The notes under the pieces are model-generated. The model ran no database searches. It saw nothing but the letters and a program-made list of their open reading frames with translations, and was not told the origin of the DNA. From Streptomyces sp. 130 (lineage in GTDB: Bacteria; Actinomycetota; Actinomycetes; Streptomycetales; Streptomycetaceae), in NCBI RefSeq assembly GCF_007096885.1, contig NZ_VJNO01000020.1:1-64000 (forward strand): a stretch of DNA of 64,000 nucleotides, given 5' to 3'. A program made the translations under genes and the position numbers. This document shows positions 1 to 64,000 of the stretch, piece by piece. Each line of letters starts with the position of its first letter. The first letter of the stretch is position 1.

Positions 1-131
1 CCCCCGCGGGGCGCGCGGCCCCGCCGCCCCCCCCCCCCCCCCCCCCCGCCCGGGGGCCCGGCGGGCCCCCCGGCCCCGCGCGCCGGCCCCGGCCCCCGCG
101 CCCGGCGGGGGGGGGGCCCCACCCCTCGTAC
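1..131. other. G/C-only low-complexity edge
   Basis: The first ~121 bases contain only G and C, with a run of more than 20 C and a run of 10 G; the first A or T appears at 121. No frame here looks coding. The abrupt change to normal composition just before the first gene suggests low-quality assembly at a contig end rather than biology, although a very GC-rich terminator region cannot be excluded. Confidence 0.6.
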
Positions 132-1244
132 TCACAGCTCCACGACGTCCGCCACCGCACACGCCACGTTGTCCGGCGCACCGGCCGCCTCCGCGAGCTC
201 GATCAGCGCGCCCACGGCGGTGGCCGGCCCGTCCGCCCCGGCCAGCACCCGCGCCAGGTCCCCGCCGTCCACGACCGCCGAGAGCCCGTCCGAGCAGAGC
301 AGATAGCGGTCGCCGGGCAGCGCGTCCCGGACGTCCACATCGGGTCCGCCGTACGGGCCGTCCCCGGAGAGCGCCTTGAGGAGCATCGCCCGCTGCGGGT
401 GCGAGAACGCCTCCTCCTCCGTCAGCGAACCGTCGTCGATCATCGACTGGACCACGCTGTGGTCGTGCGTGATCCGGAACAGCTCGCCCCCGCGCAGCAG
501 ATACGCCCGCGAGTCCCCGATGTGCACCAGGCCCAGCCGCGAGCCCGTCCACATCATCGCCGTGAGCGTCGTGCCCGACTCCTGAGGCGCCCCGCCCCCC
601 TCGCTCCCCGCCACCGCCTCCCGCACCGCGAGCGCCACCCGCTCCGCCGCGTCGTGCAGGGTGTTCAGCAGCTCCGCCGCCGGCACCGCGCCCGGTGCGA
701 ACGGTTTCAGCGCCTCGATCGCCGCCGTGCTGGCCCCCGCGCCGCTCACGCCGAACCCGTCGGCGACCGCGAGCAGCCGGGCCCCGGCGTAGACCGCGTC
801 CTGGTTGGTCTCGCGCACCGCGCCCGTGTCGGTGCGGGCCGCGTAGCGGATTCCGAGTGTGCCCACCGATGTCATGACGTCCTCCGTCGACAGCTGGTCG
901 ATGAGGAAGGCCGCGAGGTCACGGCGGGCCGCCGTCTCCGCCTCGACACGCGCCCAGTACGCCCGGATCGCCGCGGCGGCCGCGCCGGACTCCAGCGCGA
1001 TCACCTCCCTGATCCGGGCGAGCGGCATCCCGATCCGGCGCAGCCAGGCCACCAGCCGGGCCGCCCGCACCTGCGCCGGGTCGTAGTACCGGTAGCCGTT
1101 CACCGGGTCGACCAGGGCCGGCGGGAGCAGGCCGAGCTCGTCGTAACGGCGCAGCGCCTTCGCGGACAGCCGGGACAGCCGGGCGAACGCCCCGATCGTC
1201 ACCAGCTCCGCGCCGAGGCCCCGCCCCTGCCCGTCCTCCGTCAC
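132..1244 (-). CDS. MerR regulator fused to PP2C phosphatase
   Basis: Two-domain protein of about 370 residues. The N-terminus (about residues 15-80) is a MerR-type winged helix (TIGAFARLSRLSAKALRRYD, then NGYRYYDPAQ). The C-terminus (about 130-370) is a PPM/PP2C Ser/Thr phosphatase with the metal-site motifs ADGFG, GDSRAYL, CSDGLS and PDNVACAV; the last usually reads DNxT, so this is a variant. It probably links DNA binding to dephosphorylation of a cytoplasmic target. An ATG lies at 1259, but AGGAGG (complement of 1251-1256) sits inside that reading and is correctly spaced for GTG at 1244, so 1244 is preferred. Substrate and operator are unknown. MerR-PP2C fusions occur in other actinomycetes. 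Confidence 0.85.
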   Translation of the reverse strand: MTEDGQGRGLGAELVTIGAFARLSRLSAKALRRYDELGLLPPALVDPVNGYRYYDPAQVRAARLVAWLRRIGMPLARIREVIALESGAAAAAIRAYWARVEAETAARRDLAAFLIDQLSTEDVMTSVGTLGIRYAARTDTGAVRETNQDAVYAGARLLAVADGFGVSGAGASTAAIEALKPFAPGAVPAAELLNTLHDAAERVALAVREAVAGSEGGGAPQESGTTLTAMMWTGSRLGLVHIGDSRAYLLRGGELFRITHDHSVVQSMIDDGSLTEEEAFSHPQRAMLLKALSGDGPYGGPDVDVRDALPGDRYLLCSDGLSAVVDGGDLARVLAGADGPATAVGALIELAEAAGAPDNVACAVADVVEL

Positions 1245-1250
1245 CGCACG

Positions 1251-1256
1251 CCTCCT
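1251..1256 (-). promoter_or_regulatory. ribosome binding site fixing the MerR-PP2C start
   Basis: AGGAGG on the minus strand lies six bases upstream of GTG 1244. It falls within codons 2-4 of the longer ATG-initiated reading (1259), so the longer start would bury the only good Shine-Dalgarno sequence. Confidence 0.6.
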
Positions 1257-1350
1257 CATACCGGGCGGACTTCCCGCCCCGGCACACTCGATCCTTGGCC
1301 TTCCCCCATGGAGAAGGTCAAGGACCGGGGCGTGCGGGTGGGCGCGGGTG

Positions 1351-1749
1351 TCACTCCCGCGTGTAGAAGTAGTAGTACGCGGCGAGCAGTCCGCCGAGTC
1401 CGAGGATCAGCCCGATCACCGACGCCGACAGGATGCTGGCACCGGAGAGGCTGTAGAGGAAGCCGATCGAGGCGCCGGTCAGCACCCCGTACGCGGCGGC
1501 CCGCAGCTCGCGCGGCAGCCGGTTCTGGATGCGGCCGAGGCCGAAGCAGAGCACCGCGAGCACGGCGCCTGAGACCAGTCCGAGGGCGAGCCGGGTGCCC
1601 GTCAGCACCCCGCCGCCCCGGACGATGGCGGTCGCGTAGCAGCCCAAGATCAGGCCGAGCGTGGCCGGGATCGCCCAGCTGAGGACCGGGCGGTGCCGAG
1701 CGGGCGTCGCACGCCTCCCGCGCGCCGGCACCGAAACGTGTGCGGCCAT
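1351..1749 (-). CDS. four-helix hypothetical membrane protein
   Basis: A 132-residue integral membrane protein. Four hydrophobic stretches are visible at about residues 26-44, 51-72, 84-103 and 107-128, followed by a short tail YYYFYTRE. The N-terminal 25 residues are basic and probably cytoplasmic. The start ATG is preceded by AAGGAG at good spacing. I recognise no named family; similar small conserved membrane proteins are common in Streptomyces. It is divergent from the next membrane protein gene. Confidence 0.75.
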   Translation of the reverse strand: MAAHVSVPARGRRATPARHRPVLSWAIPATLGLILGCYATAIVRGGGVLTGTRLALGLVSGAVLAVLCFGLGRIQNRLPRELRAAAYGVLTGASIGFLYSLSGASILSASVIGLILGLGGLLAAYYYFYTRE

Positions 1750-1870
1750 GGCAGAGAGCTCCTTCCGTCACCCCCGCTTTCCCTCCAGGGCACACCTGGC
1801 CGGGCCGCCCGGCAACTCGGATGGCCCACGGCCCGGGGCGTCCGGCGACCATCCGGGATTCCCTGGAGGG

Positions 1871-2761
1871 GTGCGGACGTATTTCTCGGTGGCCCTGTCG
1901 GCGGTACTGCTGGTGCTGCTGGCCGTCCTGGTGCCGCTGAGCGCGCTGTCCGCCTGGGTCGACCTGGAGATCGACGACACGGACCGTTACGTCTCCGCCG
2001 TCGCCCCGCTCGCCGACGACCCGGCGGTGCGGAGCACCGTCGCCGACCTGATCACCGACAGCGCGATGAAGCAGATCGACGTCGGACCGCTCCAGAACAC
2101 CGTCCGGGACTTCCTGCACCAGGCCGTGGAGTCCTTCACCACCACGGACGCCTTCCAGGACGCCTGGACCGCCGCCAACCGCACCGCGCACGAGACGGTC
2201 ACCGCCGCGCTCGACGGCCGGAGCGGCGAGAGCGTCACGATCGACCTGGCGCCCGTCACGGAACAGGTGAAGCAGAACCTGGTGGACAACGGGGTGCCGT
2301 TCGCCGACCGCATCCCCGTCCAGCACACCGACATCCAGCTGGTCTCCGCCGACCGCGCGGACCAGCTGCGGCAGACCTTCCGGTGGCTGCGCTCCGCCAG
2401 TGTGTGGCCGGCCGTCGGCACGGCCCTGTTCGCGCTGCTCGCCGTCGCGCTCGCCTGGACGCGCGGCGGACCCGGCCGCCGGGCCCGCGCCCTGGCCGCG
2501 ATGGCCGGCACCGCCGTGGCCGGCGCGGGCTTCGCGCTCGGCGCGCTGGTGCTGCGCGGGGCGCTGGCGCTGGCCCGCGACCGGGTGCTCGACGAGGTCC
2601 CGGACAGCGACACGGGCGCCGCCTCGGCCGTCTACGACGCGCTGACCTCCTCGCTGCGCACCACGGTGTGGATCGTCTTCGGCCTGGGCCTGGCCGTCGC
2701 GGTGTGCGCGGTGGCGGCCCGGATCTGGGCCCAGCGGGTGCTGCCGGCGCCGGCGGAATGA
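1871..2761 (+). CDS. integral membrane protein with large extracytoplasmic loop
   Basis: About 296 residues from GTG 1871: an N-terminal membrane anchor (residues about 3-24), a long extracytoplasmic segment starting DDTDRYVSAVAPLADDPAV (about 30-180), then three hydrophobic helices near the C-terminus. The DTDRYV...PLA..PAV pattern recurs in uncharacterised actinobacterial membrane proteins; function unknown. The start is uncertain. GGAGG abuts GTG 1871 with no spacer, and the frame stays open upstream to an ATG at 1748, which overlaps the divergent gene. The membrane anchor directly after 1871 favours this start. Confidence 0.65.
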   Translation: MRTYFSVALSAVLLVLLAVLVPLSALSAWVDLEIDDTDRYVSAVAPLADDPAVRSTVADLITDSAMKQIDVGPLQNTVRDFLHQAVESFTTTDAFQDAWTAANRTAHETVTAALDGRSGESVTIDLAPVTEQVKQNLVDNGVPFADRIPVQHTDIQLVSADRADQLRQTFRWLRSASVWPAVGTALFALLAVALAWTRGGPGRRARALAAMAGTAVAGAGFALGALVLRGALALARDRVLDEVPDSDTGAASAVYDALTSSLRTTVWIVFGLGLAVAVCAVAARIWAQRVLPAPAE

Positions 2762-2804
2762 CGCGTCCGCTCCCGCCGGAGCGGCCCGACTGGGAGGTGT
2801 ACGG

Positions 2805-3758
2805 ATGCGAGCCATCGCCGTCAGCGCGCTGCGGGCCGACCCGGTGCTGGTCGAGCTGCCCAAGCCGGAGCCACGGCCCGGCGAGGTCCGGGTGCGGGTC
2901 GAATACGCGTCGCTCAACCCGCTGGACTGGCAGGTCGCGGACGGCTCGGCCGGTGGCATCGCCCCGGCGCCCCGGGCCTTCCCGTTCGTCGTCGGCGTGG
3001 ACTACGCGGGCCGCGTCGACATGATCGGCGGCGGCGAGAACCGCTTCCGGGTGGGGGACCCGGTCTTCGGGCGGGCGGACGTGGCCGACGCGGGCGGCTC
3101 GTACGGGGAGTACCTGTGCGTGGAGCAGGACTCCGCCCTCACCTTCGTCCCGCGCGGCCTCGGCGCCCGGGCCGCCGCCGCGCTGCCGACCGCCGGGATG
3201 GCCGCCGCCCAGATCCTGGAGGCGGTGGCCCTGCGCGGCCACGAGACCCTGCTGGTCATCGGGGCGGCGGGCGGGGTCGGCTGCTGCCTGACCCAGCTCG
3301 CCCGGGCCCGGGACGTCCGCGTGATCGCGGCCGTGCGCGGTGACGAGCGGTCCAGGATGGGGTCGCTGGGCGCGGCGGCCTCGGTGGACCTCACGGACGG
3401 CCCGTCCTCCGACGCGCTGCGGAGGGCCTGCCCGGACGGCATCGACGCGCTGGCCGACCTGGCGTCGGCGGCCCCGGACGCGTTCGCGGCGCACGCGGCG
3501 GCGGTCCGGCCGGGCGGCATCGCGCTCTCCACCCGGGGCGCCGCCGCCGGGGCCCGGCTGCCCGAGGGCGTCAGGGGCGTCGACTTCCGTCTCGACCCGA
3601 GCCCGGTCCTGCTGGACGTGCTGGCGGCCGGTGCGGCGGACGGCGTCCTGCGCCTGCCCGTCGAGGCCGAACTGCCGCTGGAGGAGGCGCCGACGGCCCT
3701 GGCGCGCAACCGGGCGGGCGGGGCGCGCGGCAAGACGGTGATCGCGCTGCACCGCTGA
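2805..3758 (+). CDS. MDR-family NADPH quinone oxidoreductase-like protein
   Basis: A 317-residue zinc-independent medium-chain dehydrogenase/reductase. It has a GroES-like N-terminal fold (EVRVRVEYASLNPLDWQVAD, then VGVDYAGRVD) and a Rossmann fold with GAAGGVGCCLTQLA near residue 150. No structural zinc cysteines are seen, consistent with the quinone oxidoreductase/YhdH-like branch that reduces quinones or enals with NADPH in the cytoplasm. GGGAGG precedes the ATG at 8 bases. It lies 43 bases after the upstream membrane protein and could be cotranscribed. Substrate unknown. Confidence 0.85.
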   Translation: MRAIAVSALRADPVLVELPKPEPRPGEVRVRVEYASLNPLDWQVADGSAGGIAPAPRAFPFVVGVDYAGRVDMIGGGENRFRVGDPVFGRADVADAGGSYGEYLCVEQDSALTFVPRGLGARAAAALPTAGMAAAQILEAVALRGHETLLVIGAAGGVGCCLTQLARARDVRVIAAVRGDERSRMGSLGAAASVDLTDGPSSDALRRACPDGIDALADLASAAPDAFAAHAAAVRPGGIALSTRGAAAGARLPEGVRGVDFRLDPSPVLLDVLAAGAADGVLRLPVEAELPLEEAPTALARNRAGGARGKTVIALHR

Positions 3759-3772
3759 CGCGCGGGGCGCCG

Positions 3773-4180
3773 CTACTCCGCCGGGCCCGGGCCCAGTCCG
3801 CGCAGCCGGTCCATCTCGCGGCGGTCCCGCTTCGTGGGCCTCCCCGCGCCCCGGTCGCGTACCGGGACCTGGATCGCGGCCTCGCGCGGCGGCGGGGGCG
3901 GGCTGTTGTCGACGAAGCACTCGGCTGCCACGGGCGGACCCACCCGCTTCTTCACCAGCTTCGACACGACGACGATCCGGTCCCGGCCCGCGTGGCGGAG
4001 CCGTACCTCGTCACCGACCCGCACCGATTGCGCGGGCTTGGCGCGTTCGCCCGCGACCTTCACATGACCCGCACGGCAGGCGGCGGCGGCCTGCGCCCGG
4101 GTCTTCGTGAGCCGGACCGACCAGATCCAGACATCGACCCGGACACTGCCCTCCGTCTGCGGAGCCTCACCCGAAACCAT
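3773..4180 (-). CDS. S4-domain RNA-binding protein (Hsp15/RqcP-like)
   Basis: A 135-residue basic protein with an S4 RNA-binding domain near the N-terminus (RVDVWIWSVRLTKTRAQAAA, CRAGHVKVAGERAKPAQSVR, VGDEVRLRH) and a basic tail rich in R, K, P and D (GRPTKRDRREMDRL). Hsp15 and RqcP bind 50S subunits carrying stalled nascent chains; a role in ribosome rescue here is by family only. Start ATG 4180 gives a compact protein; the frame is open further upstream, but those residues do not resemble the family. Convergent with the oxidoreductase gene. Confidence 0.85.
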   Translation of the reverse strand: MVSGEAPQTEGSVRVDVWIWSVRLTKTRAQAAAACRAGHVKVAGERAKPAQSVRVGDEVRLRHAGRDRIVVVSKLVKKRVGPPVAAECFVDNSPPPPPREAAIQVPVRDRGAGRPTKRDRREMDRLRGLGPGPAE

Positions 4181-4446
4181 GCGTCCGACTCTAGGCGGTG
4201 GGCCCGGGCGGTACGTTCCCGCGTCAACTCGGCGCCCGTGCGGTGCAGGTGAAGCGGGGGCGCGGTGAACGCCCGTACGGGCCTCAGGACTCGGTCGGGG
4301 CACGGTTCGCTCTCGGTCGTCCCACATGCGGGCCGTACCGCCGAACGGCCTTATCCGGCCGCTAACCTTACGTATCCGCCCTGGCCAGGGATCAATTCCC
4401 GCAGTACGGACATTCATCGCACCCAACTCACGCGAAAGGCTCGCCC

Positions 4447-6312
4447 ATGGGCATTCGGAGCTTGCTGCGCAAGGTGTTCGGCCGTGACCGCACGGAACAG
4501 GACGACCCGACGACGGCCACGGTCCCGCCCCAGGGCGAGCACTCGAGTGCCGCGGAGCCGGAGCCGGCGGACGAGGCACCCGTCAGGATCTCGGTGCCCG
4601 CCCCCGCGTCGTCCGACGAGGCCCCGAAGGCGTCGGACGCGGAGGCCAAGGCGTCGGACCTGGTGGCCGCGGCCTTCGACAACCCGTCCACGCCCACGGT
4701 CCCGGCCCAGAGCAAGGGCCCGGACGCGGAGGCCGAAACCCCGAAGCCGCTTGAGGCCGAAACCCCGGAGGCGCCCGAGGCCGAGACCCGGGAGACGCCC
4801 GAACCGCCCGCCGAGGCGGAGACCGCCGCGCGCGTCGAGGAGGCCCCGGAGGTGGAAGCCCCGGAGGCGGAGGCCCCCGAACCGGTGGCGGAGGCCGCCG
4901 CGCCCGTCGCGAAGGCCGCACCCCCGGAGCCGAAGGCGCCCGAACCGCCCGCCGAGGCCGAGGCCCCCGAGCCGGCGGCGGAGACCACCGAGCCCGTCGC
5001 GGAGGCCCCGAAGGTGGCAGCCCCGGAGGCGGAGGCAGAGGCCCCCGAGCCGGTGACGGAGACCGCCGCGCCCGTCGCGGAGGCCGCACCCCCGGAGCCG
5101 GAGGCGCCCGAACCGCCCGCCGAGGCCGAGGCCCCCGCGCCCGTCGCGGAACCGGTGGCACCCGAACCGCCCACCGAGGCCGAGACCCCCGAGCCGGCGG
5201 CGGAGACCACCGCGCCCCTCGCGAAGGCCGCACCCCCGGAGCCGGAGGCGCCCGAACCGCCCGCCGAGGCCGAGGCCCCCGAGCCGGAGGCCGAGGCCCC
5301 CACGCCCGTCGCGGAGGCCGAAGCCCCGGAGCCGGAGGCGCCGGAGGCGCCCGAGGCGCCGGAGGCGCCCGAACCGGCCGTCGAGGCCATCGCGGCGCCC
5401 GAGCCCGTCGTGGCCTCGGAGACGCCCGAGCCCGAGCCGGTCGAGGCGAGCGAGACCCCGCAGCCGGAGCCGGTGGCCGAGCCCGAGCCGGTCGCAGAGA
5501 CCCCGACCCCCGCGGCGGAACCGCAGGAACCCGCCGCACCGGCACCCGTCGCGACCCCCGAGCCGGAGGCCGACGCCCCCGCGCCGATCGTCATCGACAT
5601 GGACCCGGAGCCCGAGGCGGCCCCGGCCGCCCCCGGCAAGCCCGCACTCACCCTTGCCAAGGTCAAGGCGCGGGCGCCCGAGCTGGCGGGCGCGTACAAG
5701 GCGGCGCAGGCCGGGCTGAAGGCGCACGGGCTGACCGGGCTGCGCGCCACCGTCTATCTGGTCCTGGACCGCTCCGGCTCCATGCGCCCGTTCTACAAGG
5801 ACGGCAGCGCCCAGCACCTGGGCGACCGCACGCTCGCGCTCGCCGCGCACCTGGACGAGAGCGCCACCGTGCAGGTCGTGTTCTTCTCGACCGACATCGA
5901 CGGCACCGGCACGGTGGAGCTGGACGGCCACGAGGGCCGGATCGACGCCCTCAACGCGGACCTCGGCCGGCTCGGCCGCACGAACTACCACCGCGCGGTC
6001 GAGGAGGTCGTCGCGCACTACGAGAAGTCCGGGGCCACCGGCCCCGCGCTGGTGGTCTTCCAGACGGACGGGCCGCCGGACGCCCGGCAGGCCGCCCGCC
6101 AGGCGCTCGACGCGGCGGCCCGGCTGCCGCTGTTCTTCCAGTTCGTCGCGTTCGGCGAGCAGGACGCCAAGGGCTTCGACTTCCTGCGGAAGCTGGACAC
6201 CCCGAACACCGGCTTCTTCCACGCCGGCCCCGCCCCCCGCGAGGTGCCGGACACCACGTTCTACCGCGAGCTGCTGGCCGCGCTCCCCGCTTGGGTGGCC
6301 ACGCGTTCCTGA
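4447..6312 (+). CDS. VWA-domain protein with long Pro/Ala/Glu repeat region
   Basis: A 621-residue protein. After a basic start ([15 protein letters not shown]), residues about 35-395 form a low-complexity acidic region of repeated [14 protein letters not shown]-type units. The C-terminal third (from about residue 434) is a von Willebrand A domain like the TerF/TerY group, with the MIDAS motif LDRSGSM and later [10 protein letters not shown]. It lacks a signal peptide, so it is probably cytoplasmic. VWA proteins of this group travel with tellurium-resistance/TerD systems in Streptomyces, but no ter genes lie nearby. The extended acidic arm may act as a spacer or tether. The 3' end overlaps the convergent kinase gene by 52 bases. 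Confidence 0.8.
4800..5560 (+). repeat. degenerate coding repeats (Glu/Ala/Pro units)
   Basis: Imperfect tandem units of roughly 24-75 bases, built on gcggaggcc/gcccgaaccgcccgccgaggc words and encoding [10 protein letters not shown]-like blocks. Long stretches (for example 4909-4971, 5083-5133 and 5227-5280) are almost the same, as expected of a tract that expands and contracts by slippage or unequal recombination. Confidence 0.75.
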
Positions 6313-7457
6313 GACGCCGGCAGGCGTACGGTCACGGCGAGCCCGCCCCCGGGGCCCGGCACCGCCGTGACCGTACCGTCGTGGGCCAGCGCGATGGACC
6401 GCACGATCGACAGGCCGAGGCCCGAGCCCGGCCCCATCCGGTCCCTGCCCTCGCCCCTGCGGAACGGCTCGAACAGCCCGGGAACGTCCGCCGCGTCCAC
6501 CACGGGCCCGGTGTTGCGGACCTCCAGCAGGACCCCGCCGCCGGCCGGGACCACCGACACGTCGACGCTCCCGCCGGGCACGTTGTACGTCACCGCGTTG
6601 GCGAGCAGGTTCGCCACCAGCTGGGCCAGCAGCAGCCGGTTCCCGCGCACCGGGCAGGTCCGGGTGTCGAGCCGGACGCCCGGGTGCCGGGCCGCCTCCT
6701 CCGCCACCACCCGGGCCAGGTCCACCGGTTCCCGCTCGCTCTTGTCGAGCCCCCGCTCGCTGCGGGCCAGGACGAGCAGCCCGTCGATGAGCCGTTCACT
6801 GCGCCGGTTGTTGTCCAGGAGCGTCTGCCGGGTGCGGACGAGGTCCTCCGGCGTCGGGTCGTCCAGGCCGATCTGGATCGCCGCGCGCTGGGTGGCCAGC
6901 GGGGTGCGCAGCTCGTGCGAGGCGTTGGCGATGAACCTCCGCTGGCTGTCGAAGGCCCGCTCCAGCCGGGCCAGCAGCGCGTCGAGCGTGTCGCCCAGCT
7001 CCTTCAGCTCGTCGTCGGGCCCGCTGGAGGCGATCCGCTCATGGAGCGTGTGCGCGGAGAGTTTGCGCGCCTTGGCGGTCATGGCGTGGACGGGCCGCAG
7101 GACCCGCCCCGCCGTCCACCATCCGACGCCCACCGCACAGGCCGTCATCACCAGCAGCGCGGCGGCGGACCAGATGAGCAGCTGGTGGCCGGCCGCGTCG
7201 CTGACATGGTCGGTGAGGTCGTAGACGGTAGGCGGACCGAGTCGGCGGCGGCTGACGAGCGGACCGTTGACCGCGTAGCCCGGCTGGACCACGACGGCGG
7301 TGTCCGCGATGGCACGCGCCTGCGAGTCCGTCCCGGCGCGGGAGGCCAGGTTGACCGTGGCCAGCAGGGCCGTGCCGAGGACCAGGAAGACCCCGCCGTA
7401 GACGAGGGCGATGCGGGTCCTGATCGTGGAGTGCGGCAGCCGGGCCGGACGCTTCAC
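6261..7457 (-). CDS. sensor histidine kinase
   Basis: A 398-residue membrane histidine kinase, with TM1 at about residues 13-36, a short sensor loop, TM2 at about 91-113, a HAMP linker ([20 protein letters not shown]), a HisKA domain with the phospho-acceptor in [12 protein letters not shown] (about residue 180), and a HATPase domain with [10 protein letters not shown] and the GSGLGLSIV box. It phosphorylates the response regulator encoded directly upstream, with which it overlaps by 4 bases, implying translational coupling. The stimulus is unknown. Its 3' end overlaps the convergent VWA gene by 52 bases. Confidence 0.93.
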
Positions 7458-8107
7458 AGCGCGTACCCCACGCCCTGGACGGTACGGATCACGGCGGGTT
7501 CGCCGAGCTTGCCGCGCAGCTTGCTCATGCAGACCCGGACGGCGCCCGTGAAGGGGTCGGCGTTGGCGTCCCAGGCCCGCTCCAGCAGCTCCTCCGCGCT
7601 GACGGTCCCGCCGTCCGCCTCCAGGAGCAGCTGAAGCACGGTGAACTCCTTCGGCGACAGGTCCAGGTCCCGCCCGTCCCGGGTCGCCGACCGCCGTACG
7701 GTGTCGAGCCGGATGCCGTACCGCTCCAGCTGCGGCGGTACGGGGCGGGCGCTGCGCCGCCGCAGCGCGCGTACGCGGGAGACCAGCTCGGGGAACTCGA
7801 ACGGCTTGCCCAGATAGTCGTCGGCGCCCAGGTCGAGCCCGGCGACCCGGTCCTCCGTGGAGCCGGCGGCCGTCAGCATCAGAATCCTGGTCCGGGAGCC
7901 GGAGGCGACGAGCCCGCGCGCCACGTCGTCGCCGTGCACCCGGGGCAGATCGCGGTCCAGGACGACCACGTCGTAGTCGTGCAGCCCCAGGTACGCCTGG
8001 GCGGCATCACCGCTGTACACCGTGTCGACGGCGAAGCCGGCCCGCCGCAGCCCGGTGGCGACCAGCTCCGCGAGAATTTCCTCGTCCTCGGCGACCAGTA
8101 CCCGCAT
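7454..8107 (-). CDS. OmpR-family response regulator
   Basis: About 217 residues. The receiver domain starts MRVLVAEDEE with the phospho-acceptor Asp in VVVLDRDLP (about residue 51) and the conserved Lys in GKPFEFPEL; the C-terminal winged helix includes LSPKEFTVLQLLLEADG and VRVCMSKLRGKLG. It is the cytoplasmic partner of the downstream kinase. ATG 8107 is chosen because receiver domains normally begin at this residue and AGGGA lies upstream; an in-frame ATG at 8131 would add eight residues. Confidence 0.92.
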   Translation of the reverse strand: MRVLVAEDEEILAELVATGLRRAGFAVDTVYSGDAAQAYLGLHDYDVVVLDRDLPRVHGDDVARGLVASGSRTRILMLTAAGSTEDRVAGLDLGADDYLGKPFEFPELVSRVRALRRRSARPVPPQLERYGIRLDTVRRSATRDGRDLDLSPKEFTVLQLLLEADGGTVSAEELLERAWDANADPFTGAVRVCMSKLRGKLGEPAVIRTVQGVGYAL

Positions 8108-8206
8108 CGTGATGTCCCTAGCCTCGTGCATGCGTGTCCACTCCCTCCCAGGATGCGTCCTTGATACGGGAAGGGAGGTTTCGCAAAGCTCTCCGGCCGG
8201 GGACGT

Positions 8207-9049
8207 TCAGCGGCTCAGCGACTCCGCGTCCCCCATCACGATGACGGGCTCCATGGCCGGATCGAGAGCCCTCAGGAGCTCCTTCATCCGGTCCTCGGTG
8301 ACCGAGACACAGCCCTGGGTCGGCCCGCCGTGGTCCACGTGCACCCAGATCCCGCCGCCCCGCTCCTGGCCGAGGGGGCGGGTGTGGTCGAGCGGGGAGG
8401 TGCCGGGGACGCGGTTGTAGTCGATGGCGACGACGTAGTCGAAGGAGCCCTCCAGCGGCTCCCCGTGGAACCCTTCGCCCGTCACCCGGAAGTCCGGGCT
8501 CAGGTCGTACGGGAGCGCCGTCTCCGGCGGTGCGAGCCGGCCGCCCGCCGCGGTGAGGGTGAAAACCCCGATGGGCGAGCGCAGATCGCCCTCCCAGTGC
8601 TCGCCGGTCCAGCCGTTGAGGGCGTTGTGGGCGGGCCAGGGGCCCAGCGTGGCCCGCCAGCCCGGCCCGGCGGGCCCGTCCCGGGTGTAGAGGACGGCGG
8701 TCGACCGGTTGGAGTCCGCCGAGTCCCCGGTCACCACGAACGCCTGCCGTGCCGTGGCCGGGACCGCCGCCCGGGTCTTCGGTCCGAGGCCGGGCAGCTC
8801 CGTGGGCTGCGGCGAGGCCGCCGGAGCCGGCGGTACGGGCAGCGGCCCTCGCGACGGCGCCCCGGCGGCGGACGCGGCACCACCGGGCGGCCCCGGTACG
8901 CCGTTGATCCGTGCCTGCTCCGTGCCGGTGCCGCTCGTCCCCGTACCGGCGAAGCCACCCGCCCCGCAGCCGGCCAGCAACGCGATCAGGGCCAGGGAGC
9001 AGACGACGTGCGGCAGGCGCAGGAGTGCGCGCGAAGGGGGCACGGGCAC
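8207..9049 (-). CDS. L,D-transpeptidase (YkuD) lipoprotein
   Basis: About 280 residues. A lipoprotein signal peptide ends in LIALLAGC (lipidated Cys about residue 28), followed by a Pro/Gly/Ala linker and a YkuD catalytic domain with the His/Cys signature HVDHGGPTQGCVSV. L,D-transpeptidases cross-link peptidoglycan stems 3-3 or attach proteins, outside the membrane. GTG 9049 is chosen because GAGGAG precedes it at 8 bases and gives a normal-length signal peptide; the frame extends to ATG 9136, which would put 29 odd residues in front. A second GTG two codons on is also possible. Confidence 0.85.
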   Translation of the reverse strand: MPVPPSRALLRLPHVVCSLALIALLAGCGAGGFAGTGTSGTGTEQARINGVPGPPGGAASAAGAPSRGPLPVPPAPAASPQPTELPGLGPKTRAAVPATARQAFVVTGDSADSNRSTAVLYTRDGPAGPGWRATLGPWPAHNALNGWTGEHWEGDLRSPIGVFTLTAAGGRLAPPETALPYDLSPDFRVTGEGFHGEPLEGSFDYVVAIDYNRVPGTSPLDHTRPLGQERGGGIWVHVDHGGPTQGCVSVTEDRMKELLRALDPAMEPVIVMGDAESLSR

Positions 9050-9228
9050 GGAGGGCTCCTCAGCAGTGGGTGCGCCGGTGTCGGCCCACCCAGTCATTGC
9101 CGCCCGCGTCCACGCCCAATCCGGGGCGGAGCCCATCCGGCCGTAGCCGTTCAGGTGATTCGTGTACTTAATCGGAACCGCCGGCGGTCCGTCACGCGAA
9201 CAGCCCCCGGCCAGTGGCGGCCGAGGGC

Positions 9229-9244
9229 TGTTTCACGTGAAACA
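9229..9244. promoter_or_regulatory. parS: parS chromosome segregation site
   Basis: The 16-base palindrome TGTTTCACGTGAAACA is an exact match to the actinobacterial/Bacillus parS consensus bound by ParB. It sits between the transpeptidase and aspS genes, 7 bases beyond the aspS stop. In Streptomyces, parS sites cluster around oriC, so it marks an origin-proximal region. A second perfect copy lies at 23531-23546. Confidence 0.95.
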
Positions 9245-9251
9245 GGCGGAG

Positions 9252-11033
9252 CTACTTCTGCGCGTCCTTCGCCGGTGCGGCCGGCTTGCGGAGCTGGATG
9301 TTGAGCTCGCGGAGGCGGGTCTCCTCCAGGACGGTGGGCGCGCCCATCATCAGGTCCTGGGCGTTGCCGTTGAGCGGGAAGGCGATCGTCTCGCGGATGT
9401 TCGGCTCGTCGGCGAGCAGCATCACGATGCGGTCGACGCCCGGGGCGATGCCGCCGTGCGGCGGGGCGCCGAGGCGGAACGCCTTGAGCATGCCCGCGAA
9501 CTCGCGCTCCACGGTCTCGCGGTCGTAGCCGGCGATCTCGAACGCCTTGATCATCAGCTCCGGCTCGTGGTTCCGGATGGCGCCGGAGGACAGCTCGATG
9601 CCGTTGCAGACGATGTCGTACTGCCAGGCGAGGATGTCCAGCGGGTCCTTCTCCTCCAGGTCCTTCAGGCCGCCCTGGGGCATCGAGAAGGGGTTGTGCG
9701 AGAAGTCGATCCGGCCGGTCTCCTCGTCCTTCTCGTACATCGGGAAGTCGACGACCCAGCAGAACCGGAAGACGTCCTCCTCGAAGTGGCCGGCCCGCTT
9801 GGCGGCCTCGACGCGGACGGCGGACATGATCTTGGAGACCTCGTCGAACTCGCCCGCGCCGAAGAAGACGGCGTGGCCCGGGACGAGCGAGAGCCGCTCG
9901 GTGAGCGTCTTGACGTCGTTCTCGGTGAGGAACTTGGCGATCGGCCCGGCCAGCGTGCCGTCCTCGCCGACGCGGACCCAGGCGAGGCCCTTGGCGCCGT
10001 GCTGCACGGCGTAGTCGCCGAGGCCGTCGAAGAACTTACGGGACTGGCCCGCCGTGTCCGGCACCGGAAGGGCGCGGACGTGCTTGCCGGCGAACGCCTT
10101 GAACTCCGAGTCCGCGAAGACATCGGAGATGTCGACCAGCTCCAGCTTGGCGCGCAGGTCCGGCTTGTCGTTGCCGTACTTCAGCATCGACTCGCGGAAC
10201 GGGATGCGCGGGAACGGCGAGGTGACGTGGCGGCCGTTGCCGAACTCCTCGAAGAGCTCGGTCATCAGCTTCTCGATCGGCTGGAAGACGTCCTCCTGCT
10301 CCACGAAGGACATCTCGACGTCGAGCTGGTAGAACTCGCCGGGCGAGCGGTCGGCGCGGGCGTCCTCGTCGCGGAAGCAGGGCGCGATCTGGAAGTAGCG
10401 GTCGAAGCCGGAGATCATCAGCAGCTGCTTGAACTGCTGCGGGGCCTGCGGCAGCGCGTAGAACTTGCCGGGGTTCAGCCGGGACGGGACGACGAAGTCA
10501 CGGGCGCCCTCGGGGGAGGTCGCGGTGAGGATCGGCGTCGCCATCTCGTTGAAGCCGAGGGCGACCATCTTGGAGCGGATCGAGGCGATCACGGCGGAGC
10601 GCAGCATGATGTTGCGGTGCATGCGCTCGCGGCGCAGGTCCAGGAAGCGGTACTCCAGGCGCCGCTCCTCGTTCACGCCGTCCTCGGCGTTGATCGTGAA
10701 GGGCAGCGGGCCGGCCTCGCCCAGCACCTCGACCTCGGAGACCTCGATCTCGATCTCGCCGGTCGGCAGGTCCGGGTTGACGTTCTCGGCGCCGCGCGCG
10801 GAGACCTTGCCGTCGATCCGGACGACGGTCTCCTTGGTGAGCTTCGCGAGGGCCTCGTTGCCCGGCGTGCCGGGGCGGGCGACGAGCTGCACGAGCCCGT
10901 AGTGGTCGCGCAGATCGATGAAGAGGATGCCGCCCAGGTCTCGGCGATTGTGCAGCCAGCCGCTCAGCCGGACGTCGGTGCCGACGTCAGAGGCGCGGAG
11001 CTCGCCGCAGGTGTGGGACCTGTACCGATGCAT
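9252..11033 (-). CDS. aspS: aspartyl-tRNA synthetase
   Basis: 593 residues, the normal length for a bacterial AspRS. An N-terminal OB-fold anticodon domain ([20 protein letters not shown]) precedes the class II core, with motif 2 around [20 protein letters not shown], the bacterial GAD insertion, and motif 3 in [17 protein letters not shown]. It charges tRNA-Asp (or also tRNA-Asn where Asn is made by amidotransferase) in the cytoplasm. It is monocistronic by appearance. No clear ribosome site was seen before ATG 11033, so the start is slightly uncertain. Confidence 0.97.
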
Positions 11034-11184
11034 CGTCGTTCATCCAGTCTTCGCGGTTGGGGGAAATTCAGCCCTCCCAGGCTACCGCCCGCGACCGGAG
11101 CGTTTCATTGTCATTGTCCGCACCAAGATCGTCCGTCGCCCCGCACCCGCGCCCTCGCCACGCATGCCGGTTTAAAGTGGGGCA

Positions 11185-13299
11185 ATGCGCACCGAGGACG
11201 TGCTGGCCGCGACCGCGACCGGGCTGTGGCGCTGGGACAACGGAGCCGGGACGGTCACGCTCGACGCGGAGGCCGCCCGTCTGCTGGAGCTGCCCGCCGA
11301 GCCCGGCGTCTTCCGTGAATCGGAGGTCCGCTCCCGCTTCCACCCCGTCGACTGGAACGAGATCGCCGGGGTGATCCGCCTCGCCGTGACCGAGGGCACG
11401 CTGGCCGAGGCCCGGCTGCGCATCGTGGACGGCAGCGGCCGGGTCCTGCGCACCGTACGCAGCCGCTCCAAGCCGGTCCCGGCCGGTGAGGGCCGCCAGG
11501 ACTACGTGCTCATCGGCACGCTCCAGGAGGTCGCCGAGCCCCCGCCGGGCACCGTCGGCACGCACACCGCCATCACCGGCGACTGGCGGCGCTCCCGTGA
11601 GGCGTTCCTGCTGGACGCCGGGCGGGCCCTGGCGGAAGCGGGATCCACCACGGAGGTGCTGCGGGTCGCCTACTCGCTCTCCATGCCCGGGTTCTCCCCG
11701 GACGGCCTCGCGGTCTTCGGCGTCGAGGGCGAGCGGCTGACGGTCGTCGGGCAGCACGGGCACACCCTCAGCGACGAGGGGCCCTTCACCGACATGCCGC
11801 TGGACACGGACTACCCGGCCACCGAGGTCGTACGGACGGGCCGGGCGATCTACCTGCCGACGCCGGAGGACTACCAGGCCCGCTACCCCGCCACCTGGCC
11901 GCTGGCCCGGCGGTTCGGGCGCCGCTCCTGGGCCTTCCTGCCGCTGATCGTGTCGGGGCGGACGATGGGGACCTGGATGGCCGGCTTCCGGCACCCGGTG
12001 GCCTTCTCGCCGGACGAGCGGTCGGTGCTGACGACCGTGGCCCGGATGCTCGCCCAGGCGCTGGCCCGGGCGGGCGCCGCCGACACGGAGCGCGAGCTGT
12101 CGCTGGGGCTCCAGCGCACGATGATGCCCTCCCTCGGCCCGGACATCCCGGGGATGACCGTGGCCGCGCGCTATGTGCCGACCGGCGGCGGCCTCCAGGT
12201 CGGCGGCGACTGGTACGACCTGATCCCCCTGCCCAGTGGCCGCATCGCCCTCGTGATCGGCGACGTGCAGGGCCATGACGTGCGGGCGGCGGGGCTCATG
12301 GGCCAGCTCCGGATCGCGTTGCGCGCGTACGCCTCCGAGGGCCACCGTCCCGACGCGGTGCTGGCGCGCGCCTCGCGCTTCCTCTCCGGCCTCACCGACC
12401 CCGGCGAGGACGACGAGGCCGCGGCGGCGCGCTTCGCGACCTGCCTGTACGCGGAGGCCGACCCGGAGACCGGTGTGCTGGACATCGCCCGGGCCGGCCA
12501 CCCGGACCCCGTGGTGCTGACCGCCGACGGCACGGCCGTCGTCCGGCAGACCGAGGGCGGGCTGCCGCTGGGCGTCGAGGCGGACGCCGACTACCCGACG
12601 ACGCGGATCGTGCTGGAGGCCGGGGAGACGATCATGCTCTGCACGGACGGGCTGATCGAGACCGGCGGCCACGACATCGCCTCCGGCTGGGTCCGGCTCC
12701 GGCCGATCCTGGAGCGGCACACCGGCGATCTGGAGAAGCTGGCGGACGCGCTGATCCAGGCGGTGCACGGGCCCGGCTCGCACTACACGACCGGGCCGCT
12801 CGCGGACCGGCGCGAGGACGACGTCGCGCTCCTGCTGCTGCGCCGCGAGGGCACCGTCGCGTCTCCGTCGGCGCCCCGGCGGACCGCGCTCTCCATCGCC
12901 CAGGCCGAACCGGAGCGGATCTCGACGGCCCGGCAGCTGTTGCGGGAGCTGCTGCACGACTGGGCGGACGCCGACCAGGTCGACGCGGCGGTGCTGCTGC
13001 TCTCCGAGGTCGTCACCAACGTCCTGGTGCACACGGACGGGGACGCGCTGATGGTCGCCCAGGCCACCGGGACACCGGGGGAACGGTGCCTGCGCGTCGA
13101 CGTGTCCGACGGCAGCGACGAGCTGCCGCACAAGCGGCGGCCCGGCGAGATGGCCTCCAGCGGCCGGGGTCTGGTGCTGATGGAGATGCTCGCGCACAAG
13201 TGGGGGGTCGATCCGCGCGGTGCGGGCAAGTCGATCTGGTTCGAGCTGAACGAGGCCGAGCACCCGGAACCGGACTTCCCGGACCTGGACCTGGACTAG
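11185..13299 (+). CDS. PAS/GAF-SpoIIE phosphatase with HATPase domain
   Basis: A 704-residue multidomain signalling protein: PAS-like sensor (about 1-115), GAF-like domain (about 140-295), SpoIIE/PP2C phosphatase (about 315-550; GGDWYDLIPLPSG, IGDVQGHDVRAAG, CTDGLIE, REDDVALLLLR) and an RsbW-like HATPase (about 570-700; LLSEVVTNVLVHTDG, SGRGLVLMEMLA). Such proteins couple an input sensor to anti-sigma factor antagonist dephosphorylation, and the HATPase may act as the opposing kinase in the same chain. No sigma factor or STAS gene is adjacent. It is divergent from aspS and ends in a shared terminator. Confidence 0.9.
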   Translation: MRTEDVLAATATGLWRWDNGAGTVTLDAEAARLLELPAEPGVFRESEVRSRFHPVDWNEIAGVIRLAVTEGTLAEARLRIVDGSGRVLRTVRSRSKPVPAGEGRQDYVLIGTLQEVAEPPPGTVGTHTAITGDWRRSREAFLLDAGRALAEAGSTTEVLRVAYSLSMPGFSPDGLAVFGVEGERLTVVGQHGHTLSDEGPFTDMPLDTDYPATEVVRTGRAIYLPTPEDYQARYPATWPLARRFGRRSWAFLPLIVSGRTMGTWMAGFRHPVAFSPDERSVLTTVARMLAQALARAGAADTERELSLGLQRTMMPSLGPDIPGMTVAARYVPTGGGLQVGGDWYDLIPLPSGRIALVIGDVQGHDVRAAGLMGQLRIALRAYASEGHRPDAVLARASRFLSGLTDPGEDDEAAAARFATCLYAEADPETGVLDIARAGHPDPVVLTADGTAVVRQTEGGLPLGVEADADYPTTRIVLEAGETIMLCTDGLIETGGHDIASGWVRLRPILERHTGDLEKLADALIQAVHGPGSHYTTGPLADRREDDVALLLLRREGTVASPSAPRRTALSIAQAEPERISTARQLLRELLHDWADADQVDAAVLLLSEVVTNVLVHTDGDALMVAQATGTPGERCLRVDVSDGSDELPHKRRPGEMASSGRGLVLMEMLAHKWGVDPRGAGKSIWFELNEAEHPEPDFPDLDLD

Positions 13300-13332
13300 G
13301 GCCTGTCCGACCCTGATCCGCCGGACAGCCCT
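13298..13332. terminator. bidirectional terminator hairpin
   Basis: AGGGCCTGTCCG pairs with CGGACAGCCCT (one bulged base) around a 12-base loop. It lies between the convergent phosphatase and permease genes and overlaps both stop codons. Confidence 0.7.
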
Positions 13333-14392
13333 AAGGGCTCTCCTCCGGCGCGGTCCGCCCGCCCTTGCGGAGTTCGCCGATGATGCCGAAGGCCGCCGCG
13401 CAGAGCGGGACCGCGAGCAGCATCCCGAGGATGCCCGCGACGCTCGCGCCCGCCGTCAGGGCGATGAGGATCATCGCGGGGTGCATCTGGACCGTACGGC
13501 TCTGGATCATCGGCTGGAGGATGTGGCCCTCCAGCACCTGGACGGCGAGGACCACACCGAGCGCCCAGAGCGCGATCGCGAATCCCCGGTCCGCGAGGGC
13601 CACCAGCACGGCGACGGCCCCGGAGATGAAGGCGCCGAGGTACGGGATGTAGGCGCCGACGAGCACCAGCGCGCCGAGTCCCACCGCGCCCGGCACCCGC
13701 AGGATCAGCAGCCCGACCGTGATGCAGACGGCGTCGATCAGGGCGATGAGCGTCGTCCCGCGCATGAAGCCCTCGACGGCCTCGAAGGCCCGCCGGCCCA
13801 TCGCCTCGACCATGTCGCCGGTGCCACGCGGGGCGATGGTGTGGGCGAGGTCCGCGGCCCGGTCCGCGTCGCGCAGGAAGAAGAAGGTCAGCAGCAGGGC
13901 CAGGACGCTGGTCGCGACGAGGGAGCCGACGACGCTGATACCGGTGAGGAGCCCGCCCGCAGCCGTCGCGCCGAACTTCTCGACCAGTTTGCGGCCACTG
14001 GTCTCCAGGTCCTTCACGTCGATGTCGTCCGCGACCTGGAAGTGGTCGACCACCCACTGCCCGGCGTCCTTCAGCGACTGGACGATCTGGTCGCCGGTCT
14101 CCACGAGCGCGGCGACGACGATGTAGCCGGCCCCGCCGACCACGGCCAGCAGCACCGCGCAGGTGACCGCGGCGGCCAGCGAGCGGTTCACCCCGTGGGC
14201 GGTCATCCGGCGGTGGACGGGCCCGAGCAGCGCCGTACCGAGCAGGGCGAGCAGCACCGGGGTGACGGCGGTCTTGAGGGTGACGCACAGCCAGACCGCG
14301 ACGGCGGCGACACCGGTGACCAGCAGGACGACACCGCACCAGGCGGCGGTCCGCCGGGCGCCCTCGGGCAGGAGTGGCTTCGGGGTCTGCAC
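13331..14392 (-). CDS. AI-2E family transporter (permease)
   Basis: A 353-residue integral membrane protein of the AI-2E transporter/PerM family. Hydrophobic segments cluster at the N-terminus (about 15-75 and 75-95), then a soluble insertion (about 95-150), then five or six helices ending with VAGILGMLLAVPLCAAAFGI. Family hallmarks include GAYIPYLGAFISG and EGHILQPMI. Members export small molecules or act as Na+/H+ antiporters; the substrate here is unknown. The start is GTG 14392, with GGAAGG very close to it, so the exact start is unsure. Confidence 0.85.
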   Translation of the reverse strand: MQTPKPLLPEGARRTAAWCGVVLLVTGVAAVAVWLCVTLKTAVTPVLLALLGTALLGPVHRRMTAHGVNRSLAAAVTCAVLLAVVGGAGYIVVAALVETGDQIVQSLKDAGQWVVDHFQVADDIDVKDLETSGRKLVEKFGATAAGGLLTGISVVGSLVATSVLALLLTFFFLRDADRAADLAHTIAPRGTGDMVEAMGRRAFEAVEGFMRGTTLIALIDAVCITVGLLILRVPGAVGLGALVLVGAYIPYLGAFISGAVAVLVALADRGFAIALWALGVVLAVQVLEGHILQPMIQSRTVQMHPAMILIALTAGASVAGILGMLLAVPLCAAAFGIIGELRKGGRTAPEESP

Positions 14393-14488
14393 CCTTCCAG
14401 CCGATCACGGCCCGGCAGCGGTGTCCCGCCCGCGCCGCCGTACGAGTGACGGGGCGTCACACGACGGCGGCGCGGGCGGGCGCGCGGG

Positions 14489-15445
14489 TCACATGCCGTG
14501 GACGGCGGGCACGGTGCCGAGGCGGCCGGCCTGGAAGTCCTCGAAGGCCTGCTTCAGTTCGGCCTGGCTGTTCATCACGAACGGCCCGTAGTGCGCCATC
14601 GGCTCGCGGATGGGACGGCCGCCGAGCAGGACGACCTCCAGGTCCGGGGTGTGCCCGTCCTGCTTCTCGTCGGCGCGCACGGTCAGCGAGGAGCCGGCGC
14701 CGAAGACGGCGGTCTGGCCCAGGTGGACCGGGCGGCGCTCGGCCCCGGCGGTGCCGCGCCCGGCGAGCACGTACGCGAGGCCGTTGAAGTCCTCGCGCCA
14801 GGGCAGCGTCACCTCGGCGCCGGGGCGCACGGTGGCGTGGATCATCGTGATCGGGGTGTGCGTGATGCCGGGGCCCTCGTGACCGTCCAGCTCGCCGGCG
14901 ATCACGCGGAGCAGCGCGCCGCCGTCCGGGGAGGCGAGCAGCTGGACCTGGCCGCCGCGGATGTCCTGGTAGCGCGGGGCCATCATCTTGTCGGCCTTCG
15001 GCAGGTTCACCCAGAGCTGGAGGCCGTGGAAGAGGCCGCCGGACATGACCAGGGACTCCGGCGGCGCCTCGATGTGGAGGAGCCCGGACCCGGCGGTCAT
15101 CCACTGGGTGTCGCCGTTGCCGATGGTGCCGCCGCCACCGTGGGAGTCCTGGTGGATGAAGCTGCCGTCGATCAGGTAGGTCACGGTCTCGAAGCCGCGG
15201 TGCGGGTGCCAGGGCGTGCCCTTCGGCTCGCCCGCCGCGTACTCCACCTCACCCATCTGGTCCATCATGATGAACGGGTCGAGGTACTTGTAGTTGATCC
15301 CCGCGAAGGCGCGGCGGACCGGGAAGCCCTCGCCCTCGAAGCCGCTCGGGGCCGTGGTCACGGCGAGCACGGGGCGGGCCGCGGCGTCGCCGGAAGCGGC
15401 CACCTTGGGCAGGGTCAGCGGATTCTCGACGGTCACTGCGGGCAT
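14489..15445 (-). CDS. pirin family protein
   Basis: A 318-residue bicupin. The N-terminal pirin signature is clear (INYKYLDPFIMMDQMGEVEY, then PKGTPWHPHRGFETVTYLID, with metal-binding His), plus WMTAGSGLLHIEAPPE. The C-terminal cupin (pirin_C) contains TVRPGAEVTLPWR. Pirins bind Fe and some act as quercetin dioxygenases or redox sensors; the role here is unproven. ATG 15445 is chosen for GGAGGT at 8-base spacing; the open frame extends 27 codons further without a ribosome site. Confidence 0.93.
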   Translation of the reverse strand: MPAVTVENPLTLPKVAASGDAAARPVLAVTTAPSGFEGEGFPVRRAFAGINYKYLDPFIMMDQMGEVEYAAGEPKGTPWHPHRGFETVTYLIDGSFIHQDSHGGGGTIGNGDTQWMTAGSGLLHIEAPPESLVMSGGLFHGLQLWVNLPKADKMMAPRYQDIRGGQVQLLASPDGGALLRVIAGELDGHEGPGITHTPITMIHATVRPGAEVTLPWREDFNGLAYVLAGRGTAGAERRPVHLGQTAVFGAGSSLTVRADEKQDGHTPDLEVVLLGGRPIREPMAHYGPFVMNSQAELKQAFEDFQAGRLGTVPAVHGM

Positions 15446-15538
15446 GGGAGCCACCTCCGGGGGACGGTACTGCCACCAATTTAGTTGAATGGTGAACATC
15501 CCGCAAGGCGCCACGCATTCCCGCACGCCCCCGGACAG

Positions 15539-15580
15539 CCGGAAGGGGCCCGTACCGAGAGCGGTACGGGCCCCTTCCGG
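15539..15580 (-). terminator. long perfect hairpin terminator
   Basis: An 18-base perfect stem (CCGGAAGGGGCCCGTACC and its complement) around a 6-base loop, just beyond the stop of the SseB gene on the minus strand. No clear U-tract, as is usual in Streptomyces. Confidence 0.8.
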
Positions 15581-15598
15581 CAGGCCTCGGGCCGTGGA

Positions 15599-16039
15599 TC
15601 AGCCGTACATGCGGCGCATCGCGAAGTCGACCATCTGCTCGACGGCCTTGGCGTCGAAGACCATCCGGTGCTCGCCCTCCATGTCCAGGACGAAGCCGTA
15701 GCCGGTGGGCAGCAGGTCGATCACCTCGGCACCGGTGATCACGAAGTACTTGGAGTCCTTGCCCGCGTAGAGCCGCAGCTCCTTGAGCGTCGTGAACATC
15801 GGGATCACGGGCTGCTGGGTGTTGTGCAGCGCGAGGAAGCCGGGGTTGTCGCCGCGCGGGCAGTAGACCTTCGAGGTGGCGAAGATCTGCTGGAAGTCCT
15901 CGGCGGACAGCGAGCCGGTCGTGAAGGCCCGTACCGCGTCACCCAGCGACGGCGGCGAGGGTTCGGGGTACAGCGGCTGCCCGCCGTAGCCGCCCCCCAT
16001 CGGCTGCTGCGCGCCCTGGTTCTGGTCGTAGCCGTACAT
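15599..16039 (-). CDS. SseB-family protein
   Basis: 146 residues. A Gly/Gln/Tyr-rich head (MYGYDQNQGAQQPMGGGYGG) is followed by an SseB N-terminal-type domain (VYCPRGDNPGFLALHNTQQ, VIPMFTTLKELRLYAG, VITGAEVIDLLPTGYGF). SseB-like domains are widespread in Streptomyces, partly linked to type VII secretion contexts, but no secretion gene is near and the function is unknown. Start ATG 16039 opens with the typical head; the longer frame to 16138 has no ribosome site. Confidence 0.8.
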   Translation of the reverse strand: MYGYDQNQGAQQPMGGGYGGQPLYPEPSPPSLGDAVRAFTTGSLSAEDFQQIFATSKVYCPRGDNPGFLALHNTQQPVIPMFTTLKELRLYAGKDSKYFVITGAEVIDLLPTGYGFVLDMEGEHRMVFDAKAVEQMVDFAMRRMYG

Positions 16040-16078
16040 GGGACAAAGAGTAATCGGCCACATCCGGGGCTCAGGGGG

Positions 16079-16110
16079 TTGCGTCTTATTACTGGCGGGT
16101 AGCATCATCG
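16079..16110 (+). promoter_or_regulatory. possible promoter/operator of acyl-CoA dehydrogenase
   Basis: TTGCGT (16079-16084) and TAGCAT (16100-16105) resemble -35 and -10 boxes but with a short 15-base spacer. Overlapping them is TTACTGGCGGGTAGC, an imperfect dyad of TACT/GGTA half-sites of the sort bound by TetR-type fatty-acid regulators. Pattern-based only. Confidence 0.35.
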
Positions 16111-16187
16111 GAGAGGTCACCTGATATGTCCGGGCCACCCCTCCACGGGGCGCTGCGCGCCACTGCTATTGATTACGGAGCCTTCCC

Positions 16188-18014
16188 ATGGGGCACTACA
16201 AGTCGAATCTCCGCGACATCGAGTTCAACCTCTTCGAGGTCCTCGGGCGCGACAAGCTGTACGGCACCGGACCGTTCACGGAGATGGACGTCGACACGGC
16301 GAAGAGCATCCTCGAGGAGGTCGCCCGCCTCGCCGAGAACGAGCTCGCCGACTCCTACGCGGACGCCGACCGCAACCCGCCGGTCTTCGACCCGGAGACC
16401 AACACCGCGCCGGTCCCCGACACGTTCAAGAAGTCGTACCAGGCGTTCATGGACTCCGAGTACTGGCGCCTCGGCCTGCCCGAGGAGATCGGCGGCACCA
16501 CCTCGCCCCGCTCGCTGATCTGGGGTTACGCGGAGCTGCTGCTCGGCTCCAACCCGGCCGTCTGGATGTACTCCTCGGGCCCGGCGTTCGCCGGCATCCT
16601 CTTCGAGGAGGGCAACGAGGCGCAGAAGAAGGTCGCCGAGATCGCCGTCGAGAAGCAGTGGGGCTCGACGATGGTGCTGACCGAGCCGGACGCCGGCTCC
16701 GACGTCGGCGCCGGCCGCACGAAGGCCGTCGAGCAGGAGGACGGGTCCTGGCACATCGAGGGCGTGAAGCGCTTCATCACCTCGGGCGAGCACGACATGT
16801 CGGAGAACATCCTCCACTACGTGCTGGCGCGCCCCGAGGGCGCCGGCCCGGGCACCAAGGGCCTCTCCCTCTTCCTGGTCCCGAAGTACCACTTCGACTG
16901 GACCACCGGCGAGCTGGGCGAGCGCAACGGCGTGTACGCGACGAACGTCGAGCACAAGATGGGCCTCAAGGCGTCCAACACCTGCGAGATGACGTTCGGC
17001 GACCGCCACCCCGCCAAGGGCTGGCTCATCGGCGACAAGCACGACGGCATCCGCCAGATGTTCCGCATCATCGAGTTCGCCCGCATGATGGTCGGCACGA
17101 AGGCCATCGCCACCCTCTCCACGGGCTACCTGAACGCGCTGGAGTACGCCAAGGAGCGCGTCCAGGGCACCGACCTCTCGCAGTTCATGGACAAGACCGC
17201 GCCGAAGGTCACCATCACGCACCACCCCGACGTGCGCCGCTCGCTGATGACGCAGAAGGCGTACGCGGAGGGCATGCGCGCCCTCGTCCTCTACACCGCC
17301 TCCGTCCAGGACGCGATCCAGGAGAAGGAGGCCGCGGGCGAGGACGCCAAGGCGCTGCACGGCCTCAACGACCTGCTCCTCCCGATCGTCAAGGGCTACG
17401 GCTCCGAGAAGTCGTACGAGCAGCTGGCGCAGTCGCTCCAGACGTTCGGCGGCTCCGGGTACCTCCAGGAGTACCCGGTCGAGCAGTACATCCGCGACGC
17501 CAAGATCGACACCCTGTACGAGGGCACGACGGCCATCCAGGGCCAGGACTTCTTCTTCCGGAAGATCGTCCGCGACCAGGGCGCCTCGCTCAACGCGCTC
17601 TCCGAGGAGATCAAGAAGTTCCTCGCGGGCGCCCAGGACAACGAGGAGCTGTCCGGCGCGCTGGACAGCCTCGCGAAGGCCGCGGTGGACCTGGAGGCGA
17701 TCGTCGGCACGATGATCACCGACCTCACCGCGACCGGCGAGGACGTCAAGAACATCTACAAGGTGGGTCTCAACACCACCCGCCTGCTGCTGGCCTCCGG
17801 CGATGTCGTCGTCGGCTACCTGCTGCTCAAGGGCGCGGCCGTGGCCGCCGAGAAGCTGCCGACGGCCTCCGGCAAGGACGTTCCCTTCTACCAGGGCAAG
17901 ATCGCGGCCGCGAAGTTCTTCGCCGCGAACGTCCTCCCGGGCGTCGCCGCCGAGCGCGCTCTCGCCGAGTCCGTCGACAACTCCCTGATGGAGCTGGACG
18001 AGGCGGCCTTCTAG
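16188..18014 (+). CDS. acyl-CoA dehydrogenase (FadE type)
   Basis: A 608-residue flavoenzyme of the long acyl-CoA dehydrogenase subgroup, with an N-terminal extension ([20 protein letters not shown]), an N-terminal helical domain, a FAD beta-domain ([29 protein letters not shown]), and a C-terminal domain with the catalytic Glu region [20 protein letters not shown]. It introduces the alpha-beta double bond in fatty acid beta-oxidation, passing electrons to ETF. CGGAG lies 8 bases before the ATG. Monocistronic by its terminator at 18040-18069. Chain-length preference unknown. Confidence 0.93.
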
Positions 18015-18039
18015 GGAGCCGCCCCGCAGATCCACCGCC

Positions 18040-18069
18040 GCCGCCCCCGGGACCGTTTCCGGGGGCGGC
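18040..18069 (+). terminator. hairpin terminator after acyl-CoA dehydrogenase
   Basis: GCCGCCCCCGG pairs perfectly with CCGGGGGCGGC around an 8-base loop, 26 bases after the stop codon. Confidence 0.75.
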
Positions 18070-18142
18070 GCCGCATGATGGGCGCGGTGGCCCGGGGGGC
18101 GACAGGGAATCCTTTCGGCCACGTCTGGCTACAGTGAAGAAC

Positions 18143-19441
18143 ATGAGTTCCTCCCTCCGCTTCGACCGCGGGCACACCGACGATCTGATGGCCTTCCTGA
18201 TGGCCTCGCCCTCCCCGTACCACGCCGTGGCCACCGCCGCCGCCCGGCTGGAGAAGGCCGGATTCCGGCAGGTGGAGGAGACCGCGGCCTGGGACGGGAC
18301 CGCCGGCGGCAAGTACGTCCTGCGCGGTGGCGCGATCGTCGCCTGGTACGTGCCGGAGGGCGCCGGGGCGCACACCCCGTTCCGGATCGTCGGCGCGCAC
18401 ACCGACTCGCCGAACCTGCGGGTCAAGCCGCTGCCCGACACCGGGGCGTACGGCTGGCGCCAGATCGCCGTGGAGATCTACGGCGGCACCCTGCTCAACA
18501 CCTGGCTGGACCGCGACCTCGGTCTCGCCGGCCGGATCTCGCTGCGCGACGGCAGCGACCGGCTGATCTCCATCGACCGCCCGCTGCTGCGCGTCCCGCA
18601 GCTCGCCGTGCACCTGGACCGGTCGGCCAACACCGACGGGCTCAAGCTGGACCGGCAGAAGCACATGCAGCCGATCTGGGGGCTCGGGGACGTCGAGGAG
18701 GGCGACCTCATCCGGTTCGTCGCCGAGGAGGCGGGCGTCGACGCCGCGGACATCACCGGCTGGGACCTGATGCCGCACCCCGTCGAGCCGCCGGCCTACC
18801 TGGGCCGCGACCGCGAGCTGCTGGCCGGGCCGCGCATGGACAACCTGCTCTCGGTGCACGCGGCGACCGCGGCGCTGGCCGCCGTCGCCGGACAGCCCGA
18901 CGCCGAGCTGCCGTACATCCCGGTGATGGCCGCCTTCGACCACGAGGAGAACGGCTCGCAGTCGGACACCGGCGCGGACGGGCCGCTGCTCGGCACGGTC
19001 CTGGAGCGCTCGGTCTTCGCCCGCGGCGGCGGTTACGAGGACCGCGCCCGCGCCTTCGCCGGCACGGTCTGCCTCTCCTCCGACACCGGCCACGCGATCC
19101 ACCCGAACTACGCGGAGCGCCACGACCCCACGCACCACCCGGTCGTCAACGGCGGACCGATCCTGAAGGTCAACGTCAACATGCGGTACGCCACCGACGG
19201 CGGCGGCCGGTCCGTGTTCGCCGCGGCCTGCGAGAAGGCGGGCGTGCCGTGGCAGACGTTCGTCTCCAACAACGCGATGCCCTGCGGCACGACGATCGGC
19301 CCGATCACTGCCGCCCGGCACGGCATCAAGACCGTCGACATCGGCGTCGCCATCCTGTCGATGCACAGCGCCCGCGAGCTGTGCGGCGCGGACGACCCGT
19401 ACCTCCTCGCGAACGCGCTGGCCGCGTTCCTGGCCGGCTGA
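18143..19441 (+). CDS. M18 family aminopeptidase
   Basis: 432 residues, the usual M18 length (aspartyl aminopeptidase/ApeB type). Binuclear zinc motifs are present: IVGAHTDSPNLRVK (His/Asp), AAFDHEENGSQSDTGADG (catalytic Glu-Glu), SSDTGHAIHPNY (Asp, His) and the C-terminal SMHSARELCGADD (His). It removes N-terminal residues from cytoplasmic peptides. The same frame stays open far upstream, through the preceding gene; ATG 18143 (MSSSLRFDRGHTDDLM) is where M18 similarity begins. Confidence 0.93.
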   Translation: MSSSLRFDRGHTDDLMAFLMASPSPYHAVATAAARLEKAGFRQVEETAAWDGTAGGKYVLRGGAIVAWYVPEGAGAHTPFRIVGAHTDSPNLRVKPLPDTGAYGWRQIAVEIYGGTLLNTWLDRDLGLAGRISLRDGSDRLISIDRPLLRVPQLAVHLDRSANTDGLKLDRQKHMQPIWGLGDVEEGDLIRFVAEEAGVDAADITGWDLMPHPVEPPAYLGRDRELLAGPRMDNLLSVHAATAALAAVAGQPDAELPYIPVMAAFDHEENGSQSDTGADGPLLGTVLERSVFARGGGYEDRARAFAGTVCLSSDTGHAIHPNYAERHDPTHHPVVNGGPILKVNVNMRYATDGGGRSVFAAACEKAGVPWQTFVSNNAMPCGTTIGPITAARHGIKTVDIGVAILSMHSARELCGADDPYLLANALAAFLAG

Positions 19442-19462
19442 CGGGCCACCGGATCGCGGACC

Positions 19463-19488
19463 GGGCGGGAGGCCCCGGCCTCCCGCCC
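19463..19488 (+). terminator. hairpin terminator after aminopeptidase
   Basis: GGGCGGGAGGCC pairs with GGCCTCCCGCCC with a 2-base loop (longer in practice as the inner pairs open), 22 bases past the stop. Confidence 0.65.
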
Positions 19489-19565
19489 GCGCATGCTCGT
19501 CACCGGGCCGGGTACGCGCTCCGTACACGGCCCGGAGGTCCCGGGCCGCCGAGGAGGCGGAACTC

Positions 19566-19784
19566 ATGGGACTCGGAGGATGCATCATCCTCATCGGCGC
19601 GGGGGCGATCCTCGCCTTCGCGACCGACTGGCAGCTGGACACCGTCAACGTCGACCTGGTCGGCTGGATCATGATGATCGTCGGCGTCATCGGCGTCTTC
19701 GTCTACGCGAGCGTCATCCGGCGCCGTCGGATGGTCGTGCCGCCCACCACGACGGTCGTCTCCGACGACGAACGGCACCTGTGA
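19566..19784 (+). CDS. small DUF6458-type membrane protein
   Basis: 72 residues with two membrane helices (about 3-20, GCIILIGAGAILAFA, and about 30-51, VGWIMMIVGVIGVFVYASVI), then RRRR and a short polar tail. The fold matches the small two-helix actinobacterial family DUF6458, with unknown function. GAGGAGG at ideal distance supports this start. Confidence 0.8.
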   Translation: MGLGGCIILIGAGAILAFATDWQLDTVNVDLVGWIMMIVGVIGVFVYASVIRRRRMVVPPTTTVVSDDERHL

Positions 19785-19895
19785 CCGGGGGCGATCCGGC
19801 CACACCCCCGGAACGCCACGGCGGAACCCCCGATATTCTGGGCACTTGTCCGTGACCCGGAACCGGGCGCGTCAGACCCGGAAGGGGAGCCGCTC

Positions 19896-21126
19896 GTGGA
19901 GTTCCGGCTGCTCGGCACCGTCTGCGTCGACACGCTGACCGGGCCGCTGCCCCTCGGCCCCGCCAAGCGCCGCAGCCTGCTCGCGGCCCTGCTGCTGCAC
20001 GCCAACACCCCCGTGTCCATGGCGCGGCTGACCGACTGTCTGTGGGACGACGAGCCTCCGCTCCACGCCCGCACGGTCATCCAGGGGCATGTCTCCCGGC
20101 TGCGTGCCCTGCTCGTCGGCGCGGACGCGCAGGCGTACGGGGTGGAACTGGCGACGCTCGGCGACGCGTATGTGCTCCGGGCGCCCGAAACCCTGCTGGA
20201 CTCCCAGCGGTTCGAGGAACTGCTGATGCTCGCCCGTGAGCAGCGGGACCCCGCCGACACGGTGCTGATGCTGAGGGAGGCCCTGTCGCTCTGGCAGGGC
20301 CCCGCCCTCACCGGCACCTTCGCGAGCGCCCCGCTCCAGGCCGCCGCCCACGCGCTGGAGGAGTCCCGCCTCTCGACGGTCGAGCAACTGGCCCGCGCGT
20401 ACGGGGATCTGGGCGAGCACCACCGCGCGGCGGCGGCCCTCCGCGCGGAGGCCGTCGCCCACCCGCTGCGCGAATCCCTGGCGGCGGCCCTGATGACGGC
20501 CCTGCACAGCTCGGGCCGTCAGTCCGAGGCCCTGGACTGCTTCCACCGCACCCGGCGCCTGCTCGCGGATGAACTGGGCGTCGACCCGGGCCGCGAGCTG
20601 GCGGACGCGTATGCGCGCATCCTGCGCGGGGAGGGCGGGCCCGTCGTTCCCGGGCACACCGCCGGGGCCGGGGCCCCCGGCGCCCTGCGGGCCGGTACGC
20701 CGCCGCTCGCCGAGGCGTCCGCCGACGGGCCCGGCGGGGCGCAGGCCGTCGGGCCGGCGCACGTGCCGCCCTCCCGACGCGCACACGGAGATGCTCGCGC
20801 TCCAGCACCTGGCCAGGATGCAGCTGACGGCGGGCCGCCCGCAGGACGCCCTGGACTCCGCCCGGACCGCCTTCGGCCTGGGCCCCGAGCACGAGGAGGC
20901 GGCCCGCCGGGTGCTGCTGCTGTCCGTCAGCGGCGAGGCCCACCTCGCCCTCGGTGCGGAGGCGGAGGGCGTCCGGCTCCTGGACGAGGCGGCCACGGAG
21001 GCGGAGCGCGCCGGCTACGACGAGGGCGCGGTCCGGGCCCTGGACGCACTGCTCCGGGTCGCGGCGAGCCCCGACCACGTACGCCGCCACACCGAAGCGG
21101 CCCACCGCCTGACGGCGAACACCTGA
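19896..21126 (+). pseudogene. BTAD/SARP-like transcriptional regulator, frameshifted
   Basis: The frame from GTG 19896 (good AGGGGAG site) encodes an OmpR-type DNA-binding domain (about 1-95; LLGTVCVDTLTGPLPLGPAK, VSMARLTDCLWDDEPP) and a bacterial transcriptional activation domain (about 100-245, ending LLADELGVDPGRELADAYAR), as in SARP/AfsR proteins. After about 20775 coding character moves to the +1 frame, which reads DAHTEMLALQHLARMQLTAG and further TPR-like helices to a stop at 21126. One extra C in ccgccctcccgacg (20767-20780) would explain it. A sequencing error, a real mutation, or a truncated but active regulator are all possible. Confidence 0.75.
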
Positions 21127-21142
21127 GACAGCCCCTGGCGCC

Positions 21143-22948
21143 TCAGGCGTCCATCCCCGCCAGCACCAGCGGCAGCCGGACCGCGCCGCCCTCCGTCACG
21201 CGGACGGGGACGCCCCAGTCCTGCTGGTGGACGTGGCAGGCCGGGTACTCGTTCGCCGGGTCGTCGTCGCAGGACGCGGCCATCGCGGAGACGTGCAGGA
21301 CGCCCTCGGTGACGCCGTCCGCGAGGACGAGGTCGCGGAAGAGGTCGGTGCCCGCGCCCTCGCCCTCGGCCAGCAGCCCGGGCGGGGTCGAGGAGACCAG
21401 CAGCCGGGTCGAGGGCCCGTACCTGGTGTCCAGCTTCTGGCCGGCCGGCGCCTGGAAGACGACGTCGAGCCGGAGCGCGCCGGGGGCGACCTCGGTGGCG
21501 GCCCGCTGCGTGCGGTGCGCCTGTTCGGCGACGCGTACCGCCTCCTCGGGCAGCCGCAGCCGGGTCAGCCGGTGCCGGGCGGACTCCACGACGACGAGGT
21601 CGCCGTCCACCAGCACGGCGTCGCTGGGCTCCCGCAGGTCCGTGGCCAGCGTGGTGACCTCACCGCTCACCGGGTCGTAGCGGCGCAGGGCGTGGTTGTA
21701 CGTGTCGCAGACGGCGACGGACCCGTCGGGCAGGGCCGTGACGCCGAGGGGGTGCTGAAGCAGGGCCTGGCCCGCGGCGCCGTCCCGGTGGCCGAAGTCG
21801 AAGAGGCCGGTACCGACGGCGGTGTGCACGACGCCCTCGCGGTCGACCCAGCGCAGCGCGGACGTCTCCGAGTCGGCGACCCACAGCCGCTCCTCGGTCG
21901 CCGCGAGCCCGGACGGCTGGGCGAACCACGCCTCCGCGCCGGGCCCGTCGACCAAGCCCTCGTTGGTGGTCCCGGCGGCGACCCGTACGGTGCCGTCCTC
22001 GGGGTCGTACGTCCACAGCTGGTGCACCCCGGCCATGGCGATCCAGAGCCGGCCACCGAACCAGGCGACGTCCCACGGCGAGGAGAGGTCCACCTCGCGG
22101 GCCGGGCCGCTGGTGGCCGACCCCTGCCACCACTGTCGGCCGGTGCCGGCGAGGGTGACCGTCTCCCCGGTGGTGAGGTCGAGGGCGCGGATGGCGTGGT
22201 TGACGGTGTCGGCGACCGCGATCCGCCCGTCGGGCAGCAGGGCGAGCCCCTGCGGCTCGCTGAACCGGGCCTGCTCGGGCCCGCCGTCCGCGAACCCGCG
22301 CTCACCCGTCCCGAAGTGCCGGCGCACGGTCTCGCCGTCCGGGTCCAGCTCGACCAGCCGGTGCCGGGTGGTGTCGGAGACCAGGAAGCCGCCGTCCGCG
22401 AGGAGCAGCGCCTTGCCGGGGAACCGCAGATGCGTGGCGACCGGCTCCGGCGCCACGTACGGCCCGTCCCCTCGTCGCAGGGTGCCCTTCGCCGCGTGCT
22501 CCGACTCCAGCTCCTCGACCAGCTTCTCGATGGCGTGGGCGTGCCCCTCGCCGGCGTGCTGGGCGACGACATAGCCCTCGGGATCGATGACGACGAGCGT
22601 GGGCCAGGCGCGCACGGCGTACTGCTTCCAGGTGGCCAGTTCGGGGTCGTCGAGGACCGGGTGGTGGACCTCGTACCGCTCGACCGCGTCCACGACGGCC
22701 TGGTGCTCCGCCTCGTGCACGAATTTCGGCGAGTGCACGCCGATGATCACGACGGTGTCGCGGTGCTTCTCCTCCAGCTCGCGCAGCTCGTCGAGAACAT
22801 GCAGGCAGTTCACACAGCAGAAGGTCCAGAAGTCGAGGATGACGATGCGTCCTCGCAGGTCAGCGAGGGTGTACTGCCGGTCGCCTGTATTGAGCCAGCC
22901 GCCCTTGCCGATGAGTTCGGGGGCCCTGACGCGTGCACGTGTTGCCAT
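21143..22948 (-). CDS. thioredoxin-like/NHL-repeat protein (NHLRC2-like)
   Basis: 601 residues. The N-terminal thioredoxin-like domain (about 1-150) has the redox motif FWTFCCVNCLH; beyond it lies a six-bladed NHL beta-propeller (about 165-480; repeated RFSEPQGLALLPDGRIAVAD-type blades), and a beta-rich C-terminal domain. This is the domain order of animal NHLRC2 and its bacterial homologues. No signal peptide is seen, so it is probably cytoplasmic; function unknown, redox likely. Start ATG 22948 (MATRARVRAPEL) fits the family; an upstream ATG at 23014 would overlap the divergent gene. Confidence 0.88.
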   Translation of the reverse strand: MATRARVRAPELIGKGGWLNTGDRQYTLADLRGRIVILDFWTFCCVNCLHVLDELRELEEKHRDTVVIIGVHSPKFVHEAEHQAVVDAVERYEVHHPVLDDPELATWKQYAVRAWPTLVVIDPEGYVVAQHAGEGHAHAIEKLVEELESEHAAKGTLRRGDGPYVAPEPVATHLRFPGKALLLADGGFLVSDTTRHRLVELDPDGETVRRHFGTGERGFADGGPEQARFSEPQGLALLPDGRIAVADTVNHAIRALDLTTGETVTLAGTGRQWWQGSATSGPAREVDLSSPWDVAWFGGRLWIAMAGVHQLWTYDPEDGTVRVAAGTTNEGLVDGPGAEAWFAQPSGLAATEERLWVADSETSALRWVDREGVVHTAVGTGLFDFGHRDGAAGQALLQHPLGVTALPDGSVAVCDTYNHALRRYDPVSGEVTTLATDLREPSDAVLVDGDLVVVESARHRLTRLRLPEEAVRVAEQAHRTQRAATEVAPGALRLDVVFQAPAGQKLDTRYGPSTRLLVSSTPPGLLAEGEGAGTDLFRDLVLADGVTEGVLHVSAMAASCDDDPANEYPACHVHQQDWGVPVRVTEGGAVRLPLVLAGMDA

Positions 22949-23012
22949 GAGACCAGTCAACAGCACCGTGGCGTTCCCGCATTCCGCAGGTGGCTCGGGG
23001 AACCTGTGAGCC

Positions 23013-23504
23013 ATGAGACTTCTCGTGCGTGAGCGCCTGTTCGGTATCGGTGACGACTACTGGATCGAGGACACGGAGGGCCGCAAGGTCTTCCTGGTCG
23101 ACGGCAAGGCCATGCGGGTGCGCGACACCTTCGAGCTGAAGGACGCGCAGGGCCGGATCGTCGTGGAGATCCGCCAGAAGCTTCTGAGCCTGCGCGACAC
23201 GATGCTGATCGAGCGGGACGGCGAACAGCTCGCCAAGATCAAGCGCAAGCGGCTGTCCCTGCTCCGCAACCACTACCGCGTGACCCTCGCGGACGGCACG
23301 GAGCTCGATGTCAGCGGCAAGATCCTGGACCGTGAGTTCGCCGTGGACTACGACGGCGAACTGCTCGCCCAGATCTCCCGCCGCTGGCTGACCGTCCGCG
23401 ACACGTACGGCATCGACATCGTGCGCGAGGACGCGGACGCGGCGCTGCTGATCGCGGTGGCGGTGTGCGTGATCGTGCTCGCGGAGAAGGAATACGAGGA
23501 CTGA
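23013..23504 (+). CDS. LURP-one-related (Tubby-like) protein
   Basis: 163 residues of beta-rich LURP-one-related/scramblase-like fold: MRLLVRERLFGIGDDYWIED, then GRKVFLVDGKAMRVRDTFEL, IRQKLLSLRDTMLIER and LAQISRRWLTVRDTYGIDI. Its tail ADAALLIAVAVCVIVLAEKE is a short hydrophobic helix. Family members occur across bacteria with no established enzymatic role. It is divergent from the thioredoxin-NHL gene, with 64 bases between. Confidence 0.85.
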   Translation: MRLLVRERLFGIGDDYWIEDTEGRKVFLVDGKAMRVRDTFELKDAQGRIVVEIRQKLLSLRDTMLIERDGEQLAKIKRKRLSLLRNHYRVTLADGTELDVSGKILDREFAVDYDGELLAQISRRWLTVRDTYGIDIVREDADAALLIAVAVCVIVLAEKEYED

Positions 23505-23530
23505 CCCCGGAGCACACTCCGTTGGGCCCG

Positions 23531-23546
23531 TGTTTCACGTGAAACA
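23531..23546. promoter_or_regulatory. parS: parS chromosome segregation site
   Basis: A second exact TGTTTCACGTGAAACA palindrome, 14.3 kb from the first, again placed between convergent gene ends (23504 and 23566). It could also form a hairpin, but identity to the ParB site and the shared placement make parS far more likely. Confidence 0.95.
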
Positions 23547-23565
23547 CGGACCCGTCGTGCGGCTC

Positions 23566-24339
23566 TCAGAGTCGCCGGTCCTTCAGCGCCGGGAACTGCT
23601 CCCGGGTCGCGGCGACCTTGGCCGGGTCGAGTTCGACGGTCAGGATCTCCTCGTCCGCGCCCGCTTCCGCGAGCACCTCGCCCCAGGGATCCACGACGAG
23701 GGAGTGGCCGGCCTGCTGGATGCCCGCGTGGGTGCCGGCGGAGCCGACGGCGAGGACGAACGACTGGTTCTCGACGGCGCGGGCCCGCGCGAGCAGGGTC
23801 CAGTGGGCGCGGCGGCGCTCCGGCCAGCCGGCCGCGACGATCAGGGTCTCGGCGCCGGCGTCGACCAGGCCCCGGAAGAGTTCCGGGAAGCGGAGGTCGT
23901 AGCAGGTGGCGAGACCGAGCGTGGTCTCCGGGAGGGGGACGGTGACCAGGTCCTCGCCGGCGCCCATCATGACCGCCTCGCCCTGGTCGAAGCCGAAGCG
24001 GTGGATCTTCCGGTAGGCGGCGGCCCGCTCGCCCTCGGGGGAGAAGACGAGCGTGGTGTTGTAGAGGGTGCCGTCCTCGGCCCGCTCCACGAAGGAGCCG
24101 GCGTGCAGCCAGACCCCCGCCTCGGCTGCGGCCTTGGACATGACCTCGTGCGTGGGGCCCGTCAGCGGCTCGGCCTCGTCCTCGAAGGCCGTGTAGGCGA
24201 AGGCGCCGACCGGCCACAGTTCGGGAAGGACCACCAGGTCCGCGTCCCGCTGCGAGACGACCAGGGAAGCGGCGCGTTCCCTGCGGGAATCGGACGGTTC
24301 GTCCGGGTCTACTGCGATCTGGATGAGGGAGGCGCGCAC
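23566..24339 (-). CDS. carbon-nitrogen hydrolase (nitrilase superfamily)
   Basis: 257 residues with the Glu-Lys-Cys catalytic triad of the nitrilase superfamily: VVLPELW (Glu about 40), YRKIHRFGF (Lys about 110) and LATCYDLRFPEL (Cys about 145). The length and RFPE context match the omega-amidase/Nit-type branch, which hydrolyses small amides such as alpha-ketoglutaramate or deaminated glutathione. Start GTG 24339, with GGTGG upstream. Single gene; substrate not determinable from sequence. Confidence 0.9.
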   Translation of the reverse strand: MRASLIQIAVDPDEPSDSRRERAASLVVSQRDADLVVLPELWPVGAFAYTAFEDEAEPLTGPTHEVMSKAAAEAGVWLHAGSFVERAEDGTLYNTTLVFSPEGERAAAYRKIHRFGFDQGEAVMMGAGEDLVTVPLPETTLGLATCYDLRFPELFRGLVDAGAETLIVAAGWPERRRAHWTLLARARAVENQSFVLAVGSAGTHAGIQQAGHSLVVDPWGEVLAEAGADEEILTVELDPAKVAATREQFPALKDRRL

Positions 24340-24518
24340 ACTACCACCGTCCTGGCATTCGAGCCGTCAACACCGGCCTACGATCGTCACACGAAAGCAC
24401 TGCCGGGGTGCCTGCTCGCAGCGTAACTTAGCCACCGAACCTCATCGCCGCCCGCAGCCAGCAGCCCGACCGTCCGCGCCCAGTTGCCCATGCACCGCAG
24501 AACCGCACGAGGGGTCCC

Positions 24519-25343
24519 GTGACCGTCCATCCCAGCCTCCAGACCTACGCCGATGCCTGGACCCACTCCATCGAGTCGATAGCCGAGCTGGTGAGCCCGC
24601 TCGTCGAGGGGGAGTGGAACGGCCGCACGCCCTGCCCCAACTGGTCCGTGCGCGACATCGTGTCGCACATCATCGGGATGGAGTGCGAACAGCTCGGCGA
24701 CCCGCGCCCGATCCACTCCCTGCCGCGCGACCTGTTCCACGTGCAGAGTGAGTTCGCCCGCTACATGGAGATGCAGGTCGACGTCCGGCGCCACCACACC
24801 GCGCCGGAGATGACCTCCGAGCTGGAGTACACGATCATCCGCCGCTCCCGGCAGCTGCGGAACGAGACGCGGGACCCGGAGACCATGGTGCGGGCGCCGC
24901 TGGGCGCCGAGCAGACCCTGGAGACGGCGCTGCGGATGCGCGCGTTCGACGTCTGGGTGCACGAGCAGGACCTGCGGACGGCCCTGGGCAGGCCCGGCAA
25001 CCTGGACTCCCCCGGTGCCCTGGTCGCCCGGGACACCCTGCTGCCGGGGCTGCCGAAGGTGGTGGCCAAGAGGGCCGGCGCACCGGCCGGCTCCGCCGTG
25101 GTGCTGGACGTGCACGGGCCGCTGGAGTTCATGCGCACCGTACGGGTCGACGCCGAGGGGCGCGGCTCGCTGGACGTCGCCCCGTCGCTCGGGCCCGCCG
25201 TGACGCTGTCCATGGACTGGGAGACGTACGTACGGCTGGCCTGCGGCCGGGTGCGGCCCGCCGCCGTCGCCGACCGGGTCAAGGCCGAGGGCGACCAGGA
25301 ACTGGCCGACGCCATCCTCCAGCACTTCGCCGTCACCCCGTAG
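24519..25343 (+). CDS. maleylpyruvate isomerase-family mycothiol-dependent enzyme
   Basis: 274 residues with an MDMPI/DinB-like four-helix N-terminal domain carrying the metal-ligand pattern VSHIIGMECEQL (His, Glu) and VWVHEQDLR (His), followed by a C-terminal SCP2-like domain (about 180-270). Family members use mycothiol, the actinobacterial thiol, to isomerise or conjugate small substrates. Start GTG 24519 follows GAGGGG. No aromatic-degradation gene is near, so the substrate is open. Confidence 0.88.
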   Translation: MTVHPSLQTYADAWTHSIESIAELVSPLVEGEWNGRTPCPNWSVRDIVSHIIGMECEQLGDPRPIHSLPRDLFHVQSEFARYMEMQVDVRRHHTAPEMTSELEYTIIRRSRQLRNETRDPETMVRAPLGAEQTLETALRMRAFDVWVHEQDLRTALGRPGNLDSPGALVARDTLLPGLPKVVAKRAGAPAGSAVVLDVHGPLEFMRTVRVDAEGRGSLDVAPSLGPAVTLSMDWETYVRLACGRVRPAAVADRVKAEGDQELADAILQHFAVTP

Positions 25344-25367
25344 CCCCGCGGGAGCCCCGGCACACAG

Positions 25368-25405
25368 CGGCGCCCGCCCCCGCGACGGGGGACGGGCGCG
25401 CCGCC
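25368..25405. terminator. bidirectional GC-rich hairpin
   Basis: GCGGCGCCCG... pairs imperfectly with ...CGGGCGCGCCGC, with an inner CCCCCG/CGGGGG stem, between the convergent genes ending at 25343 and 25419. Confidence 0.55.
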
Positions 25406-25418
25406 GTTCAGGCCCGGA

Positions 25419-26729
25419 TCAGGCCGGCACGTGCACCGCCTCCACCCGGCTGATCACATGGTGGTCGCGCTCGCGGCGCGCCGCCCTCGCGCGCAGCCGC
25501 AGGATCTGCGTGACGCCCAGCACCTCCAGGACGAAGACCGACGAGAAGGCCACCCGGTAGTTGTCACCGGTCGCGTCCAGCAGCACGCCGACCGCGAGCA
25601 GCGTGGTCATCGAGGCGATGAAGCCGCCCATGTTGACGATGCCGGACGCGGTGCCCTGGCGCTCCGGCGGGTTGGCCGGGCGGGAGAAGTCGAAGCCGAT
25701 CATCGAGGCCGGGCCGCACGCCCCGAGCACCACGCACAGCACGACCAGCAGCCACATCGGCGCATGGTCGCCGGGGTGGAAGATCGTCGCCGCCCACAGC
25801 GCGGCCGTCGTGCCGACCGTGCCGAGGGCGAGCGGGATGCGGGCCGCGTGGTGACGGGCGATCACCTGCCCGTAGACGAGCCCCAGCGTCATGTTCGAGA
25901 GCACCACCAGGGTCAGCAGCTCACCGGCGGTCCCCCGGCCGAGCCCTTGGTCCTCGACCAGGAACGGCATGCCCCACAGCAGCAGGAACACCATCGCCGG
26001 GAACTGCGTGGTGAAGTGCACCCACATCCCGAGCCGGGTCCCGGGCTCCCGCCAGGAGGCGGCGATCTGCTTCCGTACGTACGCCCCGCCGGCGTGCTGT
26101 ACGGGAGGCGGCTCGTAGCCCTCGGGGTGGTCCTTGAGGAAGAGCAGGAGCAGCACCAGGACGACGACCCCGGCCAGCGAGCTGCCGACGAAGGTGGTCG
26201 TCCAGCCGAAGCCGTGCAGGGCGCGGGCGATGACCAGCGTGGAGACCAGGTTGCCCGCCATCCCGAAGAGGGCGGCGACCTGGCCGATCAGCGGTCCGCG
26301 CCGGGCCGGGAACCAGCGCGTCCCCAGCCGGAGCACGCTGATGAACGTCATCGCGTCGCCGCACCCCAGCAGCGCGCGGGAGGCGAGCGCGGTGCCGTAC
26401 GAGGGGGAGAGCGCGAAGCCGAGCTGGCCGAGGGTGAACAGGACGGCCCCGAGGGTGAGGACCCGCTTGGTGCCGAGCCGGTCCACCATCAGGCCGACGG
26501 GTATCTGCATGCCCGCGTACACGAGCAGCTGGAGGATGGAGAAGGTGGAGAGCGCCGAGGCGTTGACGTCGAACCGGTCGGCGGCGTCGAGTCCGGCGAC
26601 GCCGAGGCTGGTCCGGAAGATGATGGCGACGAAGTAGACGGCGACGCCGATGCCCCAGACCCTGACGGCTCGTCGGCCGCCGGGCGGGTCACCGGGCAGG
26701 GGCAGGGTGGGCGCGGCGGCGGAACTCAC
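25419..26729 (-). CDS. MFS transporter
   Basis: A 436-residue major facilitator with about 12 hydrophobic helices and the MFS loop motif in GLMVDRLGTKRVLTLGAVLF between helices 2 and 3. The SRPANPPERQGTASGIVNMG motif resembles metabolite:H+ symporters of the nitrate/oxalate/sugar-acid type. GTG 26729 overlaps the stop of the upstream GntR gene (GTGA), so the two are translationally coupled and the regulator probably controls uptake of this transporter's substrate. Confidence 0.92.
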   Translation of the reverse strand: MSSAAAPTLPLPGDPPGGRRAVRVWGIGVAVYFVAIIFRTSLGVAGLDAADRFDVNASALSTFSILQLLVYAGMQIPVGLMVDRLGTKRVLTLGAVLFTLGQLGFALSPSYGTALASRALLGCGDAMTFISVLRLGTRWFPARRGPLIGQVAALFGMAGNLVSTLVIARALHGFGWTTTFVGSSLAGVVVLVLLLLFLKDHPEGYEPPPVQHAGGAYVRKQIAASWREPGTRLGMWVHFTTQFPAMVFLLLWGMPFLVEDQGLGRGTAGELLTLVVLSNMTLGLVYGQVIARHHAARIPLALGTVGTTAALWAATIFHPGDHAPMWLLVVLCVVLGACGPASMIGFDFSRPANPPERQGTASGIVNMGGFIASMTTLLAVGVLLDATGDNYRVAFSSVFVLEVLGVTQILRLRARAARRERDHHVISRVEAVHVPA

Positions 26730-27418
26730 CGGTCCTCACCCCGGACCAGCACCTTGACCCGCCCGACGTGGCGGCGCACGACCTGGGCGGCCGACTCCGC
26801 GTCGCCGGACCTGATCGCCTCCAGCAGCTCGCCGTGCTCCGCGATGTTGGCGGCGATCCTGTCCGGGTGGGCCTCCATCACGGCGACGCCCATCCGCAGC
26901 TGGCGGTCGCGCAGCTGGTCGTAGAGGCGGGACAGGATCTCGTTGCCCGCGTGGCGGACGATCTCGGCGTGGAAGCAGCGGTCCTTCACGGAGACGGTGG
27001 CCAGGTCGCCCGCCTCGGAGAAGTGGCGCTGCTCCTCCAGGAGCGCTTCCAGCCGGCTGATCAGCTGCGGGGACGCGGGCACCGCCTTGCGGGCGGCGAA
27101 CTCCTCGACCAGCAGCCGGGTCTCCACCACGTCGGCGATCTCCTGGGCGGAGACGGCGAGCACCAGGGCGCCCTTCTTCGGGTAGAGCTTGATCAGCCCC
27201 TCGACCTCCAGGCGCAGCAGCGCCTCGCGCACGGGTGTGCGCGAGACCCCCACGGCCTCGGCGAGGCCGCCCTCGGTCAGCAGGGTGCCGCCCTCGTAGC
27301 GGCGGTCGAGGACGGCGTCCTTGACGTGGGTGTAGACGCGGTCGGCCGCCGGGGGCCGCTTCGCGGGCTGGGTGACGGGCGTGGGGCCGGGGGACGTGGA
27401 GGGTGCGGGGACAGGCAT
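26726..27418 (-). CDS. GntR-family (FCD) transcriptional regulator
   Basis: About 230 residues. A disordered Pro-rich head is followed by a GntR winged helix (GGLAEAVGVSRTPVREALLR) and an FCD ligand-binding domain whose metal-binding residues are carried by FHAEIVRHAGNE and AEHGELLEAI. FadR-subfamily FCD regulators sense carboxylates or sugar acids. Overlaps the MFS gene by 4 bases. ATG 27418 is preferred because MPVPAPSTS begins a typical tail; 27448 is possible. No ribosome site is seen, and TATCTA lies 10 bases upstream, so leaderless expression is possible. Confidence 0.88.
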   Translation of the reverse strand: MPVPAPSTSPGPTPVTQPAKRPPAADRVYTHVKDAVLDRRYEGGTLLTEGGLAEAVGVSRTPVREALLRLEVEGLIKLYPKKGALVLAVSAQEIADVVETRLLVEEFAARKAVPASPQLISRLEALLEEQRHFSEAGDLATVSVKDRCFHAEIVRHAGNEILSRLYDQLRDRQLRMGVAVMEAHPDRIAANIAEHGELLEAIRSGDAESAAQVVRRHVGRVKVLVRGEDR

Positions 27419-27491
27419 GGACACAGCATAGATACAACATGCACGCAAGCGTTGCCCCGTCCACGATGTGGGCGGCGGCGCGCCGGGTCCG

Positions 27492-27992
27492 CTACCGGCT
27501 GCGGACCAGCAGCAGCGTCGTGCCGCCGTCCTCCTCGGCGATGTCCCTGACGTGCTCGAACCCCACCTTCCGCAGGGCCGCCAGCGAGGCCGCGTTCGGC
27601 TCGGCCACGGTCGCGTACACCTGGTCCAGGCCCAGCACCTCGAAGCCGTACGCGACGATCGTCCGCGCCAGTTCCGTACCGAGGCCCTGGCCCCACGCCT
27701 CGTGCGCGAGGGCGTAGATCAGCTCATGTCCCTCGACGGCCTTCGACGGCTTGATCTCCGCGTGGCCGACCATCCGGCCGTCCCTGCGCACGGCCCAGAC
27801 GTCGAAGGCCCCCGTCTCGTACACGTGCGTGAAGACCCGGGCGAACAGGGCGCGGTTGCTGTCCTCCGGCTCGGGGCCGTCGCCCATCCAGCGGGAGACC
27901 CGCTCGTCCGCGAAGAGGGCGACGAAGTCCTCCTCGTCGGCGGGCACATACGGTTCGAGGAGCAGGCGCTCGCTGCGCAGGGAAGGCGTCAT
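27492..27992 (-). CDS. GNAT acetyltransferase (RimJ/RimL type)
   Basis: 166 residues with the GNAT fold: MTPSLRSERLLLEPYVPADE, then beta4-acetyl-CoA loop EAWGQGLGTELARTIVAYGF and the late NAASLAALRKVGFEHV. The RimJ/RimL branch acetylates protein N-termini or small amines using acetyl-CoA. It sits 73 bases upstream of gntR in the same direction, and could be cotranscribed. Acceptor unknown. Confidence 0.88.
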   Translation of the reverse strand: MTPSLRSERLLLEPYVPADEEDFVALFADERVSRWMGDGPEPEDSNRALFARVFTHVYETGAFDVWAVRRDGRMVGHAEIKPSKAVEGHELIYALAHEAWGQGLGTELARTIVAYGFEVLGLDQVYATVAEPNAASLAALRKVGFEHVRDIAEEDGGTTLLLVRSR

Positions 27993-28015
27993 GCCGAGGG
28001 ACGCTATCCCAGCCG

Positions 28016-28336
28016 CTATGCGGATGACCCGTCGTTTTCCACCAGCCGCAGCGTCGGGCGCCGGGGCGCGAACTCGCCGAGGCCGAGCGCCGCCTCACGC
28101 CAGTGCGCGGCCAGTTCGAGCAGGCGCTCCTCGTCCTGCCCGTAGGCCGGTTCCGGCACGTCCGGCACGGTCCGCCACAGGATCGTCGCGGCGAAGCGGA
28201 CCGCGTGCAGCGCGGCCGTCGTATGGGCCTCGACCCCGTCCTCGCCCAGCTGCCGCAACGCGTCAAGGCGCTCGGCGAGGGCGAGGAGCTCGCCGTACGC
28301 CCTGACGGACTCCTGCGCGCGCACGACATCGTCCAC
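28016..28336 (-). CDS. hypothetical helical protein
   Basis: A 106-residue, mostly helical protein (VDDVVRAQESVRAYGELLAL, ALHAVRFAATILWRTVPDVP, LLELAAHWREAALGLGEFAP). No known family recognised. GTG 28336 follows GGAGG at 5 bases and removes an Arg-rich, non-coding-looking head present in the longer open frame. Lies 23 bases upstream of the acetyltransferase, probably in one transcript. Confidence 0.6.
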   Translation of the reverse strand: MDDVVRAQESVRAYGELLALAERLDALRQLGEDGVEAHTTAALHAVRFAATILWRTVPDVPEPAYGQDEERLLELAAHWREAALGLGEFAPRRPTLRLVENDGSSA

Positions 28337-28555
28337 GGTTGCCTCCGGCCTCTGGGGCGCTCGGATGTGACGCCGATCGTAGCCCCTGGCCACCGCGCGC
28401 CATCGCCACGCGGACGCCGCCGGCCGCCCCACCGCCCCTGGATGTCGTAAAAAATCACCCAAGCGTGGGCCCAACCATGCGGCGCGGTCGTTCGTCTTAT
28501 CAGCGCGGCGGCACCCTCATGTGGCCGCCTTCCAGGGGTATTTGGAGCGTTCAAT

Positions 28556-29455
28556 TTGAAACTCGGCATTAAGGGCATAAAGCGCGGTTCGGCGACCGTC
28601 ACGGTGGCTCTCACCACGGGCGCCCTGATCGCGGGCGGTGCCTTCTCCTCCACGGCACAGGCCGCCGCACCCAAGGCGCCCTCGATCGTCGCCAAGGGCG
28701 GCTTCGTGATGAACAACGGCACCGGAAAGACGCTGTTCACCAAGGCCGCGGACACCCGCCGCTCCACCGGCTCGACGACGAAGATCATGACCGCGCGCGT
28801 GGTGCTGGCCCAGAAGGGCCTGAACCTGGACTCCAAGGTCACGATCCAGAAGGCGTACAGCGACTACATCGTCTCCAAGGGCGCGTCCTCGGCGCGGCTG
28901 ATCGTGGGCGACAAGGTCACCGTGCGCCAGCTGCTCTACGGCCTCATGCTGCCGTCGGGCTGCGACGCCGCGTACGCGCTGGCGGACAAGTTCGGCTCCG
29001 GCAAGACGCGCGCGGCGCGGGTGAAGTCGTTCATCGGCAAGATGAACAGCACCGCCAAGACCCTCGGCCTGAAGAACACGCACTTCGACTCGTTCGACGG
29101 CATAGGGAACGGGTCCAACTACTCGACCCCGCGCGACCTGACGAAGCTCGCGAGCAGCGCCATGAAGTACTCCACGTTCCGCACGGTCGTGAAGACGAAG
29201 TCGACCAAGCAGAAGGTCACCACGAAGAGCGGCGGCTACCGCTACATGTCGTGGACCAACACGAACAAGCTGCTGGGCACGTACAGCGGCGCGATCGGTG
29301 TGAAGACGGGCTCCGGCCCGGCGTCCAAGTACTGCCTGGTCTTCGCCGCGACCCGCAAGGGCAAGACGGTGATCGGCACGGTCCTGACCTCCTCGTCCGA
29401 GGCGAACCGCATGTCGGACGCGAAGAAGTTGATGGACTACGGCTTCAAGAAGTAG
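28556..29455 (+). CDS. dacA: D-alanyl-D-alanine carboxypeptidase (S11)
   Basis: 299 residues with a Sec signal peptide (cleavage after AQA, about residue 36) and a serine-type penicillin-binding domain. Motifs: SxxK in GSTTKIMTARV, SxN replaced by SGC in LPSGCDAAYALAD, and KTG in VGVKTGSGPASKYCLV-like sequence. It trims the terminal D-Ala from peptidoglycan stem peptides outside the membrane. It starts with a rare TTG at 28556, preceded by GGAG at 8 bases. Unlike longer DacA proteins it lacks a C-terminal anchor and may be secreted. Confidence 0.9.
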   Translation: MKLGIKGIKRGSATVTVALTTGALIAGGAFSSTAQAAAPKAPSIVAKGGFVMNNGTGKTLFTKAADTRRSTGSTTKIMTARVVLAQKGLNLDSKVTIQKAYSDYIVSKGASSARLIVGDKVTVRQLLYGLMLPSGCDAAYALADKFGSGKTRAARVKSFIGKMNSTAKTLGLKNTHFDSFDGIGNGSNYSTPRDLTKLASSAMKYSTFRTVVKTKSTKQKVTTKSGGYRYMSWTNTNKLLGTYSGAIGVKTGSGPASKYCLVFAATRKGKTVIGTVLTSSSEANRMSDAKKLMDYGFKK

Positions 29456-29472
29456 CCCGCCAGGTACGCGCG

Positions 29473-29505
29473 GGGCCCCGCACACCGCCGTGCGGGGCCC
29501 TCGCC
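29473..29505 (+). terminator. hairpin terminator after dacA
   Basis: GGGCCCCGCAC pairs perfectly with GTGCGGGGCCC around a 6-base loop, followed by TCGCCTTTTC, giving a short U-tract. Confidence 0.85.
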
Positions 29506-29915
29506 TTTTCCTTCCCGGCGTCACGGCGCCGCGCACAGCTCCCGGTCCATGAGCGCGAGCATGGCCGCCTCCGTAGCCGGGCCGCCGCAGCCGGTGACGG
29601 ACCCTCATCGCACCAGCCGCAGGGGGGCGGGGCCATCCCGTGATCCCCCGGGTGCTGTCACGGACAACCCCCACGGGTCACGGGGGCTTCCCCCGCACCG
29701 CCGGCGGAAAACCGGTGGAAGTCCGCCGGCTCGCCCCGCTACCGTCCAGCCGGGCCCGCCCGTTCGCGGCGCGGCGCCCCCATCTGCCGTCCACCGGAAG
29801 GGCGTTCCGTTGTACATCGCGTGAGACCTCCCCACTGCTGATCTGCCGCGCGTCGCGCCTGTGCGCCGCGCTGCTTCCCGCTGCGGATTTCTCACACGGA
29901 AACCGGTGTACACCT
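29506..29915. other. intergenic stretch without a convincing gene
   Basis: About 410 bases. Open frames exist on both strands but lack ribosome sites and recognisable protein features. There are short G/C-rich inverted words around 29640-29690 (CCCCCGGG, CCCCCACGGG/GGGGGC) but no clear terminator. It presumably contains the promoter for the DUF1062 gene. Confidence 0.5.
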
Positions 29916-30464
29916 GTGCTCATCCATTGGGCCGTCATGCCCACACGCCTGCCCCTCGTCCTGCGCCGCTGCCACGCCTGCCCGTCCGGCGCCTTCCGCC
30001 CGCACGGCAAGTTCCGCGTCAACGCGAACCACAAGCTGCTCGACGCCTGGCTCCTCGCGCTCTGCACGGGGTGCGGGGACACCACCAAGGTCACGGTCCT
30101 GGAGCGGGCGCACGTCCGCTCCGTACGACCCGAGCTGCTGGACCGGATGCACGCCAACGACCCGGCCCTGGCGGGCGAACTCCTCCAGGACGGCGTCCTG
30201 CGGCGCCGCAACCGCATCGCCCTCGACTGGACGGGCGCCTGGCGCCTGGACACCGGGAGCGCGGACCACCTGGACCGCGAGGCGGCCGAGGTGTCCGTCC
30301 GCTTCGAGGCCCCGGTCCCCGTCCGTCCGCTGCGCCTGATCGCGGACGGCTTCGGCCTCTCCCGGGCCGGGACGGAACGCCTGCTGGCCGAGGGGAACCT
30401 CGTCTCGCCGGTCCGCCTGACCGGGCGGACGACGACGGACTTCGGCTTCCTGCTGAAGCGGTGA
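29916..30464 (+). CDS. DUF1062 domain protein
   Basis: 182 residues matching DUF1062: LPLVLRRCHACPSGAF, GKFRVNANHKLLDAWLL and ALCTGCGDTTKVTVLERAHV. The paired CxxC motifs suggest a zinc ribbon. Function unknown. GTG 29916 (VLIHWAVMPTRLP) fits the family's usual start; ATG 29937 is an alternative, and the frame is open further upstream without similarity. No clear ribosome site. Confidence 0.78.
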   Translation: MLIHWAVMPTRLPLVLRRCHACPSGAFRPHGKFRVNANHKLLDAWLLALCTGCGDTTKVTVLERAHVRSVRPELLDRMHANDPALAGELLQDGVLRRRNRIALDWTGAWRLDTGSADHLDREAAEVSVRFEAPVPVRPLRLIADGFGLSRAGTERLLAEGNLVSPVRLTGRTTTDFGFLLKR

Positions 30465-30480
30465 GGCGGGGCGCGTAACG

Positions 30481-30509
30481 GGGGCCGGCGCCCCGCGGGC
30501 GCCGGCCCC
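30481..30509. terminator. bidirectional hairpin terminator
   Basis: GGGGCCGGCGCC pairs perfectly with GGCGCCGGCCCC around CCGCG, between the convergent DUF1062 and marR genes. Confidence 0.8.
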
Positions 30510-30513
30510 GCCG

Positions 30514-30936
30514 TCAGTGCGCCGCCAGCCGTCCGACGAGCCCGATCGCGCGCGCCAGCAACGCGCGTTCCTCCTCGCTCAGTTCCGCGTCGATCGCGCG
30601 GGCCAGCCAGTCGGCCCGGCGTTCCCGCTCCTCCTCCAGGAGGGCCCGCCCGGCGTCCGACAGCTCGACCAGGCTCTTGCGCCCGTCGGTGGGGTGGGCG
30701 CGGCGCGTGATCAGCCCCTGGTCCATCAGCAGCCCGACCGCGCGCGCCATGGACTGCGGCCGCACCCGCTGGGCGACGGCGAGCTCGCTGGTCGTCATGG
30801 CGCCGTTGCGGTCCAGCTCGCCGAGCACGGCCACCTGGCCGAGCGGCATCTGGTCCTCACGCTTCACGCGACGGGTGAGCTTGCCCATCGCTGTGCGCAG
30901 CTCGGCGGCGATGGAGGCGGATTCCGGGAGGGGCAT
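30514..30936 (-). CDS. MarR-family transcriptional regulator
   Basis: 140 residues with a MarR winged helix: LGQVAVLGELDRNGAMTTSE, LAVAQRVRPQSMARAVGLLM, RRAHPTDGRKSLVELSDAGR. MarR dimers bind palindromes and release on binding phenolic or oxidised ligands. It is divergent from an enolase gene, and the intervening 156 bases hold a perfect 37-bp dyad, so it very probably represses itself and the enolase. ATG 30936 is used; the frame is open upstream through the dyad, which would be unlikely as coding sequence. Confidence 0.9.
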   Translation of the reverse strand: MPLPESASIAAELRTAMGKLTRRVKREDQMPLGQVAVLGELDRNGAMTTSELAVAQRVRPQSMARAVGLLMDQGLITRRAHPTDGRKSLVELSDAGRALLEEERERRADWLARAIDAELSEEERALLARAIGLVGRLAAH

Positions 30937-30979
30937 ACCGCACTTTAACGCGGGGGCGGAATCAGGAGACCGAACCACG

Positions 30980-31016
30980 CAGCAATGCTGTTCAGCCATA
31001 CTGAACAGCATTGCTG
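30980..31016. promoter_or_regulatory. perfect 37-bp dyad, probable MarR operator
   Basis: Arms CAGCAATGCTGTTCAG (30980-30995) and CTGAACAGCATTGCTG (31001-31016) are exact reverse complements around CCATA. Each arm itself contains a small palindrome, CAGCA-A-TGCTG, so two dimers may bind. TAGAGT (31017-31022), a -10-like box for the enolase gene, abuts the dyad, so bound regulator would block RNA polymerase. Confidence 0.8.
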
Positions 31017-31092
31017 TAGAGTTTTCCCCGCCGGGTCCCGCGCCACCGTCGTCGCAGCCGGACCGCGGCACGCGACAACGGGAAGGACTCCC

Positions 31093-32373
31093 ATGACCGC
31101 CATCACTTCCGTCACCGGCCGCCGCATCCTGGACAGCCGGGGCAATCCCACCGTCGAGGTGGACGTGGTCCTGTCGGACGGCTCGCTCGGCCGGGCAGCG
31201 GTCCCCTCCGGGGCGTCGACCGGTGCCCGCGAGGCCGTGGAACTGCGCGACGGCGACCCGGCCCGCTGGCACGGCAAGGGCGTCGACCGGGCCGTGAGCC
31301 ACGTCAACACCGAGCTCACCGAGGCCGTGATCGGCCGGGACGCGGAGGACCAGGCGGGCCTCGACGCCGCGCTCGTGGCGGCGGACGGCACCGCCACGAA
31401 GTCCCGGCTCGGCGCCAACGCGATCCTGGGCGTCTCGCTGGCCGCCGCGAAGGCCGCGGCGGCGGCGCACCGCCTGCCGCTGTACCGGTACCTCGGCGGA
31501 TCGGACGCCCGACTGCTGCCCGTACCGATGATGAACATCGTCAACGGGGGCGCCCACGCCGACAATCCGCTGGACTTCCAGGAGTTCATGATCGCCCCGA
31601 TCGGTGCGGAGACCTTCGCCGAGGCCGTCCGCATGGGCTCGGAGGTCTTCCACACCCTGCGCCGCGACCTGCTCGCCGCCGGCCACTCCACGGGCGTCGG
31701 CGACGAGGGCGGCTTCGCGCCCGCCCTCCGTACGGCGGAGGAGGCGCTGGACTTCGTCGTGGCGGCCGTCGAGCGCACGGGTTACCGGCCGGGTACGGAC
31801 ATCGGGCTGGTCATGGACCCGGCGACGTCGGAGTTCTTCCGCGACGGGGTGTACGACTACGCGGGCGAGGGCGTACGCCGTACCCCGGCCGAGCACGCGG
31901 ACCACCTGGTGAAGCTGATCGACGCCTACCCCGTCGTGTCGGTCGAGGACGCGATGGCCGAGGACGACCTGGACGGCTGGCGCGAGCTGACCGCCCGCGT
32001 CGGCGACCGCTGCCAGCTCACCGGCGACGACGTGTTCTGCACCAACGACACCCTGCTCCGCGAGGGCATCGCCTCCGGTGTCGCCAACTCGATCCTGGTG
32101 AAGGTCAACCAGATCGGCACCCTGACGGAGGCGATGACCACGGTGTCCACCGCGCACCGCGCCGGCTACACGGTCGTCATGTCGCACCGCTCGGGCGAGA
32201 CGGAGGACACCACGATCGCGGACCTGGCGGTCGCCACGGGCTGCGGCCAGATCAAGACGGGCTCCCTGTCCCGCTCCGACCGCACCGCGAAGTACAACCA
32301 GCTGATCCGCATCGAGGAGGAGCTGGGCGCGAGCGCCCGGTACGCGGGAGCGGAGGTGCTGCGCCGCCGGTAG
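31093..32373 (+). CDS. eno: enolase (probable second copy)
   Basis: 426 residues, the normal enolase length, with all key blocks: [79 protein letters not shown] and [10 protein letters not shown]. It interconverts 2-phosphoglycerate and phosphoenolpyruvate with Mg2+. Housekeeping eno in Streptomyces normally sits in a different, cell-division-linked neighbourhood, so this MarR-controlled gene is probably a second, conditionally expressed enolase. GGAAGGA precedes ATG 31093. Confidence 0.92.
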
Positions 32374-32488
32374 GGCGTGCCGGGGCCCTGGCGACCCTCG
32401 CAGCGGGCGCGTAACATCCGGTCGGTCCCGGCCCCATGAGCCCCATGGGGCACGGGAGTTACGCTCACACGACCCAAGGGGGACCAGG

Positions 32489-32587
32489 GTGTCAGCGCTT
32501 CCCACGATCATCGTCGTCGTCTTTCTGGCCCTGCTGGTGATCTGGATCATCTCGGCGTTCACGGGCGGTCGCGGGAACGGCCGCTGA
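32489..32587 (+). CDS. 32-residue membrane peptide
   Basis: A short frame from GTG 32489 to TGA 32587: VSALPTII, then a continuous hydrophobic helix (VVVFLALLVIWIISAF), then TGGRGNGR. A purine-rich AAGGGGGA lies at reasonable distance. The single-helix-plus-basic-tail form is typical of small bacterial membrane proteins that act as regulators or stabilisers of larger complexes. No homologue recognised. Confidence 0.55.
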   Translation: MSALPTIIVVVFLALLVIWIISAFTGGRGNGR

Positions 32588-32922
32588 CGACGGCGGCCAC
32601 CGGGCCCGGGAGCCGGCGGCCGACCACGGTGATCGTGCCGTTGACGGCGGACCACGCGGAGCGGGCGCTCGCGGCCCACGCGGCGGGGATCGCCGGCACC
32701 ACGGAGCGCGGCGCCACGGCGCACCTCCGGAGCGCGGCGCCACACCTCCGGAGCGCGGCGCCACGGCGCACTTCCGGAGCGCGACGCCACGCCGCCCCCG
32801 GCACCACGCCGCACCTCCAAAGCGCCGCCCCACGCCGCCCGGCACCGCAGCGCCCCTCCAAAGCGCCGCGGCACGGCGGGTGCCTGGGCCGTAAGCCCCC
32901 GCTTCCGGGGCACACGCCTCCC
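32588..32922. repeat. gap with imperfect tandem repeats
   Basis: A 335-base stretch without a convincing gene. From about 32703 to 32880 it consists of about six imperfect direct repeats of 22-42 bases built on CGGAGCGCGGCGCCACGGCG followed by cacctc or a variant. The DUF4097 frame stays open across it, but the translated product (LRSAAPHLRSAAPRR-like) looks non-natural and lies before the true signal peptide. Confidence 0.65.
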
Positions 32923-33717
32923 ATGACCTCATCGCGGAGCGAAGCGAAGGGCCGGGCGGCCGTCCTGGCCGGGTGCGCGCTGCTGGTGCTGTCCGCCTGC
33001 GGCCACGACGGCCCCGACGCGCGGGGAGCGGAATTCCGGACGGCCTCCCTCGCCCGGGACACCCGGCTCGTCATCACCACCGCGGGCGGCGTGCGGGTCG
33101 TCGGGACGGACGGCGACCACGTCACGGTGGACGACTCGGTCCTCGCGCACGGGGACGACGGGGACGGGGATACGTACACCCTCGACCTGCCGTGCGACGA
33201 GGGCGGCGGGGCCGATGGGACCGACGGGACCGACGACCGGGCCCGGAAGAACTGCGGCGGCATGCCCCTCGTACGCGTCCCCGCGGGCGTCACGCTCACC
33301 GTCCGGGCGCGCAACGCCGGGATCGACGTCAGCGAGATGCGGGGCGGGCTGAGCCTGAGCACCGTGAACGGCGACGTCACCGTGCAGGACTCCGGCGCGA
33401 AGGGCACCCGTCAGCACCTGGTGACCCGGAACGGCTCAGTCCGCGCGACCGGCCTCCGGGGCGCCGGCATCGACGCCGAGACGGTCAACGGCGACGTGGA
33501 CGTACGGTGCGCCACCGCCCCGGACACGCTCAGCGGCATCACCCGCAACGGCTCCGCGCGCGTCACCCTCCCGGCCGACGCGCCCGCGTACGCGACGGAC
33601 GCGCGCACCGTCAACGGCCGCTCGACCTCAGACATCCCGGCGGCCGAGTCCCCGGACCACGCGCGCCGCCTGACCCTGCGCACCGTGAACGGCGACACGG
33701 AGGCGCGTCGGGGGTAG
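32923..33717 (+). CDS. DUF4097-family lipoprotein
   Basis: 264 residues with a lipoprotein signal (AVLAGCALLVLSACG; lipidated Cys about residue 26) and a right-handed beta-helix-like DUF4097 adhesin domain with the recurring words LSTVNGDVTV, AETVNGDVDV, RNGSARVTL and LRTVNGDTEA. Exported and membrane-anchored; function unknown, possibly envelope stress-related by family association. ATG 32923 sits right at the signal peptide. Confidence 0.82.
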   Translation: MTSSRSEAKGRAAVLAGCALLVLSACGHDGPDARGAEFRTASLARDTRLVITTAGGVRVVGTDGDHVTVDDSVLAHGDDGDGDTYTLDLPCDEGGGADGTDGTDDRARKNCGGMPLVRVPAGVTLTVRARNAGIDVSEMRGGLSLSTVNGDVTVQDSGAKGTRQHLVTRNGSVRATGLRGAGIDAETVNGDVDVRCATAPDTLSGITRNGSARVTLPADAPAYATDARTVNGRSTSDIPAAESPDHARRLTLRTVNGDTEARRG

Positions 33718-33822
33718 GGGCCCCGCTTCCGGCCAGGACAGCACGGCCTATCACCCTTATATTCGAAAAATGCGTTTTATGGGCATCGCGCCTTTCCTCC
33801 CCGCCCGGACGGAGGCCCCGGG

Positions 33823-35538
33823 GTGAGGGACCCAGGAAGGCTTGAGGCGCTGCGGCTGGCCGGGCTGACCGCGGCGGCCGATCCCGGCATGGACCGGTTC
33901 GCGCGGCTGGTCTCGCGCCTGCTGCGCGTCCCGGTGTCGCTGGTCTCGCTGCTGGAGCCCGACCGGCAGGTCTTCCCCGGCATGGTGGGGATGGCCGGCC
34001 ACTGGGCGGCCCGGCGCGAGACCCCGCTCAACCACTCCTTCTGCCAGCACGTCGTCGCGGACGGCGGCCCGCTGGTCCTCAGCGACACCCGGACACACCC
34101 CCGCACCTGCGCCAGCCTGGCCATCCCCGATCTCAAGGTGGTCGCGTACGCCGGGATGCCGCTCACCGACGCCGACGGACGGGTGCTCGGGTCGCTCTGC
34201 GCCATCGACCACCATCCCCGGGAGTGGACGGCGGACGAGCTGCGCGACCTGGAGGACCTCACCGCCGCCTGCTCGATGGAGCTGCGGCTGAGGATCGCGT
34301 CGGAGCTGATCCAGCGGGACCGCGACCATGCCGGTCTGCTCCTGCGCGCCTCGGTCGAACTCGCCCACGCCCATGATCCGACCGACCTGACCCGCCGCCT
34401 CCGCCAGCTGTTCCAGGGGCCCTCCCAGCCGGATTTCGTGGGCCTGCTGCTGGCGGACGGCCAGGGGCTGTGGCGGGTCGTCGACCCGGACGACGTACAC
34501 CCGGCGGAGAGCGCCACCGACCGTCTGGACCGGGACGCGGCCTTCCCCAGCGCGCAGGCCATGCGCGAACAGCGCGCCCTCTTCGTCCCGGACCGCGCGG
34601 CGCTGGTGGCCGGCTTCGGGCCCGAGGCCGTCGCCGTGTACGACTCGCTGGGCCTCCAGTCCGTCCTGTCCGTCCCGCTGCCGGACGGCCACGGCGTGCT
34701 CACGTGGTGCTGGTCCCGCCCGCACGTCATGGCACCGACCGAGGAGGCGGTGCTCACCACGGTGGTGGGGTACGTCAGTCAGGCCGTGGAGCGCACCCGC
34801 TTCGTCGCCAACCGGCTCAGCACGGCCGAGCAGCTCCAGGCCGCGATGCTGACGGAGCTGCCGGACGTGCCCGGCCTGGACATGGCCGCCCTGTACCTGC
34901 CCGCCGCCGACCAGGACATGGTGGGCGGCGACTGGTACGACGCCTATCCGCTGCCCACGGCCCTCATGCTCTCGATCGGCGACGTGATCGGCCACGATGT
35001 CCGGGCCACCACCGTGATGGGCCAGATCCGCAGCATGCTCCGCCAGGCCAGCCTGGACGACCCGGCCCGCTCACCCGCCGCCGCCCTGCACGCCATCGAC
35101 CAGGCCATCGACGTCCTGCCCCTGGGCGTCGGGGCGACGGCGGTGCACGCCCGCCTCGACCGGGCCGCCAACCGCTGGCGCCTGACCTGGTCCAACGCCG
35201 GACACCCCGCACCGCTGCTCTACGTCCCGGGATCAGGCGTCACGCCCCTGCCCGACCACGACCTCCTCCTGCTCGGCCTGCCGGACGCCCCGCCCCGCCG
35301 GGACCACACCCGCGACCTGCCCCCGGGCAGCGTGCTCCTCCTCTACACGGACGGCCTGGTCGAGCGCCGCGACGAGGACATCGACGCGTGCACCGCCCAC
35401 ACGGCGGCCACCCTCGCCCGCCACGCCGACAAGCCCCTCCCCCTTCTCCTCCAGGCCCTCTCCACGGGCCTCGCGGAGATCCCGCACAGGGACGACGTGG
35501 CGGTACTCGCGTTGCGGGTCGACGGGTGCGGCGGATGA
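33823..35538 (+). CDS. GAF-SpoIIE (PP2C) phosphatase
   Basis: 571 residues: an N-terminal GAF domain (about 20-160; VSLVSLLEPDRQVFPGM, HSFCQHVVADGGPLVLSDTR), a second GAF-like domain (about 170-330), and a SpoIIE phosphatase (about 345-570; MVGGDWYDAYPLP, SIGDVIGHDVRATTVMGQIR, YTDGLVERRDEDID, HRDDVAVLALRV). Such proteins dephosphorylate anti-anti-sigma factors in response to small ligands or redox. No partner gene is adjacent. Unlike the 11185 paralogue it lacks the HATPase domain. Start GTG 33823. Confidence 0.9.
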   Translation: MRDPGRLEALRLAGLTAAADPGMDRFARLVSRLLRVPVSLVSLLEPDRQVFPGMVGMAGHWAARRETPLNHSFCQHVVADGGPLVLSDTRTHPRTCASLAIPDLKVVAYAGMPLTDADGRVLGSLCAIDHHPREWTADELRDLEDLTAACSMELRLRIASELIQRDRDHAGLLLRASVELAHAHDPTDLTRRLRQLFQGPSQPDFVGLLLADGQGLWRVVDPDDVHPAESATDRLDRDAAFPSAQAMREQRALFVPDRAALVAGFGPEAVAVYDSLGLQSVLSVPLPDGHGVLTWCWSRPHVMAPTEEAVLTTVVGYVSQAVERTRFVANRLSTAEQLQAAMLTELPDVPGLDMAALYLPAADQDMVGGDWYDAYPLPTALMLSIGDVIGHDVRATTVMGQIRSMLRQASLDDPARSPAAALHAIDQAIDVLPLGVGATAVHARLDRAANRWRLTWSNAGHPAPLLYVPGSGVTPLPDHDLLLLGLPDAPPRRDHTRDLPPGSVLLLYTDGLVERRDEDIDACTAHTAATLARHADKPLPLLLQALSTGLAEIPHRDDVAVLALRVDGCGG

Positions 35539-35546
35539 CGGTTCCG

Positions 35547-36083
35547 TCAGGAGCTGCCGGTGCCGGCCGCCTCCAGGGCCTCGGCCACCGCCTGCTCCAG
35601 TGAGCCCCCGGTGACCCAGCGGTTCTTCCCGCCGGCCAGGGACGCGGCGGCCCGGCCGACCCATTCCGGGTCGCCGAGGAGACGCGGCCTCCCCTCATCG
35701 GTGAGCCGCCGCAGCAGGGCCTCCAGCCGGAGAGCGTCCACCGCCCGGTAGGGACGCGGGTGCTGGTCGAAGCGCAGCTGGTGGTCCTCGTACGGGTCGC
35801 GCAGGGTCATGTGGAGCCACCCGCCGTCGCGGTCGGCGACCATGCCCTTCAGCGTGTACATGCCTCGGCTGCTCGTACTCCGGGCGTGCCTGCCCCAGGT
35901 GATCCTGATACCGGACATGACCCTGGACCAGGGCACCAACTCCCCGACGCCACGGGGCACATGCTGGCGGAACCCCTCCGGACACAGCTCCACCCAATGA
36001 GCGCCGGGCCGAGCGGCGTCCCCGATCCCCCAACGCCCGTCGGCCAGTTCCAGCGGTCCCAGCGATACGTGGTTCACCGTCAT
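35547..36083 (-). CDS. hypothetical protein
   Basis: 178 residues, no recognised family. The N-terminal half is beta-rich (VSLGPLELADGRWGIGDAAR, SGIRITWGRHARSTSSRGMY) and the second half helical (DALRLEALLRRLTDEGRPRL, LEQAVAEALEAAGTGSS). No signal peptide or membrane segment. No clear ribosome site before ATG 36083. It lies 42 bases downstream of the NUDIX gene in the same direction, and ends 8 bases from the convergent phosphatase gene. Confidence 0.65.
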   Translation of the reverse strand: MTVNHVSLGPLELADGRWGIGDAARPGAHWVELCPEGFRQHVPRGVGELVPWSRVMSGIRITWGRHARSTSSRGMYTLKGMVADRDGGWLHMTLRDPYEDHQLRFDQHPRPYRAVDALRLEALLRRLTDEGRPRLLGDPEWVGRAAASLAGGKNRWVTGGSLEQAVAEALEAAGTGSS

Positions 36084-36125
36084 GCGGCCATTGCACCACG
36101 CGTCCGACGCTCCGGTACGCGACAG

Positions 36126-36599
36126 TCAGCCCAGATACGGGCGCTCGCGGCCTTCCAGGTAGTGGCCGAGACGCAGCCGCTGGGTGTGGTGCATCGGCAG
36201 CGCGTCCAGATCTCCGGGCGCGACGAAGCGCAGCTCGGTCGACTCGTCCGACAGCGCCGGCCGGCCACCGGTGACCCGGGCCGTGAAGCACACGTTGAAC
36301 TGCCGGCGCACCTCGCCGTCGCTGTACGCGATGACGTGCCTCGGGTCGGTGTACGTACCGACGAGCCCGGTGATCTCCACATCGAGCCCGGTCTCCTCCT
36401 TCACCTCGCGCACCGCCGTACCGGGCAGCGAGTCCCCCATGTCCATCCCGCCCCCGGGCAGCGCCCACAGACCGTTGTCGCGACGGCGCTGAAGCAGGAT
36501 GCGGCCGGCATCGTCGGTGACGACCGCCGAGGCGGCCACGACGAGGCTGTTGGGCTCCGGGGCGTCCGGGTCGTCGTAGTACTCCGTACGGCCTGCCAT
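36126..36599 (-). CDS. NUDIX hydrolase
   Basis: 157 residues with a NUDIX box GGGMDMGDSLPGTAVREVKE then ETGLDV; the first Glu of the usual GX5E is Asp here, while the catalytic REVKEE part is intact. It hydrolyses a nucleoside diphosphate-linked substrate with Mg2+. It begins 4 bases after the XRE-DUF5919 stop, so the two form an operon. A 46-base stretch of its 5' end (36524-36569) is duplicated at 41170-41215 inside a broken gene. Confidence 0.9.
   Translation of the reverse strand: MAGRTEYYDDPDAPEPNSLVVAASAVVTDDAGRILLQRRRDNGLWALPGGGMDMGDSLPGTAVREVKEETGLDVEITGLVGTYTDPRHVIAYSDGEVRRQFNVCFTARVTGGRPALSDESTELRFVAPGDLDALPMHHTQRLRLGHYLEGRERPYLG
36524..36569. repeat. 46-bp direct repeat, copy in NUDIX gene
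   Basis: Matches 41170-41215 at 45 of 46 positions in the same orientation, 4.6 kb apart, bracketing the peptide/PP-loop/HisRS/PPOX block. Confidence 0.85.
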
Positions 36600-36603
36600 G
36601 CGC

Positions 36604-37347
36604 TCAGCCTTCCTGGACGGGGGTGGCGGTGGACCAGACGGCGTCGAAGGACACCGCGTACGTCGTGAACATCCCCCCGGCGCTCTGACGGCGTAGATGC
36701 CACAGGGGCGCGGCGTAGGCGCTCACACCCCAGACGTGTGCGTTGACCAGGAGCTGGTCATCCACCCGGTACAGCGAGTTGTAAAGGGTCGTCGCGTGCG
36801 CACGCACATCGATGCCGGGGACGCCGACGAGGGGGCGAAAGTGCATCAGGGCAAGACGGCAGCGCGACTCGATGCCGTGTCCGTACCGTTCTTCCCGGCC
36901 ACGCTGCCTGACGTGGTCGCTGTCCGCGTCACCCAGCGCGATTCGTACGGTACAGCCGGCGGCTGCGCGCTCGCTGAGAAGATCGTTCAGCCTTGGGTAC
37001 GCCTCGTGCAGGTGTACGGCGGCGTAGACAAGGATGTCGATGTGCTCGCGGGCCCGGGCGAACAGTTCGACGAAGGCAGAGGCAGGCAAGTCCGCGCGCT
37101 GATCGTAGACGGCAATGACTTCAGGACTGGCGGCGCGGGCTGGGCGCACCTGTCGTAACGCCGGCCAGAGCGCGTGCACGTCCTCCCCCAACTTCTCAGC
37201 CGCCTTCAGGGCGGTCCTGCGGCGCGGGACTCGGCCGAGGTTGACCCACCGTTCGACGGACTTCGGGTCGACACCGACCTTCTCGGCGAGGCTGCCGTGG
37301 GTGAAGCCGGCCGCAGCCATCGCTTCGCGTAATCGCTCGTTCCGCAT
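36604..37347 (-). CDS. XRE regulator with DUF5919 (PLD-like) domain
   Basis: 247 residues: an XRE-type helix-turn-helix (MRNERLREAMAAAGFTHGSL, AEKVGVDPKSVERWVNLGRV), then a DUF5919/phospholipase-D-like C-terminal domain (about 75-247; AREHIDILVYAAVHLHEAYP, LLVNAHVWGVSAYAAPLWHL). The PLD-like part probably binds a nucleotide-type ligand rather than cutting, as the HxK motif is absent. GGGGGAG precedes ATG 37347. It forms an operon with the NUDIX gene and is divergent from the peptide/PP-loop/HisRS cassette, whose expression it may control. Confidence 0.82.
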   Translation of the reverse strand: MRNERLREAMAAAGFTHGSLAEKVGVDPKSVERWVNLGRVPRRRTALKAAEKLGEDVHALWPALRQVRPARAASPEVIAVYDQRADLPASAFVELFARAREHIDILVYAAVHLHEAYPRLNDLLSERAAAGCTVRIALGDADSDHVRQRGREERYGHGIESRCRLALMHFRPLVGVPGIDVRAHATTLYNSLYRVDDQLLVNAHVWGVSAYAAPLWHLRRQSAGGMFTTYAVSFDAVWSTATPVQEG

Positions 37348-37370
37348 GGACAGTCTCCCCCTGGGTGCCG

Positions 37371-37418
37371 GGACGGTGCCACGGACGTTGCCAGGGACGC
37401 TCTACCCGACGCGGGACG
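37371..37418. promoter_or_regulatory. iterated GGACG words, possible regulator sites
   Basis: GGACG recurs at 37371, 37383, 37395 and 37414, the first three at exact 12-base spacing, with GGACGGTGCCA and GGACGTTGCCA sharing further bases. They fill the 160-base divergent promoter region between the XRE regulator and the peptide gene, so they may be its binding sites. Confidence 0.4.
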
Positions 37419-37507
37419 TCCCGATGTGGTGTTTTAGCGAGGTTTCACCGTCCCACCGACGGGTTTCAGCATCGGGGCCCGCACCTTCAAACGAAGGAGG
37501 AATCCGA

Positions 37508-37681
37508 ATGCCCCCACAACAGGCACGCACCGAGGCGGCCACCGCTGCGGCGGAATGCTTCGACATCCGATCACTGACTGAAGTCATGGCGCGCACGCTC
37601 CCGCAGGCCGGACTGGACCGAATGACCTCGGAGAAGGTCGAGGAAGTCATGGCCGTCGCGGCGCTGACCGCGCACATCTAG
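37508..37681 (+). CDS. 57-residue peptide, first gene of the PP-loop/HisRS cassette
   Basis: A short gene with an excellent ribosome site (GAAGGAGGA, 37490-37498, about 9 bases before ATG 37508). The product has an Ala/Gln/Thr-rich head, one Cys (17), a helical middle (IRSLTEVMARTLPQAGLDR, then SEKVEEVMAVAAL) and ends LTAHI, with its only His next to last. No signal peptide or membrane helix. No family recognised. A strong hairpin follows immediately, then PP-loop and HisRS-like genes in the same direction; this is how many peptide-precursor or carrier-protein operons look, but no modification chemistry is shown. Confidence 0.65.
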   Translation: MPPQQARTEAATAAAECFDIRSLTEVMARTLPQAGLDRMTSEKVEEVMAVAALTAHI

Positions 37682-37687
37682 AAGCAG

Positions 37688-37723
37688 CGGCCCCGTCCCT
37701 GTGCACCCGGCGGGACGGGGCCG
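37688..37723 (+). terminator. hairpin between peptide gene and PP-loop gene
   Basis: A perfect 12-base stem (CGGCCCCGTCCC with GGGACGGGGCCG) around a 12-base loop, 6 bases past the peptide stop and 45 bases before the next start. No U-tract. It may act as a partial terminator or RNA stabiliser, giving more peptide mRNA than enzyme mRNA. Confidence 0.75.
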
Positions 37724-37768
37724 ACTGCGCACAGCCGCCGCGCATATCCGACGACACTGGAGACGCAC

Positions 37769-39013
37769 ATGGTCACGCTCGATCACGTCACGATGCTGTT
37801 CTCGCAAGGCGCCCGGAGCCCGAAATCCCAGGATCTGCTGACACTGGCCGACGTCCTTCTCGCCCACCGGCTTCCCCCCAGCCTGTTCCAGGCATACGAG
37901 GTGCCCGGTGACGGCAGCCTCGAGCCGATTCCCATTTCGGCGACCTTGGCAGAGGTGCAGGACGACCGGCAGGTCATTCTTCAGTGCATCCGCAATACCG
38001 ACATCGACGCGATTGATCCCGGCAGGGTGGAGACCGTGGAACATGGCCGGAATCCGGCCGTTGCGATGTACGACTTTCAGTGGGCCGATGATGCGAAACG
38101 ACCCACTCATCGCGTCCACGCCCTGGATGCCGAGCGGGCACAGGAGATCGTCTTCTCCAGGATCTGCGACTTCCTCACCGACCACGCCGCGACTCCGCCT
38201 CTGGTGGCCGGCATCTCCGGCGGGGGTGACTCCAACACCCTCGTGCAGGGCACCCACCGCTATGTGGCCAAGCACGGTCTGGACCCGTCGGAAGTGGTGT
38301 GCTTCACGCTGACGATGAAGCCGATCTGGCCTGAAGCGGCTACCGAGCGGGCAGCGGCACTCTGCGCGGAGGCAGGCTTCGCACATCGGGTGCTTCACCC
38401 CGACGAGATCGCGATGTTGCTGGGGATGAGCAAAGGCCCGGACGAGCTGTGGCGCGAACTCTCCAGCCGCTACAGTCCGGATCTGGCACATTTCTTCGCC
38501 ACGTTCCTGATCAATCTCGTCGGCCGGGCGCTCTGCGAGGAGATCGGCGGATCTCGGCTGATGGTCGGCTACAACCGCGAGGACGTCGCGGCGGAACTGC
38601 TGTTCTGCCTGATCAATGGCCGCCGTCCCATGCCGTTCCCGGTCCGCCGCACCGGTAGCACTGACGTACTGATGCCCGTATGGGACGTCCCCAAGGGCAT
38701 GCTCGATGCCTGCTACCCGCGCTTCTCGGAGGAAAATTACAGCGAACGGGTGGACTCCTCCGCCGTACGCCGGTCGTCGATCTACTACATGGCCCACGGC
38801 ATCGATGCCCTCGTACCCTCCATGTCGCTGTCGCTGATGACCGGCGTGAAGAAGCTGATGGACCAGTTGAGCGGCTGGGAACAGCTCACGGAGATCGAAG
38901 GGACTCCGCTGATGCACACCGGCTACGGCGACCAGGAGCAAGTGCACGAGCTGCTGTCGACGCTGGCCCGATACTTCCCCAGCTGGCGCCTCGACCGCTC
39001 AACGGCGAAGTAG
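37769..39013 (+). CDS. PP-loop (ATP pyrophosphatase) superfamily protein
   Basis: 414 residues. The ATP-pyrophosphatase signature SGGGDS lies at about residues 150-155 (VAGISGGGDSNTLVQG), with LMVGYNREDVAAELL further on. The first ~100 residues (DLLTLADVLLAHRLPPSLFQ, ATLAEVQDDRQVILQ) look somewhat like a beta-grasp ThiS/MoaD fold, an inference only. PP-loop enzymes adenylate a carbonyl for amidation, thiolation or ligation; it lacks the CxxC zinc knuckles of tRNA thiolases, so amide-forming or ligase chemistry is possible. TGGAGA precedes ATG 37769. Third positions hold more A/T than neighbours, suggesting acquisition. Not a known tilS, guaA or queC. Confidence 0.78.
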   Translation: MVTLDHVTMLFSQGARSPKSQDLLTLADVLLAHRLPPSLFQAYEVPGDGSLEPIPISATLAEVQDDRQVILQCIRNTDIDAIDPGRVETVEHGRNPAVAMYDFQWADDAKRPTHRVHALDAERAQEIVFSRICDFLTDHAATPPLVAGISGGGDSNTLVQGTHRYVAKHGLDPSEVVCFTLTMKPIWPEAATERAAALCAEAGFAHRVLHPDEIAMLLGMSKGPDELWRELSSRYSPDLAHFFATFLINLVGRALCEEIGGSRLMVGYNREDVAAELLFCLINGRRPMPFPVRRTGSTDVLMPVWDVPKGMLDACYPRFSEENYSERVDSSAVRRSSIYYMAHGIDALVPSMSLSLMTGVKKLMDQLSGWEQLTEIEGTPLMHTGYGDQEQVHELLSTLARYFPSWRLDRSTAK

Positions 39014-39059
39014 GCTACGCGCATTCAACCGACCTAGACGCCAACGGAGTACACCGCGC

Positions 39060-40373
39060 ATGGGCAAGGCCGCTCAGCCCCCGTCCGGAACCCGCGACTT
39101 CCTCGCAGATGATCTCCGTCGCCGTAAGCATGCGTTCGACACTCTGGCCGAGATCTTCGAACGCTACGGCTTCGACCCGCTGGAGACTCCGGCGTTCGAG
39201 AACCTTTCGGTGATCACCGGAAAGTACGGAGAGGAGGCCGCCCGTCTGATCTTCAAGATCCTCAAGCGCGGCATCCATGAGTCCAGCGGGCAGGCGGACC
39301 TTGCCCTGCGCTACGACCACACGGTTCCCCTGGCCCGCGTCATCGCGACCCATGGATCGAAGCTGCCGCAGCCCTACAAGCGCTACGCCATCGGCCCGGT
39401 GTGGCGGGCGGACCGCCCGCAGGACGGCCGCTTCCGGGAATTCGTTCAGTGCGACATCGACACGGTCGGCTCCCATTCGCCCCTGGCGGACGCCGAAATC
39501 GTCCTCGCGCTCGCGGACGGCCTCGACGCGCTCGGCGTGGAGGGCTTCACCTTCAACGTCAACTCGCGACGAGCGCTGCACGCGCTGCTGGATGTCTACG
39601 GTGTCGCCCCGCAGGCGGCGACCACCGTGCTGGCCACTCTGGACAAGCTCGACAAGGTGAGCCCGGACGCCGTCGCCAAGGAACTGGCGACCGGCGCGGC
39701 CGGTCTGCCGACGGAGACTGCCGACAGCCTCGTTGCCGACGTCACCGCCGACGACCGCGACGTCATCCGTGAGCGGTTGTCCTCCGCCGAGGGCGGGACA
39801 GCGGGTCTTGCCGAGATCGACACCCTCATCCAACTGGTGACCGATGCCGGCCTCCCGGCCGGCCGGATCGCCTACAGCCCGAGCATGGTCCGTGGGCTGG
39901 ACTACTACACGGGCGTGATCTATGAAGCGACCGCCCCCTCCTACCCGGGCTCCATTTGCGCGGGTGGCCGCTACGACAAACTGGTCGCCACGCTCGGCGG
40001 CCCGGACATGCCCGCGTGCGGCGGTTCCATCGGTGTCGAGCGCATCCTCGCCGTCCAGAGCCACGAGACCGCCACCCCTCGCGGACTGGACGTCGCCGTT
40101 CCCGCACTCGTCGATGAAACCTCCGTGGCAACCCTGGCCGCGCAGCTGCGGCGAGAGGGCCTGCGCACCGGTGTCTTCCTCGGTACGTCGAAGAAGCTGG
40201 CCCGCCAACTGAAGTGGGCGGCCGACCAGCACGCCCGCGTCGTCGCGATCCTGGGACCCGACGAGGAGGCTGCCGGAACCGTCACGGTACGGAACATGAC
40301 GACTGGCGAGCAGACCACCGTGGCCCAATCGGCCGTAGCAGACCATGTGCGCCGGCTGCTGGTGGACCGATAG
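39060..40373 (+). CDS. hisS: histidyl-tRNA synthetase, second divergent copy
   Basis: 437 residues of class II HisRS: GTRDFLADDLRRRKHAF at the start, motif 2 AIGPVWRADRPQDGRFREF, the histidine-binding SMVRGLDYYTGVIYEA, motif 3 ACGGSIGVERILA and a C-terminal anticodon-binding domain (about 345-437). Motif 2 continues VQCDIDTVG, more like eukaryotic/archaeal HisRS (QCDFDIAG) than the usual bacterial HQLGVEVFG. Streptomyces carry a housekeeping hisS elsewhere, so this is probably a paralogue: a resistant copy, or an enzyme supplying His-tRNA or histidyl-adenylate to the neighbouring PP-loop/peptide pathway. 46 bases after the PP-loop gene. Confidence 0.85.
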   Translation: MGKAAQPPSGTRDFLADDLRRRKHAFDTLAEIFERYGFDPLETPAFENLSVITGKYGEEAARLIFKILKRGIHESSGQADLALRYDHTVPLARVIATHGSKLPQPYKRYAIGPVWRADRPQDGRFREFVQCDIDTVGSHSPLADAEIVLALADGLDALGVEGFTFNVNSRRALHALLDVYGVAPQAATTVLATLDKLDKVSPDAVAKELATGAAGLPTETADSLVADVTADDRDVIRERLSSAEGGTAGLAEIDTLIQLVTDAGLPAGRIAYSPSMVRGLDYYTGVIYEATAPSYPGSICAGGRYDKLVATLGGPDMPACGGSIGVERILAVQSHETATPRGLDVAVPALVDETSVATLAAQLRREGLRTGVFLGTSKKLARQLKWAADQHARVVAILGPDEEAAGTVTVRNMTTGEQTTVAQSAVADHVRRLLVDR

Positions 40374-40400
40374 AAGGGCCCTCCAGGACGGGTGACTCGC

Positions 40401-40428
40401 TCCGGGCACCGGTTCCCCGGCGCCCGGA
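40401..40428 (+). terminator. weak hairpin after hisS
   Basis: TCCGGGC pairs with GCCCGGA around a GC-rich loop, 27 bases past the stop of the HisRS gene. Confidence 0.45.
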
Positions 40429-40502
40429 GGTTCCGGGGCTGAAAGCCCAACGACACCCGGACGGGCACCTTATGGTCCGCGACCGCCTCTGAGCGGGCGC
40501 CC

Positions 40503-40964
40503 CTAAACTCCCGTCACGTCCAGAGCCGTTCCGTACAGCCGGTCCACCTTCAGCCGGATGACCACCCGGCGCTCGGCCACCAGCTGCTCAAGGAACACGT
40601 CCTCGTCCTCGGGTCGCGCGGCCGGCGGGATCATGCCGAGCAGCTCCCGCCCGACCGCGTCGCCCGGAGCGGTCGTGACCTCGGAGACCTCGGCCGTACC
40701 CTCGGCCACCGCGAACGACCACACGTCGTCACCCCGTACGTGCAGCGCCGCGTGCGGGTCGCGGCGCAGGTGCGAGACCTTGACCCGTTCCGCGGTCGTG
40801 GAGAACCGCGCGACGCGGGCCTCCGCGTCCCAGCTGTACAGCATGGTCGTCAGGTGCGGGTGGCCGCTGCGCTTGACGGTGGCGAGCGTGCCGAACTGCT
40901 GCGTCCCCAGCAATTCGGACAGGGAGGCGTCGGACAGGGAGCGCGGCGCGGGTCCTTGAGTCAT
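40503..40964 (-). CDS. PPOX-class F420-dependent oxidoreductase
   Basis: 153 residues of the split-barrel pyridoxamine 5'-phosphate oxidase-like fold: LLGTQQFGTLATVKRSGHPH, LTTMLYSWDAEARVARFSTT, ERVKVSHLRRDPHAALHVRG, and a C-terminal LKVDRLYG. Actinobacterial members of this size bind F420 or flavin and reduce small substrates or quench reactive species. ATG 40964 (MTQGPAPRSLSD) is a typical start. Single gene facing the HisRS gene. Confidence 0.85.
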   Translation of the reverse strand: MTQGPAPRSLSDASLSELLGTQQFGTLATVKRSGHPHLTTMLYSWDAEARVARFSTTAERVKVSHLRRDPHAALHVRGDDVWSFAVAEGTAEVSEVTTAPGDAVGRELLGMIPPAARPEDEDVFLEQLVAERRVVIRLKVDRLYGTALDVTGV

Positions 40965-41015
40965 GACGGGCTCAACGCCCGTTCCCAGCAAGGGATTCCC
41001 TTTCTAAGCAGCCCT

Positions 41016-41461
41016 TTACAGCTGCTCGGACAGGGACGCCCGAAACGCGGACCACGCGGTGGGGGTGAGTACGAGGACGGGGCCGGCGGCCCGCTTGGAG
41101 TCGCGGACGGCGACGGTCCCGGGGACGTTGCGGGCGACCTCGACACAGTCCTTCTCCAAGGTGCTGTGGCCGCCGAGGCGGCCACGACGAGGCTGTTGGG
41201 CTCCGGTGCGTCCGGTTCAAAGCGCGCGGCGACCAGGTCTGCGGCCTGATCCTCACAACCGCATGCCTTGCACCATGCGAGGATGTCCTCAGCGGTCGGA
41301 GCGGTTCTCGCGTTCATGATGCGAGACGATTTCGACGCACTCCATCCACAGCGTCCGGCCAGGTCGAGCTTGGTCAGGCCGGCATCCCGGCAGATTTCCG
41401 TAAGCCGGTCCGCGAGAGCCTGCCGGGCCTGCTGAGCGCTGGACGACGCGGAGTGAGCCAT
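41016..41461 (-). pseudogene. chimeric relic: XRE head, NUDIX fragment, DUF397 tail
   Basis: From ATG 41461 the frame gives a clean XRE helix-turn-helix (ADRLTEICRDAGLTKLDLAG, then AEDILAWCKACGCEDQAADL), as in Streptomyces XRE-DUF5753 regulators, but the DUF5753 half is missing. Positions 41215-41170 match 45 of 46 bases of the NUDIX gene start (DAPEPNSLVVAASA). After that the DUF397 tail [20 protein letters not shown] continues in a different frame to a stop at 41016. The DUF397 part has no start and is about 95% identical over 100 bases to the intact copy at 42338. Hence a recombination scar; a truncated 166-residue XRE protein may still be made (to 40961). Confidence 0.7.
41170..41215. repeat. 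46-bp direct repeat, copy in the XRE/DUF397 relic
   Basis: Second copy of the repeat at 36524-36569; both ends coincide with the points where the relic changes from XRE-like to NUDIX-like and from NUDIX-like to DUF397-like sequence. Confidence 0.85.
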
Positions 41462-41474
41462 GGTGGGGCAGAGC

Positions 41475-42005
41475 TCAGGCAGGCCGGTATTCGGCGTGCG
41501 GGACTGCACGCTCCCAAGCTGCCTCGTACGCCGACGCATACTGCTTGGCCAGTTCCGCGTCCCGGACGACCTCCATGCGCGGCCCGGTCCACTGGCCCTC
41601 GCCACTGAAGTGGTTCAGGATCACCGTCTCTTCGTCCATGACCCAACCGTCCAGGACGGGGAGAAGCAGCCCCCGCGCCCGGGACCGGGGGAGCCAACGC
41701 ACGTCCTCACCGGCGGCGACGTTGGTGTACGTGCCGTCGTACTCGTAACGCACGTAGTCGCTCAGCGGTTCGGACACCACGCGCAGCCGACGCAGGACCA
41801 CGCCTCTGGCCGTCGCCTCGGCGACCACGTCGAGCCACGGCCGCCACCACGCATCACGGTCTGCGCGGTCGTACCGATGCCCGGCCTGCCATCGGACGAA
41901 CTCCGGGTCGTCGCGCATGTAGCTGTCCCGCATTTCCAGGTGCATCGCCGAGCGCTGCGCCCTGGCAAGGCATTCACGTACCGCCGTTGCCACCGTTGAC
42001 CTCAC
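41475..42005 (-). CDS. DUF6879 family protein
   Basis: 176 residues like the Streptomyces DUF6879 family: SAMHLEMRDSYMRDDPEFVR, ARGVVLRRLRVVSEPLSDYV, YEYDGTYTNVAAGEDVRWLP, and a late VLDGWVMDEETVILNHFSGE. These proteins commonly sit next to XRE-DUF5753 regulators, as here; function unknown. GTG 42005 overlaps the preceding gene by 32 bases; GTG 41993 with a better GAGGT site is an alternative. Confidence 0.75.
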   Translation of the reverse strand: MRSTVATAVRECLARAQRSAMHLEMRDSYMRDDPEFVRWQAGHRYDRADRDAWWRPWLDVVAEATARGVVLRRLRVVSEPLSDYVRYEYDGTYTNVAAGEDVRWLPRSRARGLLLPVLDGWVMDEETVILNHFSGEGQWTGPRMEVVRDAELAKQYASAYEAAWERAVPHAEYRPA

Positions 42006-42240
42006 TGTCCGGCCGGGGGATGAACTGAAGCATGTTCGCCGGGAGGCGGATCACACTCTCGTGGGCCGGGATGTCAGTCGAGTGCCCGGGCACCGACCCG
42101 ACCTCCTGAGCCTGCCTGACGGTTTCCTCGTCCGCCGTCCAGGACTGGATGACCAGGTCGCCACTGGTCTCATCGAGCCAGATCGTAGGCGATCCGTCGT
42201 CCGGGGTATTCGGCCAGATGCCAAGGAACTTCAGCGCCAC
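41974..42240 (-). CDS. small conserved Streptomyces protein upstream of DUF6879
   Basis: 88 residues: VALKFLGIWPNTPDDGSPTI, WLDETSGDLVIQSWTADEE, then VIRLPANMLQFIPRPD. The same small protein type is found beside DUF6879/XRE genes in many Streptomyces genomes; no function known. GTG 42240 follows GGAGGTGG at 6 bases, which fixes the start. Its 3' end overlaps DUF6879, indicating coupling. Confidence 0.7.
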   Translation of the reverse strand: MALKFLGIWPNTPDDGSPTIWLDETSGDLVIQSWTADEETVRQAQEVGSVPGHSTDIPAHESVIRLPANMLQFIPRPDSEVNGGNGGT

Positions 42241-42337
42241 GGGATGCCACCTCCATCGGTCGGCAGAACATGCGTGGGAGAGCGTCACGTTCATGCCCGC
42301 GCACCGTCAAGGGCGCCTTCCCCGCCATAGGGGGCGG

Positions 42338-42517
42338 CTACGGCCGGAGCAGCCCCGTCCGAAACGCGTGCCACGCGGTGGGGGTGAGTACGAGGACCGG
42401 GCCGGCGGCCCGCTTGGAGTCGCGGACGGCGACGGTCCCGGGGACGTTGCGGGCCACTTCGACGCACTCGCCGTTTCCACTGCTGTAGCTGGACTTGACG
42501 AACTCGAAGTGTGGCAC
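42338..42517 (-). CDS. DUF397 protein
   Basis: 59 residues of DUF397: [52 protein letters not shown]397 proteins are partners of XRE-DUF5753 regulators in Streptomyces developmental control (the WhiJ/BldB-type circuits) and some pairs behave like toxin-antitoxin couples. GTG 42517, with AAGGAG just before it, lies 2 bases after the XRE stop, so the two are translated together. Confidence 0.85.
42359..42460. repeat. DUF397 direct repeat, intact copy
   Basis: About 100 bases nearly identical to 41040-41140 in the relic, 1.3 kb away in the same orientation; the two DUF397 tails were duplicated or gene-converted recently. Confidence 0.8.
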
Positions 42518-42519
42518 GA

Positions 42520-43443
42520 CTACAACTCCTTGCGGATTCGCTCCATCAGAGCGATGGAATCGCGGGGAGCGAGTCCGTTCCTGGCGATACGACCGAACGT
42601 GACGTTGTGCCGTTCGGCATCCGTCTCGCTTTCCAGCCACAGCGTAGACGACGTGGTGTCCATGTAGACCACGTCCATGGCACCTGGTTCAGCGAACGAA
42701 ACGACGCTGAATGCGCCGGTCATGCCCGGGTGGGACCCGGCGAGGAACGGAACAATTTGCACGGTGACATTTGGCTCGTTCGCCGCCTCTACCAGGCGCT
42801 CCAACTGCGCGCGCATCACGTCCCGGCCTCCGACCAACTGGCGCAGGGCCCCTTCCGAAACGATCGCCCACAGCGCGAGCGGCTTGTCGTCCACCAATCG
42901 CTCCTGCCGTGCGATCTTTGCCTCGACGAAGCGCTCGATCTCGTCCGGGTCGTCCCAGTCCGCGTTACCCACGGCGAGCGCCCTGGCGTAGTCCCGGGTT
43001 TGAAGCAGTCCGGGCACAAAAGCACCCTGCCAGGTTCTGATCTGGGTCGCGATGTCCTCGAGTGCGACGTACTCGACCAGCGACCGCAGCTCCGGGTACT
43101 GGTTCCACCAGCCCTTGGCCTTGCGGCGCTCCCGGTCCAACCTGGCGACCTCCAGCAACCGGCCGAGCAGCTTCGCGTCCGTAAGGCCGTAGAACTCACA
43201 CAGAGTGCGGATGTCCGGGTCCCTCATCGGCACCCAGCCACGCTCCATCTTGACGATCTTCGAGTTCGTGGCGCTGATGACCTGCGCGGCTTGCTGCTGA
43301 GTTTTGCCCGAAGCGTCCCGCAGGCGCAGCAGCTCGCTACCAAGCCTGCGGCCCAGAACAGTTGACGACCGATTACCTAGCTGAGTCGCTCGATTCACCG
43401 GCTCAGTCTCTCGCGCTGCGCGCACGGACGTCGACCCGATCAC
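42520..43443 (-). CDS. XRE-DUF5753 transcriptional regulator
   Basis: 307 residues: an XRE helix-turn-helix ([37 protein letters not shown]) and a DUF5753 domain (about 110-300; [40 protein letters not shown]). Forms a unit with the downstream DUF397 gene and is divergent from an HATPase anti-sigma-like gene, the classical three-gene Streptomyces arrangement. GTG 43443 is followed by an in-frame GTG 43395 which may be the true start. Its probable operator is the palindrome at 43449-43464. Confidence 0.87.
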
Positions 43444-43448
43444 CCGTT

Positions 43449-43464
43449 GGAGACAATTGTCTCC
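43449..43464. promoter_or_regulatory. perfect 16-bp palindrome, probable XRE operator
   Basis: GGAGACAATTGTCTCC is self-complementary and lies 5 bases upstream of the XRE GTG and 147 bases upstream of the HATPase start. Unusually AT-containing for this region. Confidence 0.6.
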
Positions 43465-43611
43465 GTTTCACTTGCCGCAATCCTCGGGTCGTCGCTACTT
43501 TCAGTTCAGACCCGCTGGCACAGCGCAAGGAAACAGCGGAAGCGCACCGTCCTGCCCGCAAGGGCACACGACGGCACTGCCACCGCTCCCACTCCACAGG
43601 AAGGCCCACCC

Positions 43612-44139
43612 ATGCCCACACCCGCAGAGGCCCCCCAGGACAACCCCCCGCTCCACGAGGACCGCCTCGACTACACCCCCACCGCCCGCAGCGTCACCCT
43701 CGCCCGCCGGCGCGCCGCGCGGCTCGTCACCGCCTGGGGGCACCCCCACCGCGCCGACGAAGCCGCCCTCCTCGTCTCCGAGTTGGCGACCAACGCGCTC
43801 ATCCACGGCAGCCTGCGCGGGCGACTCTTCCGGGTCCGCCTCACCGTCACCGGCACCGCCCTCCGTATCGAGGTCAGCGACCCGCGAGGGGAACGGCTGC
43901 CCGGGCTCCGTGAGGCGGACCGGGACGAGTGCTACGGGCGCGGGCTCGTCATCGTGGACGCCGTCGCCGACCGGTGGGGCGTCGAGCCGCGCACCGTGGG
44001 GAAGACCGTGTTCGCCGAACTCGCGCTACGGACGGCGGAGGAGGCGCCGATGGGCCCGCAGCGGCTCGGCTCGGAGGCCGGGGCGGGTTCCGGTCAGGCG
44101 GCGGGCCGGACGACGATGACCCGTCGCCCACGCGTGTGA
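43612..44139 (+). CDS. HATPase (RsbW-like) regulatory protein
   Basis: 175 residues with the Bergerat ATP-binding fold of anti-sigma kinases: ADEAALLVSELATNALIHGS (N box), IEVSDPRGERLPGLREADRD and GRGLVIVDAVADRWGVE (G box). It may bind a sigma or anti-sigma partner or the neighbouring XRE/DUF397 proteins. AGGAAGG before ATG 43612 supports this start over a longer reading. The last 46 bases overlap the convergent oxidoreductase gene. Confidence 0.87.
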   Translation: MPTPAEAPQDNPPLHEDRLDYTPTARSVTLARRRAARLVTAWGHPHRADEAALLVSELATNALIHGSLRGRLFRVRLTVTGTALRIEVSDPRGERLPGLREADRDECYGRGLVIVDAVADRWGVEPRTVGKTVFAELALRTAEEAPMGPQRLGSEAGAGSGQAAGRTTMTRRPRV

Positions 44140-44999
44140 CCGGCCTGGCTGTCCACGTGCGCCTGGGCCGCCTCCGTAAGGGCGTACGACTTCTCGACCG
44201 GGATGTGGAGCCTCCCGCGCGCGATCAGGTCCACCGCCTCCGCGAGCGCGTCCGGCACGCTGCCGGCGACGCCGGAGAAGCGGACGCCGTATTCCGGCGC
44301 ACCGAGATCGGCGATGGTGAGCACCCTGCCCGGATCGCCCGTCAGCTCGACGAGTTCGGGGATCACGCCCGCGCCGGCCAGGTCGAGGGCCGCGTCCACC
44401 CGGCCGAGCCGCCGCACCCGCTCCACCCAGCCCTCCCCGTACGTCGTGGCGAGCGCACCCAGGCCCCGCAGGTACTCCTGGTTCGCGGCACCGCCCGTGC
44501 CGATCACCGCGATGCCCCGGTCGCGGGCGATCTGGAGCACCGCCGAACCGACTCCCCCGGAAGCCCCGCTGACCAGCAGCGTTTCTCCCGGGCGCACGCC
44601 GACCTGGTCGATGACGCGCAAGGCGGTCTCCACCACGGAGGGATAGCCGGCCGCCTCCTCGAACGTCAGCCCCTCGGGCATCCGGGCCCACGCCGACAGC
44701 ACGGCGAACTCGGCGTAGGTGTCGGCCCCTTCGCCGAACACGCGGTCGCCGGTCTCCACGCCCTCGACGCCCTCCCCGACCTCGTCCACGACCCCGGCGG
44801 CATCCAGCCCGACGCCGGAGGGCAGCACGGTCGGATGGGCGCCCAGAACCTGGCCCTCGCGGACCCTCCAGTCGACCGGGTTCACCCCTGCCGCCCGCAC
44901 GGCGATACGTATCCGGCCGGGGCCCGCGTGGGGCTCCTCGGCATCGATGAGGCGCAGGACGTCGGGGCCGCCGAACTCGGCGAAGCTCACTTTCTTCAT
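44094..44999 (-). CDS. NADPH:quinone oxidoreductase-like MDR protein
   Basis: 301 residues, zinc-independent MDR: GPGRIRIAVRAAGVNPVDWR, GLDAAGVVDEVGEGVEG, cofactor loop LLVSGASGGVGSAVLQIARD (about 142-161), C-terminal IPVEKSYALTEAAQAH. It reduces quinones or related electrophiles with NADPH. Divergent from a TetR gene with a palindrome between them, suggesting inducible expression under that repressor. 3' end overlaps the convergent HATPase gene. Confidence 0.9.
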   Translation of the reverse strand: MKKVSFAEFGGPDVLRLIDAEEPHAGPGRIRIAVRAAGVNPVDWRVREGQVLGAHPTVLPSGVGLDAAGVVDEVGEGVEGVETGDRVFGEGADTYAEFAVLSAWARMPEGLTFEEAAGYPSVVETALRVIDQVGVRPGETLLVSGASGGVGSAVLQIARDRGIAVIGTGGAANQEYLRGLGALATTYGEGWVERVRRLGRVDAALDLAGAGVIPELVELTGDPGRVLTIADLGAPEYGVRFSGVAGSVPDALAEAVDLIARGRLHIPVEKSYALTEAAQAHVDSQAGHTRGRRVIVVRPAA

Positions 45000-45013
45000 A
45001 CCGGGGACGCTAG

Positions 45014-45028
45014 CACTAACGGTTAGTG
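45014..45028. promoter_or_regulatory. palindrome, probable TetR operator
   Basis: CACTAAC-G-GTTAGTG, a perfect 7-1-7 dyad between the divergent oxidoreductase (start 44999) and TetR (start 45070) genes. Confidence 0.7.
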
Positions 45029-45057
45029 TTTTGGAACGGTTACGGTTACGTACCTGC

Positions 45058-45063
45058 TAGCGT
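45058..45063 (+). promoter_or_regulatory. -10-like box suggesting leaderless tetR mRNA
   Basis: TAGCGT ends 6 bases before ATG 45070, where transcription would start at or near the initiation codon; no ribosome site is visible. Confidence 0.4.
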
Positions 45064-45069
45064 GAGCGC

Positions 45070-45645
45070 ATGACCGTGCAGTCCGGGCGCCGTGAGCGCA
45101 AGAAGGCCGCGACCCGCCAGAAGATCGCCGACACCGCCCTGCGGCTCTTCCTGGAACACGGGTACGACGCGGTGGGCATCCGGGACATCGCCGCCGAGGC
45201 CGACGTGGCCGTCACCACGCTGTTCTCCCACTTCGCCTCGAAGGAGGCCCTGGTGTTCGAACAGGACGCCGACTTCGAGCACCGGCTCGCGCAGGCGGTC
45301 ACCGGCCGCGCACCGGACGCACCGCTCATGCCCGCACTGCGCCGCGAGATGCACGCCATGGTGCGGCACTGCACGGCGGAGGGCGCCGCCCCCGTCTGGC
45401 GCATGATCGACGGATCGACCTCGCTGCGGGAGTACGAGGAGTCGATGAGGCTGCGGCACGCGGAGTCACTGGCGACGGCCATCGCCTCCGACCCCGGGCT
45501 GTCCCGGACCCCGACGGCCTGCCGGACGATCGCCAGGTTCGTGGTCGACGCGCACGCGCTGGCCCGCGAGGCGGCCGATCCGGAGGGCGCGGTGGACGAG
45601 ATCTTCGGGATGATCGAGGCGGCCTGGGAGTCCACGGCCCCCTGA
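45070..45645 (+). CDS. TetR-family transcriptional regulator
   Basis: 191 residues with an N-terminal TetR helix-turn-helix (TALRLFLEHGYDAVGIRDIA, DVAVTTLFSHFASKEAL) and an all-helical ligand domain. It probably represses the divergent oxidoreductase gene and itself through the CACTAAC dyad at 45014-45028. Ligand unknown, perhaps a quinone or other electrophile handled by that enzyme. Confidence 0.9.
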   Translation: MTVQSGRRERKKAATRQKIADTALRLFLEHGYDAVGIRDIAAEADVAVTTLFSHFASKEALVFEQDADFEHRLAQAVTGRAPDAPLMPALRREMHAMVRHCTAEGAAPVWRMIDGSTSLREYEESMRLRHAESLATAIASDPGLSRTPTACRTIARFVVDAHALAREAADPEGAVDEIFGMIEAAWESTAP

Positions 45646-45673
45646 GGGCACCCGGCCGGCACACGAATGAGGG

Positions 45674-45691
45674 GCCCCGCATCACGCGGGA
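45674..45691. terminator. short hairpin between convergent genes
   Basis: CCCCGCATCACGCGGGAC can fold with a CCCGC/GCGGG stem, between TetR and DUF4232 stops. Weak. Confidence 0.35.
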
Positions 45692-45716
45692 CCCCCGGGG
45701 AAACGGAACGTACCGC

Positions 45717-46382
45717 TCAGCCGCCCTGCCCCGCGCTGCCCATCGGGCCGACCGTCACGGGGGCGCCCGAGCCGTCCGTGACGGGCAGCGAGGGCTTGCC
45801 CGGCCAGGCGAGGGTGACCGGATTCGTCTCGTTCGGCGGGGTCACCACCAGCCCGGTGATGCGGACGCCGGAACCCCCCGTCTCGTTGAGCGGGTAGGTG
45901 ATGGCGAAGCCGATCGTCTTGCCGTCCTTGAGGACGTACGGGTCCGCCGGCGCGCCCTTGCGCTCGGCGGAGATCGTGCCCGCGTTCGTCTTCAAGTCGA
46001 CGCCCGCGAACCCCGCGATCACGCAGTCCCGGCCGCTGGTGTTCTTCATCTCCACCGCGACGGTCGCGTCGGGGTCGCCGTCGATGTAGGTGTCGTTCGC
46101 GGTGATCGCCAGCCCGGCGGTGCGGCACTTGGCGGTCTTGCCGGACTGGCCGGACTGGTTGGCCTGGCCGGACTGGTCGGACTGGTCCGCTCCGGCCCCG
46201 GCGGCGGTGTCCTTCCCGCTGTCCGAACCGCCCGCGCCCGAACCGCCGCCGGAGGCGGACGCGGTGGCGGCCGACGACGGGTCCGGCTGCGCTGCGGCGT
46301 CGTCGCCGTCGTTCTGGCAGGCCGTGAGCGAGAGGCCCGCGACGACGGCCAGGGCGGCGAGGGTGATCTTGTGAGCGCGCAT
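45717..46382 (-). CDS. DUF4232 lipoprotein
   Basis: 221 residues: a lipoprotein signal (ALAVVAGLSLTAC; Cys about residue 22), a low-complexity Ser/Gly/Ala/Gln linker with SDQSGQANQSGQSG, and a DUF4232 beta domain (about 85-215; CRTAGLAITANDTYID, VEMKNTSGRDCVIAGFAGVD, ITGLVVTPPNETNPVTLAW). Exported and membrane-anchored; function unknown. Confidence 0.85.
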   Translation of the reverse strand: MRAHKITLAALAVVAGLSLTACQNDGDDAAAQPDPSSAATASASGGGSGAGGSDSGKDTAAGAGADQSDQSGQANQSGQSGKTAKCRTAGLAITANDTYIDGDPDATVAVEMKNTSGRDCVIAGFAGVDLKTNAGTISAERKGAPADPYVLKDGKTIGFAITYPLNETGGSGVRITGLVVTPPNETNPVTLAWPGKPSLPVTDGSGAPVTVGPMGSAGQGG

Positions 46383-46487
46383 CGTTTCGTCCTCGGTGTC
46401 CGTTGACAGTTCCGATCAGCAAGAACTGTCCGGGGCGGGAACCCGTTGCGGCCGACCAGCGCCTAATACGCCCTTGTTACACATGCG

Positions 46488-46520
46488 GAGGGGCCCGCGC
46501 GCACCTCGCGCGGGCCCCTC
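46488..46520 (-). terminator. terminator of the bkd operon
   Basis: GAGGGGCCCGCG pairs perfectly with CGCGGGCCCCTC around a 9-base loop, just beyond the bkdC stop (46529). Confidence 0.8.
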
Positions 46521-46528
46521 GCACACAC

Positions 46529-47947
46529 CTACGCCCAGGTGATCAGCCGCTTCGGCTGCTCCAGGATCGCGGCGATGTCCGCCAGGAACTTGGAGCCCAG
46601 CTCGCCGTCGATCAGCCGGTGGTCGAACGACAGGGCCAGCGTGGTCACCTGACGGGGCTTCACCTTGCCCTTGTGGACCCACGGCTGGAGCTTGATCGCG
46701 CCGACCGCCAGGATCGCGGACTCGCCCGGGTTGAGGATCGGCGTACCGGTGTCGACGCCGAAGACGCCCACGTTGGTGATGGTCACCGTGCCGCCCGCCA
46801 TCGCGGCCGGGGACGTCTTGCCGTCCCGGGCGGTGGCGACCAGCTCGCCCAGGGACGCGGCCAGCTGCGGCAGCGTCTGGTCGTGGGCGTCCTTGATGTT
46901 CGGGACGATCAGGCCGCGCGGGGTGGCGGCGGCGATGCCCAGGTTCACGTAGTGCTTCTGGACGATCTCCTGGTTCGCCTCGTCCCAGACCGCGTTGACC
47001 TCGGGGTTCCGCTTGATCGCGACCAGGAGGGCCTTGGCGATGAGGAGGAGCGGATTGACCCGCACCCCCGCCATGTCCTTGTCCTCCTTCAGCTCCGCCA
47101 CGAGCTTCATCGTGCGCGTGACGTCGACGGTCACGAACTCGGTGACGTGCGGAGCGGTGAACGCGCTGCCGACCATGGCCTGCGCGATGGCCTTGCGGAC
47201 GCCCTTGACCGGGATACGCGTCTCGCGGGCGCCCTGCTGAACAGGAACCTCCGCTTCCGCAGCCATAGGCGCCACGGACGGCTCAGCAGGCGCAGCAGGC
47301 GCCACCGGCTCCGAAGGCGTCGCCGCCGCGTGCACGTCCTCGCGCGTGATGATCCCGCCGGCCCCGGTCGGGGTGACCGTCGCCAGGTCGATGCCCAGGT
47401 CCTTCGCCAGCTTGCGGACCGGCGGCTTGGCCAGCGGACGGGCCTCCGGGACCGCCGCCGTGCCCTGGCCGTTCAGCTCGGCCTGGACGGCGGCGGGGGC
47501 GGCGGCCGGGGGCGCGGTCTCGGCGCCCTTGCGGGCCCGGCGCTTCGTGGAGGACTCGGACACGCCGTAACCCACCAGAACGGGCTGGCGGCCCTTGGGC
47601 GCCTCGGCCTCCGGGGCGGCGGCCTCGGCGGCCGGAGCGGGGGCCTCGGGCTCCTCGGCGCCGGAGTCCGACCCGGGCGCCACGTCCACCGCGATGATCA
47701 CCTGGCCCACGTCGACCGTGGTGCCCTCGGGGAAGCGCAGCTCGTGGACGACGCCGTCGAACGGGATGGGCAGCTCGACGGCGGCCTTCGCGGTCTCGAC
47801 CTCGCAGACGACCTGGCCGTCCGTGACGGTGTCGCCGGGCTGGACGTACCACTTGAGGATCTCGGCCTCGGTCAGTCCCTCGCCCACGTCGGGCATCTTG
47901 AACTCACGGAAGCGAGCAGCGTTGGAAGTGTCGGTCATGGTGGTCAC
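46529..47947 (-). CDS. bkdC: branched-chain 2-oxo acid dehydrogenase E2 (lipoamide acyltransferase)
   Basis: 472 residues: lipoyl domain (about 15-90) with the modified Lys in CEVETAKAAVEL, Ala/Pro linker, E3/E1-binding domain (about 175-210; ATVTPTGAGGIITREDV), and the catalytic acyltransferase core ending in LSFDHRLIDGELGSKFLADI (HxxxD active site). It transfers branched acyl groups to CoA, supplying starter units for iso/anteiso fatty acids and some polyketides. Last gene of bkdA-bkdB-bkdC. ATG 47938 is a possible alternative start. Confidence 0.95.
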   Translation of the reverse strand: MTTMTDTSNAARFREFKMPDVGEGLTEAEILKWYVQPGDTVTDGQVVCEVETAKAAVELPIPFDGVVHELRFPEGTTVDVGQVIIAVDVAPGSDSGAEEPEAPAPAAEAAAPEAEAPKGRQPVLVGYGVSESSTKRRARKGAETAPPAAAPAAVQAELNGQGTAAVPEARPLAKPPVRKLAKDLGIDLATVTPTGAGGIITREDVHAAATPSEPVAPAAPAEPSVAPMAAEAEVPVQQGARETRIPVKGVRKAIAQAMVGSAFTAPHVTEFVTVDVTRTMKLVAELKEDKDMAGVRVNPLLLIAKALLVAIKRNPEVNAVWDEANQEIVQKHYVNLGIAAATPRGLIVPNIKDAHDQTLPQLAASLGELVATARDGKTSPAAMAGGTVTITNVGVFGVDTGTPILNPGESAILAVGAIKLQPWVHKGKVKPRQVTTLALSFDHRLIDGELGSKFLADIAAILEQPKRLITWA

Positions 47948-47959
47948 GCTCCTCTCTCC

Positions 47960-48940
47960 TCAGTACGCCAGCGAGCGGTCGACGGCGTCGAGCACCCGGT
48001 CCAGGCCCGGCAGGTACTCCTCCTCCAGCCGCGCCGGCGGGTACGGGGCGTGGTAGCCGCCGACCCGCAGCACGGGCGCCTCCAGGTGGTAGAAGCACCG
48101 CTCCGTGATGCGAGCGGCGATCTCGGCCCCGGAGCCGTAGAAGACGGGCGCCTCGTGGACGACGACCAGGCGGCCGGTCTTCTCGACCGACGCCTGGATG
48201 GTGTCGAAGTCGATCGGGGACATCGAGCGCAGGTCCACGACCTCGACCGACTTGCCCTCCTCCTGGGCGGCCGCGGCGGCCTCCAGGCAGACCTTCACCA
48301 TCGGGCCGTACGCGGCGAGCGTGAGGTCCGTGCCGGGGCGGGCGACGGCGGCGGCGTGCAGCGCGCCCGGGATGGACTCGGTGTCGACCTCGCCCTTGTC
48401 CCAGTAGCGCCGCTTCGGCTCGAAGAAGATGACCGGGTCGTCGCTCTGGACGGCCTGCTGCATCATCCAGTACGCGTCGGACGCGTTGGAGGGGGAGACC
48501 ACCTTCAACCCCGCGACGTGCGCGAACAGCGCCTCGGGGGACTCGCTGTGGTGCTCGACGGCGCCGATGCCACCGCCGTACGGGATGCGGACGACGACGG
48601 GGAGCTTGACCTTGCCGAGCGCGCGGGCGTGCATCTTCGCGAGCTGCGTGACGATCTGGTCGTACGCGGGGAAGACGAAGCCGTCGAACTGGATCTCCAC
48701 GACGGGCCGGTAGCCGCGCAGGGCGAGGCCGATCGCCGTGCCGACGATGCCGGACTCGGCGAGCGGGGTGTCGATGACGCGGTCCTCGCCGAAGTCCTTC
48801 TGGAGGCCGTCGGTGATCCGGAAGACGCCGCCGAGCTTGCCGACGTCCTCACCCATGATGAGGACCTTCGGGTCGGTGTCGAGGGCCTTGCGCAGCGACT
48901 CGTTGAGCGCCTTCGCGAGGGACATCTTTTCCACGGCCAT
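47960..48940 (-). CDS. bkdB: branched-chain 2-oxo acid dehydrogenase E1 beta
   Basis: 326 residues of the transketolase-like E1 beta subunit: MGEDVGKLGGVFRITDGLQ, DTPLAESGIVGTAIGLALRG, EIQFDGFVFPAYDQIVTQ, RIPYGGGIGAVEHHSESPEA. It forms an alpha2beta2 thiamine-diphosphate enzyme with the upstream product. ATG 48940, preceded by GAGGAGGG, lies 2 bases after the bkdA stop; the frame continues upstream through bkdA but that is not coding. 12 bases before bkdC. Confidence 0.95.
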   Translation of the reverse strand: MAVEKMSLAKALNESLRKALDTDPKVLIMGEDVGKLGGVFRITDGLQKDFGEDRVIDTPLAESGIVGTAIGLALRGYRPVVEIQFDGFVFPAYDQIVTQLAKMHARALGKVKLPVVVRIPYGGGIGAVEHHSESPEALFAHVAGLKVVSPSNASDAYWMMQQAVQSDDPVIFFEPKRRYWDKGEVDTESIPGALHAAAVARPGTDLTLAAYGPMVKVCLEAAAAAQEEGKSVEVVDLRSMSPIDFDTIQASVEKTGRLVVVHEAPVFYGSGAEIAARITERCFYHLEAPVLRVGGYHAPYPPARLEEEYLPGLDRVLDAVDRSLAY

Positions 48941-48942
48941 GG

Positions 48943-50106
48943 TTACTTGCCCTCCTCGGCGAACGACGCCTGGTAGGCGGCGAACTCGGCGCGCTCCTCG
49001 TCGACGAGCGGGTTCCCGTCGGCGTAGACGTGGTCGAACATCGCCATCCGGTCCGGGTCGGGCATCGCCCGTACGACCTCGCGGACGCGCTTGCCGAGCG
49101 CCTCGCTCTCCTCGTCCAGGGCGGTGAAGAACGCCTCGTCGGCCGCCCCCTGCTTCTCCAGGTACGCGCGCAGGCGCAGGATCGGGTCCTTCGCCTCCCA
49201 GGCGGCCCGCTCCTCGTCGGCCCGGTACTTCGTCGGGTCGTCCGAGGTGGTGTGCGCGCCCATGCGGTAGGTGAACGCCTCGACCAGGGTGGGGCCCTCG
49301 CCGCGCCGGGCCCGCTCCAGGGCGGACTTGGTGACGGCCAGGCAGGCCAGGACGTCGTTGCCGTCGACCCGGACGCCGGGGAAGCCGAAGCCCTGGGCGC
49401 GCTGGTAGAGCGGCACCCGCGTCTGCCTCTCGGTGGGCTCGGAGATCGCCCACTGGTTGTTCTGGCAGAAGAAGACGACCGGCGCGTTGTAGACGGCGGA
49501 GAAGGTGAACGCCTCCGCGACGTCGCCCTGGCTGGACGCGCCGTCGCCGAAGTACGCGATCACGGCGGAGTCCGCGCCGTCCTTGGCCACGCCCATGGCG
49601 TAACCCGTGGCGTGCAGGGTCTGCGAGCCGATGACGATCGTGTACAGGTGGAAGTTGTTGCTGTTCGGGTCCCAGCCGCCGTGGTTCACACCGCGGAACA
49701 TCCCGAGCAGGTTGGTCGGGTCGACGCCCCGGCACCAGGCCACACCGTGCTCACGGTAGGTCGGGAAGACGTAGTCGTCGTCGCGCAGCGCCCGTCCCGA
49801 CCCGATCTGGGCGGCCTCCTGGCCCAGCAGCGAGGCCCACAGGCCCAGCTCGCCCTGGCGCTGGAGGGCGGTCGCCTCGGCGTCGAAGCGGCGGGTGAGG
49901 ACCATGTCCCGGTACAGGCCGCGCAGCTCCTGTGCGCTCAGGTCGATCGAGTAGTCCGGGTGCTCGACGCGCTCGCCCTCGGGCGTCAGCAGCTGTACGA
50001 GCTCGGGCGTCGAACCCTCCGGCGTCTTCGCGGGCGATTTCGCGGCGCTGGTCCGCTTGCTGCTGCGTCGCGGTTTACGCGCGGCGGCAGTGCTCTCCAC
50101 GGTCAC
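48943..50106 (-). CDS. bkdA: branched-chain 2-oxo acid dehydrogenase E1 alpha
   Basis: 387 residues: a basic Lys/Ala-rich head (RKPRRSSKRTSAAKSPAKTP), then the thiamine-diphosphate fold with the GDG...NN motif in AYFGDGASSQGDVAEAFTFS and VVFFCQNNQWAIS, and FTYRMGAHTTSDDPTKYR. It decarboxylates the 2-oxo acids from Val, Leu and Ile. Heteromeric E1 genes in Streptomyces normally belong to the branched-chain complex, since pyruvate dehydrogenase uses homodimeric AceE. GTG 50106 follows GGAGGAG. Confidence 0.93.
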   Translation of the reverse strand: MTVESTAAARKPRRSSKRTSAAKSPAKTPEGSTPELVQLLTPEGERVEHPDYSIDLSAQELRGLYRDMVLTRRFDAEATALQRQGELGLWASLLGQEAAQIGSGRALRDDDYVFPTYREHGVAWCRGVDPTNLLGMFRGVNHGGWDPNSNNFHLYTIVIGSQTLHATGYAMGVAKDGADSAVIAYFGDGASSQGDVAEAFTFSAVYNAPVVFFCQNNQWAISEPTERQTRVPLYQRAQGFGFPGVRVDGNDVLACLAVTKSALERARRGEGPTLVEAFTYRMGAHTTSDDPTKYRADEERAAWEAKDPILRLRAYLEKQGAADEAFFTALDEESEALGKRVREVVRAMPDPDRMAMFDHVYADGNPLVDEERAEFAAYQASFAEEGK

Positions 50107-50428
50107 GTGCGTGCTCCTCCGTCGGTCCGGCCCCCGGGGTCTGCCGGGAGACCAGTGCGGCTCGCCTGTGTCCGTACCCGTGCACGGGGTGGGTGCCGCT
50201 CGGTCCGGGAAACAGGCGTGACAGGTGCCCCGGCGAGCGCCCTGTCCAAGGCACGTTACCCAGTGCGTCCCACAACTGCGAAACCCGCCTTGACCTGCGA
50301 TTTTGCTTGGATATCCAAGTAAATCGAGGAATTCGGGAAGTCTCGCTGGTCACAACACTGATCACAGCCTCGCAGGCCGCCGGAACAACGGCACGTTATC
50401 CCGCCCGACAGCGGCAGGGAAGAGGTGA
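50107..50428. other. divergent regulatory region between bkdA and the response regulator
   Basis: 322 bases with no gene. A -35-like TTGACC (50290-50295) is followed at about 16 bases by TATCCA, reading toward the response regulator. The same spot carries a 14-bp palindrome and is A/T-richer (50296-50330) than the rest, as is typical of a promoter. No minus-strand promoter for bkdA is obvious. Confidence 0.5.
50306..50319. promoter_or_regulatory. 14-bp palindrome in the bkd promoter region
   Basis: CTTGGATATCCAAG, self-complementary, AT-rich in its centre; lies about 190 bases upstream of bkdA and 110 bases upstream of the response regulator. Lrp/AsnC-type regulators govern bkd operons in several bacteria; this could be such a site, but no such regulator is in the window. 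Confidence 0.5.
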
Positions 50429-51106
50429 GTGTGTGAGACTGCGATTGTGCGCGAAAAAGGAAAAATCACCGTATTCCTACTCGATGATCATGAAGTAGTC
50501 CGGCGCGGGGTCCACGAACTGCTCTCGATGGAGGACGACATCGAGGTGGTCGGCGAGGCCGGGACGGCGGCCGACGCGCTGGCGCGGATTCCGGCGGTCC
50601 GCCCCGACGTGGCCGTGCTCGACGTACGGCTGCCGGACGGCAGCGGCGTCGAGGTCTGCCGCGAGATCCGCTCCCAGGACGACTCCGTCAACTGCCTGAT
50701 GCTGACCTCGTACGCGGACGACGAGGCGCTGTTCGACGCGATCATGGCGGGCGCCGCGGGCTATGTCCTCAAGGCGATCCGGGGCAACGAGCTGCTGACG
50801 GCGGTACGGGACGTGGCGGCCGGCAAGTCGCTGCTGGACCCGGTCGCGACCGCGCGCGTGCTGGAGCGGCTGCGCGACGGCAAGCGCGGGCGGGACGACG
50901 AGAAGCTGGCGAACCTCACGGACCAGGAGCGCAAGATCCTCGACCTGATCGGCGAGGGGCTGACCAACCGGGTGATCGGCGAGCGGCTGCACCTCGCGGA
51001 GAAGACGATCAAGAACTACGTGTCCAGCCTGCTGTCCAAGCTGGGCATGGAACGCCGCTCGCAGGCCGCCGCCTACGTGGCCCGGCTCCAGGCCGAGAAG
51101 CGCTGA
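50429..51106 (+). CDS. orphan LuxR/NarL-family response regulator
   Basis: 225 residues: receiver (TVFLLDDHEVVRRGVHELLS, phospho-Asp in VAVLDVRLPDGSG, Lys in YVLKAIRGNEL) and a C-terminal LuxR helix-turn-helix (LTDQERKILDLIGEGLTNRV, EKTIKNYVSSLLSKLGM). DevR/DosR-like in form. No histidine kinase is adjacent. Start GTG 50429 follows GGAAGAGG; an in-frame GTG at 50447 giving VREKGKITVFLLDD also fits the family. Confidence 0.92.
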   Translation: MCETAIVREKGKITVFLLDDHEVVRRGVHELLSMEDDIEVVGEAGTAADALARIPAVRPDVAVLDVRLPDGSGVEVCREIRSQDDSVNCLMLTSYADDEALFDAIMAGAAGYVLKAIRGNELLTAVRDVAAGKSLLDPVATARVLERLRDGKRGRDDEKLANLTDQERKILDLIGEGLTNRVIGERLHLAEKTIKNYVSSLLSKLGMERRSQAAAYVARLQAEKR

Positions 51107-51195
51107 GGGAAGGACCGGGGAAGGACTTTGGTCCCTGCGAAACGGGGGCCGCGGCCTCTTATCCGGCCCACACGCGACGGCCGACAGTGGAAGGC

Positions 51196-51621
51196 ATGTC
51201 CACCGAGGAACTCCACGCGATCGACCTGCTCGGCCGGGTCCCCTACGGCCGGCTGGCGACCAGCATGCGGGCCCTCCCGATGCTGACGGTGGCCCGTCAC
51301 ATCGTCATCGACGGGCGCGTCGTGCTGCGCATGCACAGCGGGCTCGGGCACCACGGCGCCTGCGACGGCGCGGTCGTGGCCTACGGCGCGGACAACTTCA
51401 ACGGCGCTCCCGTCGGCACCGAGGACCTGTGGTCCGTGCAGTTCACCGGACCCGCGCGGGTCGTGGAGCCGACCCCCGCCCAGCGCGAGCGCTTCGGACC
51501 GCCGCCCGTCGAGGTCAACGGCGAACCGTTCGCCCCCTCGTACCTCTGGCTCGAACCTCACTTCGTCACGGTGCACACTCTGGACTTCCACGCAAGCCGG
51601 CAGATCCGCAACGCAGCGTGA
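51196..51621 (+). CDS. pyridoxamine 5'-phosphate oxidase family protein
   Basis: 141 residues of flavin split-barrel fold: STEELHAIDLLGRVPYGRLA, MLTVARHIVIDGRVVLRMHS, DLWSVQFTGPARVVEPTPAQ, PHFVTVHTLDFHASRQI. DosR-regulon-like PPOX proteins bind FMN, F420 or heme; the neighbouring DevR-like response regulator makes that association attractive but unproven. Start ATG 51196; GTG 51187 is in frame upstream. Confidence 0.85.
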   Translation: MSTEELHAIDLLGRVPYGRLATSMRALPMLTVARHIVIDGRVVLRMHSGLGHHGACDGAVVAYGADNFNGAPVGTEDLWSVQFTGPARVVEPTPAQRERFGPPPVEVNGEPFAPSYLWLEPHFVTVHTLDFHASRQIRNAA

Positions 51622-51636
51622 TTTAACATCTGACGC

Positions 51637-52686
51637 GTGTCGCGCTCATCTGTCGCCTCCCCGCCGGTCCCGCCGGTCGGCGAGGTGCTTCGCCGTTACC
51701 CGGACGCCGGTACGCCGCTCACCTGCTCCCCGCTCTCCCAGGGCCTGCTCAATCACGGTTACCGGGTGTCCACCACGCGGGGCTCGTACTTCCTCAAGCA
51801 CCACTCGGACGACACCACCCGCGACCGCGCCACCATCGTCCGCCAGCACCGCGCGACCCGGCGCCTCCAGTCACTCGGAGTCCCCGTCGCCCCGCCCGTC
51901 CGGGCCCGCGACGGCGAGACCGTCACCGAGATCGCCGGCCGCTGCTACGCCCTGCACCCCTGGGTCGACGGCCTGCACCGGGGCGGCGCCCAGCTCACCC
52001 TCGCCCAGTCGACGCGTCTCGGGACGCTCCTCGGAGCCGTACACACGGGTCTCGCGCGGGTCATGGCCGCCGAACGCGATACGGGGCCGGGCGGCGGGCA
52101 TCCGCCCGGTTACGCGAGCCCGGAGGCGGCCGACACCTTCGCGCTGATCGGCGACCTGCTCGCCGCCGCGCGCGGGCGCCTGCGCCGGGACGCCTTCGAC
52201 GAGCTCGCCGAGCACCGGCTGCGCGAGCGGCGCGTCCTGCTGGAACGGTACGCCGACCGCCGGCCGCCAAACCCGGGAGCGCCCGCGACCGGCTGGGTGC
52301 ACGGCGACTTCCACCCGCTGAACGTGCTCTACCGGGGCGCCGACCCGGTCGCGATCCTGGACTGGGACCGGCTGGCCGTCCAGCCCCGGGCGGAGGAGGC
52401 GGTCCGGGCGGCGGCGATCTTCTTCGTGCAGCCGGCCGGGACGCTGGACCTGGCGAAGGTGCGCGCCTACGCCCGGGCGTACCGGCGGGCGGCCGGGGCG
52501 GACGCCGCCGAGCTGGCGGCGGCGGTGCACCGGGTCTGGTGGGAACGGCTCAACGACTTCTGGATACTGCGCTGGCGCTACTGCCTGAACGACCGGAGGG
52601 CCGACCCGCAGTTCCCCGCGGTGTCGGCCCTGGCGGTCTGGTGGACCCGTGAGTACGAGGCGGTGCGCGCGGCCTTCACGGGGTGA
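51637..52686 (+). CDS. aminoglycoside phosphotransferase-like kinase
   Basis: 349 residues with the APH/choline-kinase fold: an N-lobe with YFLKHHSDDTTRDRA (ATP-binding Lys), catalytic loop WVHGDFHPLNVLY (Asp base) and metal-binding ILDWDRLAVQP. Members phosphorylate sugars, choline, homoserine, aminoglycosides or macrolides; substrate not readable from sequence. Start GTG 51637, 15 bases after the PPOX gene, so probably cotranscribed. Confidence 0.85.
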   Translation: MSRSSVASPPVPPVGEVLRRYPDAGTPLTCSPLSQGLLNHGYRVSTTRGSYFLKHHSDDTTRDRATIVRQHRATRRLQSLGVPVAPPVRARDGETVTEIAGRCYALHPWVDGLHRGGAQLTLAQSTRLGTLLGAVHTGLARVMAAERDTGPGGGHPPGYASPEAADTFALIGDLLAAARGRLRRDAFDELAEHRLRERRVLLERYADRRPPNPGAPATGWVHGDFHPLNVLYRGADPVAILDWDRLAVQPRAEEAVRAAAIFFVQPAGTLDLAKVRAYARAYRRAAGADAAELAAAVHRVWWERLNDFWILRWRYCLNDRRADPQFPAVSALAVWWTREYEAVRAAFTG

Positions 52687-52728
52687 GCGGGGGTCAGTCG
52701 CCCTTCACGGGTGAGCGGGGGTCAGTCG
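52674..52728. repeat. tandem duplication at convergent gene ends
   Basis: CTTCACG(G)GGTGAGCGGGGGTCAGTCG occurs twice, 29 bases apart (52674-52700 and 52703-52728), differing by one G. The first copy carries the stop of the phosphotransferase gene, the second abuts the kinase stop. Confidence 0.85.
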
Positions 52729-54428
52729 TCCGTGCCCGTGCCCGCCGTGCCCGTGCCCGTGCCCGTGGTCCCGGCGGCGGCGCCCGGGGCGGCGCCGCCC
52801 GGGGCGCCCGCCGCGCCCGCGGCCGCGCCGTCGCCGGCCCCGGCGTCGGTGCCCTCGCTCGTGCCGCCGTCGGCGGTCGTGCCGGTGCCGCCGGCGGGGG
52901 TCGTGCCGGTGTCGCCGGTGCCCCCCGCACCGCCGCTGCCGGAACCGCTGCCGCCGCTTCCGCCGGAGCCGCTGCCGCCGCTGTCACCGTCGTCCGCGCC
53001 GCCGTTGTCCGAGCCGCCCGTGCCCGGCTGGGGCGAGGTGACGGTCGGGGACTCGGAGGTCTCGCTCGGAGGGGACGAAGGCGGCCAGGTGTCGTCGCCC
53101 CAGCCGCCACCGGTGCTGTCGCCCGGCTGCTGGGTGGTGCTCTCGGTCTCCTGCGGGGTCGGCGTCGGGGAGTCCTCCGTCGGCGTCGGCGAGCTGGAGG
53201 TCTCCGTCGGCTGCTTCTCGTGCTTCTGGCCGCCCCCGTTCGCCGCGTTGAGCGCGATGGCCACGCCCGCGCCGATCGCGATCAGCGCGAGCACGACGAA
53301 CAGCCACAGCTTGCCGCGCCCGCCGCCGCCCTGCAGGGTGCTGCCGCCGTCGTAGGCCCCGTCATTCGGGTTCATCGGCGGCAGGATCGGCGACTTCGAG
53401 GTGTCCCCGTGCTGCGGGTAGCCGCCCATGACGTGGGTGGCGCCGGTCATGCCCCCGGGCGGGGTGCCCGCGCCCTCGTTCAGGACGACCGGGCCGGTGT
53501 TCCACGTACCGGTGTGGCCGCCCTGCACCTGGAGCATCTGCAGGCCGTACTGGACCAGGCCGCGCATCTCCTCGGCGCTCTGGAAGCGGTCGTCCGGGTC
53601 CTTCGCCAGCGAGCGCATGACCAGCCCGTCCAGCTCCGGCGGCACCGAGTCCAAGACCTGCGACGGCGGGACCGGGGTGTCCTGGACGTGCTGGTACACC
53701 ACGGACAGCGGCGTCTCGCCCGTGAACGGGGGCCGCAGCGCCAGCAGTTCGTACAGCAGGCAGCCGGTGGCGTACAGGTCGGAGCGGTGGTCGACGGCCT
53801 TGCCGAGCGCCTGCTCGGGGGAGAGGTACTGCGGCGTGCCCATCACCATGCCGGTCTGCGTCATCGTGGACTGCGCGCCGTGCAGCGCGCGGGCGATTCC
53901 GAAGTCCATCACCTTGACCGCGCCGGAGTTGGTGATGATCACATTGGCGGGCTTGATGTCGCGGTGCACGATGCCGTGCTGGTGCGAGTAGGCCAGCGCC
54001 TCCAGGACCCCGGAGACGATGATCAGCGCCTGCTCCGGCGGCGGGGCCTCGGCGCTGATCAGCAGGTCGCGGATGGTGCGGCCCTCGACCAGCTCCATCA
54101 CGATGTACGGGACGGTCTGGCCGGCGACGGTGTCCTCGCCGGAGTCGTACACCGCGACGACCGCGTGGTGGTTGAGCCCGGCGACCGACTGCGCCTCGCG
54201 CGTGAAACGGGCCTTGGAGACCGGGTCCTCGGCGAGGTCGGAGCGCAGCAGCTTCACGGCGACGGTGCGCCCGAGCCGGACGTCCTCCGCCGCGAACACC
54301 TCGGCCATGCCGCCCCGGCCGAGCCGGTGGGTCAGCCGGTACCGTCCGTCGCCGACGACCCCGCCGATGCCCCAGGAATCGGTGCCATCCGGAACGCCGC
54401 CGCCGTTTGCTTCGGGTTCGGGTGCCAT
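52722..54428 (-). CDS. transmembrane Ser/Thr protein kinase
   Basis: 568 residues. Kinase domain (about 20-285): Gly loop LGRGGMAEVF, Lys in VAVKLL, catalytic HRDIKPANVII, VMDFGIARAL, MGTPQYLSPEQAL. A single TM helix (about 373-392; LWLFVVLALIAIGAGVAIAL) leads to a 175-residue extracytoplasmic tail made almost wholly of Gly, Ser, Thr, Pro, Ala and Asp, with no PASTA domain. A Hanks-type receptor kinase, perhaps sensing the wall. ATG 54428 (MAPEPEANGGG) is preferred; the longer frame is Arg-rich. Divergent from a second kinase. Confidence 0.9.
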   Translation of the reverse strand: MAPEPEANGGGVPDGTDSWGIGGVVGDGRYRLTHRLGRGGMAEVFAAEDVRLGRTVAVKLLRSDLAEDPVSKARFTREAQSVAGLNHHAVVAVYDSGEDTVAGQTVPYIVMELVEGRTIRDLLISAEAPPPEQALIIVSGVLEALAYSHQHGIVHRDIKPANVIITNSGAVKVMDFGIARALHGAQSTMTQTGMVMGTPQYLSPEQALGKAVDHRSDLYATGCLLYELLALRPPFTGETPLSVVYQHVQDTPVPPSQVLDSVPPELDGLVMRSLAKDPDDRFQSAEEMRGLVQYGLQMLQVQGGHTGTWNTGPVVLNEGAGTPPGGMTGATHVMGGYPQHGDTSKSPILPPMNPNDGAYDGGSTLQGGGGRGKLWLFVVLALIAIGAGVAIALNAANGGGQKHEKQPTETSSSPTPTEDSPTPTPQETESTTQQPGDSTGGGWGDDTWPPSSPPSETSESPTVTSPQPGTGGSDNGGADDGDSGGSGSGGSGGSGSGSGGAGGTGDTGTTPAGGTGTTADGGTSEGTDAGAGDGAAAGAAGAPGGAAPGAAAGTTGTGTGTAGTGTDD

Positions 54429-54777
54429 CAGTCCTCGCCGTCGTATCTGTCCGCGTCCGTCCGCGCGTCCGCGGGGTCTCACGGTGTCCTGCCGCGTCGC
54501 CGGCTGCGCTGCCGGCCGCGTTCCCGTCACGCTACAGCCTCGGTAGGACAGGCCGATCCGGCGCCGGACCGGTCATCCAATCGGCTGGCGCGCCGCCGAC
54601 GCAAATTCCATGGCGGTCCTGTAACGCTTCCGAGACGCTTCCGGCGCGTACGGTCACGGAACGGGCACCCGGCTTGACGTGTCGTACCCCTCGGGCAGAC
54701 TTGGCCAGTAATTACGGATGATCGCGTGAGTCGCGCGCCGAGTTCCCGGGAGTCGCGCGCCGAGGGGGAAGCAAGTC
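54429..54777. other. divergent promoter region between the two kinases
   Basis: 349 bases with no convincing gene. Shows an A/T-richer patch (about 54590-54615) and a candidate promoter toward the + strand kinase (below). No strong palindrome or terminator noticed. Confidence 0.5.
54674..54702 (+). promoter_or_regulatory. candidate promoter of the second kinase
   Basis: TTGACG (54674-54679), 17-base spacer, AGACTT (54697-54702), giving a leader of about 70 bases before ATG 54778. Confidence 0.4.
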
Positions 54778-56418
54778 ATGAGCCACGACGGCGCACACGG
54801 TTCGCAGGGTCGGTACGCGGGCGGTTCCGTCGCCGGCGGACGCTACCAGCTGCGCGACCTGCTCGGCGAAGGCGGGATGGCGTCCGTATACCTGGCGTAC
54901 GACACCGCTCTCGACCGGCAGGTCGCGATCAAGACGCTCCACACCGAGCTGGGCCGCGAGCAGTCGTTCCGTGAGCGCTTCCGCCGCGAGGCCCAGGCCG
55001 TGGCCAAGCTCCAGCACACCAACATCGTCTCGGTGTTCGACACGGGCGAGGACGAGCTCGGCGGCGCCCTGATGCCGTACATCGTCATGGAGTACGTCGA
55101 GGGGCAGCCGCTCGGCTCCGTGCTCGCGGCGGACATCCGCGCCCAGGGCGCGATGCCGGCCGACAAGGCGCTCAAGGTGACCTCGGACGTGCTGGCCGCG
55201 CTCGACACCAGCCACGAGATGGGCCTGGTGCACCGCGACATCAAGCCGGGCAACGTCATGGTGACCAAGCGCGGCGTCGTGAAGGTCATGGACTTCGGCA
55301 TCGCCCGCGCCATGCAGTCGGGCGTGACGTCGATGACGCAGACCGGCATGGTCGTCGGCACCCCGCAGTACCTCTCCCCCGAGCAGGCCCTCGGCCGCGG
55401 CGTGGACGCGCGCTCCGACCTGTATTCGGTCGGCATCATGCTCTTCCAGCTGCTCACCGGGCGTCTCCCCTTCGACGCGGACTCCCCGCTCGCCATCGCG
55501 TACGCGCATGTGCAGGAGGAGCCGGTCGCCCCGTCCACCATCAACCGCTCGCTGACGCCGGCGATGGACGCCCTCGTCGCCCGCGCGCTCAAGAAGAACC
55601 CGAACGAGCGCTTCCCGAGCGCGGCGGCCATGCAGGACGAGATCGCGCGCGTGCTGAGCGCGAGCGGCCGGACCGGCGCCCCGGTGATCGTCGGGGACGG
55701 CGGCGCCCCGGCCAACAGCGGCTCCGGCGTCGGCTCGGCGGTCTTCCCGCCGGTCGACCAGTCCGCGCCGGCCCCGCACAACGTCCAGACGCCGTACCAG
55801 CCGGGCCCGTACCAGCCCCAGCCCGGCCCGTACGGCCCCGCGACGCCGACCCCCGCCACCAACCCGGCGTACGGCTACCCGCAGACGCCCGCCCCGGCGT
55901 ACCAGAGCCCGGCGCCGATGCAGCACCAGACGCCCGCGCCGTACACGGTCTCCCCGCAGACGGCCTCGGCCCCGGCCTCGGGCGGCGGCTCCAAGCGGAA
56001 CATGCCGGTGATCATCGGCTCGATCGTCGTCGCGCTGGCCGCGATCGGCGGCCTGATCACGGTCATCGCGCTCAACGGCGGCGACAAGGGCGGCGCGGAG
56101 GCCAAGGCCAGCGAGTCCCCGGCCGGCGAGCACCGCGAGCCCGAGCGGAACCGGACGATGAAGACGGAGGACTGCACGGACGCGAACGAGGACATCGACG
56201 ACCCGAACAAGGTCGACGCCCCGAGCTTCATGTACAAGGACATCCTCTCGGTGCGCGCCTGCGCGGACGCGGCCGGCTGGACGATCAAGCAGAAGAAGGT
56301 CGAGGGCAACGCGTACGCGGAGGACCAGGTCATCAACCAGTTCCCGTCACCCGGCACCGCGGTGCCCGAGGTCGGCGCGCACTTCGAGCTGGAGATCTCG
56401 ACGGGCGACCCCGCGTAG
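54778..56418 (+). CDS. transmembrane Ser/Thr protein kinase with PASTA-like domain
   Basis: 546 residues. Kinase domain (about 20-290): LGEGGMASVYLAY, VAIKTLH, HRDIKPGNVMV, VMDFGIARAM, VGTPQYLSPEQAL. A Pro/Gln/Tyr-rich juxtamembrane linker (about 320-400), a TM helix (about 410-433), and a single extracytoplasmic PASTA-like domain (about 475-545; ACADAAGWTIKQKKVEGNAY, NQFPSPGTAVPEVGAHFEL). PASTA kinases sense muropeptides and regulate growth and wall synthesis. GGGGGAAG precedes ATG 54778. Divergent from another kinase with no PASTA. Confidence 0.92.
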   Translation: MSHDGAHGSQGRYAGGSVAGGRYQLRDLLGEGGMASVYLAYDTALDRQVAIKTLHTELGREQSFRERFRREAQAVAKLQHTNIVSVFDTGEDELGGALMPYIVMEYVEGQPLGSVLAADIRAQGAMPADKALKVTSDVLAALDTSHEMGLVHRDIKPGNVMVTKRGVVKVMDFGIARAMQSGVTSMTQTGMVVGTPQYLSPEQALGRGVDARSDLYSVGIMLFQLLTGRLPFDADSPLAIAYAHVQEEPVAPSTINRSLTPAMDALVARALKKNPNERFPSAAAMQDEIARVLSASGRTGAPVIVGDGGAPANSGSGVGSAVFPPVDQSAPAPHNVQTPYQPGPYQPQPGPYGPATPTPATNPAYGYPQTPAPAYQSPAPMQHQTPAPYTVSPQTASAPASGGGSKRNMPVIIGSIVVALAAIGGLITVIALNGGDKGGAEAKASESPAGEHREPERNRTMKTEDCTDANEDIDDPNKVDAPSFMYKDILSVRACADAAGWTIKQKKVEGNAYAEDQVINQFPSPGTAVPEVGAHFELEISTGDPA

Positions 56419-56493
56419 TCCACGGGCGGCCCTCCGCCATCCGTACGCCGCACCCGGGATGCCGCTCGCGCCGTCCCGTGTGACGGTGACCGC

Positions 56494-57234
56494 ATGGCCC
56501 CAGGACAGCCTTCCACGCGCTCCTCGCGCTCCTCGCGGGGCGTGGCCTGCCTGGTGCTGATGGCAGCCGCGACGCTGGGGGCGGCGGCTCCGGGCACCTC
56601 CGGGCCCACCGCGACCCTGGGGGCAGCGGTCCCGGGCACCTCCGGGCCCACCGCGACCCTGGGGGCAGCGGCTCCGGGCGCCTCCGGGCCCACCGCGACC
56701 CTGGGCACCTCCGCGCCCACTGCGACCCCGGGGGCAGCGGCTCCGGGCGCCCCCGGGCCCACCACAGCCCTGGAGGCAGCGGCTCCGGGCACCACCGCGC
56801 CCACCGCAGCCCTGGAGGCAGCGGCCCCGGGCACCACCGCGCCCACCGCAGCCCTGGCAGCGGCGGCTCCCGGCGCCTCCGGGCCGCCCTCGCCGTCCCC
56901 CGCGTCCAGCGGGTCGCCGCGTCCCGGGGAGATGCAGTCGCCGCTCGCCGGGCGGCCCGCCGGGGCGGGGCGGCAGCGGCCCGGGCGGTCGGCCGCCGAG
57001 GTCGCGCGGCAGGACGCGCTGGACGACCGGGAGCCGCGGCCCTCGCCCTCCGAGCCGGCCGCCGTGCCGGTCCTCACGCCCGACCCGGACGCATTCCGCG
57101 ATCCGCCGGAGGGGCGGCAGGCCCTGGACGGGGCGACGGTGCGGCGGGTGGAGCAGGTGTCGCTCGGCGCGGGAATCGCCCTGGTCGGGCTGGGTCTCGG
57201 CTTCCTGGCGTTGCGGATGCGCCGCGCCCGCTGA
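56494..57234 (+). CDS. repeat-rich exported/membrane protein
   Basis: 246 residues: a hydrophobic N-terminus (VACLVLMAAATLGAAAPG) resembling a signal peptide, about eight degenerate 14-residue repeats of GAAAPGTSGPTATL type (about 28-130), a charged middle segment, and a C-terminal helix (VSLGAGIALVGLGLGFLALR) followed by MRRAR. This looks like an anchored wall-spanning protein. No ribosome site is obvious before ATG 56494. Family unknown; adjacent to the PASTA kinase in the same direction. Confidence 0.65.
   Translation: MAPGQPSTRSSRSSRGVACLVLMAAATLGAAAPGTSGPTATLGAAVPGTSGPTATLGAAAPGASGPTATLGTSAPTATPGAAAPGAPGPTTALEAAAPGTTAPTAALEAAAPGTTAPTAALAAAAPGASGPPSPSPASSGSPRPGEMQSPLAGRPAGAGRQRPGRSAAEVARQDALDDREPRPSPSEPAAVPVLTPDPDAFRDPPEGRQALDGATVRRVEQVSLGAGIALVGLGLGFLALRMRRAR
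56570..56880 (+). repeat. tandem 42-bp coding repeats
   Basis: About eight units of roughly 42 bases (one shortened by 6), each GGGGCAGCGGCTCCGGGC-like then acctccgggcccaccgcgaccctg or a variant, encoding the 14-residue repeats. Confidence 0.8.
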
Positions 57235-57270
57235 CCGTACGGGGCCCACCGGAAACGCTCCGGGGAAGAC

Positions 57271-57310
57271 TTGCGGTGATCAACATACTCGGTATACATA
57301 CTCAGTATGT
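57271..57310 (+). promoter_or_regulatory. padR promoter with two operator copies
   Basis: -35 TTGCGG (57271-57276), 16 bases, TATACA (57293-57298), so transcription starts near ATG 57307 (leaderless). ATACTCGGTAT (57285-57295) and ATACTCAGTAT (57298-57308) are two near-identical dyads; the second, extended as ACATACT-C-AGTATGT, overlaps the start codon. Typical of PadR autorepression. Confidence 0.65.
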
Positions 57311-57930
57311 CGATCCGTCACGGGCTCCTCGCCCTCCTGGAGCGCGGGCCGCGCTACGGCTCCCAGCTCCGCACCGAATTCGAGTCGCGCACCGGCTCCA
57401 CCTGGCCGCTCAACGTCGGGCAGGTGTACACGACGCTGAGCAGGCTGGAGCGCGACGGCCTGGTCGTCCAGGACGGCGAGGACGACCAGGGCCACGCCCT
57501 CTACTCGATCAGCGACGCCGGGCGCACCGAGCTGCGCACCTGGTTCGAGACGCCGGTCGACCGCAGCAACCCGCCCCGCGACGAGCTGGCCATCAAGCTG
57601 GCCATGGCGGTCGGGGCGCCCGGCGTCGACGTCAAGGCCGTCATCCAGGCCCAGCGCCACCACACCGTGAAGGCCATGCAGGACTACACCCGCCTCAAGG
57701 CGCGGTCCCTCGCCCAGGCCCCCGCCAACCGCGACGAGGTGGCGTGGCTGCTCGTGGTGGAGCAGCTGATCTTCCAGGCCGAGGCGGAAGCGCGCTGGCT
57801 GGACCACTGCGAGGCCCGGCTGATCCGCCTCGCCGAGGCCGCCGCCACCGAGCCGGAGCCCGGTCCGCCTCCGGGGCCGGCCGCCCGCACCGCCGCCCGG
57901 CCCGACGGCCGGTCCCGTGCACGCCGCTGA
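57307..57930 (+). CDS. PadR-family transcriptional regulator
   Basis: 207 residues: PadR winged helix (LALLERGPRYGSQLRTEFES, NVGQVYTTLSRLERDGLVVQ) followed by a long helical dimerisation domain and a Pro/Arg-rich tail. First gene of an operon with an ABC transporter, so likely a drug-responsive repressor of that exporter, acting at the ATACT dyads in its own promoter. Confidence 0.92.
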   Translation: MSIRHGLLALLERGPRYGSQLRTEFESRTGSTWPLNVGQVYTTLSRLERDGLVVQDGEDDQGHALYSISDAGRTELRTWFETPVDRSNPPRDELAIKLAMAVGAPGVDVKAVIQAQRHHTVKAMQDYTRLKARSLAQAPANRDEVAWLLVVEQLIFQAEAEARWLDHCEARLIRLAEAAATEPEPGPPPGPAARTAARPDGRSRARR

Positions 57931-57970
57931 GCCCGGCGCCCGCTCCGTCCACCCGTTCCGAGAGGGAACC

Positions 57971-58738
57971 ATGTCCCCGCACGTCCCGTCCCCATCCGCT
58001 CCGCCCCTGCCGGTGGACGCCCCGGTGCTCGAACTCCGCTCGCTCACCCGCACCCACGGCACCGGCATCGCCGAGGTGCAGGCGCTGCGCGGCATCAGCC
58101 TGTCGGTGCACGCCGGTGAGCTCGTCGCCGTCATGGGCCCGTCCGGCTCGGGCAAGTCCACCCTGCTCACCCTCGCCGGCGGCCTCGACACCGCGAGCGG
58201 CGGCCAGGTGATCATCGAGGGCCAGGACATCTCCACGCTCGGCCGCAAGGGCCTCGCCGCCCTGCGCCGCCGCAGCGTCGGCTACGTCTTCCAGGACTAC
58301 AACCTGATCCCCGCCCTGACCGCCGCCGAGAACATCGCCCTGCCCCGCGAGCTGGACGGCGTCTCGGTCCGCAGGGCCCGCAAGGAGGCGCGCGCCGCGC
58401 TGGAGGAGATGAACCTCCTGGAGATCGCGGACCGTTTCCCGGACGAGATGTCCGGCGGCCAGCAGCAGCGCGTCGCCATCGCCCGCGCGCTGGTGGGGGA
58501 CCGGCGCCTCGTCCTCGCCGACGAGCCGACCGGCGCGCTCGACTCCGAGACCGGCGAGGCCGTCCTCGCGCTCCTGCGCAACCGCTGCGACCAGGGCGCG
58601 GCCGGGGTGATGGTCACGCACGAACCGCGTTACGCGGCCTGGGCGGACCGGGTCGTCTTCCTCCGGGACGGTTCGATCGTGGACCAGACGCTGACGGCCG
58701 GGGCCGACTCGCTGCTGGCCGCCGGGGGAGCCGAGTGA
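57971..58738 (+). CDS. ABC transporter ATP-binding protein (MacB/LolD-type)
   Basis: 255 residues: Walker A GPSGSGKST, Q-loop YVFQDYNLIPALTA, signature MSGGQQQRVAIARAL, Walker B RLVLADEPTGALDS, H-loop VMVTHEPRYA. It powers the downstream FtsX-type permease, with which its stop overlaps (GTGA). This class exports antibiotics, peptides or lipoproteins. ATG 57971 is used; the longer in-frame reading starts inside the padR 3' end. Confidence 0.94.
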   Translation: MSPHVPSPSAPPLPVDAPVLELRSLTRTHGTGIAEVQALRGISLSVHAGELVAVMGPSGSGKSTLLTLAGGLDTASGGQVIIEGQDISTLGRKGLAALRRRSVGYVFQDYNLIPALTAAENIALPRELDGVSVRRARKEARAALEEMNLLEIADRFPDEMSGGQQQRVAIARALVGDRRLVLADEPTGALDSETGEAVLALLRNRCDQGAAGVMVTHEPRYAAWADRVVFLRDGSIVDQTLTAGADSLLAAGGAE

Positions 58739-61584
58739 GCCTCTTCACGGGGTGGCGCGCCGCCCTCCGGATAGCCCGCCGCGACGCCCTTCGGGCCAAG
58801 GGCCGCAGCGCCCTGGTGGTCGCGATGATCGCGCTGCCGGTCCTCGGCGTGACGGCCGCCGACATCACGTACCGCAGCGCGGACCTGAGCCCGGCGGAGC
58901 AGCTGACGTCCCGGCTCGGGGCGGCCGACGCGCTGTACAGCGATGCGGCCATGGGGCCGGTCCAGCAGATGCCCGACGGCGACATGTACGACAGCGTGAG
59001 CGGCGAGGCTCCTAGCGAGGAACCCGCGCCGATCGACATGCGCGGCGCCTTTCCCGAGGGCGCGCGGGCGATCAGTGAACAGTCCGTGCCCGCCACGGTC
59101 ACGACCGCGTACGGGATCGCGAGCGTCGAGGTCGTCGAGTTCAGGACCTCGGACCGGATGGCCCGCGGGAGGATCGACCTCCTGGAGGGCGCGTTCCCGC
59201 GCTCCACGGACGAGATGGTGGCCACCGAGCCGTTCCTGGACTCGGCGGGCCTGCACGTGGGCTCCGTGACCACGGTGACGCCGTCCGGCAAGAAGTACAC
59301 GATCACCGGGGCGGTCGAACTGCCCGCCGACCTGGAGGCGAAGCGGCTGTACGCCGATCCGGGCGCGGTGATCGCCCCCTGGCAGGCGATGGCCGACCAC
59401 GACACGAAGGTCCCCGCGCCCAACGCGGGCCCGGCGCAGTGGCTGGTCGAGGGGCCGGGGAAGGCCGGAATCGGCTGGGAGGACGTGCTGGCGGCCAACA
59501 AGGCCGGTGCCGTCGTCACCTCGCGGCAGGTCTCCGAGAATCCCCCGCCCGACTCCGAGATCCCGCTGCTCCGGACGCACCCGGACTACAACGCGATGGA
59601 CACCGGGAGCGAGGAGACCAGCGCCGCCCTCGTCACCGTCGTCGCGATGACGATCCTGGAGATCGTGCTGCTGGCCGGGCCCGCGTTCGCCGTCGGCGCC
59701 CGCCGCTCCCGGCGCCAGCTGGGCCTGCTCGGCACGTGCGGCGGCGACCGGAGCCAGGTCCGCGCGGTGGTCCTCGGCGGCGGTCTGGTGCTCGGCGGCG
59801 CCGGCGCGGTCGCCGGTGTGGTGGCCGGGCTGCTGCTCACGGTGGTCTGCCGGCCGCTGATCGAGGGCTGGGCCGGGCACCGCTTCGGTTCCCTGGTGGT
59901 ACGTCCCGCCGATCTCCTGGTCATCGCCGTGCTCGGACTGGTCACCGGTGTTCTGGCGGCTCTCGCCCCGGCGATCGTGGCGGGCCGGCAGTCCGTGCTG
60001 GAATCGCTCACCGGCCGGCGCGGGGTGCGCCGCGGCTCCCGGGTGCTGCCCGTCACGGGCGCCTGCGTGCTCGCCCTCGGCGTGCTCGTCGCCGTCCTCG
60101 GGGGCACCAGCGGCGATTCCACCCTGGTCGCCGGCGGCTCGGTCGTCGCCGAGGTGGGCCTGCTCGCCTGCATTCCGGTGATCGTGGGGCTGCTGGGCCG
60201 GCTCGGCCGCAGGTTCCCGCTCTCCCCCCGGATGGCGCTGCGCGACGCGGCCCGCAACCGGGGCCGCACCGCTCCGGCGGTGGCCGCCGTCATGGCGGCC
60301 GTGGCGGGGTCGGTGGCCATCGCCACCTACATGGCCAGCAATCTCGCCGAGTCCGACTACGAGTACACGCCCATGCTCGCGGAGGGGACGATCTCCCTGT
60401 CGGCGGGCGACGCGGAGGCCGTCAAGCGCCTTCCGGCGGCCCGGGCCGCCGTGGAGCACAACATGGCGGTGACCGGCGGCCGGGCGGACATCTCCCGGGT
60501 GTGGGCGGGCAGCGACTGCAACGTCTACTACGAGGACGAGAGCAGCTGCGGCTCCATGACGCTGGTCAAGCCCACCGGCAAGGGCCACACCTGCCCCCTC
60601 GCGGACAAGGGCGCCAGGGAGCTGGCCGGCCGGCTCTCCGCCGAGGAGCACCGCGCCATGATGCGGACCCCCGCCTGCGTGGACGTGCGCATCTCCGTCG
60701 GCACCTTCAGCTCGGACTCCAACAACATCGTCGTCGGCGACGCGGCCCTCCTCGACACGTATGTGAAGCTGCGCGACCCGGCGGCGGCCGCGGCCCTGAA
60801 GGCCGGCACCCCCGTCCTGCTCAACGAGGCGTACGCGGAGAACGGCGAGGTCACCCTCGAAGCCGTCCACCGGTACAACCCCAAGGACAAGGAGAACCGC
60901 GAGCTGCACCCCGGCAAGACCCGGAAGACCACCGACCGGCTGAAGGTGTACGTCGCGAAGCCGGAGTACGCCACCACGCCCGGCATCCGCATGATCCTTC
61001 CGCAGCGGACCGCCGAACGCCTCGGCCTGCACACGGAGCCCTACGGCAGTGTGTACGCCGTCGGTCACCAGCCCACGGACGCGGAGAGCCAGCGGACGTC
61101 GGCCGCCATCGACCAGGCCGGCGGTGGACTCTGGGTGCAGTCCAGCTCCGGCCCCAACGACCGGGGCAGCACCATCCAGCTGATCCTCACGCTGTTCGCC
61201 GGGGTGGTGACCATGGGCGCCGCTGCGATCACGACCGGCCTGGCCAAGGCGGACGCGGAGGCCGACCTCACCACGCTCAGCGCGGTCGGCGCGCCCCCGC
61301 GCGTGCGGCGGTCGCTCTCCGGCTTCCAGTGCCTGGTGGTGGCGCTGACCGGGGTACTGCTCGGAACGGCCGCGGGGCTGGTGCCCGCGGTGGCGCTGCG
61401 GCTGGTCGATCTGCGGGACGCGATGGAGCAGATGCGCGAGCAGCCCATGGAGTCCGCGTACACGCCGATCGTGCTGCCCTGGGCGACGCTCGGGCTGCTG
61501 GCCGTGGCCGTTCCGCTGCTGGCGGGCGGGCTCGCGGCGGCGTTCACCCGCTCGCGGGTGGCCCTGGCACGCCGGGCCGGCTGA
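58735..61584 (+). CDS. FtsX-like ABC permease
   Basis: 949 residues, a large two-module FtsX permease: N-terminal TM (ALVVAMIALPVLGVTAADIT), an extracytoplasmic MacB-like periplasmic domain (about 50-290), a first helix block (about 295-430), further helices (about 440-540), a second extracytoplasmic region (about 550-800; cysteines in SDCNVYYEDESSCG and GKGHTCPL), and C-terminal helices. Works with the preceding ATPase. Substrate unknown. GTG 58735 overlaps the upstream stop by 4 bases. Confidence 0.9.
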   Translation: MSLFTGWRAALRIARRDALRAKGRSALVVAMIALPVLGVTAADITYRSADLSPAEQLTSRLGAADALYSDAAMGPVQQMPDGDMYDSVSGEAPSEEPAPIDMRGAFPEGARAISEQSVPATVTTAYGIASVEVVEFRTSDRMARGRIDLLEGAFPRSTDEMVATEPFLDSAGLHVGSVTTVTPSGKKYTITGAVELPADLEAKRLYADPGAVIAPWQAMADHDTKVPAPNAGPAQWLVEGPGKAGIGWEDVLAANKAGAVVTSRQVSENPPPDSEIPLLRTHPDYNAMDTGSEETSAALVTVVAMTILEIVLLAGPAFAVGARRSRRQLGLLGTCGGDRSQVRAVVLGGGLVLGGAGAVAGVVAGLLLTVVCRPLIEGWAGHRFGSLVVRPADLLVIAVLGLVTGVLAALAPAIVAGRQSVLESLTGRRGVRRGSRVLPVTGACVLALGVLVAVLGGTSGDSTLVAGGSVVAEVGLLACIPVIVGLLGRLGRRFPLSPRMALRDAARNRGRTAPAVAAVMAAVAGSVAIATYMASNLAESDYEYTPMLAEGTISLSAGDAEAVKRLPAARAAVEHNMAVTGGRADISRVWAGSDCNVYYEDESSCGSMTLVKPTGKGHTCPLADKGARELAGRLSAEEHRAMMRTPACVDVRISVGTFSSDSNNIVVGDAALLDTYVKLRDPAAAAALKAGTPVLLNEAYAENGEVTLEAVHRYNPKDKENRELHPGKTRKTTDRLKVYVAKPEYATTPGIRMILPQRTAERLGLHTEPYGSVYAVGHQPTDAESQRTSAAIDQAGGGLWVQSSSGPNDRGSTIQLILTLFAGVVTMGAAAITTGLAKADAEADLTTLSAVGAPPRVRRSLSGFQCLVVALTGVLLGTAAGLVPAVALRLVDLRDAMEQMREQPMESAYTPIVLPWATLGLLAVAVPLLAGGLAAAFTRSRVALARRAG

Positions 61585-61641
61585 GTGCCGCTGAGCTGTT
61601 CGGTGCCCCCGGGGCGGTGGATCAACCGTTTCCGGGGGCAC

Positions 61642-61660
61642 CACAGTGTTGAACACCGTG
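61642..61660. promoter_or_regulatory. imperfect palindrome upstream of bpa
   Basis: CACAGTGTT-G-AACACCGTG with one mismatch, 20 bases before ATG 61680. Might be an operator; pattern only. Confidence 0.35.
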
Positions 61661-61679
61661 TGTGCGAGACAATGGCGGC

Positions 61680-62225
61680 ATGGAGATGCCGATGAATGAA
61701 CGGTCGCAGGAGCACCCCCAGGTCCTCGTAGTGGGGCAGGACGGAATGGCGATCGGCGGCGGTGGCACTGACGACGAGTCGCGGGAGGTCCCGGTGACGG
61801 AGATGGTCGAGCAGCCCGCGAAGGTCATGCGGATCGGCAGCATGATCAAGCAGCTCCTGGAGGAGGTCAGGGCCGCTCCTCTCGACGAGGCGAGCCGGGT
61901 ACGCCTCAAGGAGATCCACGCCGGTTCCGTGAAGGAGCTGGAGGACGGTCTGGCGCCGGAGCTGGTGGAGGAGCTGGAGCGGCTGTCCCTGCCGTTCACC
62001 GAGGATTCGGTGCCCTCCGAGGCGGAGCTGCGGATCGCCCAGGCCCAGCTGGTGGGCTGGCTGGAGGGCCTGTTCCACGGCATCCAGACCGCGCTGTTCG
62101 CCCAGCAGATGGCGGCCCGCGCCCAGCTGGAGCAGATGCGCCGCGCCCTGCCGCCCGGCAGTGGCCCGGAGGAGGACGGCGGGATCGACCCGCACGGCCC
62201 GGTCCGCTCGGGGCCGTACCTGTAA
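61680..62225 (+). CDS. bpa: bacterial proteasome activator
   Basis: 181 residues of the Bpa/PafE family: VPVTEMVEQPAKVMRIGSMI, KQLLEEVRAAPLDEASR, LEDGLAPELVEELERLSLPF, AQAQLVGWLEGLFHGIQTAL, FAQQMAARAQLEQMRRAL. It forms a ring that opens the 20S proteasome without ATP; the C-terminal GPYL matches the GQYL/HbYX-like tail that docks into the proteasome alpha ring. ATG 61680 (MEMPMNERSQ) is the usual start; GTG 61662 is in frame but has no support. Confidence 0.93.
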   Translation: MEMPMNERSQEHPQVLVVGQDGMAIGGGGTDDESREVPVTEMVEQPAKVMRIGSMIKQLLEEVRAAPLDEASRVRLKEIHAGSVKELEDGLAPELVEELERLSLPFTEDSVPSEAELRIAQAQLVGWLEGLFHGIQTALFAQQMAARAQLEQMRRALPPGSGPEEDGGIDPHGPVRSGPYL

Positions 62226-62238
62226 CCGACCACGCACG

Positions 62239-62270
62239 GGGGCCCGGCACACCGCAGTGCGCCGGGCCCC
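62239..62270. terminator. bidirectional terminator hairpin
   Basis: GGGGCCCGGC pairs with GCCGGGCCCC around a 12-base loop, between bpa and the convergent oxidoreductase gene. Confidence 0.75.
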
Positions 62271-62273
62271 TCT

Positions 62274-62317
62274 CGTACGTTCGCCCGCGGTCAGGCGTAC
62301 GTTCGCCCGCGGTCAGG
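62274..62317. repeat. perfect 22-bp tandem duplication
   Basis: CGTACGTTCGCCCGCGGTCAGG occurs twice back to back (62274-62295, 62296-62317). The second copy contains the stop codon of the oxidoreductase gene (62313-62315). Confidence 0.95.
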
Positions 62318-63308
62318 CGGCTGTCGGCGGCTGGAGCAGCACCTTGCCGATGTGGGTGCTGGACTCCATGACCCGGTGGCCCTCCGCCGCGTCCCGCATC
62401 GGCACCGTACGGTCGACCACCGGCTTGACCACGCCCTCCTCGATGAGGGGCCAGACGTGCTCGCGGACCGCCGCGACGATCGCGGCCTTCTCCGCGAGCG
62501 GACGCACCCGCAGCGAGGTCGCCGATACGGCCGCCCGCTTGTTGAGCAGCATGCCGAGGTTCAGTTCGCCCTGGGCGCCGCCCTGGAGCCCGATGATGGC
62601 GAGCCGGCCGTTGACGGCGAGCGCCTGGACGTTCCGGTCGAGGTACTTCGCGCCCATGTTGTCCAGGATGACGTCCGCGCCCGCCCCGGCCGTGGCCTCG
62701 CGGATCTCCTCCACGAAGTCCTGCTCGCGGTAGTTGATCAGGATGTCCGCGCCCAGCTCCGCGCAGCGTGCCAGCTTGTCGGGGCTTCCGGCCGTCACGG
62801 CGACCCGTGCGCCGACGGCCTTGGCGAGCTGGATCGCCATCGTGCCGATGCCGCTGGACCCGCCGTGCACCAGCAGGGTCTCGGCGGGCCGCAGATGGGC
62901 CACCATGAACACGTTGGACCAGACCGTGGCCGTCACCTCGGGCAGCGCCGCGGCCCGCACGAGGCCGAGGCCCTTGGGGACGGGGAGGAGCTGACCCGCC
63001 GGGACGGCGACCTTCTCCGCGTAACCGCCGCCCGCGAGGAGCGCGCACACCTCGTCGCCGACGGCCCAGCCGGTGACCCCGGGGCCGAGGGCCGAGACCC
63101 GGCCGGAGCACTCCAGGCCCGGGTAGGAGGAAGCTCCCGGCGGCGGGTCGTAGAAGCCCTGCCGCTGGAGCACATCGGCCCGGTTGACCGCGCTGGCCAC
63201 GACGTCGATGAGGACTTCGCCCTCGCCGGGGACCGGATCGGGCACCTCGGTCCAGACGAGTGCCTCGGGGCCACCGGGTTCGGGGATGGTGATCGCATGC
63301 ATGGCCAC
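62313..63308 (-). CDS. NAD(P)H quinone oxidoreductase (PIG3-like)
   Basis: 331 residues, zinc-independent MDR of the QOR/PIG3 type: SAVNRADVLQRQGFYDPPPG, GLECSGRVSALGPG, AALPEVTATVWSNVFMV, cofactor loop LLVHGGSSGIGTMAIQLAK and DVILDNMGAKYLDRNVQAL. Reduces quinones with NADPH. GTG 63308 follows GGAG at 9 bases; ATG 63302 is an alternative. A 22-bp duplication overlaps its 3' end. Confidence 0.92.
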   Translation of the reverse strand: MAMHAITIPEPGGPEALVWTEVPDPVPGEGEVLIDVVASAVNRADVLQRQGFYDPPPGASSYPGLECSGRVSALGPGVTGWAVGDEVCALLAGGGYAEKVAVPAGQLLPVPKGLGLVRAAALPEVTATVWSNVFMVAHLRPAETLLVHGGSSGIGTMAIQLAKAVGARVAVTAGSPDKLARCAELGADILINYREQDFVEEIREATAGAGADVILDNMGAKYLDRNVQALAVNGRLAIIGLQGGAQGELNLGMLLNKRAAVSATSLRVRPLAEKAAIVAAVREHVWPLIEEGVVKPVVDRTVPMRDAAEGHRVMESSTHIGKVLLQPPTAA

Positions 63309-63334
63309 GAGGCTACTCCTGGGCCGGGGCGGTC

Positions 63335-64000
63335 TCAGGAACGCGGGATGCCCTGGTGCGGCGGGTGGGTGGGCGGCTCGTTCGAGGCGCGGACGATGGT
63401 GATCAGGCGGTCCGTCAGCTGCAGGGGGCTCGCCGCCGGGTCGTCGTAGCCGAGGAGGCGGTGGCCCCGCAGCACGTTGACGACGAGGTCGTCGGTCTCC
63501 CGGACGCTCTTGCCGACCTCGCTCTTTATCACCGGCCGTTCGATCAGATCGAGTCCGCTGCCCTGCTGGATGAGGTCCTCCATCACCGTGCCCGCGCTGG
63601 GGCTGAGGACGGAGAGGCCGAGCAGCCGGCCCGCCGCGCTGGCACTGGTGATGACGGCGTCCGCGCCGGACTGCCGCAGCAGCGGGGCGTTCTCCTCCTC
63701 GCGGACCGCGGCCACGATCTTCGCGCCCCGGTTGAGCTGGCGAGCGGTCAGCGCGACCAGCACCGCGGTGTCGTCGCGCTGGGTGGCGATGATGACCTGG
63801 CGGGCCTTCTGGAGCTCGGCCCGCAGCAGCACCTCGCTGCGCGTGGCGTCCCCGACGACACCCGTGAAGCCCTCGGCGTTGGCGATCTCTATCACCTTGG
63901 ACGCCGGATCGACGATGACGATCTGTTCCTTGCTCAGCCCGGTGGCGCGCAGGGTCTGGATGGCCGAGCGGCCCTTCGTGCCGAAGCCGACGACGACGGT
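63335..64000 (-). CDS. TrkA-domain potassium channel family protein (partial)
   Basis: The last 221 residues of a protein whose start lies beyond the window. It begins TVVVGFGTKGRSAIQTLRAT, an NAD-binding RCK/TrkA-N fold, with VIVDPASKVIE and GVVGDATRSEVLLRAELQKA, and ends with a TrkA-C-like domain (SEVGKSVRETDDLVVNVL, LTDRLITIVRASN). In this family the missing N-terminus usually holds a two-helix K+ pore. Ends 26 bases downstream of the oxidoreductase gene's start, in the same direction. Confidence 0.85.
   Translation of the reverse strand, partial: TVVVGFGTKGRSAIQTLRATGLSKEQIVIVDPASKVIEIANAEGFTGVVGDATRSEVLLRAELQKARQVIIATQRDDTAVLVALTARQLNRGAKIVAAVREEENAPLLRQSGADAVITSASAAGRLLGLSVLSPSAGTVMEDLIQQGSGLDLIERPVIKSEVGKSVRETDDLVVNVLRGHRLLGYDDPAASPLQLTDRLITIVRASNEPPTHPPHQGIPRS

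Follow-up and report, generated by a model that had tools for sequence, protein, structure and literature searches.

In microcin C biosynthesis (MccA/MccB), a short ribosomal peptide is modified at its C-terminus by an ATP-using enzyme, the product acts on an aminoacyl-tRNA synthetase, and self-immunity genes accompany the pathway, as described in the parts of PMC9239234 drawn on here; the peptide mostly has 7 amino acids (corresponding part of PMC6495379). The MccB enzyme is a ThiF-like adenylyltransferase, the target is AspRS, and immunity is provided by cleavage or acetylation of the product. In the pearlin pathways, a carrier peptide of about 50 residues (length as given in part of PMC9016710) undergoes ATP-dependent C-terminal activation (relevant sections of PMC9303977). 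The peptide aminoacyl-tRNA ligases (PEARLs) involved are LanB-like and use aminoacyl-tRNA. The CtaC thioamide synthetase (closthioamide, AANH) is a PP-loop enzyme with a peptide-like substrate; the sections of PMC6772006 dealing with it describe a TtcA/TtuA iron-sulphur motif and carrier-protein-bound substrates. Additional aminoacyl-tRNA synthetases were found in other clusters: in the portion of PMC12945691 concerned, the extra AlaRS AcmD is more resistant to the product of its own cluster and the extra IleRS SbzA is termed a self-resistance protein.

The locus described here is located in a window of 64,000 nucleotides, which is the whole stretch of Streptomyces DNA that was analysed. It consists of a peptide gene, a PP-loop gene and a second histidyl-tRNA synthetase (HisRS) gene, all on the forward strand. 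A sequence-only reading had reported these three genes and a hairpin, and each of them was found again at its position:

37494..37500, + strand: ribosome binding site AAGGAGG of the peptide gene, read directly from the sequence
37508..37681, + strand: gene of a 57-residue precursor- or carrier-like peptide with the C-terminus ...EEVMAVAALTAHI; all 16 close loci have a homologue 5' of the PP-loop gene
37688..37723, + strand: hairpin with a 12-bp stem in the spacer between the peptide and PP-loop genes, z -3.4, local to the window locus
37769..39013, + strand: putative fusion of a ubiquitin-like domain and a PP-loop ATP pyrophosphatase, 414 residues, putatively peptide-activating, assigned by fold models and an NcsA profile match
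38216..38233, + strand: PP-loop motif SGGGDS, residues 150-155; S150, G151, G152, D154 and S155 are invariant in an alignment of 25 sequences
39060..40373, + strand: second histidyl-tRNA synthetase, 437 residues, hisS equivalog of a cassette-specific clade, possible resistant target
42520..43443, - strand: XRE-DUF5753 regulator gene, a possible regulator, with a PF19054 match at 42538-43074

The cassette resembles the microcin C system in its short ribosomal peptide, in the C-terminal modification proposed for its ATP-using enzyme, and in the proposed HisRS target and immunity. However, the cassette peptides have 47-57 residues, a ubiquitin-like-PP-loop (Ubl-PP-loop) enzyme stands in place of the ThiF-like one, and a spare HisRS in place of product cleavage or acetylation. 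An MccB-type adenylyltransferase was absent, since no enzyme except the PP-loop protein and HisRS recurred in the loci compared. Likewise, no LanB-like ligase gene was recurrent across these loci; the cassette encodes an aminoacyl-tRNA synthetase instead, which is a HisRS rather than the AlaRS or IleRS of the AcmD and SbzA clusters. Literature searches revealed no described pathway with a peptide, a PP-loop enzyme and a HisRS, in agreement with the sequence-only reading, and no paper with HisRS as the second copy in a biosynthetic cluster.

Conservation of the cassette

The three genes are a unit that is inherited together in some actinomycete bacteria. The peptide gene was located just 5' and the HisRS gene just 3' of the PP-loop gene in all 16 non-redundant close loci, and this identical order indicates a conserved cassette rather than a chance arrangement. 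In a set of 40 genomes from a single genus, inferred to be Nocardiopsis, the PP-loop match and the cassette-type HisRS occurred in the same 11, one of which held a joint remnant of both genes. Joint decay was seen in the remnant loci L084 and L085, where broken pieces of both genes were retained. Across 15 loci, PP-loop distances were correlated with HisRS distances (Mantel r 0.93, reached in 0 of 2000 permutations). Plain joint descent would likewise yield co-occurrence and correlated distances.

The distribution of the cassette was patchy, its G+C content was 66.4% vs 72.2% for the window, and some relatives were found on plasmids. One of them, the Paenarthrobacter plasmid locus L019 (36%), has a peptide ending in ALTAQV and no HisRS within ~8 kb, so that the correlation between a Gln-containing end and a missing HisRS is that of one locus.

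Only the peptide, PP-loop and HisRS genes recurred across the cassette loci compared, besides a regulator or other small genes near some of them. Neither an exporter, peptidase or nucleotide-tailoring gene nor an aminoacyl-tRNA-dependent transferase was recurrent among 8 intact loci. In the window, no tRNA or Rfam element was detected at the thresholds used, and a promoter and terminator consensus scan, which is uninformative here, gave no match.

The hairpin has 12-bp arms at 37688-37699 and 37712-37723, and the 90 nt from the peptide stop codon fold with -44 kcal/mol (z -3.4, matched by 1 of 200 shuffles). No such hairpin turned up in the spacers inspected at 10 other loci, nor in the 6 others that were folded. 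A conserved attenuator was therefore rejected, and the hairpin, previously taken as a part of the system, falls outside the conserved unit. The divergent XRE/NUDIX operon had been included as well and was removed, because the 7 other intact cassette loci compared held no gene similar to either of the two. The DUF5919 match of the XRE protein was under the Pfam cut-off (18.5 vs 23.5 bits). An XRE-DUF5753 regulator was found within 5.5 kb in 9 of 18 cassette loci, with the window locus counted, against 0.54 expected, where the query was the regulator of the window itself, the density came from the genome of the window alone and the Nocardiopsis loci were non-independent. A looser clustering adds regulators beside L080 and L085, outside this count. 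XRE-DUF5753 is a possible regulator of the cassette.

The peptide and the PP-loop enzyme

The reading frame of the peptide was kept and its C-terminal part looked constrained: the pooled pN/pS was 0.41 for the last 31 alignment columns vs 1.0 for the remaining ones. These are plain counts pooled from pairs that are not independent, with no significance attached. The conserved part TEVMARTLPQAGLDRMTSEKVEEVM is predicted to be helical. The C-terminal consensus is A-[LI]-[TC]-A-H-[I/L/F/Y], and the His next to the C-terminus, noticed earlier in the window peptide, was present in all 16 HisRS-linked peptides. Hence, an encoded precursor with a conserved C-terminal part adjoins a candidate modifying enzyme in 16 of 16 loci, which is the arrangement of a RiPP-type system. 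The peptide is very probably a substrate or carrier, as had been suggested from the sequence; the data argue strongly for a substrate of the PP-loop enzyme and, with moderate confidence, for putative chemistry at the peptide C-terminus. The docking pose in a fused AlphaFold model was unreadable, with pLDDT 36-64 over the peptide and ~30 over the linker.

The PP-loop enzyme matched no Pfam family and received no name from the Pfam and NCBIfam searches. The modelled structure of its PP-loop domain was similar to the TtuA/NcsA/TtcA tRNA thiolases (TtuA/NcsA-like, Z 19-21), the nearest folds being the tRNA-modifying TtuA, NcsA and TilS, and the family profile matched NcsA (E 1.2e-14). Weak matches with E ~1e-3 to 1e-7 reflected general PP-loop similarity and were excluded from the relatives. 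The model of the N-domain (pLDDT 80) matched mostly ubiquitin-like folds with Z up to 7.2, under the guide value of 8, and a best Foldseek E of 8.6e-3; TtuB was among these folds (Z 6.1, 64 residues). The model thus suggests a beta-grasp, ubiquitin-like domain. The free C-terminal Gly-Gly of sulphur carriers is absent, because the domain is N-terminal and continuous with the PP-loop domain.

The Cys-x-x-Cys of NcsA (CSFC), which we take to be part of the [4Fe-4S] ligand set, was aligned to non-Cys residues in the enzyme family profile. Iron-sulphur thiolase chemistry of the NcsA type is unlikely. In the same alignment, Cys residues of NcsA, among which the third ligand may be, stood opposite non-Cys. 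Two Cys residues of the enzyme (199 and 315) were invariant in a 10-row alignment, which makes some other thiol chemistry conceivable. The enzyme would combine TtuB- and TtuA-like domains on one chain, linked to a peptide gene; it looks like a TtuB-TtuA-like fusion that lacks the CxxC of NcsA. It is similar to CtaC as a PP-loop enzyme with a proposed peptide substrate, although the iron-sulphur motif reported for CtaC in the cited part of PMC6772006 was not seen.

The second HisRS and its possible roles

The cassette HisRS scored 363.9 bits against NCBIfam hisS (cut-off 286.75) and contained the catalytic core PF13393 and the anticodon-binding domain PF03129. A separate HisRS is encoded on contig C69 of the same genome and is 29% and 35% identical to it over two matched stretches. 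In the tree, from which the row Nocardiopsis_hk3 was excluded and in which long branches among the outgroups were flagged, the cassette HisRS formed its own clade (96/98), far from the HisRS of the host. In Nocardiopsis, the cassette HisRS belongs to the same broad type as the housekeeping enzyme, hence a foreign HisRS type is no general feature of the cassette.

We compared five cassette copies with 11 listed E. coli active-site residues, and 8 of the 11 were identical; positions 83, 131 and 306 were changed as in non-cassette HisRS of that type. Ten columns were cassette-specific in a comparison excluding Nocardiopsis_hk3, L148_Noc_b and L146_G135a. Only 84 and 257 of them lay within two residues of listed positions, which may be a matter of chance. 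Residue 87, equivalent to E. coli position 84 and next to two listed residues, was a His in all 16 cassette HisRS; the 17 other sequences compared had Leu or Gly there. This cassette-specific His is the sole hint of a possibly lower sensitivity of the enzyme.

Taken together, the three genes probably make a peptide-derived compound, which perhaps blocks HisRS, the producer being protected by its spare copy. Tentatively, we favoured a minimal ribosomal-peptide pathway whose product acts on HisRS and in which the second HisRS is the resistant target, a reading given somewhat less than an even chance. The 57-residue peptide would be recognised via its conserved, predicted helical part, and the Ubl-PP-loop enzyme would use ATP to adenylate and then modify the C-terminal end (...ALTAH-I). 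A host peptidase would trim the modified peptide, and the product with its His-derived end could mimic histidyl-adenylate or otherwise block histidyl-tRNA synthetase. The second HisRS, being less sensitive, would keep translation going in the producer. The linked HisRS is the one element that suggests HisRS as the putative target, and confidence in HisRS as the target of the product, and in immunity through the second copy, is weak to moderate.

The sequence-only reading had proposed that HisRS supplies activated His. In this case, HisRS would make His-tRNA or His-AMP. The PP-loop enzyme, as a counterpart of PEARL, would activate the C-terminal carboxylate of the peptide and couple it with the charged His via the amino group of the latter, and the carrier would be regenerated once the His-derived product was released. 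The tRNA-modifying relatives of the PP-loop domain and the anticodon-binding domain of HisRS are consistent with such a supply, and precedents exist in the pearlin logic (in the part of PMC9303977 cited), in carrier peptides of similar length such as TglA, 50 residues (part of PMC9016710), and in AcmD providing Ala-tRNA (part of PMC12945691). However, His is already encoded beside the peptide C-terminus, an aminoacyl-tRNA-dependent transferase did not recur in the 8 loci, and HisRS was absent from 22 of 22 distant PP-loop loci within the fetched stretch. Moreover, PEARLs are LanB-like, and the sections of PMC9303977 describing them do not mention a dedicated aminoacyl-tRNA synthetase. The supply of His remains a rival reading, though an unlikely one. 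By analogy with AcmD and SbzA, a divergent second aminoacyl-tRNA synthetase would be no less consistent with a resistant target than with a His supplier.

It is rather improbable that the second HisRS is mechanistically unconnected, as a general resistance or stress HisRS beside a peptide-modifying pathway with another target. A sister clade in five Streptomyces loci indeed has no adjoining PP-loop gene and lies beside an unrelated ~203-residue protein, but the 16/16 linkage, the joint decay, the same-genome co-occurrence and the divergence correlated with the PP-loop gene argue against this explanation.

A known defence system and a phage or viral origin were both rejected: no PADLOC model matched any of the three proteins at E 0.01, and neither the viral_contigs scan nor the phage search found a relative. 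An intracellular toxin-antidote or phage-defence system, in which the modified peptide would stop the host HisRS upon a trigger and the second HisRS would be the antidote, agrees with the non-recurrent exporter, the patchy distribution, the lower G+C content, the joint decay and the plasmid-borne relatives, but is improbable given these negative searches and the exporters and peptidases in clusters of some distant relatives.

The wider family of peptide and PP-loop loci

The fetched stretches of the 22 distant PP-loop loci contained no HisRS, and 20 of the 22 had another short peptide; therefore, the peptide and the Ubl-PP-loop enzyme look like an undescribed RiPP-like class. Short peptides, the PP-loop enzyme, peptidases, MFS exporters and nucleotide-handling enzymes were found in the wider neighbourhoods, with exporters and peptidases present in some distant clusters, a gene content that may be called reminiscent of microcin C operons. 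The cognate peptides of the enzyme family fall into at least five kinds by their ends. The C-terminal part of the L087 peptide (SCAHSVIATG) likewise includes a His, yet no HisRS is nearby; hence, the peptide His alone is no predictor of HisRS.

It is conceivable, though doubtful, that these loci form a new class of ribosomal peptides in Actinomycetota, Gammaproteobacteria and Bacillota, defined by the Ubl-PP-loop fusion, and that the branch described here leads to the first natural HisRS inhibitor together with a resistant HisRS. To our knowledge, no natural histidyl-tRNA synthetase inhibitor is known, and none was found in the literature searches. Should the enzyme prove to modify the peptide, it would define a peptide-modifying family that is unnamed in Pfam and NCBIfam as searched; should the second HisRS prove to be a resistant target, the cassette would point to a histidyl-tRNA synthetase inhibitor.

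Composition and conservation of the cassette

The cassette of the window comprised the following features:

37508-40373, + strand: whole cassette (57-aa peptide gene, hairpin, PP-loop protein, histidyl-tRNA synthetase (HisRS))
+ strand: AAGGAGG site preceding the 57-aa peptide gene
+ strand: 12-bp hairpin
+ strand: PP-loop protein, 414 aa
+ strand: HisRS, 437 aa

The G+C content of the cassette was 66.4%, lower than the 72.2% of the window. The hairpin was absent from 10 other cassette spacers examined.

After duplicates had been removed, the close set consisted of 16 loci (the window, L008-L018, L074, L075, L079 and L080). In all of them a homologous peptide gene of 47-57 aa was located immediately upstream of the PP-loop gene, and HisRS immediately downstream. 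The PP-loop frame was broken at L018 and the HisRS frame at L015, and the decayed cassettes L084 (510-1491) and L085 (6363-7390) retained pieces of both genes. Among 40 genomes from the genus to which G730 belongs, presumably Nocardiopsis, the cassette-type HisRS was found in 11 (10 intact, 1 remnant), the same 11 that gave a PP-loop match; the remaining 29 were presumably covered by the same PP-loop profile search. The divergences of PP-loop and HisRS proteins from 15 loci were correlated (Mantel r 0.93; reached in 0 of 2000 permutations), as predicted by joint descent.

The PP-loop protein is rare. It was matched in 1 of 61 genomes of the window's strain and its close relatives, namely the window's own, and in 7 of 392 genus-wide, where only the window's genome and genome G226 carried members of the close group. 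The contig search of genomes yielded 11 PP-loop loci. Profile searches (E <= 0.001) gave matches in 28 of 298 genomes of the family of G730, in 20 of 394 at class level and in 14 of 346 at phylum level, more than half of the class and phylum matches being weak, general PP-loop similarity. Relatives were also carried by four plasmids (Paenarthrobacter, 36%; Pantoea, 26%; Xenorhabdus, 26%; Geobacillus, 21%).

The peptide C-terminus was A-[LI]-[TC]-A-H-X in 16/16 close loci; the final residue X was I in 3 peptides, L in 3, Y in 4 and F in 6. As a descriptive value from simple pooled counts over 16 sequences, pN/pS was 0.41 for the 31 C-terminal alignment columns and 1.0 for the N-terminal part. 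Two peptides of 58-60 aa were also present at L014 (989-1646), and their Cys/Ser-rich ends resemble thiopeptide precursors.

The PP-loop enzyme

The enzyme had no Pfam family match at E 1, and NCBIfam gave nothing beyond weak similarity to nadE and LarE. A structure model was obtained from a peptide-enzyme read-through (mean pLDDT 76). The folds nearest to its PP-loop part were the tRNA thiolases TtuA and NcsA (Z 19.4-21.0), followed by TilS (Z 17.9-18.9), NAD synthetases (Z ~12-14) and LarE (Z ~12). A profile of 25 family members matched NcsA with an E of 1.2e-14; the CSFC of NcsA, which supplies cluster ligands, aligned opposite non-Cys positions. Cys 199 and Cys 315 were invariant in a 10-row alignment, which leaves room for another thiol chemistry that the enzyme may perform. 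Residues 1-85, folded alone (pLDDT 80), matched mostly ubiquitin-like folds, among them the sulphur carrier TtuB (Z 6.1 over 64 residues) and Ras-binding domains, for which Z reached 7.2. The best Foldseek E was 8.6e-3, so that ubiquitin-like is a likely fold class for the modelled N-domain and nothing firmer. The enzyme is proposed to use ATP to activate a carbonyl or carboxylate group.

The second HisRS

The cassette HisRS is, by its sequence, a full hisS. The other HisRS of the window's genome, on contig C69, was 29% and 35% identical to it over two matched stretches. The 16 cassette HisRS formed one clade (support 96/98), sister to five Streptomyces HisRS (L141-L145) with 58-61% identity to that of the window. 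At L141-L145 the gene adjoined an uncharacterised protein of ~203 aa, with no PP-loop gene; this protein had no match in Pfam (L141, L143) or NCBIfam (L143). Of 11 E. coli HisRS positions taken as active-site, 8 carried the E. coli residue in all five cassette HisRS compared, and positions 83, 131 and 306 were changed as in three non-cassette HisRS of the same broad type, one of them a Nocardiopsis housekeeping copy. Ten alignment columns were cassette-specific, including Met at E. coli position 257 and His at position 84 (16/16; Leu or Gly in 17 others compared).

Other HisRS arrangements were observed as well. The Streptomyces cluster L146 (1373-15321) contained a divergent HisRS-like gene (4194-5558), a second HisRS (14002-15321), two ATP-grasp proteins, a methyltransferase, P450, MFS and an LD-carboxypeptidase of S66, the family to which MccF belongs. 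At L148 (7253-12494), and also at L149 and L150 (Nocardiopsis), two HisRS-like genes flanked a polyprenyl synthase and an uncharacterised 311-aa protein, with WhiB and MerR-like genes close by.

The tight linkage, the joint loss, the encoded His beside the conserved end and the distinct HisRS fit a cassette product that would be directed at HisRS, with the second HisRS as its resistant target. Extra aminoacyl-tRNA synthetase copies of the resistant-target kind have been reported for ascamycin and SB-203208 (PMC12945691). Among the literature matches listed, titles and abstract openings described neither a HisRS self-resistance gene nor such a peptide-PP-loop pairing. Caution is imposed on the HisRS-directed product by the distant locus L087, whose peptide contains His yet which has no HisRS, by the sister HisRS without a PP-loop gene, and by the lack of an exporter in the HisRS cassette. 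The alternative put forward in the sequence-only reading, HisRS as a supplier for biosynthesis, stays live because the fold kin of the PP-loop enzyme act on tRNA.

An XRE-DUF5753 gene lay within 5.5 kb at 9 of 18 cassette loci (the 16 and two remnants; 0.54 hits expected), 4 of 5 sister loci (0.17) and 0 of 17 distant loci (0.57), the expected numbers being derived from 22 hits in the window's 7.1-Mb genome; as the compared loci are partly non-independent, this is a hint of association with the cassette. XRE-DUF397 pairs are reported to influence antibiotic production in S. coelicolor (PMC10364602).

Distant PP-loop loci

The distant set comprised 22 loci (L019-L022, L081-L083, L086-L100), none with a HisRS within the stretches covered, mostly 5-8 kb per side. 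A different short peptide was adjacent or within the cluster at 20 of them; no peptide was found at L091 with the search motif used, and at L089 the search covered the immediate upstream. The peptides ended in ...KFRTTCTDCVPN(Y/F) or KFRTNCSDCVPNL, ...RFRTCCADPRAS(R/K), ...GGSTRVVSG, ...CATDPITSW, ...SCAHSVIATG or ALTAQV, the last from the Paenarthrobacter plasmid relative, which had no HisRS within ~8 kb. The end ...GASCETGAQ was common to a Pantoea plasmid (L020, 4246-13072) and a Streptomyces (L086, 6896-11904); at both loci the PP-loop enzyme was accompanied by an FAD/NAD(P)-binding protein and an LLM-class oxidoreductase. Peptides ending in KFRTTCTDCVPN(Y/F) or KFRTNCSDCVPNL accompanied the enzyme at L081-L083, L088, L090, L092, L093 and L098-L100, where NTP_transf_5, peptidase, FemAB-like and MFS genes were common to many clusters.

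Recurrent neighbours at the distant loci, identified on representatives, were an uncharacterised nucleotidyltransferase (NTP_transf_5), an NDK-like protein, phosphodiesterases, M28 and M16 peptidases, FemAB/GNAT-like transferases, a methyltransferase-aminotransferase and an MFS transporter. Together, these neighbours and the short peptides suggest that the loci belong to a broad type of peptide-based pathway, with the HisRS cassette as its smallest form.
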